Assembly (NCBI GenBank): GCA_964019425.1
Contig: OZ025782.1
Coordinates: 744,001 to 808,000 of the forward strand
Direction of reading: 5' to 3'
DNA length: 64,000 nucleotides
Origin: Flectonema sp. DT1601
Taxonomy: Eukaryota > Euglenozoa > Diplonemea > Diplonemida > Diplonemidae
Position 1 is the first letter of the stretch. Every line of letters begins with the position of its first letter. The position numbers and the translations under genes are program-made. Below are positions 1 through 64,000 of this stretch, piece by piece. Below the pieces are notes generated by a model. The model was not told where the DNA came from. It saw only the letters and a program-made list of their open reading frames with translations, and did not search any database.

Positions 1-2103
1 ACAGCCTGTCATCAGTGTGGTTGTACAGATACCACGAAGATATATTCATTCCCTGCAGTGACCTGTTTATCTTCTTCTGGTTCATGTACAGATCCAACAG
101 GTGTTGCTACTTGTTCTGGATTATCAACATGTTCTAAAGTATCAACGCCTCCTCCAGGACAGTATTGTGGTTGTCGTAGATATATTCATCCTCTTACTAG
201 TAATATGGGAAACTCTTTGTTGTGTATTAGTCAAGCAGGGGATTGCTATGTCTCTACATCTGGTAGGTGTGCTGCTGGTCTGAGTCTCTGCCACCAATGT
301 GGATGTGGAACACTGCAAGGGAATAATGAAGAAACTGAAGGAGCAACGTTCTGCATTAGTAAAGTGACAAACCAATGCACTTTATCACCTTCGAGAACAT
401 GCGACTTATCAGAACAACGTTGTCAAACAACTGCTTTGAGTAACTCGAGTGATGTCACTCCACAACAAGCATGTGGATGTGGAGATACTTCATTACGAGG
501 AATAGTATGTGTTCACGGTAATCCTGTTAATGGAATAAAATGCAGTGATCCAATTGAAGTAGGAGAGCTTCTAACTTGTCCAGATGGCGCTTTTATCTGC
601 GCAGCAACATCAGCAAATCAACTGGAACGTCTTACTTTTAGTACCTCTGTCAGTTCAGTTGTTGACAAGACTGTCTTCGATTCCTTAGTGACTGAGATGG
701 CTAAGCACAGTGTTACCCTAAAGCTGGACATATCATGTCCCGCAACTGCTTTTCAGTGTACAGAGTTACCTTGTTCGTTCGCACGTCCTGATATGGTGAA
801 TAGAGGTTGTACTGATTACAGACCACTCAATGGTATTCCTTTACAGAGAAGTATTGAAGTTCAACAACAATCACCATCGCCTACAACTAAAATATTAGAC
901 TTTTACTTAACATCAACATCAGGTGACAGTGTTCAAAATATAAGAAACGCGAGAAGCGCGGTGGCCACACAATTATCAGCATTTGGTGCTTCTGGGTACC
1001 TAGTCTTAGCTCCTGGTGGTATTATTGTGAGAGCTGTGACACCAACACCTACTATTGCTGTGTTTACTTCAAGTAGTAGTTCAAAATCGTGTGAAACTGC
1101 TTGTATTGTAGTTATTATCTTCATAGTGTTGTTTGCAATAGCCATTGCTGCTATCTTATATTGGAAATGTATTCTTAAGAAACCTTTTTGTTTTGGAGAT
1201 GATGAATCAAACGACAAGGCTGAAGAAGGAATGATCCCCGTAGCAGGAATAGTAACAACTCGTAATCTTGGAGTAGAGGCAGCTGGAATGGCTTTTCCTC
1301 AACGATCAAACCCAATGGATCGATTACATGAAATGTCAATAAATAATACTCGAAATGCTGGTAATACACCTGCTGTGATAGATGTCCCTGAAAACGGTTG
1401 GCAGATTGGAGCTGCCTGTGAAGCTGAATACCACGGCTCTTGGCATCCAGCAACCATCACTGACTTCGATGGAGAACTTTATGAAGTTAAATGGACTGAA
1501 GATGACACTTTATCAAAAGTTCTACCAGCAGAACTCCGTGCTCACACCTCAATAATTGACACCGCTATTGCTGCTGGAGCAGTGCCGGTACCGTCGGGTG
1601 CAACTCCAGTCGTTGAGGCGACGGAATCTGGTGTTGCTATTCCGATATCAGAGGTAGTCGGTGATCCAGTTGATACTCCACAGAAATCTGAGAATGATCA
1701 AATAAACAAGGGACTGGAAAGTATAACTAGCGGTAACGGCTTTGCGCAACCCATTTCAAGTGCAGCAGAGGGTACAGCCCCTGATGGTTTTGCACAACCC
1801 GTTTCGAGTGTAGTGGAGGGCGCAGCACAACCCGTTTCGAGTGCAGTAGAGGGAGGTCTTGCGCAACCCGTTTCGAGTGTAGTGGAGGGAGGCTTTGCAC
1901 AACCCGTTTCGAGTGTAGTGGAGGGAGGCTTTGCACAACCCGTTTCAAGCACATTAGGAGGAGCGATACCTGATGGTGCGCAATCCGTATCGGCACCGCA
2001 AGCCGCGGTGCCTATTCCAAGCGAAGTGGCAGAATCCATTGTTGCTTCACCTGACGTCGTCGTTCCCAATGCAGCAAGCGGACTCGATGACGAGTGGGAT
2101 TAG
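1..2103 (+). CDS. Cysteine-rich type I membrane protein with cytoplasmic Tudor-like domain (5' partial)
   Basis: The frame is open from base 1, so the start lies left of the window; 700 codons are visible. The ectodomain has about four Cys-rich modules, each marked by a CGC triplet (CHQCGC occurs twice) followed by spaced cysteines, up to about nt 830. A second extracellular segment (nt 850-1060) contains no obvious family. One strongly hydrophobic transmembrane segment lies at about nt 1096-1167 and is followed by a basic stop-transfer stretch. The cytoplasmic tail carries a compact module at nt 1393-1548 with the Tudor/SMN-like pattern WxxGxxCxAxY...W.xAxIxxxDGxxYxVxW. It ends with six or seven imperfect repeats of AQPVSSVVEGG (nt 1738-1985) and an acidic DDEWD terminus. 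This is probably a surface receptor or adhesion protein; no function can be assigned. The Tudor-like call is by pattern only. Confidence 0.75.
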   Translation, partial: TACHQCGCTDTTKIYSFPAVTCLSSSGSCTDPTGVATCSGLSTCSKVSTPPPGQYCGCRRYIHPLTSNMGNSLLCISQAGDCYVSTSGRCAAGLSLCHQCGCGTLQGNNEETEGATFCISKVTNQCTLSPSRTCDLSEQRCQTTALSNSSDVTPQQACGCGDTSLRGIVCVHGNPVNGIKCSDPIEVGELLTCPDGAFICAATSANQLERLTFSTSVSSVVDKTVFDSLVTEMAKHSVTLKLDISCPATAFQCTELPCSFARPDMVNRGCTDYRPLNGIPLQRSIEVQQQSPSPTTKILDFYLTSTSGDSVQNIRNARSAVATQLSAFGASGYLVLAPGGIIVRAVTPTPTIAVFTSSSSSKSCETACIVVIIFIVLFAIAIAAILYWKCILKKPFCFGDDESNDKAEEGMIPVAGIVTTRNLGVEAAGMAFPQRSNPMDRLHEMSINNTRNAGNTPAVIDVPENGWQIGAACEAEYHGSWHPATITDFDGELYEVKWTEDDTLSKVLPAELRAHTSIIDTAIAAGAVPVPSGATPVVEATESGVAIPISEVVGDPVDTPQKSENDQINKGLESITSGNGFAQPISSAAEGTAPDGFAQPVSSVVEGAAQPVSSAVEGGLAQPVSSVVEGGFAQPVSSVVEGGFAQPVSSTLGGAIPDGAQSVSAPQAAVPIPSEVAESIVASPDVVVPNAASGLDDEWD
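1738..1985 (+). repeat. Tandem 36-39 nt coding repeats (AQPVSSVVEG)
   Basis: Six to seven adjacent copies of a 12-13 residue unit lie in the cytoplasmic tail of the cysteine-rich membrane protein. The core AQPV(I)SS(V/A)xEG is kept, and the nucleotide copies at about 1858-1936 are nearly identical, which implies recent unit duplication. The same periodicity creates long spurious frames on the opposite strand. Confidence 0.85.
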
Positions 2104-2197
2104 GCGATGGTTCTAAAATTATTTTATACATAATTATTAATATTATTGAATTGTATTCGGTTCAATTATATTTGGGTTTCTTTTTTTTCAAACCAAC

Positions 2198-2228
<31 letters not shown>

Positions 2229-3169
2229 AGAAGAAAAAAAACCTGTCCACCGTCTTCCTTAGCCGTAGCTTGAAGTTTTGTTTTTGTGTTGGTTTGTAAG
2301 ATTAAGAGGATTTTTGTTTAAAAAAGAGAAAAATAATAAATCCTTGTTGTGAACAAACAACGGAATCGACTGAACTTTACCAGCTCTGTGGTAGTCCGTT
2401 ATTCCCCCGTATTAGTATTAGGTAGCATGAATAATTTATTATTATTTATTATTCTTCCCATCGGTCTTGATCCTTGTTTTTTTTTTTTTTTTTTAAATTA
2501 TTTTCGTATTTGGTTTCTTCACGTAGTTAGTTAGTTAGCTTTTTTTTTTTTTTTTTTTTACATATCCAGTCTTAGTGTTGTGTTAACATGACTTGGTTGA
2601 TCCAACTCCCTCCTGCGAAGGAAATAGTTCCTTCCCATTCATTTTTCCTATTTATCGATACTGAGATCTTTAATGCATGCTGTCTCCAGAATAATAAAAT
2701 AACAGGCGTGGAACTCTCTTCTTCCTTATGATGAAGAATATATGCCCGCTGATGTTTTCGGATAAAAAAAAAAAAAAAAAAAAAACTTCCGAGTCATCTG
2801 TAGTACGAAAACCCCTGTACCAGCCTGGGAATTCGTCCTTATAAAAAGACTTATGAAAAAAATATATAAAAAATAGAATGATCTCTATTTTAATGCTGTT
2901 GTTAAGTTTTTTTTTTTTTTTTTTTTTTTTTTGATTTCTCCTGTTCTCTACCAAGCTTAGCAATGGTGGTTTCTTCTCTATTCGAGTACAAGGAAGAAAG
3001 TTTTTTTTTATACTTTTTAATGAAAAGGTTTATTAATTTATATCTAAAGAGCAACAAAAAAACAATGAGGTCACTTCTTTAAAAAGAGTAAAAAAGATAC
3101 CTTTTGGTTTTTTTGTAAAATAAAATAAATAATATTTTCCAATCTTCTTCTCAGGAGGAAACCGTTCCA
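2104..3169. other. Intergenic spacer with A/T homopolymers
   Basis: This 1.07 kb spacer is AT-rich, with long A runs near 2199-2226 and 2763-2785 and T runs near 2540-2559 and 2909-2932. Two short frames follow acceptor-like AGs: 2588-2731 (47 aa, 18 nt after an AG at 2569 that follows a T run) and 2963-3082 (39 aa). Both are within chance expectation. The last acceptor, AG at 3153-3154, serves the MAP kinase gene. Confidence 0.6.
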
Positions 3170-4477
<1,308 letters not shown>

Positions 4478-6261
4478 CTATTGAAGCTTTTCTCTGGACC
4501 TACGATCATGTACCAGTGCTAGCAGATCACATTGAGCTAGACGCGCACACGTTCTACGTGAAGCAGCAACTAAACCAAGGGGTTTTATTTAAATCGAAGT
4601 AGTTCCTTCTTTGATTTTCTTTCCACCCAGAGCAATGTCCTCTCGGAATATACATCGTAGTCACTTTATTATGCGACTTTTCTATTTTTTTTTTCTCTTT
4701 CTCTTTCGCTTTGTTTGTGTGATTTTATTTTTTATTTTTTATTATTTTTCCCTCTTTTTTTTCGTTCACTCATATATCTTACTTTTCACATATTAAAAAA
4801 AAATATAATTATTTAAAAAAAAAACAAAATATATATCCCATTTTGTGAAGAAGAGCTCTCCTCCAGTTTTCTTCTACAATCAAGCAACAACCAGGGAAAA
4901 AGAAATGTTCTGCCATTCTGCGCTCAATTCACTTGTTAAAAAGTTCAATGTGATAATAATAAGTTTGGTGGTATGCAAGCGGAAGTTCTTCTTTTAAGAC
5001 TGTATTTCCCTGACATCAGTTGAACTACCAAATGAATTATTGTGAGCAGAATCATGCCACAACGACTCGTTGCTGCTGATACGTTTATATCATGTCTTAA
5101 ATTCGTAATAATAGCGGATATTCGAGTTTTTATTTTTTTTTTTTTAAACCCTATGTTTCGCTGAAGCCCTTCAGGTGAGCGAACGAAAAGAAAAGGGTCT
5201 ACAACGCAGTTTGTTATAAAACAGTATTGTCTGATTTTAGGAATTACAAGTATTCTCCATATCCGACTTTGTGCCATTTCACCTTAGCACGATTTGACTT
5301 CATGTGTACATGTTGTGTGTTTTTGTTTTTGTTTTAATTCTCTCATCGTAAATAAAAAGTAGAAAAAAAGAAAAAAAAAAAAGAAGAAAGAATGAAAAAA
5401 AAAAAAAAAAAAAAAAAAGGGTCGATGTGTCGAGCTTGTATTGTGATCATAAAAGAATGATTATTTACCGTGAGGTGTGAAAGAACCCCCAACAAACGAG
5501 TGTGTTTCACAACCGAACGTCGTTGGCTGCCAAGATTAATTAAATTTAAGTAAAAAACTTGTTTTTACTGATAAAGCTCTCGGCATCCCTTTTAATATTA
5601 TTCTGTCTTGGTTTGGTATAGGCTGCTTGCTAAGTACGTAAATCTGTTGCTTTCCATTATTTAAGTGGCATCTTCCTTAGTAAAGATGTCAGCTTGTTGA
5701 CTGAAACAGATTTCATACTACGGTTCTCCCCCTTCGTGCTATCTACCTCCTCACTGTGGTCCAATTGTTAGGAAAATACTTTTGAGAGTATTTTCTTTTT
5801 ACCTTTATTAAGGTTTGTTGCGCAACAGATGCCTGTGTACCTCCTAAACAGGTCACCACGCTACAGAAAATTGTCCAACATTGGCAATAATGATAAGTAG
5901 GTGGGTGTCCTTGTGGTCTTTTTATTTACCACGATATTTTATTTTGCAATCGTGTACTACGCTGCCGCTGTTTCAGTGTGTAAGACCAAAAAAAAAAAAA
6001 AAAAAAAAAGTATCAATTACCAACCCTGCTATTAATACGAAAAAAAAAAAAAAAAAAAAAAAGTAAGTATTCAAAGATACTGAAAACAATAAACAGAACA
6101 GCAAAACCTGCTTTCAATGAGTATAAGCATATCCTCCAAAAAAAAAAAAAAAAATGAAAGCTGCATTAGCAAGGTGCGTTAATACAGGCATTCTGTTTTT
6201 AATCATTTTAATGAACTACAGTTAATCTGGTATTGCTTTATCACACAGGTAAGGATACACA
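4478..6261. other. Intergenic spacer, 1.8 kb
   Basis: This is an AT-rich spacer with A runs near 5398-5418, 5988-6009 and 6041-6062. It contains a perfect 9-bp hairpin at 5772-5795. Frames such as 4611-4796 are phenylalanine-rich translations of T tracts and are not supported as genes. A 30-codon frame at 4905 follows an acceptor-like CCAG but is within chance. The distal acceptor, AG at 6247-6248, serves the AAA gene. Confidence 0.6.
5772..5795. other. Perfect 9-bp hairpin followed by T-rich DNA
   Basis: GAAAATACT and AGTATTTTC pair perfectly across a 6-nt loop and are followed by a T stretch. It sits about 1.3 kb downstream of the MAP kinase stop and 0.5 kb upstream of the next gene. It looks like a bacterial terminator, but that role is not expected in a eukaryotic nucleus; an RNA-processing or chance origin is as likely. 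Confidence 0.4.
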
Positions 6262-7791
6262 ATGCCAGAGAATACACGTGACCTCGCCGTGTCAATCGCT
6301 TCTGAAGCTGTTGAGCTTGACAGAAATGGAAATTACGAAGAAGCGATGCATAAATACATTAGAGCACTTGAATACTTTAATGTGAGTATTAAACATGAAA
6401 GAAGTGAACAGATCAAATCGATACTAAGAGCAAAGGCTATTGAATACATGGATCGCGCAGAGGCGATAAAAAATAGTTTGGGATCAGCACCTGCAAAGCA
6501 ACCAGCAGACAATGGAAGCAAGAACACAACCGACACATCCCCTGAAAACGATCTTCCTGTTTCACTCACAGCTGATGAACTATCTGCCGCAACTGAAGAG
6601 ATGGAAAGAGACTTAGCAAAACTTATTGGTATGGAGTCTGTTAAAAATGAAATGAGAAATCTCTGTAAGACACTTCAACTTGACATTATTCGTAAGAACA
6701 ACGGACAAGACGTTCTCATGCCAATCAGACACATGACATTCACTGGAAACCCTGGTACTGGAAAGACCACTATCGCAAGAATTGTAGGCAAACTATTTAA
6801 GAGTCTAGGAATATCAAGAAATGACCGCGTTGTTGAAGTACAGAAATCAGACTTAGTAAGTGGATTCGTTAACCAGACTGGTGCAAAGACTCGGGAAAAG
6901 ATCAGAGAAGCAGCTGGAGGAGTTCTCTTCGTTGATGAAGCTTATCAGTTGACTGATGCATTATCAAGAGGTCAATCAGACATGGGAGGAGAAGCAGTCG
7001 ATGAAATGATGCGAGTCATGAATGACTCTGGACCAGATGCTGTCACCTTCGTCTTTGCCGGCTACAGAGATTCCATTGAACGTTTTATTGATTACAATGC
7101 TGGTCTACAATCTAGAATTCGTTATACGTTTCACTTCGATGATTACTTACCCTGTGAAATAGTTCAAATCCTTCAGGTAAAACTTCAGACCAAAGGTTGG
7201 AAGCTCTCCCCCGCAGTCAATCAAAACTTAGCCGGCATCATAGAAAGCGGAACTACGGGTGCTCTCCGTTCAAAATATAATGGAAGGCTTGTAGATAATG
7301 TTGTTCAGTGGGCTGCTGATTCTCTGAATGGCAGGTTGTCGATAACAGCAACTGCAGAAGATTTAATTACACTCGACATTATGGACTTTCAGTATGCCTT
7401 TTCACGTTTTGAAAAGCCCAGCAATCCCGCCAGCAACATTACCAGTCGAAAACCTGCTTCCCGCAACACTGTTGAAGGATTTCTCGAAGCAGCTGCCTGC
7501 AGTGAATATATCAGTTTTTTTATTTCTCACAAAGTTGACTTTGCCACACTTATTCAACTCACTTATGATGATTTAAAAGAGATTGGAATGGCTGAGGTTG
7601 GACCTCGTCGTCGCCTTTACAACACAATTGAATGCAAACGTGAGGAGACCAACGTCTTAATGGCACTGAACAGAGCCCCATCAGTCAGCTCTCCTTCCAC
7701 TGATGAGGACCTAACTAGTCGACTACTTGGGAGACTTGATAAGCTCAAAGGGGACTCTGATAGCAACTACAACAGTCCTCAGTATATGTAG
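6262..7791 (+). CDS. MIT-AAA(CbbX/SpoVK-type)-SAM protein
   Basis: Single-exon gene of 509 aa. Residues about 5-75 form a three-helix MIT-like domain (alternating A and L, GNYEEAMHKYIRALEYF), as in Vps4 and spastin-type proteins. Residues about 115-390 are an AAA+ ATPase of the CbbX/SpoVK class: LIGMESVK, Walker A GNPGTGKTT (162-170), Walker B LFVDEA (Asp225, Glu226), and the DEMMRVMND and FAGYRD segments typical of that class. Residues about 404-465 match a SAM domain (GFLEAA...DLKEIGM..VGPRRRLYNTI). MIT domains bind ESCRT-III tails and SAM domains oligomerise or bind RNA; a membrane-linked remodelling ATPase is inferred. The ATG lies 13 nt after an ACACAG acceptor. Not a plastid RuBisCO activase by context, since no transit peptide is seen. 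Confidence 0.88.
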   Translation: MPENTRDLAVSIASEAVELDRNGNYEEAMHKYIRALEYFNVSIKHERSEQIKSILRAKAIEYMDRAEAIKNSLGSAPAKQPADNGSKNTTDTSPENDLPVSLTADELSAATEEMERDLAKLIGMESVKNEMRNLCKTLQLDIIRKNNGQDVLMPIRHMTFTGNPGTGKTTIARIVGKLFKSLGISRNDRVVEVQKSDLVSGFVNQTGAKTREKIREAAGGVLFVDEAYQLTDALSRGQSDMGGEAVDEMMRVMNDSGPDAVTFVFAGYRDSIERFIDYNAGLQSRIRYTFHFDDYLPCEIVQILQVKLQTKGWKLSPAVNQNLAGIIESGTTGALRSKYNGRLVDNVVQWAADSLNGRLSITATAEDLITLDIMDFQYAFSRFEKPSNPASNITSRKPASRNTVEGFLEAAACSEYISFFISHKVDFATLIQLTYDDLKEIGMAEVGPRRRLYNTIECKREETNVLMALNRAPSVSSPSTDEDLTSRLLGRLDKLKGDSDSNYNSPQYM

Positions 7792-8499
7792 CGTTGTTAG
7801 TACTTTGTAAAATAGAAGTAAGTTTTCCGAGACATGTTACGAAAACCTCTTCGAGTTGCTCTGTTGTTTGTGTTGGTATTAATCTTAGCTATGAAAAAAA
7901 TAATGAAATAAAAAAAGGGAAAAAATCAGACAATTCCGACAGAGAGAGAAAGAGGAGTTTTGTTCTGGTTCGATATGGGAGGATACATACAAATACACAA
8001 AGAAACGAAAAAAAAAAAAAGAAACACAAAGAAAAGAAAGAAAGATATATCGTTATTTTCAAAATTCCGGACTGTTATGTCGCAGATGTTTTAAAAGAAT
8101 CCTTTTTCTACTTCGACTCAATGTAACTGTTTCCCTCATTCTTTTCTTCTTATGTTTTTTGGAAGTGAGTTGTCCGTACCTACCGTTCGGGTTTGAATTT
8201 TATTTTTAGTATTAAAAAACATTTTATGTGATTTGTGTGATAGTTTGTTAACCTTACTCTTTATCTACTTTAAGCGTTTACCCAATTTGCTAGCCTCGGG
8301 AAACCTATGGAAGGATTTGGTATTTATTAACCAGAAGTTATGAATAATTATTAGTATTATTATCCAACTGCAGGATAACACATCATGAAATAAACAAGAT
8401 TCGTCACGGTGGTCTACTTATCGTCGTCGCGTTGCTAGTCTCGGAAAACCTTTGAAATTATCACATTACTATCACTCTTTATCAGAGCATAAAAATGAG
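7792..8499. other. Intergenic spacer
   Basis: About 700 nt of AT-rich DNA between the AAA gene and the next coiled-coil gene. A 110-codon frame at 7794-8126 has no ATG start and is lysine-rich low complexity; it is not taken as a gene. Acceptor-like sites are seen at CTGCAG (AG near 8373) and TTTATCAG (AG at 8484-8485). Confidence 0.55.
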
Positions 8500-10650
8500 A
8501 TGTACGAAACCTGCAATACTCCAACATGCCAGGCTAAACTGACGGATGTGACTATGAGATTTCACGAGTTGGCTACAGAGAACTCGAGACTGCGAAGTGA
8601 GATTCCGAGGCTGCGTGAGAAAGATGAAAAGATTCATTATTTGAACGCACAACTTGAAAAATCGAATGAAATAACAAAGCAACTCCAAGAAACAGAACTC
8701 AAATACAACACCGGAAAGAGAGAATTTGAAAAACTTCGAGTCCAAATGAGAGAACTCACATTCATAGCAGCCAGCGCACAAGAAATCCAATCACAATATG
8801 AAATAGCCAACAGGAGCGCGAAGACTTATAAAGTTCAAAATGAAGCTCTACATGGTGAAGTGAAGAACCTACAAGACATCATTCTTCGTAAAACACAAGA
8901 AAGTGATGACACATTCACTGAGAACACACAACAGGCAAAGTTATTATGTAAAACAACAACTGAAGGAGAAAGATTATCAACAGAAAACGCTGCACTACAA
9001 AATGATGTTTGCGACCTTCGTGAAGTCATCCATCACAAGAACAAGGAACAAGACGCTATGACGATACGAACTGAAAGTGAAATAACACACTTAGAAACTG
9101 AAATTAACAACTTACGAACTGAGTTAGAACTATATCAAAACAGTGATGTGGAACAATTGATATCAAATCTTAAAAATGAGTGTTCAGATTTACGACAACA
9201 GTTGGTCATCACAACCACATCATTACACCAATTACGAAATGATATCTTTAAGAAGGAGGAACTATCCACTCAATTGGTCGCAAAATTAGAAGCTTCTCAA
9301 TTCATCTTGGAGGCCCGTAATGAAGAAATTGGATCTCTTCGAGACGAAATAAACCCATTGGGAGAAATGCTTGGGACAAAAACACAACAATTAGCACAAG
9401 CAAGTGAGGAATTAAAACAATTACGCAATCAGAAGTGTAGTCCGTCATCAACTGAAAGATCAGAGATTGCTGAACTAGAACGTGAGAATCGAATACTTCT
9501 TGAGAGGCTTAATTCACAACCTGCTGTCTCAAATAGATCGACTGAACTCTTGTTGGGTAATATGACTCACGATAACGAGAGTCTAAAAAACTTAATTCAC
9601 GATCATATGAAAAAGATTACTTCACTGGAAGAAGAAAACCAACAAACAAAACAACAACTAAATAACAATTCTCAAAAAACTTTGATACTCGAATCAAAGT
9701 ATCAGGAAGCATCAAGGGAATGTATTTACTTAAAAGACATGTTGGTGGTGATGAATACTCGAAATTGTCAACCGATTGGTAAACAAGAATCCGAACACAT
9801 TGAAATTGAAAATGAAGTTCTAAAATTAGAACTACAAGAAATCCAATCCGTTGCTACTAATTCCCAACATAGGATTCGAGAATTACAAAAAGAGTTATCA
9901 AATCTAAAGGAACAGCTCTCATGTAATGATGACTTCCAACCGTCAGAAGGCGATATTAACGATGATGGGTTTCAGCTACCAGTTGACTCTGCAGCCAGCA
10001 GTAATATTCAACCTCTGCAAACAACAGAAAGTACCTATTGCGATCCTTCAGAAGATGGTACTCCATTAGATGACCCAACAATAGTTACCAAACACACAGA
10101 TCTGTTCCAAACAACAGAAAGTACTCATTGTGATCCTTCAGAAGATGGTACTCCATTAGATGATAAAAAGACCACAACAATAACTAATTCCTCTCCGATC
10201 TCAGTCGATTTCGGACTCAAAGAAATGGACTCGACATCGAATCCAAATATATCACCGCTACATGTAACTCCAGTCAGTTCAGTTCGATCCTCGACGGAAG
10301 ATTATCCTGAGTCTCAAAACGACCATGAAATTGGGAGAGAGATAAATCGTATATTGGAAAACAGCAGAAGAAATGAGTCAGAACCTGATGTCAGTGAACA
10401 ATGTGTTATAGAGAAAAAGCAGGACTATGTTAAGGTTGATGCTTTGGAAGCTGAACACAGAAAGTTACAACATGCGATTCAGGAATTACAACCCTACTCC
10501 GTACCAGAGATTGACAGTTCTGAATCACAATCCCTACTGACACCTCGAAATAATAATACCAAAGAGTTACCTGATGAGCAGGTACCTAACAAAGATTGGG
10601 ATCAGCAAATAAGAAGAGTTGCTATGATGCAACATGTTGTTATTTCATAA
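8500..10650 (+). CDS. Coiled-coil protein, function unknown
   Basis: The open frame extends upstream to 8452, but the first in-frame ATG is at 8500, 14 nt after a good acceptor (TTTATCAG), giving 716 aa. An out-of-frame ATG at 8495 opens a 15-codon frame just before it. Almost the whole protein, residues about 15-480, is heptad-type coiled coil rich in E, K, Q, L and N. The C-terminal third is less regular and Ser/Asp/Thr-rich, and contains a 90-nt-period duplication of the motif CDPSEDGTPLDD. No catalytic domain is seen. Given the neighbouring ciliary genes, a cytoskeletal, basal-body or flagellar structural role is possible but unproven. Confidence 0.8.
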   Translation: MYETCNTPTCQAKLTDVTMRFHELATENSRLRSEIPRLREKDEKIHYLNAQLEKSNEITKQLQETELKYNTGKREFEKLRVQMRELTFIAASAQEIQSQYEIANRSAKTYKVQNEALHGEVKNLQDIILRKTQESDDTFTENTQQAKLLCKTTTEGERLSTENAALQNDVCDLREVIHHKNKEQDAMTIRTESEITHLETEINNLRTELELYQNSDVEQLISNLKNECSDLRQQLVITTTSLHQLRNDIFKKEELSTQLVAKLEASQFILEARNEEIGSLRDEINPLGEMLGTKTQQLAQASEELKQLRNQKCSPSSTERSEIAELERENRILLERLNSQPAVSNRSTELLLGNMTHDNESLKNLIHDHMKKITSLEEENQQTKQQLNNNSQKTLILESKYQEASRECIYLKDMLVVMNTRNCQPIGKQESEHIEIENEVLKLELQEIQSVATNSQHRIRELQKELSNLKEQLSCNDDFQPSEGDINDDGFQLPVDSAASSNIQPLQTTESTYCDPSEDGTPLDDPTIVTKHTDLFQTTESTHCDPSEDGTPLDDKKTTTITNSSPISVDFGLKEMDSTSNPNISPLHVTPVSSVRSSTEDYPESQNDHEIGREINRILENSRRNESEPDVSEQCVIEKKQDYVKVDALEAEHRKLQHAIQELQPYSVPEIDSSESQSLLTPRNNNTKELPDEQVPNKDWDQQIRRVAMMQHVVIS
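10018..10162 (+). repeat. 90-nt-period internal duplication in coiled-coil gene
   Basis: Two nearly identical 55-nt blocks start at 10018 and 10108 and encode QTTEST(Y/H)CDPSEDGTPLDD. Only a few bases differ, so the duplication is recent or maintained. Confidence 0.85.
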
Positions 10651-10876
10651 AAAAAATATTACTGCAGTCTATCTCTCAATAGACTTTTTGTTTTTTTAGT
10701 TAAGTTGAGAAATTTTCTTCTTTTTTTCGATGTGTTTTTTTTTAAATTCATATTGCGAAAGCAATTGCATCGCTACATAGATTGTATTAACTGGTAATAG
10801 TGTTTTTGGGTTTTGGTTATTTTTTTAAAAAAGTATATTCTAAGCAGGTGTACCCCTGAGCAGAGCACGAAGTGAG

Positions 10877-11620
10877 ATGCCGGTAGTTCGGAAAGTTCAT
10901 CGTAGCTTTACAGTGGGATCGGTGACAATTCGAATTGTTGAGGGAGACATCACTTCAGCCACAACTGAAGTGATAGTCAACGCCGCTAATATGTTGAGTT
11001 TCACTCCAATGGATTGTGGCGTGTCAGGTGCCCTTCGAAACGCTTGCAAACCAGACAACGTAACTGGAAAAGAGAAGCGCTGGTGGAATGACGAAGGAAC
11101 CGAACACAACACTAAAAAGGTTCCAACAACATATGTTGGACTACAAGAAGCAGCGGGGGGATTAAAAGAAAATGGAGTAAAGTTTATAGGTCACGCTGTT
11201 GGTCCTATTTGGAGTGACTACCCACTCAATGATAAAGTTTTTAAAGTTGTGATGCCGAAGATAAAAGTTACGATCCGTCGTGCTCTTGACCTAACTAAAA
11301 GAGTAGGCGCATCATCGTGTACATTACCTGCTGTGAGTGGAGGGATCTTCACTCACTGGAGTCTAACTTCTGATATCAAATCTCGGGAGCAACGTGCAGC
11401 TCGTTATGCAGCCTGTCAAGCTGTCTTCACGTGGGCAACCAAGAATCAGAATACTTCTGTTACAGATATTGAACTAATAGATTTATCTCGTAGACAGAAA
11501 GGATGCATTCACTTCTTTGCCGATGCATTTGATGCTTCTGTTACTCAATATAACGAAGAGAATGAAGAAACACTTCCTACTTCAAAAGATGAAAAAGACA
11601 CCAGCAGTCTAACGACATGA
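10877..11620 (+). CDS. Macro-domain (ADP-ribose-binding) protein
   Basis: Single exon, 247 aa. The order of macro-domain elements is clear: VEGDIT, then EVIVNAAN (Val34-Asn38), a CGVSGALRNA loop in place of the usual GGG-rich loop, KFIGHAVGPIW, and LPAVSGGIFTHW, with alternating strands and helices to about residue 205. The tail is acidic and Thr/Ser-rich. Macro domains bind, and some hydrolyse, ADP-ribose on proteins or nucleic acids or O-acetyl-ADP-ribose. The altered loops make hydrolase activity uncertain. The start is 29 nt after a CTAAGCAG acceptor. No targeting signal is visible. Confidence 0.88.
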   Translation: MPVVRKVHRSFTVGSVTIRIVEGDITSATTEVIVNAANMLSFTPMDCGVSGALRNACKPDNVTGKEKRWWNDEGTEHNTKKVPTTYVGLQEAAGGLKENGVKFIGHAVGPIWSDYPLNDKVFKVVMPKIKVTIRRALDLTKRVGASSCTLPAVSGGIFTHWSLTSDIKSREQRAARYAACQAVFTWATKNQNTSVTDIELIDLSRRQKGCIHFFADAFDASVTQYNEENEETLPTSKDEKDTSSLTT

Positions 11621-11964
11621 GCAGATTTACTTTGAACCAATAGATGATCCTATTTGTGCTCTCAATACTTGCCCGGGTGCACACTGTTTTCGATTATCGA
11701 GGGGGGAGTTAATCCCCACGCGGTAAATACAAATATTTAGAATCTAAATAAAGGCTTTCCGGAAGATACCAATTTTCCAAACGGCCTACTCAGTTTTGAT
11801 TAGTTCAGATTGTATGATAACAGAGATTGACGTAGTGCATACAGAACACTGCAGTCTTATCTTTTATTATGAACTTGTTCTCGTAATTAATAATTATACT
11901 ATTTCTACACTCAGGGTCATCCCCTCCCCATTCCTTTTTCTCAATAACAAAAGTAAATGACCTA
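11621..11964. other. Intergenic spacer with acceptor and minimal uORF
   Basis: This 344-nt spacer contains a pyrimidine-rich acceptor (TTTCTACACTCAG, AG at 11914-11915). Just before the TMEM184-like start there is a two-codon upstream frame, ATG ACC TAA, whose stop overlaps the main ATG (TAATG at 11963-11967). Nothing else is recognised. Confidence 0.55.
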
Positions 11965-13197
11965 ATGAGTGACAGTGATTGTAATAATGATGTAGGACAA
12001 GAAACATTGGAACGAAGTGTAGCAGAAGAAGAAGCTGAAGGACTGTTTGATGAGCTCAAAGAAGATGTCGCACAAGAAGCATGGAGAATCATGGTTAGAG
12101 AACGAGTAGAAGTTCAAACAGCTAAAAAACATCAAAGACGATTTCTGTGGTTGGGTGGAGGAGCCCTAGTAATCGGAATCATATTAGCGATCATTGGATT
12201 CTACTTGGGATGGGAAGAAGGATCGAAATTTCCAGTTATAATTGGAGGATATTGCGCTGTGTTAGCAACCCTTTTATCACTCTTACAAATTATGGAACAC
12301 TTATCAGCTTTTAGTGACCCTGACATTCAGTCTCGAATAGTTAGAATACTTGTAATGGTTCCTATCTATGCTATTACATCATGGCTTGCTATTGTTTATA
12401 CTGATCAAGCTGTTTATTTAGATCTCGTTAGAGATATGTATGAGTCGTATGCGGTTTATACATTCTTCTCATTGATGCTGGGACTGTTAGGAGGTCTAGA
12501 TGAATGTGTTAGACTGTTTATGGTTGAAGGTCATTCTGGTGATGGTTTCAAGCATCCGTTTCCACTTTGCAAAGTACGACGTTGGTATATGCTACCACAA
12601 GTTTTATATAGAATAACTGTTTGTATCATTCAGTTTATGATCCTAAAACCGCTCTGTACTGTTGTTGTTATTGTTCTCACAGCAACGGGTCACTATGGAT
12701 CTGATTTTTCAGATTTCAAGGGAGGATTTGTTTACATTACAATGATATACAATGTGTCGATAACATTCGCATTCACTGCGTTGCTATATTTTTATATTGC
12801 GACGAAAGACTTGTTGAAAGATCACAATCCGTTGTTGAAGTTTGCTTGTATCAAGGGTGTTATTTTTCTTTCATACTGGCAATCTTTATGTATAGCAGTG
12901 CTTGACGCATTAGACCTCCTCCCACAGATTTCATTTTGGGAACCAGGGGTCGAAACTCGTACTGGTCTTCAGGACTTTTTAATATGCTGTGAAATGCTAT
13001 TATTCGCCATCGCTCATAAGTATGTCTTCGAAGCAAAAACTTACTCACGAGGACTTCAGGTGGGTGCTAGGATAGTTAGAGGAGCAGTCTTACCTACAGC
13101 TCGTCAGGGGATGTGTAATAATCTCAAAAAAACTCTTCAGCATGAAGACGTTAAATCTGATATTATTGCGATTTGGCATTTTATCAGGGCTTTTTAA
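11965..13197 (+). CDS. TMEM184/OST-alpha family (DUF300) seven-TM membrane protein
   Basis: Single exon, 410 aa. After about 55 acidic residues and a first membrane helix near residue 60, the protein shows the DUF300 pattern: hydrophobic spans, VPIYAITSWLAIVY, ESYAVYTFFSLMLGLLGG, a PFPLC motif followed by WYMLPQVLY, VLKP-like ILKPLCTVV, LLYFYIATKDLL and LKFACIKGVIFLSYWQS. About seven membrane spans are seen. Relatives include TMEM184 proteins, yeast and plant LAZ1-like proteins, and the organic solute transporter alpha subunit. Transport or endomembrane signalling is inferred from the family. The ATG is 49 nt after the likely acceptor and is preceded by a minimal uORF. Confidence 0.92.
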   Translation: MSDSDCNNDVGQETLERSVAEEEAEGLFDELKEDVAQEAWRIMVRERVEVQTAKKHQRRFLWLGGGALVIGIILAIIGFYLGWEEGSKFPVIIGGYCAVLATLLSLLQIMEHLSAFSDPDIQSRIVRILVMVPIYAITSWLAIVYTDQAVYLDLVRDMYESYAVYTFFSLMLGLLGGLDECVRLFMVEGHSGDGFKHPFPLCKVRRWYMLPQVLYRITVCIIQFMILKPLCTVVVIVLTATGHYGSDFSDFKGGFVYITMIYNVSITFAFTALLYFYIATKDLLKDHNPLLKFACIKGVIFLSYWQSLCIAVLDALDLLPQISFWEPGVETRTGLQDFLICCEMLLFAIAHKYVFEAKTYSRGLQVGARIVRGAVLPTARQGMCNNLKKTLQHEDVKSDIIAIWHFIRAF

Positions 13198-14154
13198 AAC
13201 ATTAAGTTGATCCTCCTACTCTCCGAAAACAACTTTTGAAATCTGAAAACTTGCAAACACCGGGGTAGTCGAGGGACATTATTCCCAAAATATAATTGAA
13301 TGTCGGATTTGTAAACAGTTGATTTTCTTTCGTTTCTCTTCGTCCTTTAAATAAATTTATAAACTAATTATTATTATTAAAAAAATTCTCCCTGTGCAAC
13401 ACCCCCTTCCCTTTGTTTATATTTCCTTTTTAATATCTATTTCTTTTTCGCAAATAGATGATCATAACTAAAGATCTGGAACTACCTCACAAGAATAAAT
13501 GTGGTTTCCGAATCCCTAACTGTTGGTTTTTCTTTTTTTACATGGCAGCCAGGATTGGCCGAACTATTTTAGTTTTTAGCCGAGTTCAGGTTGCCTTTTT
13601 ATGTTGTTTCGCACAAATAATTTAGTTGTATTTTATTACAAATTGTCCGTAGTAGTAGTAACGGCCATCGGATTGGGTCTTCTGTTGCAGTGAGTTGCCC
13701 TGCAGTACTCATAATGCTGACATACTAATCTAAAATCATTAACACATAAAAAAAAAATTTTTTTTTTTCTTATTTGAATGGATAAGTCTTTTCTGACCTC
13801 CCTCACTCTACTCAACTAGACGATTTGAATTATAACACATGGTCGATCTTGATGGTAGCTAATTTATTTATTTTATTTTTATTTTTATCTGGTTACGTTT
13901 CGTTTGATGAGGATTAAGAATTTTGTATATTTTTTTTTTTTTAAAAATAAATAAAATAATTTTTTTATTTCAGGGAAAAAGTGAAAAAAAAAAAAAAAAA
14001 CAAGAAAATCTGATTTACTCCAACCCCACCTGATGTGATACAATAAAATTAATAAACACCGAAGAGCTACCCAGTTCTCTTTGATATTCCTTCAACTAAT
14101 ACTCTGCAGTATCTTACAAACTAATAATTAAAATCAACAGACAGGTATTCCAAC
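13198..14154. other. Intergenic spacer
   Basis: This 957-nt AT-rich spacer has short A and T runs (about 13748-13770, 13930-13942 and 13985-13999). The sequence TGCAGTACTC at 13701-13710 also occurs at 48651-48660. The acceptor for the next gene is ACAGACAG (AG at 14143-14144). No gene is seen. Confidence 0.55.
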
Positions 14155-16215
14155 ATGAACTCTGTGAATGACGACACAGAAACCACACAAAACGGTGTTG
14201 TTAAATACACTATTTATCCCATATCAGAAGATACAGATTTGAAATCTGTCAAACTCACAACAGAGAGAATAATAAACACGACACTAAAGAACTACATTTG
14301 GAATGCTGATTTAAAACCATCACTTAAAGAAGATGAAAACAAACTATTCGGAGAATACGAATATGGAGATGCCGTTGATGACGAATGGGCAACTGTACTA
14401 GCGTTGTTGCAATTAAGTAAAGAGTGTGTAGATGTTGTGATTCACGTAGTGGATCAAGATGGTCAGTTTTTATTAATAGAAGCAGCAGAGTATTTACCAG
14501 AATGGATGGACCCTGACGGGATGCAGAATAGAGTTTTTATTAGAAGTGGAGGATTGCAATGTATTCCTCCAGTACCAGAACATCCTTCACAAGTACTTCC
14601 TCTTTCAAAGTGTTCTGGTCATAAGTCTGTTGATGATTGCCCGCCATTATTATTATCTGATGCGTTGAGTATATTGTCAACTAGTTCTAAGTCAGATTTC
14701 GAAGCTGATTTAGATATTACAAAAACAATCCTCAGTCGTCTTCCTGTTCTAAGTGACGACGTTCTACTTCAAAAGACAAAACTGACACTTCCAACTCCAA
14801 TTGCCGCATCTCTTTCTGAAAATCCACAACTAATCAGTAAGATAGCCAGTTCTGTAGATTCGTCATCATCTTCTCATTTAACTTTATTTAATCCATCAAA
14901 GGTTGGTCGTAGTACCTCAATGGTAACCGCTAGTCGATACATATTTGCGAAACTATCTCTGGAGGTTGATAAATTACAACGATCCAACCCCACGAATGAT
15001 AAAAACCAAACTGACAGTGAAAAGCGAGACCTCTACTTAGCTTCGTTAATCTCAAATTCCTTCGAGAATGTGTTTCTTAAAGACCAGAAAACTCTCTCTG
15101 AAGCACAGAAAGCTGCGCAAAAGAAAACAACAATTGAAAAAGCAACTCAGCCAACAACAACACATCCTAAATGCGGAGTGTTCTCAGAGGGTCTTCAGCA
15201 TGCGCGAGAAATAAACGATAAGAATAAATCAAAGATAGCTGCGAAAAATAACAAACTACCGGGATTCACAACATACCTTCAACGGTTAGAAAAGATGGGC
15301 TACTTTGGAGATGAAATAAAAGGCAGCAAACTATATAATGAGAAGTTGGAAGCAGCGAAGAAAAACTTTGGAATAGGTGCGAATGAAAATAATGAAATCA
15401 GTTCTGAAGGATGTTCTAAACAAGATGATAATTGTGTTGTAAATAAAACATCGAAGTATCCCTGGGATCTACCAACTGAATCTACGGACGGTAATAAACT
15501 AAACTTTGCTACCAGAGTATTACATTCTATTGAGTTATGGAAACAACATAATGAATGTTCTGGTAACCTTCCGTTGAGTATCGAATTTAAAACAAACCCT
15601 TCAGACTCAACTGATTGGTTAACAGTTACTCCCCAATCAGTCGATGCTTTGCTTTCTCATAAATTCGATCCAAATCTTTCTCAAAATCTCGAAGATGATG
15701 AAAAGAAAAAAACAGACGCAGCTGCCTACGAATCAGCTCAACAACGACTAAAGGAAACAGTCGAAAAGATGGATTCATTCATGAAATCAGAAAGTGACTA
15801 CAAAGGTGTAGAGACCACAGACAGTAAGATCGTAGAAGAAAAAGAATCCCCAGCTAACACTAAGAACGACGGGGAATACCAGTTTAATCGAAAAGAATAC
15901 GAGAAAAGACGTAAAGAACTATTAGGTATTATTGACTTGGAATCAGATGATGAAGAACCACAGAAACCAACTTCAAAAGATCCCCTCGATTGTGATTCCA
16001 ATAACAGTGAGGACTCAGATGATGATATCGACCCTGAAGAACTCTCTAGATACATAAATGAGTTATCATCAGAGTTGAGATCTCATTCATCTCTCAGCAG
16101 GACATCAGACGATAATCAAATTGATAACGCTCTCAATTCAATTACTGAAAGTATTAAAGCTCAAGGTGGTGGAACAGGACCTGCTCTTAATATTCTAAAT
16201 CAATTAGGTCTTTGA
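14155..16215 (+). CDS. ECD: Ecdysoneless (ECD/SGT1) homologue
   Basis: Single exon, 686 aa, starting 10 nt after an ACAG acceptor. The N-terminal 150 residues carry the ECD hallmark: WATVLALLQLSKECVDVVIHV, then DQDGQFLLIEAAEYLPEWMDPD, and RVFIRSGGLQCIPP. The middle is helical and charged. The C-terminal third is acidic and serine-rich (DLESDDEEP, DSDDDIDPEELSRYINELSSEL), and ends GPALNILNQLGL, like other family members. ECD proteins work with the PRPF8/R2TP system in spliceosome maturation and in cell-cycle control. That role is notable in an organism that probably splices every mRNA in trans, but no direct link is shown here. Confidence 0.9.
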   Translation: MNSVNDDTETTQNGVVKYTIYPISEDTDLKSVKLTTERIINTTLKNYIWNADLKPSLKEDENKLFGEYEYGDAVDDEWATVLALLQLSKECVDVVIHVVDQDGQFLLIEAAEYLPEWMDPDGMQNRVFIRSGGLQCIPPVPEHPSQVLPLSKCSGHKSVDDCPPLLLSDALSILSTSSKSDFEADLDITKTILSRLPVLSDDVLLQKTKLTLPTPIAASLSENPQLISKIASSVDSSSSSHLTLFNPSKVGRSTSMVTASRYIFAKLSLEVDKLQRSNPTNDKNQTDSEKRDLYLASLISNSFENVFLKDQKTLSEAQKAAQKKTTIEKATQPTTTHPKCGVFSEGLQHAREINDKNKSKIAAKNNKLPGFTTYLQRLEKMGYFGDEIKGSKLYNEKLEAAKKNFGIGANENNEISSEGCSKQDDNCVVNKTSKYPWDLPTESTDGNKLNFATRVLHSIELWKQHNECSGNLPLSIEFKTNPSDSTDWLTVTPQSVDALLSHKFDPNLSQNLEDDEKKKTDAAAYESAQQRLKETVEKMDSFMKSESDYKGVETTDSKIVEEKESPANTKNDGEYQFNRKEYEKRRKELLGIIDLESDDEEPQKPTSKDPLDCDSNNSEDSDDDIDPEELSRYINELSSELRSHSSLSRTSDDNQIDNALNSITESIKAQGGGTGPALNILNQLGL

Positions 16216-16511
16216 GATCCTTTGACCGGTGTTGCTCGTTTTCTTCAAACGAACAACCATTTCTGGCAACCGCCATCAAACATTACCTACTTACCTAACA
16301 TTACCAACCTGTATTTATCTATTTATTATCAATTTTTAGCGTTCTAATGAAAATCCAATGCGTGTTTCGCAAATTTCTTTTGTGAAAACCGTTCCTATTT
16401 TTTACTTACGTTTTTTCACACTCGTCTCAAACAGGGTGTAATAATAAAATTTATTTTTGTGTGGGGTGTGTACTTTATTATTTATTCTTTCAAGGGGGAG
16501 GTGTTCACAAA

Positions 16512-18635
16512 ATGACATACCTCAGCAAGATGTGTATTGCTACCACCAGAGGGATGTACAGCAGACAGATGCTACTACCTCGTCGTTGTAATTTGAGATC
16601 TCAAATGAGATTTTGTGTTAACAATTGGAAACCCCCAGCAGAAGTGAAGAAAGCGAAGGAAAAAAGAACACCTGCTGACATTACAATGGGTGTAATTAGA
16701 ACGATTTGGCCAACAAAGGGACAATGGAGATTAAAATTTCAAATTATGACGGCTTTTGGTTGTGTATTTGGTACGAAGTTATTTGGTATCGCAGTACCGT
16801 ATTGGTTTAAAGGGATAATTGATTCTCTTTCTGTTGATCCGACAATTGTACTTCAGGCTTTCAATCCAATTGGAGTATCTGCGCTAGGTCTTGTAGTCTG
16901 TTACACTCTTTGTAAAGTATTACAAGCAGCAACTCAAGAAGCAAGAGGAGCTCTCTTCGCAACAGTCGTACAAGACGCAATTCGAAGGTTATCTGTTCAG
17001 ACAGCTACTCATTTGCATCAGTTGAATTTAGACTTTCACATTAATCGTCAAACTGGAGCTCTCGCTAAGTCAATCGATAGAGGAACCAAAGCAGTTGACA
17101 GACTCTTAAACTTCGCTTTATTTCACATTATACCTACTGCTTTAGAATTGATTTTAGTGTCTGCTGTTTTGTACAGAGAAGCAGGTTTACCTTTTGTACT
17201 AACGGCATGCACTGCTGTAACAGCCTATACTGTCTTTACTATTATTGTGAGTACTTGGAGAATAGAAGTTAGAAAGACGATGAACAAACACGACACGGAA
17301 TCGAGTGGTTTGATTATTGACGGTCTCTTAAACTATGAAACTGTGAAGTATTTTCAAAATGAAAAATATGAAGTCGATCGATACGATGAAATCCTACGAA
17401 AGTATTCAAAAGACGCAGCAAAGACAACGCAATCACTCTCTTTCTTAAACTTAGGACAGCAACTAATATTTACGTCAGCATTAGCAGTTGCAATGGGAAT
17501 GTCTGTAACTCGTGTTGCTGCGGGGACGATGACGTTGGGTGATCTGATATTAGTGAATACGTTGCTTATGCAATTATCAATGCCGTTAAACTTCTTAGGA
17601 ACGGTATTCAGAGAGTTACAAACAGCTGTGACTGATATGGATAATTTGTTTACTTTGTTATCAAGTAATCAACCACCACCAGAACCAGAGACGAAATTCG
17701 TTTTTAAATCGGGTGAAATTGAGTTTCGTGATGTGTTCTTCAGCTACCGCACGGATCAAGCAGTTCTCAAGGGACTTTCATTTAAGGTTCCAGCTGGTCA
17801 TTCTGTTGGTGTTGTCGGACCATCAGGTTGTGGTAAATCAACAATCCACCGACTGCTATTTAAATTCCATTTCCCATCATCTGGTACCATTCTTGTTGAC
17901 GGACAAGATATTACTGAAATTAGTTCTGAGTCTTTGCGTTCTCATTTCGGAGTCATTCCACAAGACACTGTTTTATTTAATGACACGATCCTTCATAATA
18001 TTCGTTATGGTAAAATAGGAGCTACTGATGAAGAGTGTTATGAAGCAAGTAAGAAAGCAGGTCTTCATGAGACTGTTATGGGATTCCCAGATGGATACAG
18101 CACAAAAGTTGGTGAGAGAGGACTGAAACTCTCCGGAGGAGAAAAACAGAGAGTTTCAATCGCCCGTTGTCTACTTCGCAATGCTCCTATCTTATTAGCA
18201 GATGAAGCGACCTCAGCATTAGACACTCGTACTGAAGCACTCACAATGGATAGTTTACGTGATACTCATAATGAACAACCTTTAACTTCAATTATCATCG
18301 CTCATCGTCTATCAACAATTAGAGATTGTAATGCTGTTCTTGTTCTTAAAGAAGGATTACAACATGAATATGGTTCTCATTCAGAACTAATGGAAAAGAA
18401 AGGATTGTATTACGACATGTGGATGAGACAACAAACAGACACCGAAGAAAAAGAGAAACCAGAAAGTAAGTAAAGCGTCTTAAATAAATAAGACAGCAAC
18501 TTCTTTAACACAAATGGTACGCATATTTCCATTTCAGATACGACTGAGATGGATTGTAAAATGAAAGCGGACATCAATTCCGAAAGAGAGGGGTTAAAAG
18601 ATATAAAAAATCTTCTGGAGACACTTCGTGCTTAA
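16512..18635 (+). CDS. ATM1/ABCB7-type mitochondrial ABC half-transporter
   Basis: Two exons, 16512-18465 and 18538-18635, give 683 aa. The 72-nt GT-AG intron begins GTAAGTAA; without splicing the frame stops at 18473, while splicing adds an in-frame tail ending LETLRA. The basic N-terminus (MTYLSKMCIATTRGMYSRQM) looks like a mitochondrial presequence. A six-span membrane domain covers residues about 75-390. The nucleotide-binding domain has Walker A GPSGCGKST (436-444), signature LSGGEKQR (540-547), Walker B with Asp564-Glu565, and an IIIAHRLST switch. ATM1 relatives export a glutathione-linked sulfur or iron-sulfur precursor from mitochondria. The start is the first ATG, 17 nt after a TTCTTTCAAG acceptor; the open frame upstream lacks an ATG. 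Confidence 0.92.
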
Positions 18636-19069
18636 CGTACATTCTGCTTCCGATTTTCTATTAGTTATTTACGTAAGAAAACATCATTCCTGTGCATTAT
18701 TCGTGTTGCTTATTCAGACAACACTATTCGTTGCTTTTGGTATTTCGAAGGCGCAGTAGAGTGTACTGGGGAAAGAAAAAAAAAAAAAAAAAAAAATTAA
18801 TAAAAAAGGAGAGTTTTGCTTTTTTTATTGCAATCTTCTCTACTGAAATTACTGTCCTCGTCTCCCTTGCGGTTATAACGTTTTTTTTTCCTTTTTTTTT
18901 TTTTCACCCCCCGTCTCATAGGTCGTCATGTGTTGTTTTTGAAAGTACCTATATGGCCTCAATTATCATATTAGAATTCCTTTAATGAGACACTTTCGGT
19001 TATCCTTAACAAAAAAAAAAAATAAGAATTACATCACAATCTCACATCAGATAAAGTCACCCACATAGT
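18636..19069. other. Intergenic spacer
   Basis: This 434-nt spacer has an A run near 18775-18797 and T-rich stretches. The acceptor for the TBC gene is CTCACATCAG (AG at 19049-19050). The spurious frame 18692-18985 runs through homopolymers and has no support. Confidence 0.55.
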
Positions 19070-20472
19070 ATGGTGTTTGGAAGGCTCAAGGGAGTCTTTT
19101 GGGGTGAAGAACTTAAAGAAATACCTGCAAAATTACAAAGGAAACTTCCTACAGAAGGAGACTGGGAGGTAACTGACAGCGACAATGAAGCTTTGGCTAG
19201 AGACGAGGATGAGGTTAGGTTACCAGTTAGGTCGAGATCATTGAAAGGAGTGGGTGAAATGGGATTACCGTATGAAGACCCATTGTTATGTGATAGAGAT
19301 GATGGACGCTTAGCAAGTCCTGTTTTTATTGGAGCATTGGATGAGATATCAAAAAGTGATGGAGATCCTAACCTTCTACGAGATCTCTGTTGGAAAGGTA
19401 TCCCTTGGGAATCTCGCAGTGACTGCTGGAGTCTTTTATCAGGCTACCTCCCATCACAACCAGATAGGCGTCTTGAACATCTTCAAAATAAGAGGACAAC
19501 TTACAGAAAATATAAAACACAATACTGCGCTCACAGTACAACTGGTGAAGGTAATAAAATAATGAACATGTTGAAAAAAGATATTCCTCGAACTAGTCCT
19601 TCGTATCCTATATTTGCACTCCCTGTAATTCAAAAAGCCTTAGAGAAATTATTATTTGTGTGGTCGTTGCAACATCCTGCAACAGGTTACGTCCAGGGGA
19701 TGAATGATTTAGTGACTCCGTTTTTCGTGGCATTTTTGGCGCCGCATCTTCCGGAAAGAGTTTTGTTGTCGGGAGATGTCTCAAGCCCAAGTCTCATAGA
19801 AAAACTAAATGAAATAATTAATGATGTAGAAGCTGATTGCTACTGGTGTTTTCACGCGTTACTACACAGCATACAAAACCATTATACGGAGGGACAAACA
19901 GGTATGTATTTTAGTTTTTGTATACAAACCCATTGTGCGATAGAAAAGAGAATTGTGAGCGTAACTAACCTATTCCTTTATTAGGATTTCGTTCCGGTTG
20001 TGCGCACTAAAAGTAAAAAAAAATGAAGTTTGCCGATTCTTTTTTTTTTTTTTTTTCAACAACAAAAAACCCAACAACAGGTATTCAAGAAAAACTTGGC
20101 GTACTGGACGAGCTCTTAAAAAAAGCCGAACCCAGATTGTATGCACATTTTCAAGTAGAAGAAGTAACAATGATGCAATTCGCTTACAAGTGGGTTAATT
20201 GCTTACTGCTAAGAGAATTACCATTCCCAGCTTCACTCCGATTGTGGGATGCTTATCTCAGTGAGATAGATGATTACGCGAACACTCATATTTATGTTTG
20301 TCTTGCTTTGATTTCAAAATACTCTTCGACTCTTATGAAGTTAGAATTTTCTGAATTGCTACCATTTCTACTGTCACCTCCAACAAAAGAATTTACAGAA
20401 GAAGACGTTGGAGAACTTTTATCACAAGCGTATCTTTATCAGCAACTATACCCAGATGCTTTTAAGACATAG
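19070..20472 (+). CDS. TBC1D22-like Rab GTPase-activating protein
   Basis: Exons 19070-19901 and 20081-20472 join to 407 aa. Residues about 105-400 are a TBC domain: WKGIPWESRSDCWSLLSGYLP, the arginine finger motif KKDIPRTSP (Arg174), the glutamine finger YVQG (Gln209), and, across the junction, EGQTGIQEKLGVLDELL, matching TBC1D22 GIQ(R/E)K. LLRELPFPASLRLWDAYLSE and the C-terminal helices follow. TBC1D22 proteins are Golgi-linked Rab GAPs. The 179-nt intron contains a T16 tract and an internal acceptor at about 19983 that would give a truncated product. The start is 19 nt after an AG. Confidence 0.9.
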
Positions 20473-21407
20473 TTCGTATATCATCTGTGGTGTATTGTAA
20501 TATTTAATATCTCGCACATCGAAATTATCCGACAAGTTTCGTTGAATTTCGTAAATTATAAGTAATAGTTGCCTTTGTATTTGTGTTTCGCTCTACTTAT
20601 TTATTACTTACGGATTTGTTCTTTTAATAGACTTTGCTGCGTTTACTAATTTTTTAAATAGACCTATTTTTGAATTCGTCTAAAGTGTCGTTTTCAATGT
20701 TTTTTTTTTGTCTATTTTTGGTTTAGTAATCCATGATGTTATTTTTTTAATATATATACCTGCGAACTAATTGTTTGAAAAAATTGTGATAAAACGTAAC
20801 TTAGCTTTGTTCCTCTAGTGGGAGTCTTGTACCACAAAAAAAATAAAATAAAATAAAATAAAATTGCCCACCATCGATAGTCCTCAATGACTCTTAAGTA
20901 AATTAAATAATAAAAATCTTCATCCTATCAATTTGCTAACTTCTTAAGTGATAGTGAGTTCTGTTGAATAAGAAGACATAAACACATCAACGTATTTTGT
21001 TCAATATCTCTTTTGATGCATTATTTTTACTTCTTTCGATGAATCGCTTTTTTTTTTTTTTTTTTTTTTTTTTGTACGTCGTTAGGTACTTTGTCCGCTT
21101 TGTTTCTTATACCAACTGACGCTTGCCGATGTTGGTTTTCTTTGTTTCTAAGCAAAAGAGAAAATGGATAAAAGTTTCGTTTTTTTTTTATTTTTATTTT
21201 ATTTTTTATTCTTCCAAAAAGCACGAATCACCTCGTGAATGACAAGTTCAGATTTCCAGCATCGGTTATCTTTTACACTCATAAATCCGAACAATACAAA
21301 AGATTATTTAATGTGTGTCCATGTCTTTAATTCGTATCACATGCTGTGGAGATATCATCGAATTGATTGACAGTTTTCATATTTATATCTTCGAATAGTT
21401 AAAACAA
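20473..21407. other. Intergenic spacer with AAAAT microsatellite
   Basis: This 935-nt spacer contains an (AAAAT)n tract at 20836-20864 and a T run near 21049-21073. The acceptor for the p28 gene is TTCGAATAG (AG at 21397-21398). No gene is seen. Confidence 0.55.
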
Positions 21408-22136
21408 ATGCCGTCATCGGGAGTACAATCCTTAGTAAAGTATGATAACGCTGTCTTACTTGCTGAGATTCGTGAAGTAAAGAAGAAGGGAGGTGGTACA
21501 GTCAGAGGTAGACTACCACCAGTCGATAAATTAACATCTCAAACGGAAGATATTTTAAACACAATTATACCTCCTCAAGAATGGGAAGAAGGTAATCAAG
21601 TTTGGGTTCAATACGTTAGCAGCACACCTGCTACTCGTTTAGATGTAATTAACCTTCAAGAACAGTTAGATAGTCAACTTGAACGAAGACAAGCTCGTGA
21701 GACAGGAATCTGTACAACACGAGAACTTCTTTACTCACAATGTTTTGATGAACTTATTAGACAAGTTACTGTTTCTTGTGCTGAGAGAGGACTTCTACTC
21801 CTCAGAGTTAGAGATGAAGCTAGAATGACAATCAGAGCTTACAAAATACTTTACGAAAGTAGTATCGCTTTTGGTATGAGAAAAGCTCTACAAGCAGAAC
21901 AAGGAAAAGCTGACATGCAATCAAAAATAAGAGCTCAAGAACGACAAATCGATGAGTTAGAACGCGCCAATGCAGAACTACAAGCAAAGTGCGAAGCCAT
22001 TCACCAACAAGAAGTAGAACAGAGAAAGGAAGCAGAAAGAAAACATCAGGAAGATGTTACATATCTGCGAAAGGCGAATCACCAACTGACGACACAGCTA
22101 CAGACATTTCTAGGAGCACAGGGTGGGAAGAAATAA
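21408..22136 (+). CDS. DNALI1: Axonemal inner-arm dynein light chain p28 (DNALI1 family)
   Basis: Single exon, 242 aa, the usual family length. The N-terminus SLVKYDNAVLL begins the p28 pattern, followed by LTSQTEDILNTIIPPQEW, VQYVSSTPATRLDVINLQEQLD, ARETGICTTRELLYSQCFDELIRQVT and CAERGLLLLRVRDEARMT. The last 80 residues form a coiled coil. p28 binds inner-arm dynein heavy chains together with actin or centrin and is confined to motile axonemes, so the organism has a motile flagellum. The ATG lies only 9 nt after the acceptor AG. Confidence 0.95.
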   Translation: MPSSGVQSLVKYDNAVLLAEIREVKKKGGGTVRGRLPPVDKLTSQTEDILNTIIPPQEWEEGNQVWVQYVSSTPATRLDVINLQEQLDSQLERRQARETGICTTRELLYSQCFDELIRQVTVSCAERGLLLLRVRDEARMTIRAYKILYESSIAFGMRKALQAEQGKADMQSKIRAQERQIDELERANAELQAKCEAIHQQEVEQRKEAERKHQEDVTYLRKANHQLTTQLQTFLGAQGGKK

Positions 22137-22575
22137 TTTGAAGTCTTTTAAAAAGCACAAAAGACATTCGACTGCTACTGAACTTGTTAATAAAATAAGT
22201 TTAGTAATCTCGCGTAGGAAACAAAATGTTTACTACCCATCAATAGCTTCTGCTGTTTGATTACTAAAATTGTCCCTCAAAGACAATATAGCTTTTGTAG
22301 TCAGCTCGAAAGAGCTGTCAATCTGAAATAAAATAATAGTTTCGTATGAGTTTTGTTATAAGGCTCCTGCCTTGTTGTTAATATGTCTGTTGAAAAAATG
22401 GTAAACTGTGATTGTTTGTGGTGAATATTTTTACTTATCAGGTGTTTTACAATAATGTCAGAAAGGAATCAACAGATAGAAACCGATGGGCTTGCTGTTT
22501 TATTATTATTATCTATTTGAGTGTTTACTTTATTTTATTTATGATGTGCCTCAGGAAGGGGTGTGGGTTGTCAAA
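22137..22575. other. Intergenic spacer
   Basis: This 439-nt spacer includes a GAAA-tetraloop hairpin at 22302-22317 and, near its end, the acceptor GATGTGCCTCAG (AG at 22553-22554). An in-frame ATG at 22486 lies upstream of that acceptor and would be removed by trans-splicing. Confidence 0.55.
22302..22317 (+). other. 6-bp RNA hairpin with GAAA tetraloop in p28 3' region
   Basis: CAGCTC and GAGCTG pair perfectly around a GAAA loop of the GNRA class, about 165 nt after the p28 stop. It could be a 3' UTR stability or protein-binding element. It is short enough to arise by chance. Confidence 0.35.
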
Positions 22576-25500
22576 ATGACCGACACTCGCGTTGCTTTCA
22601 GCGTCGCTGCCGAGTGGAGTGGTCGTAAATTTAAAATAATGCTTGAAGAGAAAGACATCAACGGTATGAAGGCTGAGAAGATAATAAAAACACTTTCTAA
22701 GTTTACGAACCTTCCAAGTGACGAATTCGATATTAGAACACAACAAGGATTAGTATTAGTACCTGGAATGAAAGGTTTTGATTTCGGTCTACGAGCGAAT
22801 ATGGTTCTGTTAATGTACAAGAAAACTCCTCCTCCTGCAGCACCTATTCAACCACAAGTAACAAATGCTGGTAGACTGACTCCTCCACCTCCAACTGTTG
22901 TTGCAGAAGCTACACTTCCATCACAAGTGTCTGTACCTCCGCCGAGTGTTAGTGAAATGCGATCGTTGTCAGCATCTCATGTTATTCAACCGCCGCTATC
23001 TTCACTCAGTCATGATAGAGTTCCTTCTTTAGGAATAGGAGTGCCAGTAATTAACAATTCAATAAGTGCTGCGAGTAACATTAGTGCTTCTGCTGGTCTG
23101 TTAGCAGCCGGAGGCATCTCGAGTGGAGTCGCTGGCATCTCGCAGGTGGTTTCGATGCCTCTTCCACAACCAACAACACCAATAACACAGTATTCAATAC
23201 CTCAACAACCATCTCGACCACCACCACCACAACAACAACAACAACAACAACAGTCTCAGTCAGGTAGAGACTCACGTGAGATCTCTCCGATGAGATCTAA
23301 TTCTAAGTCTCCTACTCCTCTCCGTCTTGGGCTAAATCAAGAGCAGGTCATACTGCAGGAACGCTTAATAGCTGAGGCACAAACTAAAGCACCAGTACCT
23401 TCCATTCATGATGTTCTTGGACAGAGTGCTCACAATATATCAGCACTTCCATCAGTTCTTCATACTCCGAAGGGGGCATCTCCGTCTCTCGAGAGCATCA
23501 GTCGTGTCGGACGAAGTGCAAGTAGACAACCTTCTACTAGCAGGCAGCCTTCTGCCAGCAGGCAACCTTCTGCGAGTCCATTACATTTAACAGGACCAGC
23601 GACCCCAGCACTACTAGAGGCGAAGATAAAGGAACTTAGGGCTGAGAATGAAGCACTGCGGGTGGAGAATAAGGCCGCCATGCAGATGCAGATTCGGCGG
23701 AGGAGTCGTTCAAGTAGTCCAGGATGGGCACACCAACACGGTGGGGAAAGCATAAGCAGAAGTATGGGAGGGGAATCAGAAATGAGAACGTTGTTGAGGA
23801 AGTGCAACGAGTTGGCAACCGCACGACACCAACTGGAAAATGATCTCGAAAGTATGAAACAAGAGTGGAGTGATGAACGAAGACAGCGAATGACAGAATG
23901 GGAAGCAGATCACTTGGAATGGACAAAAAGACAACACAACCTCGTCATGGGGTGGGAACACGATAAGAAGTTACTCCTCGGACCAACTTTATCAAAGGAA
24001 GACATCATTCGAATTCATTCAAAGTGGGAATGTATCGACCAAAAGTGGGAAGAAGAACGCACGGCACTTCAAAACAACCTCAACTACCTAACCCAACGTC
24101 GCGATGAAGAAGAGCGCAACCGACTTACAGAACAAGAAGCGTTACTACAACAGCTGACAGACAAGAGGAATGAACTTTTAGTCGGAACGAGGGGGTTAAA
24201 AACTGAACTGGCTAAGTCGCGTCATTCAACTGAAGAAAACAAGAAAAATGTTGTCGCAGCCACTAAACACCTCGACTCACTACAACAAGAGATGTGTTCT
24301 GCTGGTCTAACGGCTGAAGTAGCGAAGGGATTAATACAACAAAGTACTGAGAAGGCTATGCATTTAGAAATGGCAGCAACTCTACGAGCGGAGAACCAAC
24401 AACTAACTCGTCAGCTAGAACGTGAGACTCACACAAGAAAACATCTTCACAATACTTTAGAAGATATGAAAGGATCAATAAGAGCAATTATTAGAATGAG
24501 ACCACTCTTATCACATGAACAACATGGTGTTAATGATGAATATGGTGAACATGGTTATACCACTATAACTGATTCTTCTGTTGTAACTGTTTCAACTCCA
24601 ACAACTGGTGTTAAAGAATATTCTTTTTATAAAGCTTTAGGACCTGAAATACAACAACAAGAAGTATTCGCAGAAGTGAGACCTCTTCTCCAATCAACAC
24701 TTGATGGTTACAATGTATCAGTAATGGCTTATGGTCAGACTGGTTCTGGTAAAACTTTTACAATTATGGGAGGACAGACACCACAAACAAGAGGAGTTCT
24801 CCCGAGAACTATTCAGGAATTATTTAGACTGCTATCAACACTTGATGGTACTGCAGAGTTAAGATGTTCAATGGTAGAGTTATACCTCGATACTCCTCGT
24901 GATCTTCTTGACCCTGATCAAAAGAAATGTGAACTTCACCAACTACCCAGCGGTCTGAAAGTATCTGCATCAGAGCACACGGTAACATCAGCTAATGAAG
25001 CTCTCGGTTTACTAAAAAGAGGAGGTTCTCACAGACAAGTTCACAGTACCTTAGTTAACCCTCAGTCTTCAAGATCTCATGCTGTCTTTACTTTAGAAAT
25101 GAAAATAAAGACTGGAAATGTATGTATTTTTCTATTGTACCTACTTTTTTACTTGTGTAGTAATTGTAACCGAAAAAACTAATATAAAAACAGTCGATGA
25201 CTACTTCGAAGTTATCATTTGTTGACTTAGCCGGAAGTGAGAGAGTTAAGATTTCACACTCAAGAGGGGATCGTCTGAAGGAAGCTCAAACAATTAATAA
25301 ATCACTTTCAGCTTTGGGTGATGTCGTTGCTGCTCTGTCGCAATCATCGAAACCAAATCAGACAACAAGACCATTCATACCTTACAGAAATTCAAAGATA
25401 ACAATGATACTACAGGAAGCTCTTGGTGGTAATTCTAAGACAGTTCTATTTGCTTGTATCTGTCCTGGAGTTCCTGGCTCTTCCACAAACATTTCAGAAA

Positions 25501-25735
25501 CAGTTTCTACTTTAGTGTTTGCTTCTCGGATTAAACATGTTAGAAATCCTTTTGTAAGAAGCATCACAAAGATTCAGGTTTGTTGTTTTTTTATTTTTTT
25601 ATTTTCTACACGACTGTCTTAGTTTGATTATTGGATGAAAAATAATTACAAAAAAAAAATCAGAATCAAGCTCTCCCCGAATCAGAGCTCGATAAAGAGG
25701 CAGAACAGTTAGCACCACAAGCAAGACTCTACTAA
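22576..25735 (+). CDS. Kinesin with C-terminal motor (kinesin-14-like)
   Basis: Three exons, 22576-25119, 25194-25577 and 25664-25735, join in phase 0 to 999 aa; introns are GT-AG (74 and 86 nt). Residues 1-88 form a small alpha/beta domain, perhaps ubiquitin-like. Residues 90-370 are Pro/Ser/Gln-rich with a short poly-Q tract. Residues 375-630 are coiled coil. The motor begins GSIRAIIRMRP (633) and has P-loop GQTGSGKT (720-727), switch I NPQSSRSH and switch II DLAGSE (859-864). The motor at the C-terminus after a coiled coil is the kinesin-14 layout, usually minus-end directed. The second intron's splice adds a tail ending APQARLY. The start is the first ATG after a CTCAG acceptor. Confidence 0.9.
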
Positions 25736-26380
25736 ATAACACGATGTGACATACTACTTGTGAAGTATTTACAGGCATCTCTCATGAAAATAGAGTTTCT
25801 TTTCCCCTTTTTTTTCTTTTTCACGTTTTTATACCTCCACATTTTATTATTTAAATTACCATAGCAAGACGATAGATATATTTTTGTGTGATAGAAATGA
25901 ATGCTTACTCAAGAAGTAGTTCGCAACTATTTGCATACCACCCACTGTTGGTTTATTGAAAATAGTGACTCAGTCTCAGTAGTAGATGTAAGACTCTCTA
26001 AGTCTGATATAATACGACGAAGTTTGTATTTTTTACTAAATCAAACAATTAGCACTCCAGCCGTTAGTTTAATAGGAATCAACTAACTAACCTCCTCTGT
26101 ATAAATTTCTGTAACTCTCTTGTTAGTAGTCTTTCCCTAGCTGCATTGCTTATTGTTGGATGAAATCTTCTTGAGAGAAATTTTATAGAAATTAAAAAAT
26201 AACAAAAAAAAAAAAAAAGAAAGGTAGAACAAAACAACGGAGTTTAGATTTTATTATATAAAGCCACAGTAGATTGCGGCCTAGAAATATTTACTGAATG
26301 AAATTGTTATTTTGTGTCAGCGTTTTTTTTTAAATTGTTATTTTCTAGTTGCTCGACACACCGCTCAAATACTAACCAAC
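25736..26380. other. Intergenic spacer before the 79-aa gene array
   Basis: This 645-nt spacer is AT-rich, with an A run near 26204-26218. The first array copy has the acceptor TTTTCTAG (AG at 26347-26348), 32 nt before its ATG. No other gene is recognised. Confidence 0.55.
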
Positions 26381-26620
26381 ATGTCGTCTGTTAACTACCC
26401 AGTCAATTACGGAGCAGGTCTTACTGCGTTGGATGCAACGAAGGCACAGGCGATGGATGCCGCCAACAGGGCTGGTGCTGCTGCTATTGATCGCGCTGAG
26501 TACGAGTCGACTGCTTACAACACGACAGCACATGCGAGAGCGATGAACATCGACAGAGAGAGACTCGCTGACGTGAGAGGAGCTCCTTCATACCCAGTGA
26601 GCTACCACTACTGCACATGA
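26381..26620 (+). CDS. 79-aa Ala-rich protein, tandem copy 1
   Basis: The 240-nt frame begins MSSVNYPVNYGAG and ends PSYPVSYHYCT. An alanine-rich, charged helical core (about residues 14-66) is bracketed by matching YPV(N/S)Y motifs. No family is recognised. There is no signal peptide or membrane span, so it is probably cytosolic or cytoskeletal. The base composition is clearly more GC-rich than the flanks, as in highly expressed genes. The acceptor AG at 26347-26348 precedes the ATG by 32 nt. The coding sequence is identical to copy 3. Confidence 0.85.
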   Translation: MSSVNYPVNYGAGLTALDATKAQAMDAANRAGAAAIDRAEYESTAYNTTAHARAMNIDRERLADVRGAPSYPVSYHYCT

Positions 26621-26868
26621 GTAATGCCGTCAATACTACTCGTTGTGATGACTGCAATGAAGATGTACTTCACACCTGATAGACCGACTTTGAACTCTAA
26701 AAAACAACGAACTCAAATATAAAGTTCAGTCTGTTGGTAGTATTGTTGTGGCCTCCCCTTCCTCACTTGTACTGTGTATTCTGTAATTATTATTCTGATG
26801 GGTTTTCTCAGTACACTTTAAAATTATTTTACAGTTTCACTGCTCACTACTCACTCACTCTCATAACA

Positions 26869-27108
26869 ATGTCGTCTGTTAACTACCCAGTCAACTACGG
26901 AGCAGGTCTTACTGCGTTGGATGCAACGAAGGCACAGGCGATGGATGCCGCCAACAGGGCTGGTGCTGCTGCTATTGATCGTGCTGAGTACGAGTCGACT
27001 GCTTACAACACGACAGCACATGCGAGAGCGATGAACATCGACAGAGAGAGACTCGCTGACGTGAGAGGAGCCCCTTCATACCCAGTGAGCTACCACTACT
27101 GCACATGA
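26869..27108 (+). CDS. 79-aa Ala-rich protein, tandem copy 2
   Basis: It encodes the same 79 residues as copies 1 and 3, with three synonymous changes: AAT to AAC in the YPVNY motif, CGC to CGT, and GCT to GCC. Its own acceptor TTTTACAG (AG at 26833-26834) lies 34 nt upstream, so each copy should yield a separate trans-spliced mRNA. A longer in-frame extension upstream to 26734 passes through the acceptor and is not expected in the mRNA. Confidence 0.85.
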   Translation: MSSVNYPVNYGAGLTALDATKAQAMDAANRAGAAAIDRAEYESTAYNTTAHARAMNIDRERLADVRGAPSYPVSYHYCT

Positions 27109-27371
27109 GTGATGCCGTTTCCTTGGATGCTGCAGTCAAGCGGGAGGTTTTCATGTGAAACTCTCCATAATCTAGTTGTGCAATATGCTCGAATGAAACT
27201 TAGCAGCAGCTTATCTTCACAGAGCACACGTATCGTTGTAAGATAGTATTTACCTGTCGTCTTCCCTATTTAATGTATTGTACTACTTGTGTTCAAATAA
27301 TCTTTAGGTTTTAGGCGGAGTTGATTATTATTATTTACTCGCAGTTTTACTACTCACTCACTCTCATAACA

Positions 27372-27611
27372 ATGTCGTCTGTTAACTACCCAGTCAATTA
27401 CGGAGCAGGTCTTACTGCGTTGGATGCAACGAAGGCACAGGCGATGGATGCCGCCAACAGGGCTGGTGCTGCTGCTATTGATCGCGCTGAGTACGAGTCG
27501 ACTGCTTACAACACGACAGCACATGCGAGAGCGATGAACATCGACAGAGAGAGACTCGCTGACGTGAGAGGAGCTCCTTCATACCCAGTGAGCTACCACT
27601 ACTGCACATGA
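27372..27611 (+). CDS. 79-aa Ala-rich protein, tandem copy 3
   Basis: The DNA is identical to copy 1 over all 240 nt. The acceptor TTACTCGCAG (AG at 27343-27344) is 27 nt upstream, and the leader shares about 24 nt with copy 2. The next gene downstream is the CEP290 homologue. A function in the flagellar or cytoskeletal context is possible, but only from location. Confidence 0.85.
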   Translation: MSSVNYPVNYGAGLTALDATKAQAMDAANRAGAAAIDRAEYESTAYNTTAHARAMNIDRERLADVRGAPSYPVSYHYCT

Positions 27612-27848
27612 GTGATGTACTCATCGTAATGAATGCCATAGGTCCGCTAAGACTATAGCTCGACTGTTTTAGTTATTGTATTATTCTATTATCGTTCTCT
27701 TACCTTTCAATTCCCCTCTCAACTTGTTGTTGACTTGTAACTCATGTTTAATTATTATTCTTACTGTAGTTATTTTAATTGTGTCAAACTCACACAAGAT
27801 TCTAATTTCCCCCATCAGGTGTCTTCTTGAAAGGCGGGCTTCTCCAAC

Positions 27849-30800
27849 ATGGCGGAGCCTCCAATACCAGTACTGACTGCTCATAAAACAACAGCACCTC
27901 CATTTGATATCGCGTCTCGTATTAATATAGAAGATATTTATGATAACCCAGAGTTGATCGGAGATGTTATCGATGAGGACTTTGTTTCTAATCTCAAGTT
28001 GGCGAAGTTTACTCCGGAAATCGTAACAAAAACAGATCCTGATAAAGTCTGTCGAATGCTACAAGTCTTTCAACTGATGTTTGAATGCGTTGAGTCTGAT
28101 CAAAATTGGTACATGGACACTCTGAAGAATGAAGCAAGTGGTCACCGTCGCGTTACAGAAGACACACAAGTCCTTCAAGCTCTTAATGATGACCTTCAGG
28201 TTCGATTACAAGAGAGAAGTGACAGGATTGCTGAACTACAAAGAGAATTAGATAAGAAAAAAGATCTGCAAAAGAACTTTGAAGTATGCAGTCAGAGAGT
28301 TTTTCAACTCCAAGCAGACCTTGAACGACACAAGTCACAAAACGAAGAATACAGAAAGTCAGTAGAACAAAAGCTTAAGAGAGCTGCAGAAGTTGAAGCT
28401 CGTACTCGTAAAGATACCCGCGAAGGTGAGCGTGATGTCCGTGCACTCCAACAGATGATTCAGCAAACTGAAGATGAACTTAGAAAATCTGATCGACTTC
28501 TTCGATCTTCAAAAGCATCAGAACAAACTTTATTATTCAGATTAGAAGAAATGGAGAATAAAGAACGAGCTCTTCGTGTGATGCTCGATGACTTGAACGA
28601 CTCTAATGAGAACCTTCGCTTTCGACTCGAAGAAAAGGAAGACCAGTGTCTGTCACTTGAAAAACACGCTGTTGAAGATCTTCAAGCCATCCGCGATAAG
28701 ACATCAAAGTCAGCTGTTGATAATGAACGAGTCACTCATAAACACAAACAAGAATTACAACAAATCACAGCTTCGTTAGCACTTCAAAAGGAAGAGAATT
28801 TCAATTTACAAAAGAAAGTATCCGAAACTCATCAAATAATGGACGACATGGCTGAGAAGGCTGCTTCTAAAGACACGGAGTGTAAACATCTTCGTCATCA
28901 GTTAGACAAACTTGAAAAGGTTCGTGTCAGTCAGCAATCATTTCCTCTTCCATTAACAACTCCAGACTTATCAGGTATAAAGGGAAGTTCTGAAGAGTTT
29001 TATCAACTAGCTGAGTTACTAAAACAAAGAACCAGAGACCTAGCACTCGAACAGGCTCGAAGACAAGACGACGAACGAGAAAGGAATCGACTTGATCGTG
29101 ATGTTGTTGAACTTCGAAAGCAACTTGACATCTATGAGCGTTCAGGAGTTGAAGGTGCAGTCGCAGAAAAACGTGCTCGGATTGCAGAAATGCAACAATG
29201 CTTAGACGAGCGAGACAATGCTCTTATTGAAATGAGAGACAAACTAAACCAGGCAGATGAAGATCTCGATAATCTGTTGGAATTCACAGAAGCATTAAAA
29301 CAACTCGCACTCGAGTGTGGACTAACAAGGGAACAGATTATGAGTTTATCAACAATGAAGGTCCCACACACAGAGAGAAAGTCAACAGAAGTTGAAGAAC
29401 TACGAGAGAAACTCTACGTCAGAGACAGAGAGATTGAAATATTAGAACGAGAGAGGCTTCACTGGAAGAAACAAGTCCGACTACAAGCTCTACCTAGATT
29501 CGAACAGGCTCAGAAGATGGGAATCACACCTGAGCAATTATCAATGCTTGCTGATATTAGAGATAGAATGAGGGAATCGGATTCTACTGATATTCAAGCT
29601 CTTGTTGGTGAAGGAGAGGATTATAATCTCATAGTCGGAACTTCCCGCGCTGCTTTAGAGCGCCAGAATAAGTCTCTCTCTGATAAGGTTACCTCTCTCA
29701 GGGCTGAACTCGCCAAATTCGAGGGAAAATATGAAGTTCTTAAAGAACACTACCACAGACTACATCTCAATCAGGATAAGTTTCAACAGCAGATTAATAT
29801 TTCAAAAGATCCAGCAGGAAGTATTTGGCACACGAGTGGCATGTTGACGGACAAGAAGAGTTCCTCTGCATCCGGAAACACAAGTGAAAGTGGTGATGAG
29901 AATAGTAAAGAAAAGAAGAAGAAAACATCAATTGCACCAGACAGTAGTCCAATGTTTCCTCCACTTCCACAGAATCTGATGCAGCAATTAGCAAACGCGC
30001 AGCTAAATGACGGTCGAGTTCAACAGATGTTGGGAGACTACAATAAAACAAATACTGTTTTGGGTGAACTTCGTAAGGAACTTCAACGAACAAACGACTC
30101 CCTTGAGAATGCTGAACGACGTGCTAAAGGATACCTCGAAGAGAGAGATGCATTCAGACGAACACTCGCTTACAGAGATGGGTTCAAACAAAAGACACCA
30201 ACAGAATCAGATCAAATGCTACCCGCAACTAGTGAACCAGAAAAGTCTGAACCTCAAGCTGAAGGTCACAATGAACTTTGGGATACTGATCCTGAGCAGG
30301 CAGCAGCACTTTCTCCAAAAGCTGCTGCAACTGAAATTGAAGCAGCTCTTCATCAGGAGATCGCAAATAAAGAAAATGCTCTTCGTACTCTGATGGTCGC
30401 ATACGATAAGAAGGAATCTGATATCGTTGAAGGTGAGAAGATAAAGAATGAAGCAATAGATCGAATGGCTGATATGAAAGACAAGTTTGAGAATGAACAG
30501 TTTGAAGGAGTTCGTTTAAAAGCTGACTTAGAATATCTGAGAGAATGCCTATCCGATACAGAATCACTACTACAAGAAGAAAGAACTAAACTTGAAGAGC
30601 ATCAGGAATACATTGCAGGCTTACAAGGGAAATCTGATGACCCCACACTCAGAGAAGCCGGCACTGAAGTAATGAGAAAGGTAACTGCTCTTCGTGTAAA
30701 CGAAATCAGACTAATAAAACGTTACAAAATGTCAATGGCTGAGTCTGACACTTCTCGTGAACGACTCCGAGAGAGTGAAAAATCCCTCATAGCACTTCAA

Positions 30801-33800
30801 AAGGAAACAGGCGAACAGATTGCTTCCTTATTAGGACAACTAAAGGAATCAGAAGGCGTCCAGAAAGTACTCCACGACCGATTAGAGTTTACTGAGAAGA
30901 CTCGGAACTTTGAATCTTTAAGAATTCAGTTGGGAACTGCTAAACAGGAACTTCAAACTTATCTTTCAATTGAGAGGGATGACAATAATGCGAAGCATCA
31001 ATACGCGGAGCTAAAAAAAGAGGCCGAGGCCTTGAAACGTGATATCGGGGAAATCACAATTGAGCGAACCAGCGTCAAGGAAGAACTGCAACGAACAAAA
31101 AGACTCCTTGAGCAAGGAGCAACAGATGGAAATAGTTTAAGAGAAAGAGAAAAGATTGTAGAACTCGATATGGAGGTCAAGACTGCCAACCAAAAAGTTG
31201 ACTTGAACAGGAATCGAGCTCAAGCGGCTGTTCGAGAAGCTGGTGTTTTAGAAAGTGAGAAATTAGAGATGTCGGGGGAGATTGTATCCCTTCGACAGAA
31301 GCAAGCCAAGCTACTGAGTGAACTACGAGAAGCACAAGAATCTCTTCAGGACAGTGTCGCCTTGTCAGAAATGCAACAGCTTCAATCAAAAATAAACGAT
31401 CTCGAAACAGTTAAAAACAAAGCCGAAGCCAGATCAATTCGCGCAATTGAAACCAGCCAAGCAACAGTAGAATACAGCCTCACAATAGAACAAGTTCACA
31501 ATCAATATAAAGAAGAACTTGAAACACTACGTCGTGTTATTGCTGGACTCGAACCTGCGAATGACGAGGGATACGTTCTTGGTGAAATGCAGTATCGCAC
31601 ATTTCAACAACAAATTCAAAATATTGCTTTAAAGAAAGAGAAAGAACAAGCCGAACTCTCTCTAGTTTCTAAGAAGGCTCGCACACAAGCTATTCATGTG
31701 CAGAACACTCAACTTCTAAACGAACTTGCGAAGGTTTACGATGAATACATTCAAAAGAGTCATGAGCTCCACCAATCAAACGTGACTCTAAAAGGAGAAC
31801 TAGACGGCAGGCTATCCCCTGAAGATTCTTCTAAACTTAATAAACAATTAGAAACAGAACGTCGTAACGTTGAAGACTCAAACAAGTCTCTTAGGGATGC
31901 GAAAAAAAAAATCAGCGAGTTGGAATTCCGCGAAGACGAATCACAAAAGATTCAAGACGCTATTCGATTACTGGATACGAGAGATATGTCAAAAATAGAA
32001 ATTGAATACAAGAAAACTGTTCAAGACTTATCAGCGACGAAATTGCAATCTCTGAAAACGGAATGGCAGGGAAGAGAACTATCAGAGGAAGTAGTCATGT
32101 TGAGAAAACTAAAAACAGCTTCTCAAGAACAAATGGAATTCCTTCAAAAAGAAACCGTCGAACTACAACAACAACGAGATGCTTCTAATAACGAGTTCAC
32201 TCGTAAAGTTGAAGAACTTTATCAAAAGTTAAAAGAGTCTAAAGTTAGAGAAGCAGCAACTATGAAACAAAGCATCCGAGACAGAGAATCAAACAATAGT
32301 TCCATAATGGCACCACAAGTTAAAGATAATGAAGAACACATATCTATTCTTAATAATAAAATAAAAGAAATGAGATCTTCTGAAACAGCTCAAAACAACA
32401 ACAATTCAGAATTGAGGAATAAAGTTGGGAAACTGACAGCTGACATTCACAATTTAAAGTCTGATTTAGAAAAGAGAAATGTCATCAACGCTGCGCTACA
32501 AAAGGAAGTAATGGATGAGCGTTTGAAGTCTCGGCAGACGGTTGACAGAATACGTGAAGTTGAAACTTCTCGCGGAGAAGCACTACAAGAAGTTGCCAGA
32601 CGTAACACAGCTACCTTACAGGAGCTTCTTCGCAAGAAAGACGACGCCTTGAAACGCGTCACTGATCAACTTAACAACGATCGCCAAGTCTACGCTGCTG
32701 AAAAGCAAATTTCAAATATAAAAATATCCGACCTTCACAAACAGCTTCACAAAGAAAACAGCGACACCATTCGGAAATTTAGCGACAGACTGAATAGTAT
32801 TTCTTCAGCACCACCAATGAGAGCAGAAGATAATGAACCTGTTCCTGGATCCTTAATTGATATTAAAATGGCACAAATGACTGCTGAGTTATCTCGCCAA
32901 CAGGGAAAACTCGACTTAGCAGAAGCAGAGATAAGAAAACTCACCCGAGAGCTAAGTGAACGAGACCTGGCTGATAAAACAAAAGAACAGGTTGTGATCA
33001 CATCCCCTGAGAAACAAATAGGAGCGCAGTGGAGTGTTGATGAAGTACAAAAACTTCAGCAGCAAATCCAAACATTGACGGAACAATTACAAAAGGAACG
33101 CGACATGCACCGCGAGAAGGAACTTGAACAGTCTGCTATTGACGAAGCAGAAAAGTATCAAAAAGTAAATCAATCTGATCAAATACAACAAACTGAATTA
33201 TTTCAAGCAACTATTGTGAAAGCAAAGAAGAAAGGTGTTCGCGTGTTATGTACTCGTGAAATAACATTTCGCAGTGGTAAGAAACTTCAAGTTGGTGACG
33301 CTGGTGTCATATCTCGAGAGGTGTCAGATGAAGACTCGTCTAAAATGGAAATAATTTGGGATAACGGAATTGTATTCGATGCCACTGATGCCGACATTGA
33401 AGTAGCACCACAACCAGCTTTCACCGTTCATAGTGAGACACCAATTGATACAATTAATTTAATTATACTTGAGAGAGAAACTCTTATCCGACAACAAGCT
33501 CTTCAGATTGACGACTTCGAACGCCAACTTCTAAAGTGTTCCAGAGATCGTTCAGAAGCCGTTGACTCCGAACGCCTCGCTCACAAGAAAAGACGGGAAG
33601 CTGAAGAGATCAACGAACGCCTCCAACTAGAACTTGGCGACAAGGCATCTGCGGCTCTGCAATCTCAAATAACAAAATTGGAAGGCCATGTTCGAAATTT
33701 AGAAGCCGACAAAAAAAGTCTTGAAGGCGAGGTTCGAACTACACATGAAGCACTAAAGTCAACAAAATCAGAGCTGGCAATTCGCTACAAAATAGAATCC

Positions 33801-36455
33801 CAAAACAGCAGACGTGACAAAGTAGATGAAGAGCTACGCACACGTTTTGAAGAAGTTCAAAAAGAGTCAGACAAGAACATTCAATCTCTGCAGTACCGCA
33901 TCAAAGCAATTAAATCAGACTTTGAAGGAGTTCTCTCTCGTGAAGAAACTCTTCTGAAGGAAGTTGAAAATGAGAAAAAGCGAACTGCAGCCTTAGAGTC
34001 CTCCCTCTCAGTTGCTGAAAAACTAAACGAATCGACGCAAAAACAATCAAAAGAAGCATGGGTTGGTGCCAACAGTAGTTTTGAAGCAAAGGGTTTTGAG
34101 CAACAAGCATCTATTCCTACTTTGAATGAGGAGTTATTAAAGAGAGAGAATGATAAATTGAATAGGACAGTCGATGAGCTTGAAATACAAAACCGAGTTC
34201 ACCGACTGAAAGAGAAGAGCAACCTGTCAAGACCACAACAACAACAAACTTCACCTTTAAGAACTTCTTTAGATAATAAATCTGAATTATATGAACTTAG
34301 ACAAGAACGAGCTGAGTGGACAGCAATCAAATCAGCTCTTATCCACAAACTACGAGAAGCACAGGAAGACACGGAAAAAAGAGAGCGTTCAATCAAACGA
34401 CAGCTCGACAACTGCCGCTTTGCAACTGAAAGAAGGATTTCTGATATTAAAAAGGAAGCAGAAATAGCAATGGCAGACACGGAAACATCAAATGGAAGAG
34501 TCGAATCACTCAAAAGAGAATTAGAAAATGTGAGATCAGAACTACTGCAGTCGACGAATGCTGTTGGGAATTTGCAAACTGATTTGACGAAGGCTGAAAG
34601 TTTGTTGCAGTCTCTCAGACAAAAACAGTCTGCGACTTCGTCTGAAGCTCCACAGCGACGAGTAGTTCAGAGGACTAAGAAACCTCCAAGAGAAGCACTT
34701 TGTCATATCGGAGTGAATACGATGCCTGTGCCATTAACTTCATCATCACCACAAGATGATGCACCAGACAAGGAACTAATGTCTTACAGAGGAATCTCAC
34801 CCAAGAAAAGAACTACCGCAACCATACCAAAACCAGGTTCTAGCAACGAGGTAATGAAGTATTGGGAAGAGAATAAAAAGTTGAAAAGGATTATAAATAA
34901 CCTGAAGCAAACCCAGAGACAAAAAAGTACCATGATCCCCTTAGCAGAACACGACAAGGTTAAAGGTGAACTTATAAAGGTTCAAGAGGAACTTCGCTTT
35001 ACAAGAGAAAAACTTGCTGTGAAACAAGAAGAACTCCACCAGAGAGCTGTAGACATGCATACTTTTGAGAAAGTAAATTCATTTAAGAATGAAATAATGA
35101 GACTTGAAGATGAAAACATGCGTCTAAAGAGAAGCATCGAAATTGAAAGTGAAATTGAGATAAGAAACCTGCAGCATGCGTTGCGAAGAAAAGATGAGCA
35201 AATCCAACAAATGGAAGCCTTGTACACAAAGAATGATGAAATAAGGATAGATGTCCAATTAACAGAACACGTACCATCAGTACCTCACTCAGTTATAAAT
35301 CAATTGATAATTGATAACCCAACCATCACTGACAGATTAGAATCATTAAGACAGATGTTCAAATCAACAGAAGACCGACTGTTGGAATCAACAAATGAAA
35401 TCCTTCAACTTCGATTCGCAAAAGAAGCCGCTATCGCACAGCAACAACGAGCAGAACGTCATCTCAAAGACTTACAGTCTATAGTCCCAACTAACATGGA
35501 GAGTACTGGTGCTGCAATTATGGGAAATTTAAAGCTCAGTAAAGACAGGCAGATTCATGACTTTCAGCAAGTCATCGCTGGAATGAAGACTGTTATTGAA
35601 CGATTAAAAACTGACAAAGAAACCCTCGAGAGAAACGGAATCAGCAACATGAAATATGTTGAGATCATGAAGGAAAATAAAAATCTAAAAGCAAAGTTGT
35701 CGGCGACTAAAACAGCTGAAAAGGAAGTAAAACAACAACAAGAAACACATCAACCTCAGAGTACGACGGAATCAACTTTACTAAAGAAGAAGTTAAAAAG
35801 AGAACAAGAGATCTCATCAAAACTACGAGATGATCTTTCTTTATTAACAGCTGCATTTCAAGAAGAACAAACTAAAAGATTACAACCGTCAGAGTCAACT
35901 CAAGCAATGCAACGTCTCGAAGAAGCAAACAATCAAATGGCTGAAGATGCTCTCCTCGGTGAGAAACTACGAAGTGAAGTTACAATTCTAAGAAATGACA
36001 TCGAAGGGTGGCGTCAAAGATGTGAATCTGCTCAGCTTGAGAATCAAATTCTAACAAAACGGAACACAAAATTAGAAGCTGACCTCTCACTGTTTGATGT
36101 TGAGTTCCTTGAGGAAGTTGCGAATCTTCAAAAACAAAATGCGGATCTTCAAAAAGTAAATAAACAACTCGAAGAGAAACTTGTCGTTCAATCTGTTTTT
36201 GATCCTCTTTCTGAAGAACCATCTCGAGGACTTGCTGGTATTAGAAAACGACAATCAACACTTCGAGACAGCATCGATTCAACTTCCAGTTCGATAAACG
36301 ACAGTAGGATAGCTGCAGCAATACGAAGCTTACAACAGCCAGTATCGACGTCATTAGACACTGATGGTGTTCCTGCAACTTCTTCTGCTTCAACTTCACT
36401 CGACTTGTCTAACTACACCAGATCTAGATTAACAGGTGGTAGGTACTCAAGTTGA
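27849..36455 (+). CDS. CEP290: CEP290 homologue (ciliary transition zone)
   Basis: A single uninterrupted frame of 2868 aa, longer than human CEP290 (2479 aa). Most of it is coiled coil. Family-specific stretches include LDIYERSGVEGAV followed by RDREIEILERE (from Arg525), then the VTALRVNEIRLIKRY stretch (around 950; human has VLQVNEKSLIRQY), and the C-terminal FDVEFLEEVANLQ (around 2750; human FDPSFFEEIEDLK). CEP290 builds the Y-links of the ciliary transition zone and gates cargo entry. An unusual non-coiled insert at residues about 1785-1857 resembles a small beta-barrel. The 5' leader is 30 nt after a CCCCCATCAG acceptor. The lack of introns over 8.6 kb is notable. Confidence 0.88.
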   Translation: MAEPPIPVLTAHKTTAPPFDIASRINIEDIYDNPELIGDVIDEDFVSNLKLAKFTPEIVTKTDPDKVCRMLQVFQLMFECVESDQNWYMDTLKNEASGHRRVTEDTQVLQALNDDLQVRLQERSDRIAELQRELDKKKDLQKNFEVCSQRVFQLQADLERHKSQNEEYRKSVEQKLKRAAEVEARTRKDTREGERDVRALQQMIQQTEDELRKSDRLLRSSKASEQTLLFRLEEMENKERALRVMLDDLNDSNENLRFRLEEKEDQCLSLEKHAVEDLQAIRDKTSKSAVDNERVTHKHKQELQQITASLALQKEENFNLQKKVSETHQIMDDMAEKAASKDTECKHLRHQLDKLEKVRVSQQSFPLPLTTPDLSGIKGSSEEFYQLAELLKQRTRDLALEQARRQDDERERNRLDRDVVELRKQLDIYERSGVEGAVAEKRARIAEMQQCLDERDNALIEMRDKLNQADEDLDNLLEFTEALKQLALECGLTREQIMSLSTMKVPHTERKSTEVEELREKLYVRDREIEILERERLHWKKQVRLQALPRFEQAQKMGITPEQLSMLADIRDRMRESDSTDIQALVGEGEDYNLIVGTSRAALERQNKSLSDKVTSLRAELAKFEGKYEVLKEHYHRLHLNQDKFQQQINISKDPAGSIWHTSGMLTDKKSSSASGNTSESGDENSKEKKKKTSIAPDSSPMFPPLPQNLMQQLANAQLNDGRVQQMLGDYNKTNTVLGELRKELQRTNDSLENAERRAKGYLEERDAFRRTLAYRDGFKQKTPTESDQMLPATSEPEKSEPQAEGHNELWDTDPEQAAALSPKAAATEIEAALHQEIANKENALRTLMVAYDKKESDIVEGEKIKNEAIDRMADMKDKFENEQFEGVRLKADLEYLRECLSDTESLLQEERTKLEEHQEYIAGLQGKSDDPTLREAGTEVMRKVTALRVNEIRLIKRYKMSMAESDTSRERLRESEKSLIALQKETGEQIASLLGQLKESEGVQKVLHDRLEFTEKTRNFESLRIQLGTAKQELQTYLSIERDDNNAKHQYAELKKEAEALKRDIGEITIERTSVKEELQRTKRLLEQGATDGNSLREREKIVELDMEVKTANQKVDLNRNRAQAAVREAGVLESEKLEMSGEIVSLRQKQAKLLSELREAQESLQDSVALSEMQQLQSKINDLETVKNKAEARSIRAIETSQATVEYSLTIEQVHNQYKEELETLRRVIAGLEPANDEGYVLGEMQYRTFQQQIQNIALKKEKEQAELSLVSKKARTQAIHVQNTQLLNELAKVYDEYIQKSHELHQSNVTLKGELDGRLSPEDSSKLNKQLETERRNVEDSNKSLRDAKKKISELEFREDESQKIQDAIRLLDTRDMSKIEIEYKKTVQDLSATKLQSLKTEWQGRELSEEVVMLRKLKTASQEQMEFLQKETVELQQQRDASNNEFTRKVEELYQKLKESKVREAATMKQSIRDRESNNSSIMAPQVKDNEEHISILNNKIKEMRSSETAQNNNNSELRNKVGKLTADIHNLKSDLEKRNVINAALQKEVMDERLKSRQTVDRIREVETSRGEALQEVARRNTATLQELLRKKDDALKRVTDQLNNDRQVYAAEKQISNIKISDLHKQLHKENSDTIRKFSDRLNSISSAPPMRAEDNEPVPGSLIDIKMAQMTAELSRQQGKLDLAEAEIRKLTRELSERDLADKTKEQVVITSPEKQIGAQWSVDEVQKLQQQIQTLTEQLQKERDMHREKELEQSAIDEAEKYQKVNQSDQIQQTELFQATIVKAKKKGVRVLCTREITFRSGKKLQVGDAGVISREVSDEDSSKMEIIWDNGIVFDATDADIEVAPQPAFTVHSETPIDTINLIILERETLIRQQALQIDDFERQLLKCSRDRSEAVDSERLAHKKRREAEEINERLQLELGDKASAALQSQITKLEGHVRNLEADKKSLEGEVRTTHEALKSTKSELAIRYKIESQNSRRDKVDEELRTRFEEVQKESDKNIQSLQYRIKAIKSDFEGVLSREETLLKEVENEKKRTAALESSLSVAEKLNESTQKQSKEAWVGANSSFEAKGFEQQASIPTLNEELLKRENDKLNRTVDELEIQNRVHRLKEKSNLSRPQQQQTSPLRTSLDNKSELYELRQERAEWTAIKSALIHKLREAQEDTEKRERSIKRQLDNCRFATERRISDIKKEAEIAMADTETSNGRVESLKRELENVRSELLQSTNAVGNLQTDLTKAESLLQSLRQKQSATSSEAPQRRVVQRTKKPPREALCHIGVNTMPVPLTSSSPQDDAPDKELMSYRGISPKKRTTATIPKPGSSNEVMKYWEENKKLKRIINNLKQTQRQKSTMIPLAEHDKVKGELIKVQEELRFTREKLAVKQEELHQRAVDMHTFEKVNSFKNEIMRLEDENMRLKRSIEIESEIEIRNLQHALRRKDEQIQQMEALYTKNDEIRIDVQLTEHVPSVPHSVINQLIIDNPTITDRLESLRQMFKSTEDRLLESTNEILQLRFAKEAAIAQQQRAERHLKDLQSIVPTNMESTGAAIMGNLKLSKDRQIHDFQQVIAGMKTVIERLKTDKETLERNGISNMKYVEIMKENKNLKAKLSATKTAEKEVKQQQETHQPQSTTESTLLKKKLKREQEISSKLRDDLSLLTAAFQEEQTKRLQPSESTQAMQRLEEANNQMAEDALLGEKLRSEVTILRNDIEGWRQRCESAQLENQILTKRNTKLEADLSLFDVEFLEEVANLQKQNADLQKVNKQLEEKLVVQSVFDPLSEEPSRGLAGIRKRQSTLRDSIDSTSSSINDSRIAAAIRSLQQPVSTSLDTDGVPATSSASTSLDLSNYTRSRLTGGRYSS

Positions 36456-37038
36456 AAACATAGTTACCTTTTTTTGACCATCTTTTTAAGAATATAGTAA
36501 TCTATTACGGCTTGCCCTCAATTTTTTTTTTCTTTTTTTCTCGGCGCCCTTTGGTGCCTTTTTTGTTAAAAAAAACAACAAGTCCAATAGATATGGGTAT
36601 TTTTTTTTTTCATTCACCAACCATTCCTCACTCTCACCCTCTGATAGATAGTGTGTAGAGATTATTGCCTTCACCAATGTGGTGGAGGTCAATAGCAGTT
36701 TCAGGGAGTAGACTTTTTTATCTCACATCAAACAAATTGGTTTTAGTTTGTGACTGACGGGAAGAGGTCTTTTATATTTATAAAAAAAAAAAAAAAAAAA
36801 GAAAAATAGTTCTGAAATAGAGTTGAGTATATCCTTTAGATTTTCTGTTAGTTATGTGCCTCGTTGGTTGAATTTAGAGGGTTGTGAACAACTAACGTCA
36901 TCATTTTTATGTATTTCTTATCAGTAATCAGCAACCCAAAGAAATGTTAGTTATAAATAAAAGTTGACCCTCCGTTGTTAATCATTTTTTTTTCATTTCA
37001 CCTTCAGGTAACTTTGACACCGCTAACCACACAAAAAG
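36456..37038. other. Intergenic spacer
   Basis: This 583-nt spacer is AT-rich, with an A run near 36782-36800. A textbook acceptor, TTTCATTTCACCTTCAG (AG at 37006-37007), sits 31 nt before the next ATG. No gene is seen. Confidence 0.55.
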
Positions 37039-38589
37039 ATGTTCAGCCGAACTGCTTTTCGCTTCTGCGCTGCAGCAAAAGAAAATGTTTTGATTCTGTG
37101 CACTGGAAACAGCTGCAGAAGTCACATGGCTGAAGGAATAATTAATAAGTTCGCAGGAGAGAAGTATCAAGCAGTATCAGCAGGAACAAAGCCAACAGGA
37201 TACGTTCATCCTTTAGCAATTAAGGCTTTGAATGAGATTGGTGCGGATATTTCACACAACACATCAAAGCACACAGATGATGTAAAGTTAGAAGACGGAT
37301 ATGATATTGCTATTACTGTTTGTGACAATGCTTTAAGAGATAAACCAGAATGGTTGAAAGACTCTATTCACATCGGTTTTGAAGATCCAGCTGATGCCAA
37401 AGGAAGTGAAGAAGAACAACTCGAAGTCTTTCGTAACATCAGAGATGAGATTCAACAAAAGATCGTCAGCTATCTAACTCTCAGACAACAGCGTAGATCA
37501 GCTCACACGTCAGCAGATGCGGATTACGATCCAACATTCGATTCTGTGAAGGATTATTACGGAAAGGTATTGTCCACTAACAAGGACTTAAAAACAACTG
37601 CGTGCACAGCATTTGACAGACCTCACCCGATTATTATCGATGCTATTAAAAAGATTCCTGATGCCGTCACAGAGAAGTTTTACGGATGTGGAACACCTCT
37701 ACCTCTTGGTATTAAAGACCTTACTATCTTAGACCTTGGATCTGGTAGTGGAAGAGATGCGTACGTTGCATCTCAACTTGTTGGTGAGAACGGAAAGGTA
37801 ATTGGAATTGATATGACTGACGAACAATTAGAAGTAGCTCGTGCTTCAGCTGAACCATTCACCAAGTCATTAGGATACAAGTCTTGTAACATGGAATTCC
37901 GTAGTGGGTACATTGAATACCTTGACAGAGCTGGTATCGAATCAGAGACTGTTGACTTAGTTATTAGTAACTGCGTTCAGAACCTTTCACCTGACAAACC
38001 AAGAGTAATCAGTGAAGCATTTAGAGTACTAAAACAAGGAGGAGAGTTTCACTTCTCTGATGTCTACAGTGACAGACGTCTACCTGAGAAGGTAACTTCT
38101 AATGAAGTTCTTTGGGGTGAATGTATTGCTGGAGCTATGTACACTGAGGACTTCATTCGTGAGGCTCAGAAGGCAGGTTTTGATGATCCTCGTGTGTTAG
38201 CTGCTACAGAGATAATAGTTCAAGACCCAGAGCTTAAGGAGATCTGTGGAGAAGCCAAGTTCTACTCGATTACCTACAGATTGTTTAAGCTCCCAGAGAT
38301 GCTTGAAACCAAGTGTGAAGACTACGGTCAGTTCGCAACTTACAAGGGAACTATTCCTGGGCATCCAAACAGTTTTACTCTTGATGACCATCACAAGTTA
38401 GAAACTAACAAACCATTTCTAGTCTGCGGTAACACCGCTGCAATGTTAGGTGAGAATGGCGTCAGTTGGTTGTCACCACATTTTGACATCCACGGTGACC
38501 GTAGTGCTCACTTTGGTTTGTTTGATTGTGGACCATCACCAGTCACGACACCAGCTGCATCCGCCCCTGCGGGAGGTGCCTGCTGCTAA
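37039..38589 (+). CDS. Arsenate reductase-arsenite methyltransferase fusion (ArsC-ArsM)
   Basis: Single exon, 516 aa. Residues 16-152 are a low-molecular-weight-phosphatase-type ArsC: P-loop CTGNSCR (Cys21-Arg27), then TVCDNA (Cys95) and FEDPAD. The third shuttle cysteine, which usually follows as CP about seven residues on, is replaced by KP. Residues about 170-480 are an ArsM SAM-dependent arsenite methyltransferase: LDLGSGSGRD for SAM, and all four As(III)-binding cysteines in TAC (189), YGC (217), SNC (312) and GEC (362). The C-terminus is GGACC, as in several ArsM proteins. The N-terminus MFSRTAFRFCAAA may target mitochondria. It would reduce arsenate and methylate the arsenite formed. 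A bacterial origin of both halves is likely but not shown. Confidence 0.92.
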   Translation: MFSRTAFRFCAAAKENVLILCTGNSCRSHMAEGIINKFAGEKYQAVSAGTKPTGYVHPLAIKALNEIGADISHNTSKHTDDVKLEDGYDIAITVCDNALRDKPEWLKDSIHIGFEDPADAKGSEEEQLEVFRNIRDEIQQKIVSYLTLRQQRRSAHTSADADYDPTFDSVKDYYGKVLSTNKDLKTTACTAFDRPHPIIIDAIKKIPDAVTEKFYGCGTPLPLGIKDLTILDLGSGSGRDAYVASQLVGENGKVIGIDMTDEQLEVARASAEPFTKSLGYKSCNMEFRSGYIEYLDRAGIESETVDLVISNCVQNLSPDKPRVISEAFRVLKQGGEFHFSDVYSDRRLPEKVTSNEVLWGECIAGAMYTEDFIREAQKAGFDDPRVLAATEIIVQDPELKEICGEAKFYSITYRLFKLPEMLETKCEDYGQFATYKGTIPGHPNSFTLDDHHKLETNKPFLVCGNTAAMLGENGVSWLSPHFDIHGDRSAHFGLFDCGPSPVTTPAASAPAGGACC

Positions 38590-40906
38590 GTTGGTATTCC
38601 TTTCGTGACGTTTATCTGCATCACATGTATGACTAGTAGTCTGCTGTTGCAATTCGGGGGTACTGCTGGAATGTATCTGTGTCTTTTTTTATTCTTTCAA
38701 GAAAAAATCCCTCAACACAACCTGTTTGTTATCTACTTTCAGAACACACAGCTGCTGTGAATCGTTAAGATTTACGAGTTTTGTTTGTATTTGATAATAG
38801 TTTCATTATGGGCACTTGGAGGCAGAAAATGTACCGCAAGACTGTGCTGGTTTAGATTTCCCCCGAAATTACTCAAGTGAAAGGTGCTCGTCGTCCTAGT
38901 TCTTGGTCGAATTTTGTATCGATGAAATTCAGCTATGAACTAATGTTGACAAAAAAAATAAATATTCTCTCTAAATGAAAACCCACCCAGAGGAAGTCAC
39001 AAGTGTTTCAGTGTGTTTCATGGTACAAAAAAAGGAATGAAAAAAAAAAAAAAAAAAAAAAAAGTGTCACGTGTAAACCTTGTAAACTTCCTCTGGGGCT
39101 ATATAGGTCTGGTGGTTGGGAGGAAGCCAGATCCGTCTTTCTTGTTTTTTTTCTTTTTTTCTTCCAACTAATTTTGTCATTGATGGTCCCCATTTTATTA
39201 GGGGATTTCTTCTGTGTGGATCAGCACTGCCTGCCTGCTCCGAGTAACGAGAAAAGTAATTCAAAAAGTAGGTATTCTGAATCCGGCAAAATCACTACGT
39301 CGCTTTATGTGTTTTTAGCGAGAAACAAGAAATATACGTATTCCGTGTGTAGTGTTGCTTACTTTATTGCTGAAATAATTTAAAAAAAAAAAAAATATTA
39401 ACATAAAAAAAAATGCTGTTTCTGAATGGCATTTTGCACGACGCTTTTAAAAATAAGCGTTGGAGAACTCAATTGTTTGTTTCTTTTTTTGTCCCCTTCC
39501 TTTGAGCTTGATAACGGTATCAATTTCCCCTCTCGTTTTCCTAGTTCTGATTGCCAGCAACTTGCGTTCTGGCATTTCATTAAGGGAATTTGCAATACAG
39601 TTTTATTTTTATTTTTATTTTTTTCAACAAAAAAAAAAAAAAAAAAGAAAAGGGAAGGCACCCTCCTTAAAGTAAAAGCATTTAAATGGTTGTTATGTTT
39701 CTTTTTGGTTTATATTTTGTGCTCCGATCCAACAAAGCTCTACCAATACAACTGGTAAAGCAGTACTTCTTAATACTGTTAGCATTTTGAATCCCCCGTG
39801 TGCAACTACTGACTACTTATTTAGTGTTAGGGAATCAGTTCTATTGGCTTCCTGCAGAAAGCAGAGTTATTTCTCTTTAGTAGTTTTTGTGGGGATAGAT
39901 CAGTGCTTGTCCTGATTTTGTGTTGAAAAAAAGAGATTTATCTTTCACCGTGTGACTACCCGTGTATGACTACAGTTTAGTATTTATTCGTTTCTGGTGG
40001 TTAGACTGCATATGGGAAGATGTCTCCCCGTCATAGTCAGGCCTTAGGAAGGAGATATTACAGTTTTTTTTTTTTTTTTTTTAAAGCTTTTGTGTTTTTG
40101 TGTTGTTGTTTTTTTTTTATTTATTTTTATTATTTGTTTTTTTGTCATGCTGCCTCATACTACTACTTGAGGTGGGACACTACGGAGAGTGATGGTGCCT
40201 TCTTCTTTGCTCCCCCCTCTTCTCCCTATCGTCGCCCTTCACAAGAAAGACCTTTTTTAGGACGATACGTTCCTTCCTTCCCCGGCATCCCTCAGACTTT
40301 AAAGCTGAAACTTATAAGGGGAATAACGAATATCAAAAAGCTACAGCGTTAGTTCCCACTTTTTTTTTTTCCCCCTCATTTCTCAGGTGATACCTTCGGA
40401 GGGGAATATTTTCTTATAAAAGTTTTTCCAGATCGTTTCTCCTCTCCCAACCACTTTGAAAAAGAAGAACTTTTATCCACGCAAATGCACAGCAAAAAAA
40501 AAAAAAAAAAAAAAACTAGTTGAAACATTTCTTATTACTTTAAGTATTCTGTAATCGGTAATGATGCAGTAAGAGATGCGAACCCGTGTCGGTATTATTA
40601 TTTACAATATTATTATTTACAGTACTCTACAAAATGTTTAAACTTCTTCGTTGAGGACCACCTCATTAGTTGGTTTGTTCAGTCAGACTTGATGTCCTAC
40701 GATTTGTTTATTTATTTAATTAACTTAGTTTCCCTCTTTTTTTCTTCTTTCCCCTGTTTGTTTTTTCTTCTTCCTTTACTCTGCTTATAATAATGATTGA
40801 GCTGAATTTGATAGGAGCCGATAGTAGTTGAAATTCCTGTCACTATTGTCGTCTCACCGTCACTGATACTTTTTCACAGGCCTTGCGGCCAAGCTGCCAC
40901 CACAAC
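38590..40906. other. Intergenic region, 2.3 kb
   Basis: AT-rich, with A or T runs near 39041-39063, 39629-39646, 40064-40081 and 40495-40514. Frames on both strands (for example 39003-39383 and 40020-40352) translate homopolymers into Lys or Phe tracts and have no family signature. A pair of TATTATTATTTACA copies lies at about 40593-40621. The acceptor TTTTTCACAG (AG at 40878-40879) serves the next gene. Confidence 0.55.
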
Positions 40907-43900
40907 ATGAATCAGTCTTCCGGGTGGTTCGCCGGTGTGGAGGCTCGGAATTATTTGGTAGAGAAGAATGTGATGGGCGTTATTGAAGAAGGATTAGCTG
41001 TATTGTTGCAAGAAAGACCAAAGGATCCAGTTGCGAAGTTAGCAGAAGTCCTACGGGATAGAAATCCCACAAGAAAGACTACTGACATCATTGTTGATGG
41101 TGTTCCCCTTCGAAGTATCTGTCCTTCGATTGTTCTTCGAAATACACCTCTTCAAACTGTTCCGAATTGGAGGAGGAGTGGTCAGATGAATATCTGGGCA
41201 ATGTCAAGTGTTGGATTTGATGGTTGGAAGCGAGTCATTGATTACATTAAAACAACTCAAAAGGGAATAACAAAAATTATAACTATTGAAACAAACTCTG
41301 AACAAGTTACTTACATTCGAGGTACTCCTCACATAGTAACCAATCCTGAGGATATTTCGAAGCTATCATCACCCAACGTATCAACATTACAGCATGTCGT
41401 TAGAGAAGCAGCACGTAGTCGAGATAGCCGTAAAATAGATTTTGACGTATTGAAAATCGGAATGCCGCAGACATTTATGTCACCAGACACTTCGAAGTAC
41501 ACTCAAATACAAGACATGATATTCAAATATAGAAAAGGAATTATTGAAGAAGAGAACACAGCTATTATTATTCATTCAATTACTGGTAAAGATGACGCCT
41601 CTATTGGTTTGATGATCGTCTCGTCAGTTGTGCATGCGATTCAAAAAGTTCGAACCCAAAGTAGAAAGAAGGCTGAGTGGAAGGAAAAGCTTCGGGACAG
41701 AGTTGTGAAAAAACGCGAAGCCGCGGCCCTCGTCGCAATGAAGTATCAATTACTTATCACAAAGGACAAGGAACAAGTTGAATTAGCTGAAAAGGAAGCG
41801 AAGTCAAAAGTAATCGAAGAAACACAATCAGAATATGAAGAAAGATTACAAAGCGCTCAAACAATTTCCGACCACCGAACTGCTCAGTGGCTTCGATACA
41901 ATGAGTTGATTCGCAGCACAGCCTCCACCAAAATATCTTCTGCTTTTAGAGGTTACTCTGGTCGAAAGTTAGCAGCAACTAAAAAGAAAAATCCACAACT
42001 TCTTGATGCTCCACGAAGGGTAGACAGTGGTCTGTACGCTACTGTTAGGGGTGTTCAAAGTAAAGATCAACAAACAACTAATTATTCGATTATAAAACAC
42101 ACAATCGAATCACTATTATCAATATACGGGAGTTGGGAATTATTAACAAGCAGACAACAACCTCGCAACAGGTTAGTAGTTGAACGTGAGATGATTGTAG
42201 TAAATGATGGAGAGATTGAAAATCCTGAATGTGATATTTTTAAAGTAACAACATACCATGATACTGATGATGAACGAAATGATGATTTTGCTATTCCAAT
42301 GTCTTCATTCATAAACGTTGTGAGAAGTTGTTCTCATCTTCGTTCATACATATCTGACTCACAATCAATGTCTATGCGATTTGGTACTGTGGGCGCTGTT
42401 CAAGCTCGGATACTCAAGGCATTCGATTTTATGTCAGTCGGAATTGCCTTCTACACTCACACTGTTCTGAGAACAGTTAGTGATTCTCGTGACCTTATTA
42501 AACTATTCGGGTGTCCCGATAAAATACCCTTAATGAATCAAAAGTTTACTTATTGGTTGTCTGATCAACCTAATATAACTGAGGCTTTACGAGAACAACA
42601 TTTGTTCTGTTTGTCTGAAGGTATAAAAAATAATAACCATGGTATAATGAAAGATAGAATCTTATTACACCATCCGAGTATTCGTCAGAAAAGATCATCT
42701 CCATCACAGAGAAGGAAGTCTCGTCTTTCTCTAGATAATAGTATTATGGGATTACCAGATAGGATGAGACGAAGTCAAGTTGGAATGTCTCAAACTTGGG
42801 GTGACTTTGATCATCATCGTGCTTTTAAAAGAGTTCATAAAAAATTAAATTTATTTTCAATAATTGATCCCGCAGCTGGAAATGATTTTATTGACGTAAT
42901 GAATCACTTGAGTGAGTCATCATCAAAAGTACTTTGGTTATCTCTGGGAATGTCACCTACTGTCGCTGTTGGTGAAGAAGTATACTCCGCAAGATTACGA
43001 GTTCCAACTTTGTGTCCTTCAAATGGAACAATGGAACCTGTTAAGGATTGCGTTACAAAAGATTCATTAACTCCTGAGATCAAACATCAAACACATAATG
43101 GGACATCATCAAAAATGAATAAACTATCTCACATCGATCCTGTTGATGCCAACGTCGATACCGACAGTGAAACTCCTTTCGAAGGTGATTTTGAGATACC
43201 TGTCTTCGGTCTTCTCTGGAGTGACTTAGAGTCTCGTCTCATAAAAGAAATATCAACACTCGCCTCACGAGATGGTACTGTTGGATATCTTGAATTTGAT
43301 AATAGTACTGAGAACAAGAGAACAGTTATTCAAAAGAGAGTTTCAGTATTTGGTCAACAACCAGCAGCTCCGGAAACAGCTCGCGCAAGTGAGGAAGTAG
43401 AAGCACAAATAACTAGACGATTATCACCAACACCATCTGTTACACGATACCCAAGTAGAAATACATCAACTAGGAATGATGGAATGCGTTTATTAAGTTC
43501 GGGAATTGGATTCAGTATGACACCAAGAAGAGAGAATAGTATGATGAATTCAATAATTGATCCTTCAAGTATTCCTCCATTAGCTGGTCAGGACTCACAA
43601 GAGATTGATGATAACCCAGCCACAGGTAGAAAGTCACACAACTCATCTGTTGCTCTTCCTGATCTTAATATTCAACAGCCTTGCAAATTATATCAAACAT
43701 TACTCGAGTCTTGGAACAAGTCTCGTATTACTGATGAGCAAACAACTGATAGAAGAGAAGTTCAACTACAGTTCATTAGGCAACCTGTCACACCAGGTGC
43801 TACTAGTTTAATGTTGAAAGCGATCAACAGATTGAGCTTTGCTGTCGATGAATTTATAAATCAAAATGGAAGTGAAGGATGTGTTGTAATTGCTCACACT

Positions 43901-44887
43901 GAAGAACTAAATCCAATATTGTTAGTTGCGTTTACTATAACGTATTCAATGGCTTGGAAGAAGTACGTTGACGAAGATCCAATTATAGCTTTAGGCAAGG
44001 CAAGAAAACTTATAGAACTTAATGCTCAAAAGAGAGAGAATATGATAGCTGCTGACTGCTCAGCTGTAAGTGGAAGTAGTGTTGCTAGTGTCGGTTCAAC
44101 AACAACAGCATCAGATTCTGATGTCTCAGATTCACTTAATGTGACACATCAATTACTTGGAACTGTTAGTAAGTTACGTCTCGCAGATGATAAGACTGAT
44201 GAGACTAAATCAGAACCTCTCTCACCATTCACACCAATTGATATCTTAGTTAAAAGTGAACTTGGTATTACTTTACGACTATCAGACTCACTTGATTATG
44301 TTGGTGAGATATTCTCACACTCGAACAGACATGTTGAAGATTCCGTTGCAACTAAATTGGCAGTTCTCTATCTCGAATGTGATCAGCCATTACCAACTGA
44401 AACACTTCGATCTCACTCTATGAGTTTAGCTCGTATTATCGAGTCTTATGGGTTGCTTTTATTTTATTACTCTTGGCTTCAATCAGAATTTAGTTCACCA
44501 TTCAACACTTTTATTATTGAAACACATCCTGATGCTTATTGCTGGTTACTTTCTGTTAATCCTTTTGAAGGAATGGTGTGTGCTTTTATATATTTATTTT
44601 TTATCTTAAAAGATTCTTTAGTAAAATTACTTTTTAAAAAGAAAATTCATAAACTATTTGTTAATGATGATAAAAAAAACAACCAACCGCAGGAATCAAT
44701 TCCATCAAATTATAATCCCGAATGGGTAGCGATGAAGAATAGATGGGCGGGAGAGGTATGTATTGAAAAAAAGATGCCCCACCTACCCCCCCCCGAGCTT
44801 ATTTATTATAATGTAAAGTATTTACGTCAATCGCGGAGTGTATACCTACACTAACATTACCTTTAGTCAACTGTATCTCAGAACTGA
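40907..44887 (+). CDS. Dpy-30 domain-paladin-like pseudophosphatase
   Basis: Proposed exons 40907-44575, 44693-44755 and 44867-44887 give 1250 aa; the last two are inferred from GTGTGT...CAG and GTATGT...TTTAG sites. Residues about 13-55 (ARNYLVEKNVMGVIEEGL, RPKDPVAKLAEVL) are a Dpy-30/RII-type dimerisation-docking motif. Residues 75-250 match the first paladin/phytase-like phosphatase module (VLRNTPLQTVPNWRRSGQ). The active-site CX5R has become Ser224 and Asp230 (HSITGKDDASIG). A second copy of the fold near KVLWLSLGMSPTVAVGEEVY and a later loop, VIAHTEELNP, also lack Cys and Arg. An IQ-like segment lies near residue 350. It is probably a non-catalytic scaffold, possibly flagellar. The start is the first ATG after the acceptor. 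Confidence 0.75.
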
Positions 44888-45244
44888 TGTTAAATTATCG
44901 TTATGTTGTTTTACATTTGTATTTTACGTACAAACACGAACAGTTAACCCCCCGAGCTTGTTTTCGTCAGCATCGTGCCTGCAACTAATAAAATAGTCGA
45001 TTGACTCACAAAAACACAGCAAACCCTCCCTACACGCGTAAGCTGACGACCTTACAACAAGTTAGGTATTTCTTTTTGTAAATAATAACCTTGATTAGCA
45101 GTAGTGTATTGTACACGATGAATATTCTCTTCTCAGTAGACATGACATTCAACGATGTGGTTTGTTGGAGTGAAATTATCCGTCCGTTGAATATTGGTAA
45201 TTAAAGCTGTCGAATTACTATTTTCTTTACAGGAAGGAAAAACG
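44888..45244. other. Intergenic spacer
   Basis: This 357-nt spacer holds the presumed 3' UTR of the paladin-like gene and the acceptor TTTTCTTTACAG (AG at 45232-45233), 11 nt before the next ATG. Nothing else is recognised. Confidence 0.55.
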
Positions 45245-48200
45245 ATGGTTTCCTTTAAGAGTGCGGCTGTTGCGCGACTCTTTGCAGTTGCGATTGTGGG
45301 GTGCGTAGCACAGCAAACACCAGTTCCGCTGACTCCTTCACCACCACAGCAGACATCAGTCCCTAACACACCTGCTCCACCTCGTCAGACACCAATTCCT
45401 CTTACGGGCATGCCAACGGGTGTTCCAAATACAAATGCTCCACCACGACAGACTTCAGTTCCTGATACTGTGTCGCCATTCGCATTTCCACCCACTTCAG
45501 TTCCAAATACAAATTCACCGACCTTTATATCTCATGTCCCTCAAACGCCATCACCGGCAGCACAGACACCTGTTCCTCTAACAGTAAGTCCTTCTTACAC
45601 GCAGGGTCCTAATTCATTCGGGACTCCTACTCCAGGTGGTACCTTAGCTCCACTACCAGTTACGACTCCTGTTCCGGATACGTCATCACCAGCTATTCAG
45701 ACTTCTGTTCCTATTACAAGTGTTCCATTACCGCAGTCACCTGTTCCTGTAACTACTTCACCTGCTTTGACACCTGTTCCTATTACGGGATCTCCTCCAT
45801 TTCAAACACCCGTTCCTATAACAGAAGTACCTACACTTGTACCAGTGACACCTTCACCACCTATGCAGTCTCCTACTCCAATGACACCTTCACCACCTCG
45901 TCAGACTCCTGTTCCAAATACGCCTTCACCAGTATGTATTATTGTTTTACTTTATGTGAGTAGTTGAGATAATGCTTAGAGTCATGTTGATGTTAAATAA
46001 CAATCATTTTACTAAATCAAACAGACTTTAATCCCTACGGCCGTGCCAACAGCAGCACCAACTTCAGTTCCTACCACGGTGCCAACTGTTGTTCCAACAG
46101 TTGCGCCAACAGCTGTGCCAACAGTAGTACCGACTAACACTCCGGGTGCTCCACCTACTGCCGTACCAACGAGTGTTCCGATTCCGCCAACTGTCGTTCC
46201 GACAGCTGCGCCAACAGCTGTGCCAACAGTAGTACCGACTAACACTCCGGGTGCTCCACCTACCGCCGTACCAACGAGCGTTCCGATTCCACCAACTGCC
46301 GTGCCGACAATGGCGCCAATGCTGACGCCTGTTCCTGTCGTTCCAACAGCTGTACCAACAGCTGCGCCAACAGCTGTGCCAACAGTAGTACCGACTAACA
46401 CTCCGGGGGCTCCACCTACCGCCGTACCAACGAGTGTTCCGATTCCGCCAACTGTCGTTCCAACAGCTGCGCCAACAGCTGTGCCAACAGTAGTACCGAC
46501 TAACACTCCGGGGGCTCCACCTACCGCCGTACCAACGAGTGTTCCGATTCCGCCAACTGTCGTTCCAACAGCTGCGCCAACAGCTGTGCCAACAGTAGTA
46601 CCGACTAACACTCCGGGTGTTCCACCTACCGCCGTACCAACAAGTGTTCCGATTCCACCTACTGCCGTGCCGACAATGGCGCCAATGCTGACGCCTGTTC
46701 CTGTTGTTTCAACAGCTGTTCCAACAGTAGTACCGACTAACACTCCGGGTGTTCCACCTACCGCCGTACCAACGAGTGTTCCGATTCCACCAACTGCAGT
46801 GCCAACAATAGCACCAATAACGCCTCTTCCGACCTCCGTACCAACAACCGTCCCAACGTCGGTGCCAACTAATACCCCGGGTGTCCCACCCACCGCCGTG
46901 CCGACATGGGTTCCAACGTCGGTGCCAACTAATACCCCGGGTGTTCCACCAACCGCCGTGCCAACAACCGTCCCAACGTCGGTGCCAACTAATACCCCGG
47001 GTGTCCCACCCACCGCCGTGCCGACATGGGTTCCAACGTCGGTTCCAACTAATACCCCGGGTGTTCCGCCTACTGCCGTGCCAACAACCGTCCCAACATC
47101 GGTGCCAACTAATACCCCGGGTGTTCCGCCTACTGCTGTGCCGACATGGACTCCAACGTCAGTGCCAACTAACACCCCGGGTGTTCCGCCTACTGCCGTG
47201 CCAACAACCGTCCCAACATCGGTGCCAACTAACACCCCGGGTGTTCCGCCTACTGCTGTGCCGACATGGACTCCAACGTCGGTGCCAACTAACACTCCGG
47301 GTGTTCCGCCTACTGCCGTGCCAACAACCGTCCCAACATCGGTGCCAACTAATACCCCGGGTGTTCCGCCTACTGCTGTGCCGACATGGACTCCAACGTC
47401 AGTGCCAACTAACACTCCGGGTGTTCCGCCCACTGCCGTGCCAACAACTGCCCCAACATCGGTGCCAACTAACACCCCGGGTGTTCCGCCTACTGCCGTG
47501 CCGACATGGACTCCAACGTCAGTACCAACTAACACTCCGGGTGTTCCGCCTACTGCCGTGCCAACAACTGTCCCAACGTCTGTGCCAACTAACACCCCGG
47601 GTGTTCCGCCTACTGCCGTACCAACGTGGACTCCAACGTCAGTGCCAACTAACACTCCAGGTGTTCCGCCCACTGCCGTGCCAACAACTGTCCCAACGTC
47701 TGTGCCAACTAACACCCCAGGGGTTCCGCCTACTGCTGTGCCAACATGGATTCCAACGGTTGTGCCAACAACGGCAGTACCAACTAACACCCCGGGTGTT
47801 CCTCCTACTGCCGTGCCAACACGAGCTCCAACAGCAGCTCCAAGTACTCCAACGCCAACCTCACCCCCAGTTCAGGAAAAGATCTGTCTTGTCCCTACGC
47901 CTGACCGTGACTGCACAAATAAGAGCGCCGTTCCATGCGTCCTACAAGACGCTTATGTTGATATGGTAGTAGACGGCTTGAGAGAAGACTTGCAGATTAC
48001 TGTCAACGAAACGGCAACTGTTAACAACAACTGCGACACAAGTTCGGCGTGTGATGCGGCGGGAAGTTGTGAGGTTGAGGTTTCAATTCCAAGCAGATCA
48101 TTATCTAAGTATGTATTACTAATTTATTTTATTGTACTTATCAGTAATTTGTTTATTAATCACGATGAGACTCTGCTCTGTACCTACTCACAATAAACAG

Positions 48201-48588
48201 ATTACAATCATGTTCACTCGGTCAAGGATCGTGCATCCAACTAGCTCAGGTCGGAATGGTTCAAAGTGCTGCTGTTACGACACCAAAAGATGATTCGAGT
48301 GATGATGGATTCCCGCTAATTGGGATTATATTAATTATTGCTGGTGTTTGTGTATTAGCTGGTGGTATTGCATTCATGGCACACTCGAAGCTGAATAGCA
48401 GTGGAAGCCTTACTTACCAAGACTTCACACAACACAGTCAAGTCTTAAGCAGAATTGAAGCAGCTGACAAGGATTTACATTCATATTACGATAACTATGA
48501 TACCTATGCTGGAAATGTTGATAATATGGGCAATCAGGGAGGATCAAACGAAATGCGTTCTATAAGCAGCCCAGGCAATTACCAATAA
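45245..48588 (+). CDS. Mucin-like Pro/Thr-repeat type I membrane protein
   Basis: Exons 45245-45931, 46025-48108 and 48201-48588 join to 1052 aa; both introns start GTATGTAT and end CAG. A signal peptide (MVSFKSAAVARLFAVAIVG) is followed by about 850 residues of Pro/Thr/Val repeats, an ideal substrate for O-glycosylation and an extended stalk. A Cys-containing module follows (CLVPTPDRDC, ending SCSLGQGSC across the third exon). There is one transmembrane helix (about residues 960-983) and a short tail with Tyr, Asp and Ser. It is probably a cell-surface coat or adhesion protein. The reverse strand of the repeats also stays open because of codon phase, not because it is coding. Confidence 0.88.
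45305..47860 (+). repeat. Nested Pro/Thr coding repeats with 105-, 60- and 120-nt periods
   Basis: Three zones are visible. At 45305-45930, irregular 13-15 residue units (TPVPxTxSPP) occur. At about 46100-46850, there are copies of a 35-residue (105-nt) unit containing VVPTNTPGAPPTAVPTSVPI. At about 46860-47800, some 15 copies of a 20-residue (60-nt) unit, SVPTNTPGVPPTAVPT plus four residues, alternate TTVP- and TW(T/V)P- types, giving a 120-nt higher-order unit. Near-identical DNA between copies shows recent unequal exchange. Confidence 0.92.
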
Positions 48589-49932
48589 GGGTGCACAATT
48601 GTTACTTATGATAAAGTTTAAAAAGCCTCATCCTGAGGGGCTGTCAGTGATGCAGTACTCTTGCAGGACTAGTTTTATGTCCTCTTAATAATTATTTTAT
48701 TTGTAATGAAGGTCACAAATATGAAAGAAACGTACCTCATATATCTCAGCGTGTTTCTAGACTGGTATCGACAAAGACTAAAACATATGATTTTAGTGAT
48801 AGAATCGTTGAACAACATCGGGGTTGTTTTTAGACTTGTTTCACGATATTAAAAAAAAAAAAAAGTAGCTATCTTTCATATTTCCCTGTTATATGTCATC
48901 GTGGTAAATACTTAGACTAAGAAAAATTACCTATTTTTTCTTTTTTTTTTTCACTGGCATCTTTCCTCAATTGTTGGTTTGTACTATTTGTTACTTTCAT
49001 GCTGTATCGGTTATGGCCGTCTTTATATTACTTTTGGTTTGTTATTCCTCAACTGAAATACAACATTAAGAACAACCCTTTTCCCTTTCTTTAATCCCCA
49101 TTAGTTTTTACAGTTTTGGTTTTTTTTTTATTGTTTTTTTTTGGTTGAAGACCCCCACCATGTGTATGTTTGCGACTGTTTGTTGACGGGGTTGATTTCC
49201 CAAGCGTTCTGTCGGTAGGGTCTTTATTGATGAAATTAGTTTATTTATTTTTTTTTTTTAAATCTTGAAGTTAAGCATAAGAGAGTCTAAGGGGAAGAAA
49301 ACATATGAATTGGGGATCGGGGTGTTTATTAATTTTTTTTTTATATTTTAATTTTATTACTGTAGTGTACTTTGTGTGTTTTTTGTCTGCGATTGTGACT
49401 ATTCGATTATCTGATACCGGTTGGGTATTATGGTGATTTATACTTTCTTATTTTAATCATCATCTTATGGTTACAACTGACTTCCCAATGCCGCAAGTTT
49501 GTTGTTGTCATGACCGATGGTTGCATTCCCCCTTTTCTTATTTTTAAATTCCTTTTAATAACTGTTAGTTCTCTTACTGTTTGCGTCAAGGGGAGAAAAG
49601 ATAATGATCATACCGTTGAGAATAGTACATCTATTGTTAATCTTGCGGTTAAGCTTCTGAAACATAAAAAAAAAACTATAATTATCAGAAAACACTTTTT
49701 TTTTCAATAATTCGATGCAATTGTTTATTAAACCAGCACTTTTCCCCTCCCTCCCATTTATCGATTTATTTATCCAAGTCCCTCCCATTGTTATTTCCCT
49801 ATTTCTCCTAATTTAAAAAGGATTTGTTGTAGAAATTTACCAACTTTTTTTTTATATTTTTTTTTTCGTGTGTATTGTTGTGTTTCCCCGTTCCCCAGAT
49901 CATTGCTGTTGACCTAAACTCACAGTATTCTT

Positions 49933-50337
49933 ATGGCTTCAAAGAAGCCTCCCATTGTAGATGCACTGTTCTACGAAAAAAAAGAAAAAAAATCAAGCAA
50001 GAACTATCTATTTGCACTAAGATCGCATTCACAAGAAACCTGTGTATCAATTAAAATAAAGATTACTGTGTTTTTTAATTTATTTTTTTTTTTCTTTTCC
50101 CGTCCTCAACAAATTATTTGTAGGAGAGAAAACGAATGTTTGCACGGTCGGTGCAAAAAAAAAAAAAAGAAAAGAGGAGAATATTACTCACCGAAAACGA
50201 GAGAAAAAATCAAGGGAATTTTATTTTGTGTGATTTTCCGTAAAACTTATGCTAAAAGGGAAAAAGGAGAAAAAGAAATCGGCTTTCACTTTTTACTTTT
50301 TTTACTCAATTTTTTAATGTTTTTGTTTGTGCAATAG
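49933..50337 (+). CDS. Doubtful Lys/Phe-rich small protein
   Basis: A true ATG (MASKKPPIVDALFYEKK) opens a 134-codon frame about 35 nt after an acceptor-like CCCCGTTCCCCAG, the same layout as the real genes. However, much of its length comes from A and T homopolymers that cannot contain stops, and no family is recognised. A GT...TTTGTAG pair inside (about 50042-50124) could be an intron. Treat as hypothetical. Confidence 0.25.
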   Translation: MASKKPPIVDALFYEKKEKKSSKNYLFALRSHSQETCVSIKIKITVFFNLFFFFFSRPQQIICRRENECLHGRCKKKKKKRGEYYSPKTREKIKGILFCVIFRKTYAKREKGEKEIGFHFLLFLLNFLMFLFVQ

Positions 50338-50835
50338 GTACAAAAAATCCAATACAGGTAAGTGAAGGTCAATATTCTTTTTCTACCGAACGACAGGTTC
50401 GTAGGGTACAAAAAAAAAGAACAATAATTGAAAAACCAATATAAAAGCAAAGTAAGACCTTGAACAACCATTTATGATAACTACTGTCGCTCTATTATTT
50501 GTGTGCTGCGACCTTTGAACTCTCCCAGCTGTGGGTTCTTACTAGTAACAGCGATAGTTTGCTCTGCTGTTGATTTTTTTTCAAAAAAATAACTTTAATT
50601 CTTTTTCCCCCCTTTCTTTATATTTGCTACGCTAACTATTTAGAGTACCATTCCAAAAAGTCGATAGAGATGAAGCACGCAGTGAAACTAAAAGCAACAC
50701 CTGAGGGCTGTCAGTAACGTGCAGCACACTCGCCTCCTCCTCTCTTCGACTACAAAGATGCACAGCACGTCATTGTGACCTCCTGTCCATGGTATTTGTG
50801 CCCCCGCTGGTACTACAGTTTTTTCCTTGCGAATG

Positions 50836-50867
<32 letters not shown>

Positions 50868-51850
50868 CGAACATTTTAGTCATCGTAGGGTTCGACTGCT
50901 GTCAGTTATTTTCTTCACTATTCTGCGCTGTGTTAATTTAAATCATTTTTTTTATTCAACTTGTTTATGTAAGTAAACAAGTGTTTACTCTGTTTTTCAT
51001 TATAAATTGTCGATAACGATTACCCACTTTTTTTTTGTAACCTATAACAGATTTACTGAAGTGGAGGTCCGACGCAGTTACGACCATAAACTAACTGTCA
51101 TCTTACCTGATCCTTTTGTTTTCATTTCTGAGTGACATAGCTATGTGCTGCCCAACTTTTGTGATACTTTTATAAAGCTTTCGGTAAGCCCACAGTACAA
51201 TTATAATGCTTTGGACAACTGGGGGGTAAACGATCCTCAGTACTGTTCCGGGGGTTTCTATTTTTCTTTCGTGGTATGTGGGAGCATATGGCGTATTATA
51301 GAGAACGATTTTTTTAATTTACTCAGCCCGAAAACCAACCATTATATGCTTGTTGTCCTACGAATTTTTGCATTTGGTTTTTTTGATTTGACCGATACTA
51401 ATACCGACTTAAAGTGAGGAATGAGTGATTTAACTATTTATTGCAGAAGATATTTATTTTTCTTTAAATGGGCTTTTGTTACTAAGACATGTTGAAATCG
51501 TTTCTTCATTTTGTTATTTATTTGCGCATCCGTAACAGCTCGCAATCAGTTTTTCTACAACTCTCCTGATACGTGATTCCATTCCCAATTTACAAACAGT
51601 TCTTTTGTTGTTGTTGCTGCTTCAGTGCGGCAATGAGGTATAGGATTTTTTTTTTTTTTTTTTTTTTTCTTTTTTTGGTTTAACAACTCTTTGGAGAGAA
51701 TCTCGTTGACTTTCAAGAAAAAAAAAAGAACATAGTAGATACCAACGCAACACCAACTCTCTTGGGTACAAACAGAACGAAAATTAGCATAATTTGCATG
51801 CGTTGAACGATTTCATTGATGCTCGACCTGCCATCGCAATGATCGCACGA

Positions 51851-51866
51851 CATACATCGATGTATG
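51851..51866. other. 16-bp perfect palindrome
   Basis: CATACATC followed directly by GATGTATG, with no spacer, inside a less AT-rich island of the gene-poor region. This might be a protein-binding site; chance is possible. Confidence 0.35.
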
Positions 51867-53890
51867 CATTTTGAACAGCAAGGAGAGACCAGTAACAAAT
51901 TGAGGTACCCCCCGATCTCCCCATTATCGCGAGTAAGGGTATTCCTCCACGCGGTCTCTTATTGATCAAAAATAAATAGAAAAAAGAACAGCACCAGGTT
52001 AGTCAAACAACAATCTCGTGCTTAATCTTGTTTCCTCCCTTTTCCTTCTTTTTACACACAACCTTTCATTGACGACAGAGATTCTTCCCGAAATGTCTCT
52101 CATTTTTGTTTATTCTTTTTAAAAAAAAAATAGTAGCCCATTATGAAAAAAAGAGATAAAGACCATCAACGTCTTCTCAAAGTAGCTTTTTATTAATAGT
52201 TCGTCTGTTTCTTGTTTCGTGCATTAGTCGTTTAACTTCGAATGTATACTTAGTGCGATATTGATAATTAATCTGATGAGGAAAAAAAAAAAAAAAAAAA
52301 AAAAAAGATTTTCCAGTATTTTTTTTGTTGCTTGAAGTATTGAGAGGCGGCAAAAAAGAAAGAAAAAAACACAATTCCCCCCAAAAGTTATAGATATTGC
52401 TTAATAAGCTTTTCTTTTTTCAGTTTAGCCTTAATACTTATTTTTAGTATTATAAGTTTAATACTGTTTCTACATTATCAACCAAAAAAAGTTATATAGG
52501 ATTTTGCTTGATGTAGTTGCAGGTAAAGCACTTTACGATGTGTCTGCCTTCTCACAATTAAAGATGTTAAGAAGAAAACTATTGAACAGAATTATAGTGA
52601 ACTTCTAGTACTAAAGAGTGGCTTGACCGTTTCCTTAGAACATGGATATCGGCTTTCGATTATTAGGTTTATCGTATCACACTAACCCACCCCCCGCAAG
52701 CCGAATGATCAATTTTGTGAAATGTAAAAGAACGAAGTAAATACGAAGTAGTTGGAAAAACGAATGTACGCATTTTGCTTCACTGCCTGCGTTGAATTTT
52801 ATTTTACAAAAAAAAGAAACAGGCGAGAAGGGGTTCTGTTTTTCTGCTCTCTCTCTCTCTCTATGTTTTAAAAAAACAAATAGAATAAAAAAAAAAAAAA
52901 AAAAAAGGAGATAATTCTCCCAATTGCTGCTAGTTTACGAAATCTCCCGATGGGATGATAAAAATCTTGGGGTGACAATAAAAAAAAAAGGTACCCCCTT
53001 AGTCACTAGTGAAAGCAATTACTCAACGTACAAGATCCGCGTACTTGTAAATTTGTCTGGTCATTTACGTCAGAAGCATTCACCTGCTCGGATAAAAGAC
53101 ACCTTTCCCGTGTCTTGCAAATAGCGGAATTATATTTCGACGCTCTAAACTGCAAGGGTTCAAGGCGCACAGACGAATTTCTTTCTTTTTTTGTTTTTTT
53201 TTTGGTTTTGTAAAATTTTTTTTTTTCGCTGCCAATATTATTGTGTATTAGTATAAAACAAAAATAAAATAAAATAAAATAAAAAGAAAAGTGTGTTGTA
53301 TTTTTAGCGTATTTGTTTTTTAAGTAGCTTGGTAAAAAAAAAACCTGAATGGTCTTATTCTTCTTTTTTTTACCTCTTATAAAAGCTGCCGGTACTGAGA
53401 CTGAAACAGAGCGAATCAATTTGTCGTTCTGAAGAATTTGTCTTGTGGCTCGAGGGCATCTTGAAGCCGTTGATGTTTTTTTTCTCCCTTAATGTCTTTC
53501 CAAATGTGAAGCTTATTTGTGTTAGATGATTTGTAAGGGGAAAGCGGAATAATTCAGACAAAGTCTTACACTTGTTGATAGCAGGCGGCAACACTGGATT
53601 CCTGACAGGTAACGACTTCTTTAATCTGAATGTTTCTCCCGACATCGTCGGTGCAAAAAAAAAAAAAAATAAGAAAAAAAAAAAAAGTAATAGAAAAACA
53701 TAGAGAATTAACCACAAAGTGAACTCAATTAGGAAGAACGGAACTTTAAAAAAAAAAAAAAAAAAAAAACAGAAAAGAATTATTACTTAGAATTCTTTTC
53801 ACCAGTCGGTTTAGTTGATAACAAGCTAATTAACGTGAATTCCAATATAAATATAAATCTTCAAAAGGGTTTTAACACAGTACACTAATT

Positions 53891-56149
53891 ATGTTATCTA
53901 GAAACACTAGAGAAGAAAGAGATCGCGAACTTGAAAACATCGGTCGGAGAATAGATGAATGGTCAAGTAGTGAATTAGATAATTACGCGATAAGATATTT
54001 TGATTCTGAAAAGAAGAATAGAAAGAAGAAAAGGAGAGAAAAGGAAGAACATCATGAAAAGGATCAAACTAGTCGACACCAACGAGGAAGACCACTTCCA
54101 ACACCTCCGGTTCTTGGATCAGATTTATGTACAGGAACGTTAACAGAAACAGATATTTCTGTTGTGAAAACATTTCCTGCAGTTATTCGAGCAGGTGAAG
54201 ACATTCTTGTCGAGAGACTAAAGTTTTCTGAAGAGAAGATGTCAGCTGCTGAACAAAAAGCAACTGCTTTAGCCATCGACTGTGAGAGTTATAAAATTAA
54301 GAACAAGAACCTCCAAGACAAGTTAACAAGAGCTGTCAATCAAATTACGACGATTTCTTCAGAATCTGAAATAAAAGAACAATCTCTCAATACTAAACTA
54401 GAACAGTTATCCTTACAACATTGTGAAATATCAAAACAATCTGCCAAGTGGAAATCAAAACATAATAAAGTAGTTGTTGAGAACGAGTCTTTAAAACAGG
54501 AACTCGTAAGAATATCAGCTACCAAAGACAAAGAATCTATTGAATTAAAGAACAACAACCGACTACATGCTGCAAGAAGTATTTCATTAAAAAACGAGGT
54601 TGATTCCCTTCGATCCCAATTGAACTCCGCAGAGTCGAACATTTCAACGAAGACGATGGAGCTAACGCAATCAAACGAAACTGTTAAACAATTAAATAAT
54701 CAGATATCACATAACTTAGATCCGCTTATAGAAAAACTTCAAAGAGAAAAAACTGACGTCATAGCGCAGTCTCACAGCATAAAACTAACTCAAGCAGAAT
54801 CAGTAAAGAATCAGGCCAGCTCTGCGAATATCATATCATCTCTAAAGGCTGCTAATGAGAGATTGAAGAATGATGTAAAACGCAAAGAGGAAGAAACACA
54901 GACGGCGTTTTCGCAATTATCGAAATGCAAGGCAAAGGCGAATGACGCGATTCAGGCTGCTGCTGAAGCAGAGATCCAAGTTGATGAATTAAGAAGACAT
55001 CTTGAACTGAGAAAGAAAGACATAACTAAACTACGAGTTCAGGAATCAACATCACGTGTTGAGAATATGAGTATTCAGTCTTCTTTGGCTGATGTTGATA
55101 AGCAGGTTTCTGATGCACAAATTCAACTGAGTACACACGAACAGACAATAAAGAAATTAAGATCAGAACTAGCTGATGCACAAGAAACCATAGACAACTC
55201 TGAACGTACAACAAAAAGACTTCGATCACAACTATTAAGAAGTACTGATGATAATAAATCCATGGAGTCTCAGATTCAATCAATGGAAAGATCTGTTCAG
55301 AACTCAAGAACTGAAACAGACAGACTTACCAAACAGTTGGGACAAACAACATCTGGATGGGAAGACACTCGTATTAAAATGCAAACAAAAATCCAAGAAC
55401 TGGAAGGACTTGCTGCCTCGTCAGAAACTGAAAAGCAAAAAGGCCAACTGGAAGTAGACTCAGCGAACATAAAACTTCAAGCGATGAAAGAATCAAACAC
55501 AAGATTACATCAACAGTTAGATGATGCTTCAGAAACCATATCAAAACTGAAGGAGGAGGATGAGTTAAAGTCTCTCGCAGCAGACAAAAAATTACAGCAG
55601 ACGTTAAAACTTTTAAATGATAAAAACCAACAGCATTACGACAATAAAGTTATTACACAAGTTGAGAATAACTTAACTGGTACAGCTTTATATCCAAGTG
55701 GGGCATTCACTCAGGCAATAACAACAGCAACAACAATACCTGCAGTAGAGAGAGAGGAAGTAAGACACAGTGATCCAAGTCCTTCTTCACCGAATGTCTC
55801 TGATATCGAAGGAGGAGGAGGAAATCATTTTGATCAAGAAACTGGGTCGTCTTCTTCTAACTTCGATGTTGATGAAGATGATGAAGAAGAGGAGGATGAA
55901 TCCGCATCTTATGCGAGTAGGAAAATTATCGACTCGCTCATCAAGCAAACCACTCTTCAATACGGAGCTTCTACTGAGAACCTTCGAGATATTCAGGCAC
56001 AGATTGCTGCAACTAATAAATCAATGAGCATTAATACTGATAAGGGTATCAAAGATATAAAACGAGCTCTTTCGACTAATCCTCCCAGAGTTAGAAAAAG
56101 AGTCGGCGGAAGTAGGAAACAAGAGATGTTGGATATGTTGAAAAAATAA
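53891..56149 (+). CDS. Coiled-coil protein with acidic C-terminal region, function unknown
   Basis: Single exon, 752 aa, ATG 10 nt after an ACACAG acceptor. A charged N-terminus (ERDRELENIGRRIDEWSSSEL, then a Lys/Arg-rich run) and a Pro-rich linker precede a long heptad coiled coil, residues about 100-600. A glycine stretch and an acidic block (DVDEDDEEEEDE) follow, and then a short basic tail (PRVRKRVGGSRKQ). No known domain is seen. A basal-body or flagellar structural role is plausible from context only. Confidence 0.82.
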   Translation: MLSRNTREERDRELENIGRRIDEWSSSELDNYAIRYFDSEKKNRKKKRREKEEHHEKDQTSRHQRGRPLPTPPVLGSDLCTGTLTETDISVVKTFPAVIRAGEDILVERLKFSEEKMSAAEQKATALAIDCESYKIKNKNLQDKLTRAVNQITTISSESEIKEQSLNTKLEQLSLQHCEISKQSAKWKSKHNKVVVENESLKQELVRISATKDKESIELKNNNRLHAARSISLKNEVDSLRSQLNSAESNISTKTMELTQSNETVKQLNNQISHNLDPLIEKLQREKTDVIAQSHSIKLTQAESVKNQASSANIISSLKAANERLKNDVKRKEEETQTAFSQLSKCKAKANDAIQAAAEAEIQVDELRRHLELRKKDITKLRVQESTSRVENMSIQSSLADVDKQVSDAQIQLSTHEQTIKKLRSELADAQETIDNSERTTKRLRSQLLRSTDDNKSMESQIQSMERSVQNSRTETDRLTKQLGQTTSGWEDTRIKMQTKIQELEGLAASSETEKQKGQLEVDSANIKLQAMKESNTRLHQQLDDASETISKLKEEDELKSLAADKKLQQTLKLLNDKNQQHYDNKVITQVENNLTGTALYPSGAFTQAITTATTIPAVEREEVRHSDPSPSSPNVSDIEGGGGNHFDQETGSSSSNFDVDEDDEEEEDESASYASRKIIDSLIKQTTLQYGASTENLRDIQAQIAATNKSMSINTDKGIKDIKRALSTNPPRVRKRVGGSRKQEMLDMLKK

Positions 56150-56455
56150 TACGTCGCGACTTCCTTCAGTAGCAGCTTCGTATAAAACATTCGACGCTTT
56201 TTTTAGATTATTAGTAGATATTTTTATTCTATTCCCTTCACATACTTACTTACCTACTTTTAGATTTCGTGTAGTACTTTTGGCATTTGGTCTTGCAGTC
56301 GTTATTTTATTGTCCTTCGAATACAACACGGCAGTTAGTAATGGTATTTATTCTTTCAGTCATTTATGTGGTGTGTGACCTCAGAGAACAGTATTTGATG
56401 TGTTTGTTTGACTTTCATATTCTTTCAGAACAAATAACAACACATCTCATCAACA
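56150..56455. other. Short intergenic spacer
   Basis: This 306-nt spacer ends in a strong acceptor, TTCATATTCTTTCAG (AG at 56427-56428), 27 nt before the amidohydrolase ATG. Nothing else is recognised. Confidence 0.55.
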
Positions 56456-57343
56456 ATGGTTGGCGTCGATGTCTGGATGCAACACCCAACTGAGAAATTT
56501 ATTACTCAGCCATTCTTTGCTTCACTGAACAGATGGAATAGAAATCAAGACATTTCAGTTCAGAAGGCGATGATGAAGATGGCTATTGATGTTAAGACAA
56601 CTGTAAAGATGCTTGACGCGGCTGACTTAGAACTCGGTATTATCAGCGCTTGGCACGGTGCTTGTGGAGAACTCATTAGCAACGATGAAGTAGCAGAGTT
56701 TGTAAAGCAGAGTAATGGTCGATTTGTAGGTACTGGAACAGTTGATATTACAAAACCAGTTGAAGCAGTTCAAGAAATCCGTCGCTGTATTAATGTATTG
56801 GACTTTCACGCCATCAGAGTTCTTCCATGGTTGTGGGAGAAACCACCGACTGACAGACTATTCTATCCAGTCTATGCAGCATGTGCTGAATTAGGTGTTC
56901 CTCTTTGTCTTCAAGTTGGTCACACAGGACCATTAAAGCCATCAGAGGTTGGACGTCCTATTCCTTACATTGATCAGGTTGCAATTGATTTCCCAACTTT
57001 GACTATCGTTGGTGGTCATATTGGATATCCATGGACTGATGAGATGATTGCTGTTTGTACTAAACATGAGAATGTTTATATCGATACTTCTGCTTACACT
57101 GTTAAGAGATATCCTCAAGTACTGGTAGACTACATGGTGACTAAGTCTGGAAGACATAAAGTGTTGTTTGGATCAAACTACCCAATGATATTTCCTGATA
57201 GGTGTCTTAAGAACTTAGATGAAAGAATCTATTCAAAACTTGACAAGAAAGATGCCGCAGAATGTAAAGAGCTTTTCCTCAAAGGAAACGCCACTCGTAT
57301 TTTCAAGCTGATGCGTAAGTTCAAGACTGCTGGAAAATTATAG
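56456..57343 (+). CDS. Amidohydrolase-2 (ACMSD-like) TIM-barrel protein
   Basis: Single exon, 295 aa, full length for the family. It begins VGVDVWMQHP, in the position of the usual DxHxH strand. The barrel continues with FVGTGTVDI, IRVLPWLWEKPP, LCLQVGHTG (His156), IVGGHIGYPW (His188), ENVYIDTSAY and VLFGSNYPM (Asn241, where many relatives have Asp), and ends KGNATRIFKL. Family members decarboxylate or hydrolyse organic acids using a divalent metal. With Asn for Asp and only one early His, either a variant subfamily or altered metal use is suggested. Substrate unknown; cytosolic by lack of signals. Confidence 0.88.
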   Translation: MVGVDVWMQHPTEKFITQPFFASLNRWNRNQDISVQKAMMKMAIDVKTTVKMLDAADLELGIISAWHGACGELISNDEVAEFVKQSNGRFVGTGTVDITKPVEAVQEIRRCINVLDFHAIRVLPWLWEKPPTDRLFYPVYAACAELGVPLCLQVGHTGPLKPSEVGRPIPYIDQVAIDFPTLTIVGGHIGYPWTDEMIAVCTKHENVYIDTSAYTVKRYPQVLVDYMVTKSGRHKVLFGSNYPMIFPDRCLKNLDERIYSKLDKKDAAECKELFLKGNATRIFKLMRKFKTAGKL

Positions 57344-58541
57344 TTTTTTTTATTTTTTTTATACCAATTTTAGTTTTCTTTTTTTTAACATACTTTCCTC
57401 TTCTTTTCTTCTGAGGAACAAAAAACAAAACAAAAAAAAAATTTTTATATCGCGCTTTTTTTTTTAAAAAATATTTTTATTCTTTTTTTTTCCATTCTTT
57501 TTAAAAGATTGTTGGAGTAGGAAAACCACCTCTCACAGCAGTCCAAAATATGTATTCAGTTCTCCTTAGTTTCGATTTGGGAGCAAATTATTGTTTACTT
57601 TCTTATGCGATTAACGTTTAACTTTCTTTTTGTATAAAATAATCCCATGTGCTCTCTCTGACTGTCAAAGCTTCGAGGATGAACACCTCCTTAGAGCCTC
57701 CGTTTTCTATTCCTTCCTCTGTCCAATTCGCTGTTTGCTTAAAAGATGACATAGCTGTGCAATTGTCTGAAATTTTGGCCCTACCAGTCGATACGTCGAT
57801 CGTTTTTGAGTTTGGCCCAGCTCAGTAGTAGTTGTGCAATATAATTGAGAACTTCCTTACAGTCGTATCGTTTTCTTAAAGAATCATCCCGTCAGTAATG
57901 TAGTGAAGGTGAAAAAGCTGCCCTTCACAGTCAATGATGTGTTGTTGTATTATCCGGCACTGGTACACCCACTTATCGTCTTCTAACTCTTAATCTACCC
58001 TCCCATGCGTGAAATTTTCCCCTTTTCTTAAAATATTTGCCTCTCACGTCTAAATATGAGAAGCGACTCAAATCTTTTTTTTTTTTTTTGGAACATTTTT
58101 ATTCTATAAACAAAAAAAAAAAAAAAAGACAAGGTGGGTTCAGTTTATTTTGATATACAAAAAGCACAAAAAAAAGAAAGGGAAGAAAACTACCCACGCG
58201 ATTTTTTTTTTTTTTTTTTTTTTCATTTTCCCCCGAAGTATTAATTGTGAGAGAAGAAAATTTATTTCTGAATTTCAAGTAAAGTGAGCAAATATATAAT
58301 CACCTTCAGGGTGACTGGTAAACATTATATTATGCTATTCGATTCGAGATTCAATTTGTGTTCACAACTATAATTTTTTTTTTTTTTTTTCGTTATTTTT
58401 TTTCCAAATAGTCCATCATTGGTCATTAATTGGTATTTGGATTTTGGTAGCTAATTAATTATTTTATTTTTGATATCTTAAAATTATTAATTAAAGCAGG
58501 ACTGCAACACCCCCCCCCTCCCTCTCTCCCTCCCTATCAAA
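57344..58541. other. Intergenic spacer, 1.2 kb
   Basis: AT-rich at both ends, with a less AT-rich core at about 57640-57980 that contains a 49-codon frame (57679-57828). T or A runs lie near 58077-58090 and 58203-58222. The acceptor for the next gene, TTAAAGCAG (AG at 58498-58499), is followed by an unusual pyrimidine tract (58508-58535). Confidence 0.55.
57679..57828 (+). CDS. Candidate 49-aa small protein
   Basis: An ATG frame of 49 codons (begins MNTSLEPPFSIPSSV, ends VFEFGPAQ) lies about 8-10 nt after an acceptor-like CTCTCTGACTGTCAAAG. Unlike most spacer frames it is free of homopolymers, and its composition resembles the coding regions. Frames this long are expected by chance in the spacers, so support is weak. 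Confidence 0.25.
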   Translation: MNTSLEPPFSIPSSVQFAVCLKDDIAVQLSEILALPVDTSIVFEFGPAQ

Positions 58542-59694
58542 ATGGTTGTTGCATCTGTCCCATCAAGAATGTTGGATGGAATTGATAAGCCGTCATCTAG
58601 GATTGTATTTGGCTGTCTGTTTCTACACACAACAGAGAATCCCTACGAACTTCTAGACGAAGCCTGGAAAAGAGGAGTCAACACATATGACTGCGCTGCG
58701 ATATACGGAGGAGGACAGTGTGAAGTAATTCTAGGAAAATGGATCTCTGAAAGAGGCTACCAAGACAAAGCTGTTGTAATCACAAAAGGTGGTTGTGGAG
58801 GACAAGACACTCTCTGGGCTCCAAAATTAGATGAAAATTCAATCAGAAAAGATCTAACAGAATCATTAAAAAGACTCAGACTATCATCAGTTGACATGTA
58901 TATGTTACACCGTGATGATCCAACAGTTCCTGCTGGTTCAATTGTTAAGATGATGAATAATATTATGTCTGAGGGATCATTTAAGTCTTGGGCTGTTTCT
59001 AACTGGACTCCAACACGAATTCAACAGGCCATCGAATTCTCAGATGAACACAACTTGTCCGCACCCAACTGCAGTAGTATTCAACTTTCACTAGCCCAAC
59101 CCTCCCACGAAGTCTGGCCAGGCACTGAATACATGCGAGACTACGCCTGTACTAAATTCTATAAAAAATACAAAGTACCAGTTCTCGCATGGGAGTGCCT
59201 CGCAAAGGGATTTCTTGTTAAAGATCCATCAATTCATGATAAAGAACTACTCAGAACGAGGACTGAATCACACAAAGAATTATCACCTGAGAATGGCCCT
59301 GAATGGAGAGAATTCAAACTCCGCTCTGCTTACGTTACGACTGAAAATATTGAACGATGCCGTAGAGCCCGCCAACTGGCTGATCAACTTGGAGTATCTA
59401 CTGCTGTTGTTGCTCTCGCTTGGATACTTTGTCAGGTATGTTATCGAAATAAGGTTTATTCAGAATAGGATGAGGGGAAAGAAGGACAAAAAAAAAAAAA
59501 AAAAAAAACAGTCTTACACAACCTTCGCACTTGTAGGAACTACAAAACGCAATCACTTGCTGCAAGCATTAGAAGCTGCCTCAGTAAGTCTGACACCAAG
59601 TCAATGTAGTTGGCTTTCTTCAGGAGTACTTGAGGAGGGTTCAACAGAAGAAAGTGAAGAGTTTCATGAAGAGGAGTGCCATTCAAGCTCTTGA
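58542..59694 (+). CDS. Aldo/keto reductase
   Basis: Exons 58542-59435 and 59512-59694 join in phase 0 to 358 aa; the 76-nt intron starts GTATGT and ends in an A run plus CAG. The AKR tetrad is intact: Asp50 and Tyr55 in DCAAIYG, Lys82 in TKGG, and His123 in LHRDD. The barrel continues with SFKSWAVSNWTP and VPVLAWECLAKGFL, and splicing restores ALVGTTKRNHLLQALEA, the NADPH-binding end. The C-terminus is acidic. It is a predicted NAD(P)H-dependent carbonyl reductase of unknown substrate, resembling bacterial oxidoreductases of the same superfamily. The start is the first ATG after the acceptor. Confidence 0.92.
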
Positions 59695-59990
59695 AGTCTT
59701 TTTAAATGGCGACTCCTATTTCTGAGTACTCTTACTAAGTAAATAAGGAAAGCCTACCTGGGTAATAACAACGTAAGGAAAAAGAAACGTTCACAAAAAT
59801 TCTTCATTAAGTCATTTGGTTATATATATTTTTTTTAGATCTGTATCTCTCCCAACCCTCGCACCGATCGAAAAAAGTTTTAAAAAAAAAATAAATAAAA
59901 TGAAAAATCAGCAATCTCTCTTTTACTTGTGTTTGTTATATTTGATTAAAGGCGGATTAATAACCGTCTGATATGTCATTTGTGTACCAA

Positions 59991-60180
59991 CACGATTAGG
60001 ACATCGTTATGATATTTATATCCCTTCCTTACACAGGATGAGGAGTTGGAGGTTACTTTCCTTTTTTTGAATATCACACGACTGGAGTTGGCGGACATTT
60101 TTTATTTTTTCGTTGCGCGAGCACACGATTAGGATTTCGTGTCGATTTTCTTATCCCTTCCTTTCTCGGATGTGGAGTTT
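59991..60180. repeat. Imperfect 60-nt direct repeat pair
   Basis: Two segments beginning CACGATTAGGA, at 59991 and 60124, both continue to TATCCCTTCCTT and then GGATG(A/T)GGAGTT. The period is 133 nt. The intervening DNA is not obviously shared. It could be a degenerate tandem duplication or two related ncRNA or UTR elements. Confidence 0.6.
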
Positions 60181-60251
60181 GCTACCATCTATTTGGTCCT
60201 TTTTGTTATCAAATATCCTGAAATGAGTTCTATCCGAAGGAGGGAAAACAT

Positions 60252-60293
60252 CATCTCAATGTGATGAAAAAACCTTATGGTTCAATTGAGATG
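60252..60293. other. 9-bp inverted repeat
   Basis: CATCTCAAT and ATTGAGATG pair perfectly across a 24-nt loop, about 70 nt after the direct-repeat pair. Possible RNA stem. Confidence 0.4.
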
Positions 60294-61942
60294 CGAGATA
60301 AGTTTAAACGAAATAAATAATAGCAAGTCTGCAATTATGTGAGCACTAAGATTCTTACCTGTACCTGCATTAGTTACCTTTTAGTTTTGAATTCCTTATA
60401 GATTGCAAACTTTTGCGCCCTGCCTACCTTATAGTTTGTCACCAAATCAAACTTCATAAAAACGGTTTATTATTGTCAAATAAAGTTACCAATAAAATGT
60501 GAACCATGTCTGCCCTTCTGTTTCGCCTGAGTATTCCCTAACAATGTGTTGGAGACCGTTCTGTTGTAACAGTGAGAGGCCATTGGTTGTTATTTCTCTT
60601 TTTCTGGTTATGAACGTCGGTGAGTAACTTAAACTCACTTTTAAGTTTCTAACACGTGAGAAGTGTTCGCACCGATTGGACTGATCAGAGACAACGACAG
60701 TCACTAATCTGACAGTCTTTTGTGAGAAAGAACAAAAAAAAAAAAAAAAATAAAAAGAAACGAAACGAAACGAAACGAAAAGAAGAAAATTCTGCACTTT
60801 AAAAAAAAAAAAAAATTTGTTATCTTTTGTTTCTTTTCGACTGACACACCCGCCATTTTTTTTTTTTTTCTTTCCTTTTCTTTTTTTTTTCCTTTTCTTC
60901 GATAGACGATATGACGAGTAAAAGTAATCAATCAGAACCCATAACTTCATTGAAAGAGGTAGTAGCACCCTCCTTGGGTACCGCCATATTGGATATTTAT
61001 TTGTTGTTTGTTTTTGAAGATATTGTAGATGACGTTGACCTAGAACCCGATAAAATTCTACTTCTTCAAAACGTGCACAAACACATCTGATAGTTTCCAT
61101 TAAGTAGGTTGCCTATTACCTACCTTCAGTGAATGTCCAAACCCCACATAAAAAAAATTATTAAAAAAAAAGAAAACAAAAGAACAAAGTTGCTTTGTTC
61201 TCTTAGTTATCCGTAACGATCGATCTTACTCTTTTTCTAATCCGTTCGAATCTTCTTCAGGTTCTGACAATTTAATTGTCTGTTTTATTTTATTTTTTGA
61301 AAGGGAGGGGGAAAAAAAAAAAAAAAAAAAAAAAATCGACGTTTATTTTGTGTGTATTTTTGCAATGTGAGAATAATAAGCGAAAGAATAACAATTGCAG
61401 GAAAAAGTTGGGTGAGGGTGCTCTTTTTCGGGTTTTTGGAAATCTAACCAGCCAAGGCCACATCGGATCGCTTTTAAGGTGTTGAATTTGGAAACATCGA
61501 ACATCATCTTTAAGTGATTAATAAAAACTACTTTGACTTTTATTTATCCTAACACACTTCTTTTAAGCACTCAAACCCAGGTACGGCTTTTTTTTTCTTA
61601 AAAAAAAAAGTAACTGCAGTTGCTCTTATGAGCTTATTTATTCATAATGCCCTTTTTTTCTTTTTCTTCCCCTTTATTTGTTGGTTCTTTGTGTATCGAA
61701 TTGTCATTACAAAAAAAAAAAAAAAAAAAACGAAATAATTTGAAAAAGAACACTGCAAACCCGGTATTCCTATTTGCCAATTTGCCCTACGATAAGTCGA
61801 ACAAAGAAGACTAGTGTGCAATTGCAAGGATATTACAAAGTTTCATTTTTACTCTCGGGATACTTTTTATCATTATCAGTTATGTTGATCTAAGGGGTGG
61901 TTTATCGTGGCTTTTTTCTTCTTCTCCCAATAAACTTTACGT

Positions 61943-61982
<40 letters not shown>

Positions 61983-62413
61983 TAAAAGCATTTTTTTTCC
62001 GGAACCTACTGCATCTTATGTGACGGCGACACGGTGAACTTTTTACGTTTTTCTCGCAGAAGATCGCAACTACGTTAATCATAAGTGCATCGGATCCTGG
62101 TTAGCCGTTATGGTTGAGGGTTCTTCTCTCTGCTCTCACAAGTTGAAAGAGCAAAGGAGAGGATTAGAAGTAAGTGATTATCCCTGCCGTGCGAGTACGT
62201 TACCCAACTTGAGACACTCAGTAGTCTTCTTTGTTTAAGGTAACACAATTCAAAGCGTTTTTAACACGTTGTTAAGTTGCTTTGTCAACTTTATAACATG
62301 ACAGATTGCAACTATGTTGGGTGTCACTGTTGTCTTGCGATAAGTTTTTTTTAGTGATTTCTAAACCGTAATTATCTATTTTTTACAGTAATAGATCATC
62401 AGAGGAATTAAAT

Positions 62414-64000
62414 ATGTGGCGGTCGGCATACCTGCTGATGTGCACAGCCACCGCCTCTGCTGCTGACTTCCGATTGTATGGAGCCAACACCGACGCAGGT
62501 CGTGTAGAAGTCCTTTATAACGAAACCTGGGGGAATATATGTTATGGAGAACACTGGGGTATGAGTCAGGCTAATGCTATTTGCAGGAATATTGGTTTTG
62601 CAAAGGCCATGGCTGCTGGGAAATGGGTTGCTGGTGGGATCAAGGAACAATTATTTTGGGTTGGTGAGAATGAAAAGGAGTGTGAGGATGTCAACTGTCT
62701 TACTGAGAATTGGCCACCACCAGAAGAAGGTTACAATTGTGATCACGCTGCGTTCGTTGCGTGTGTCAGCACAGGATCAGAACCACCAGCGGTATCGGGA
62801 GAGATTAGTATAAAGTATGGACAAAATGCGAGAGCTTCAAGAAATGAAACTCTTACAAAAAGATCTCAATGCACAAAACAATCAGAAGTATCATCTTGTT
62901 GGTATTCTGACATCCCAAACCCATTCGAGGACATGCACTCTGCCTTCGTCTACGACATCTCCGCAGACGCTAATGTAGTCATGCAGAATGTTTATAAAGA
63001 AATTTGTACGAATGAAACTGCTCGAGAAGTTCTCTACGAACTGTTCAAAAACAAACAACTAACTGCTAACGCCGTTGGTATCAACTTGAACAGAAGTCTG
63101 TTGGAAGGTTCTGACAGATGGGCTCGTCAGAGTACGATGGATATCACAAAACTATTTGTAGAAACAAATGAACATCACGACTTGCATTGGGACATTGACG
63201 AGTCTCAAAGACATAGTGAGCCTCCTCAAGACACTCTCAGTAAGGATTTACGTGATAATGGAATAGCGATGGTTGAAGACTACGGTATCCCAGATACTGA
63301 TATTGATAAAATCATGAATCTCGCGAATGAATTAATGTCTCCTCCGATCGATGAAAACCTCACCTCATCCGTGAGTGGCGGTGCTATAATGACTTCTCGA
63401 GTTCAGTTGCCTGCTATTGAGAAGTTGCTTCAGAACTCTTCAATCATTGACGCCGTCAGCAGCTATCTTGGTGATGATGTCACACTAAATGGTTATAAGA
63501 TTACTCGCCTTTCTAATAATCTTCAAGAAGGAAATCAATACATTGCAGGTAAGTGGCATCATGACCGTGTAGGACGTCGTATAAAAATGTTTATATTTCT
63601 TCATGACATCGACTGTGAAGAAGGTCGTCCAACATTAGTTGCTCAGAATACCAACAATATTTTATTTTATAAAACTGAATCATTCCCTCACTCGAGGTTT
63701 AACGATGATTGGGTTAGATCTAATTATAACATAACTAAGGCATGTGGTAAGAAGGGAGGTGGGTTCTTATTCGATACTCACACCATCCATAAAGGAACAG
63801 AGTTTGGAGCATTAGAAAGAACGACTGTGATTATTGAGTTCCATAACACAGTGAAATGTCCTTTCGTAACAGAAAACAACTTTGGATTACCATGTCCATC
63901 AGGGGATTCATTTATGGTAAGTAAAAGATTACAAGAGAGATTCTTACTACCGGATGGTACTTATGAAACAGCAACGAGACATTCTATTGCTGCGGAACCA
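62414..64000 (+). CDS. Secreted SRCR-Fe(II)/2-oxoglutarate dioxygenase fusion (3' partial)
   Basis: The ATG lies 25 nt after a TTTTTTACAG acceptor, and the frame stays open to the window edge (529 codons). Residues 1-17 are a signal peptide. Residues about 19-122 are a scavenger receptor cysteine-rich domain (GRVEVLYNETWGNICY, ANAICRNIGF, CDHAAFVACV). After a roughly 200-residue linker with several N-glycosylation sites there is a PhyH/prolyl-hydroxylase-like barrel: iron ligands His382-x-Asp384 in WHHDRVG and His459 in DTHTIHKG, with 2-oxoglutarate-binding Arg469. No transmembrane segment is seen so far. An extracellular or secretory-pathway hydroxylase guided by an SRCR binding module is inferred; the substrate is unknown. 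Confidence 0.82.
   Translation, partial: MWRSAYLLMCTATASAADFRLYGANTDAGRVEVLYNETWGNICYGEHWGMSQANAICRNIGFAKAMAAGKWVAGGIKEQLFWVGENEKECEDVNCLTENWPPPEEGYNCDHAAFVACVSTGSEPPAVSGEISIKYGQNARASRNETLTKRSQCTKQSEVSSCWYSDIPNPFEDMHSAFVYDISADANVVMQNVYKEICTNETAREVLYELFKNKQLTANAVGINLNRSLLEGSDRWARQSTMDITKLFVETNEHHDLHWDIDESQRHSEPPQDTLSKDLRDNGIAMVEDYGIPDTDIDKIMNLANELMSPPIDENLTSSVSGGAIMTSRVQLPAIEKLLQNSSIIDAVSSYLGDDVTLNGYKITRLSNNLQEGNQYIAGKWHHDRVGRRIKMFIFLHDIDCEEGRPTLVAQNTNNILFYKTESFPHSRFNDDWVRSNYNITKACGKKGGGFLFDTHTIHKGTEFGALERTTVIIEFHNTVKCPFVTENNFGLPCPSGDSFMVSKRLQERFLLPDGTYETATRHSIAAEP

Follow-up and report, generated by a model that had tools for sequence, protein, structure and literature searches.

Among the systems described so far, the animal lysyl oxidase-like proteins (LOXL2-4) are close in plan to the protein studied here, as they are secreted and join SRCR modules to an oxidising enzyme. 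In the part of PMC6629125 that deals with LOXL2, four SRCR repeats are placed ahead of a C-terminal catalytic domain, and the enzyme is described as cross-linking matrix proteins. In the present study, a window of 64,000 nucleotides (the whole stretch of DNA analysed, positions 744001-808000 of its contig) from the unicellular marine flagellate Flectonema sp. DT1601 was examined, and a gene was found at its end whose product has one SRCR module and two Fe(II)/2-oxoglutarate (2OG) barrels, whereas LOXL2-4 have four SRCR modules and one copper/quinone amine oxidase. The comparison with lysyl oxidases had been drawn in a first-pass annotation of the sequence. It holds for the kind of architecture (SRCR plus oxidase) but not for homology: the LOX copper/quinone catalytic domain gave no Pfam match in the window fragment, in the complete protein (P0047) or in the other proteins scanned, and the parallel is one of architectural analogy.

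The other points of comparison are oxygenases. The known enzymes of the PhyH superfamily (phytanoyl-CoA hydroxylase, EctD, proline hydroxylase H11, GriE) are single-domain and are not known to be secreted, whereas a leader, an SRCR module and two barrels are combined here. Bacterial PhyH proteins (Amphritea, Belnapia, Rhodovarius, Paraburkholderia ferrariae and others) resemble barrel 2 in the helical lead-in LNxxGLH and in having all catalytic residues, but they consist of a single barrel of about 340-390 aa, without SRCR and without the small beta module described below. In the pelagophyte Chrysophaeum taylorii (P0010) and in similar algal proteins, the same SRCR-linker-barrel 1 half is found with a leader and a CPSGD end, and barrel 2 is absent. 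Collagen prolyl and lysyl hydroxylases are Fe/2OG oxygenases of the secretory pathway that act on matrix proteins; they belong to a different subfamily from the Flectonema barrels, and neither the window fragment nor the other proteins scanned had a P4H-type Pfam match. Searches of an open-access library yielded no report of an SRCR module with a 2OG oxygenase, of a diplonemid SRCR or of 2OG oxygenases with tandem catalytic domains, and in the main text of PMC10161547 the words SRCR, scavenger, dioxygenase, hydroxylase and 2-oxoglutarate do not occur. The architecture appears new and is assembled from known enzyme classes.

The part of the gene inside the window (62414..64000, + strand, residues 1-529) is a single open frame for a leader and an SRCR domain, which a helical linker joins to an Fe(II)/2OG barrel of PhyH type; leader, SRCR module and 2OG barrel had been noted in the first-pass annotation. 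A T-rich tract with a terminal AG (62380..62388, + strand), 25 nt upstream of the ATG, is a candidate (trans-)splice acceptor, a role presumed from the trans-splicing of euglenozoans. The frame had been noted as running off the window. When the contig was read further, it stayed open until 65284 and the gene was found to end at 65144, which gives a product of 884 residues with one intron. Exon 1 (62414-65040, + strand) is followed by a predicted GT-AG intron of 76 nt (65041-65116) and by exon 2 (65117-65144), encoding RRRNPFHDE and a stop; the intron was placed by comparison with the relative P0001, whose C-terminus reads GGVRRRNPFHE. These values agree with the figures given for Rhynchopus humris in the part of PMC12621601 on introns, which are mostly GT-AG with a median of 74 nt. 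No RNA family match was present within the window, and 0 of the 6 proteins scanned had an NCBIfam match.

The signal-peptide-like leader (residues 1-16, 62414..62461) was recognised from sequence and hydropathy, and hydrophobic leaders likewise stand at the N-terminus of relatives. The SRCR domain (residues 23-117, 62480..62764) was identified by Pfam PF00530 (37.5 bits, cut-off 26.1) and by PDB SRCR chains (best E 1.7e-29). Its cysteines (43, 57, 90, 95, 109 and 117) follow a six-cysteine, group A-like pattern, for which the usual SRCR disulfide bond pattern is assumed; the middle pair is absent from P0002 and P0003. After a helical linker in the AlphaFold2 model (residues 130-265, 62801..63208), barrel 1 (residues 269-510, 63218..63943) was assigned to the PhyH-type Fe/2OG dioxygenases by modelling, fold comparison and invariant residues. 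Its catalytic set is complete, with the HxD motif H382-H383-D384 (63557..63565), the distal H459 (63788..63790) and, 10 residues later, the putative 2OG-binding R469 (63818..63820), all on the + strand. Pfam did not detect barrel 1 in the Flectonema protein itself, and in P0003 (231-412) and P0050 (329-516), which are above the cut-off as whole proteins, it is the best PhyH stretch.

The first-pass annotation had seen one 2OG barrel; this barrel is real, and a second complete one lies past the window end. There, a small beta module (residues about 532-600) precedes barrel 2 (residues about 700-875), which also has a full catalytic set (H756, D758, H850, R861). The Pfam PhyH model (cut-off 22) matched it with 25.4 bits at 757-800 in the Flectonema protein and with 29.2 bits in P0001, and two PhyH stretches each were found in P0003, P0050 and P0051. 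A full-length model of P0001 reached pLDDT 83.3, mostly 80-98 in the barrel 2 region, and pTM 0.67, a value at which the mutual orientation of the halves is not fixed. For this second model alignment A3 was taken, in which some N-terminal residues are misaligned in the barrel-2-only rows, and A4 was left out as it misplaced the beta module. In fold searches with the full-length model all matches were taken up by barrel 1, and the fold of barrel 2 is read from Pfam and motifs, from which it is predicted to be a second PhyH-type oxygenase, distantly related to barrel 1. When the two profiles were compared by hhalign (probability 0.7, E 0.085), the HxD and distal His fell in register, and the match was not significant, so recent duplication was rejected. 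A suspected resemblance of the beta module to DM9 (DUF3421) lectins found no sequence support in Pfam or PDB: 0 of 13 pieces gave a match at E <= 10, and the profile matched no PDB chain at E <= 10.

Three protein searches, two of them with 7987 candidates scored, gave a family of at least 54 proteins. All 54 were classified: both barrels are present in at least 9, barrel 1 only in at least 24 and barrel 2 only in at least 21. The domain order of the window, which the first-pass annotation proposed to look for in other protists, occurs in at least six fused proteins (the Flectonema protein P0047, P0001, P0002, P0003, P0048 and P0050), and the reverse (beta module-barrel 2-SRCR-barrel 1) in at least three (P0049, P0051, P0052), one of them a diplonemid transcript. 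Among the matches listed, the closest transcript-derived protein of the same architecture is 76% identical. The named relatives are Diplonema papillatum (P0048), Chrysophaeum taylorii and the dinoflagellate Durusdinium trenchii, and the family extends past one protist group; we take the prefixes Rhum (P0050) and Hpha (P0051) to stand for the diplonemids Rhynchopus humris and Hemistasia phaeocysticola. Some single-half entries are fragments, as the tree shows for P0017, whose sequence hardly differs from the end of P0052. Other entries look complete, for example P0010, with its own leader and CPSGD motif at the end, and P0028, labelled as a complete ORF of 580 positions. As judged by eye, standalone halves of either kind carry leaders, which argues that both halves meet the same lumenal or extracellular environment. 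Two other combinations were observed. P0020 (Durusdinium trenchii) joins SRCR-barrel 1 to an amino-acid-oxidase-like DAO oxidoreductase domain (163.6 bits), another pairing of this half with a second oxidising enzyme that may be a gene-model fusion, and in P0021 barrel 1 lacks an SRCR and follows a part that weakly resembles an FkbM methyltransferase (18.7 bits, under the cut-off of 22.7).

The barrel 1 tree was built from 25 rows, without P0020 to P0025, five of which were long-branched in a first tree. The six window-order proteins and P0051 formed a clade (96/95), and P0049 and P0052 were placed elsewhere. A single clade of the three reversed proteins was rejected (p-AU 2e-68); a clade of the six window-order proteins without P0051 gave p-AU 0.32. 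In the barrel 2 tree (28 rows) the same seven were grouped with the partial P0026 (94/91, not starred), and holding the seven alone together was not rejected (p-AU 0.32). These placements indicate repeated change of order or repeated fusion. Two histories would account for them: an older reversed order that most diplonemids later rearranged, or independent fusions.

For barrel 2, 27 bacterial loci were found in the genome_contigs scan, with E-values relative to the candidates only; many are of Acetobacteraceae type, with Amphritea and Paraburkholderia ferrariae also present. All five bacterial relatives scanned were PhyH proteins above the cut-off and kept the HxD, His and Arg. The like scan for barrel 1 (A1) gave 59 pattern matches and no confirmed relative, against 27 loci for barrel 2, and a bacterial source of barrel 1 was rejected. 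A viral origin was rejected as well, since none of the pattern matches from the viral_contigs scans (66 with A1, 139 with A2) was confirmed. In Paraburkholderia ferrariae (L022, 33-5524) the barrel 2 relative lies between two Capsule_synth genes, near ManC. Relatives of these capsule genes were found in 0 of the 26 other bacterial loci (flanks of about 3 kb per side), and a weak ManC-like match in L011 (22.1 bits) is too little for another such locus; with 1 of 27 loci, the capsule link was dropped as evidence. In Amphritea atlantica DSM 18887 (L008, 2452-3477) the relative is split over two adjacent open pieces. The Flectonema assembly itself (89.5 Mb, 92 contigs), searched at E <= 0.01 with the 529 residues of the window part as query, returned this gene and one further match, to SRCR only (L002). 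This second SRCR protein (1312-3321, + strand) combines a short N-terminal segment and a hydrophobic stretch with a single SRCR and with Cys-rich regions of extracellular appearance, and no oxygenase was seen in the stretch examined.

Several features of the surrounding window were also recorded. Of its frames of at least 200 aa, 22 of 24 (1-64000) lie on the + strand, the other two being in repeats or low-complexity sequence; gene clusters of euglenozoans are one-directional, and the strand bias here is similar. At 37039-38589 (+) one frame combines LMWPc (51.4 bits), phosphatase/arsenate-reductase-like, with Methyltransf_31 (108.1 bits), which may be an arsenate-reducing and arsenite-methylating fusion. 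At 45194-48196 (+) long Pro/Thr-rich repeats of the VPTSVPTNTPG type stand behind a leader-like start, in frames seemingly split by introns, and the first of these frames had no Pfam match. The suggestion that the oxygenase hydroxylates prolines in this neighbouring product found no support: the frames lie at a distance of 14 kb, and other open frames intervene.

What the enzyme does is read from these features. We favour, with modest confidence, a secretory-pathway oxygenase in which two active sites act on a matrix protein or glycoconjugate that the SRCR module holds. The 884-residue protein would enter the secretory pathway, and the SRCR module, perhaps together with the beta module, would hold the substrate. 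Both active sites, whose residues appear suited to binding iron and 2OG, may then hydroxylate or otherwise oxidise it, in sequence or at two kinds of site. The proposed site is the ER/Golgi lumen, with the reaction preceding or accompanying export; this location is suggested by analogy with the lumenal collagen hydroxylases. Little 2OG and Fe(II) is available extracellularly, and no ER-retention signal was seen in the protein, which makes the place of action less certain. N-glycosylation sequons were not in significant excess (10 against a shuffle mean of 6.3, with 9% of shuffles reaching 10). That both halves share a substrate or pathway is argued from their fusion in both orders.

Alternatively, the target of the secreted protein may be a small molecule, such as an amino acid, a lipid or a nutrient, with the SRCR module as a mere tether; we regard this as less likely. 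The structure prediction of barrel 1 placed it nearest to proline hydroxylase H11, EctD, GriE and SnoN, enzymes of amino acids and natural products that act on small molecules, hence hydroxylation of peptide proline is not specifically indicated, and the DAO partner of the Durusdinium trenchii protein points the same way. However, the substrate is not shown by the fold, and SRCR modules bind proteins and glycans. A protein or glycan is preferred as substrate solely on account of the SRCR module, while the nearest folds point in the opposite direction. It is less probable still that one barrel is catalytically silent and leaves the chemistry to the other. A precedent in this superfamily is given by Ofd1/Tpa1 and TlxI/J, where one of two tandem or paired barrels is inactive, and a TlxIJ structure was among the structure matches. 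Against this, neither barrel of the Flectonema protein has lost any of the four residues, and the same holds for 9 of 9 fused proteins (in P0051 the barrel 1 Arg is shifted by an insertion). Finally, that the fusion is an assembly or gene-calling artefact of separate genes can be put aside in spite of fragments such as P0017 and the possible gene-model fusion in P0020, since exon 1 runs uninterrupted for 875 codons in the assembled contig and independent proteins from transcript assemblies (EukProt TRINITY names) show the same order, with P0001, P0002, P0003, P0050 and P0051 carrying SRCR and barrels in one ORF, which refutes for the window architecture the two-gene objection raised earlier.

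Beyond the favoured two-site secretory oxygenase, a wider interpretation is offered tentatively. The protein may be the founder of a secreted oxygenase family of marine protists with two active sites, whose halves circulate separately and were joined repeatedly, in either order, to oxidise a surface or matrix component in two steps, as a counterpart of the SRCR-guided lysyl oxidases by other chemistry. The idea is open to test in Paradiplonema papillatum, whose genome holds one family copy (P0048) and which is genetically manipulable according to the relevant part of PMC12621601. The occurrence of the fusion in opposite orders, in lineages kept apart by the barrel 1 tree, is strong 'Rosetta stone' evidence, which suggests that the SRCR-guided oxygenase and the second oxygenase share a target. 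If the enzyme works as read here, protists would possess an SRCR-oxidase route of their own for modifying extracellular material, independently of the animal lysyl oxidases.
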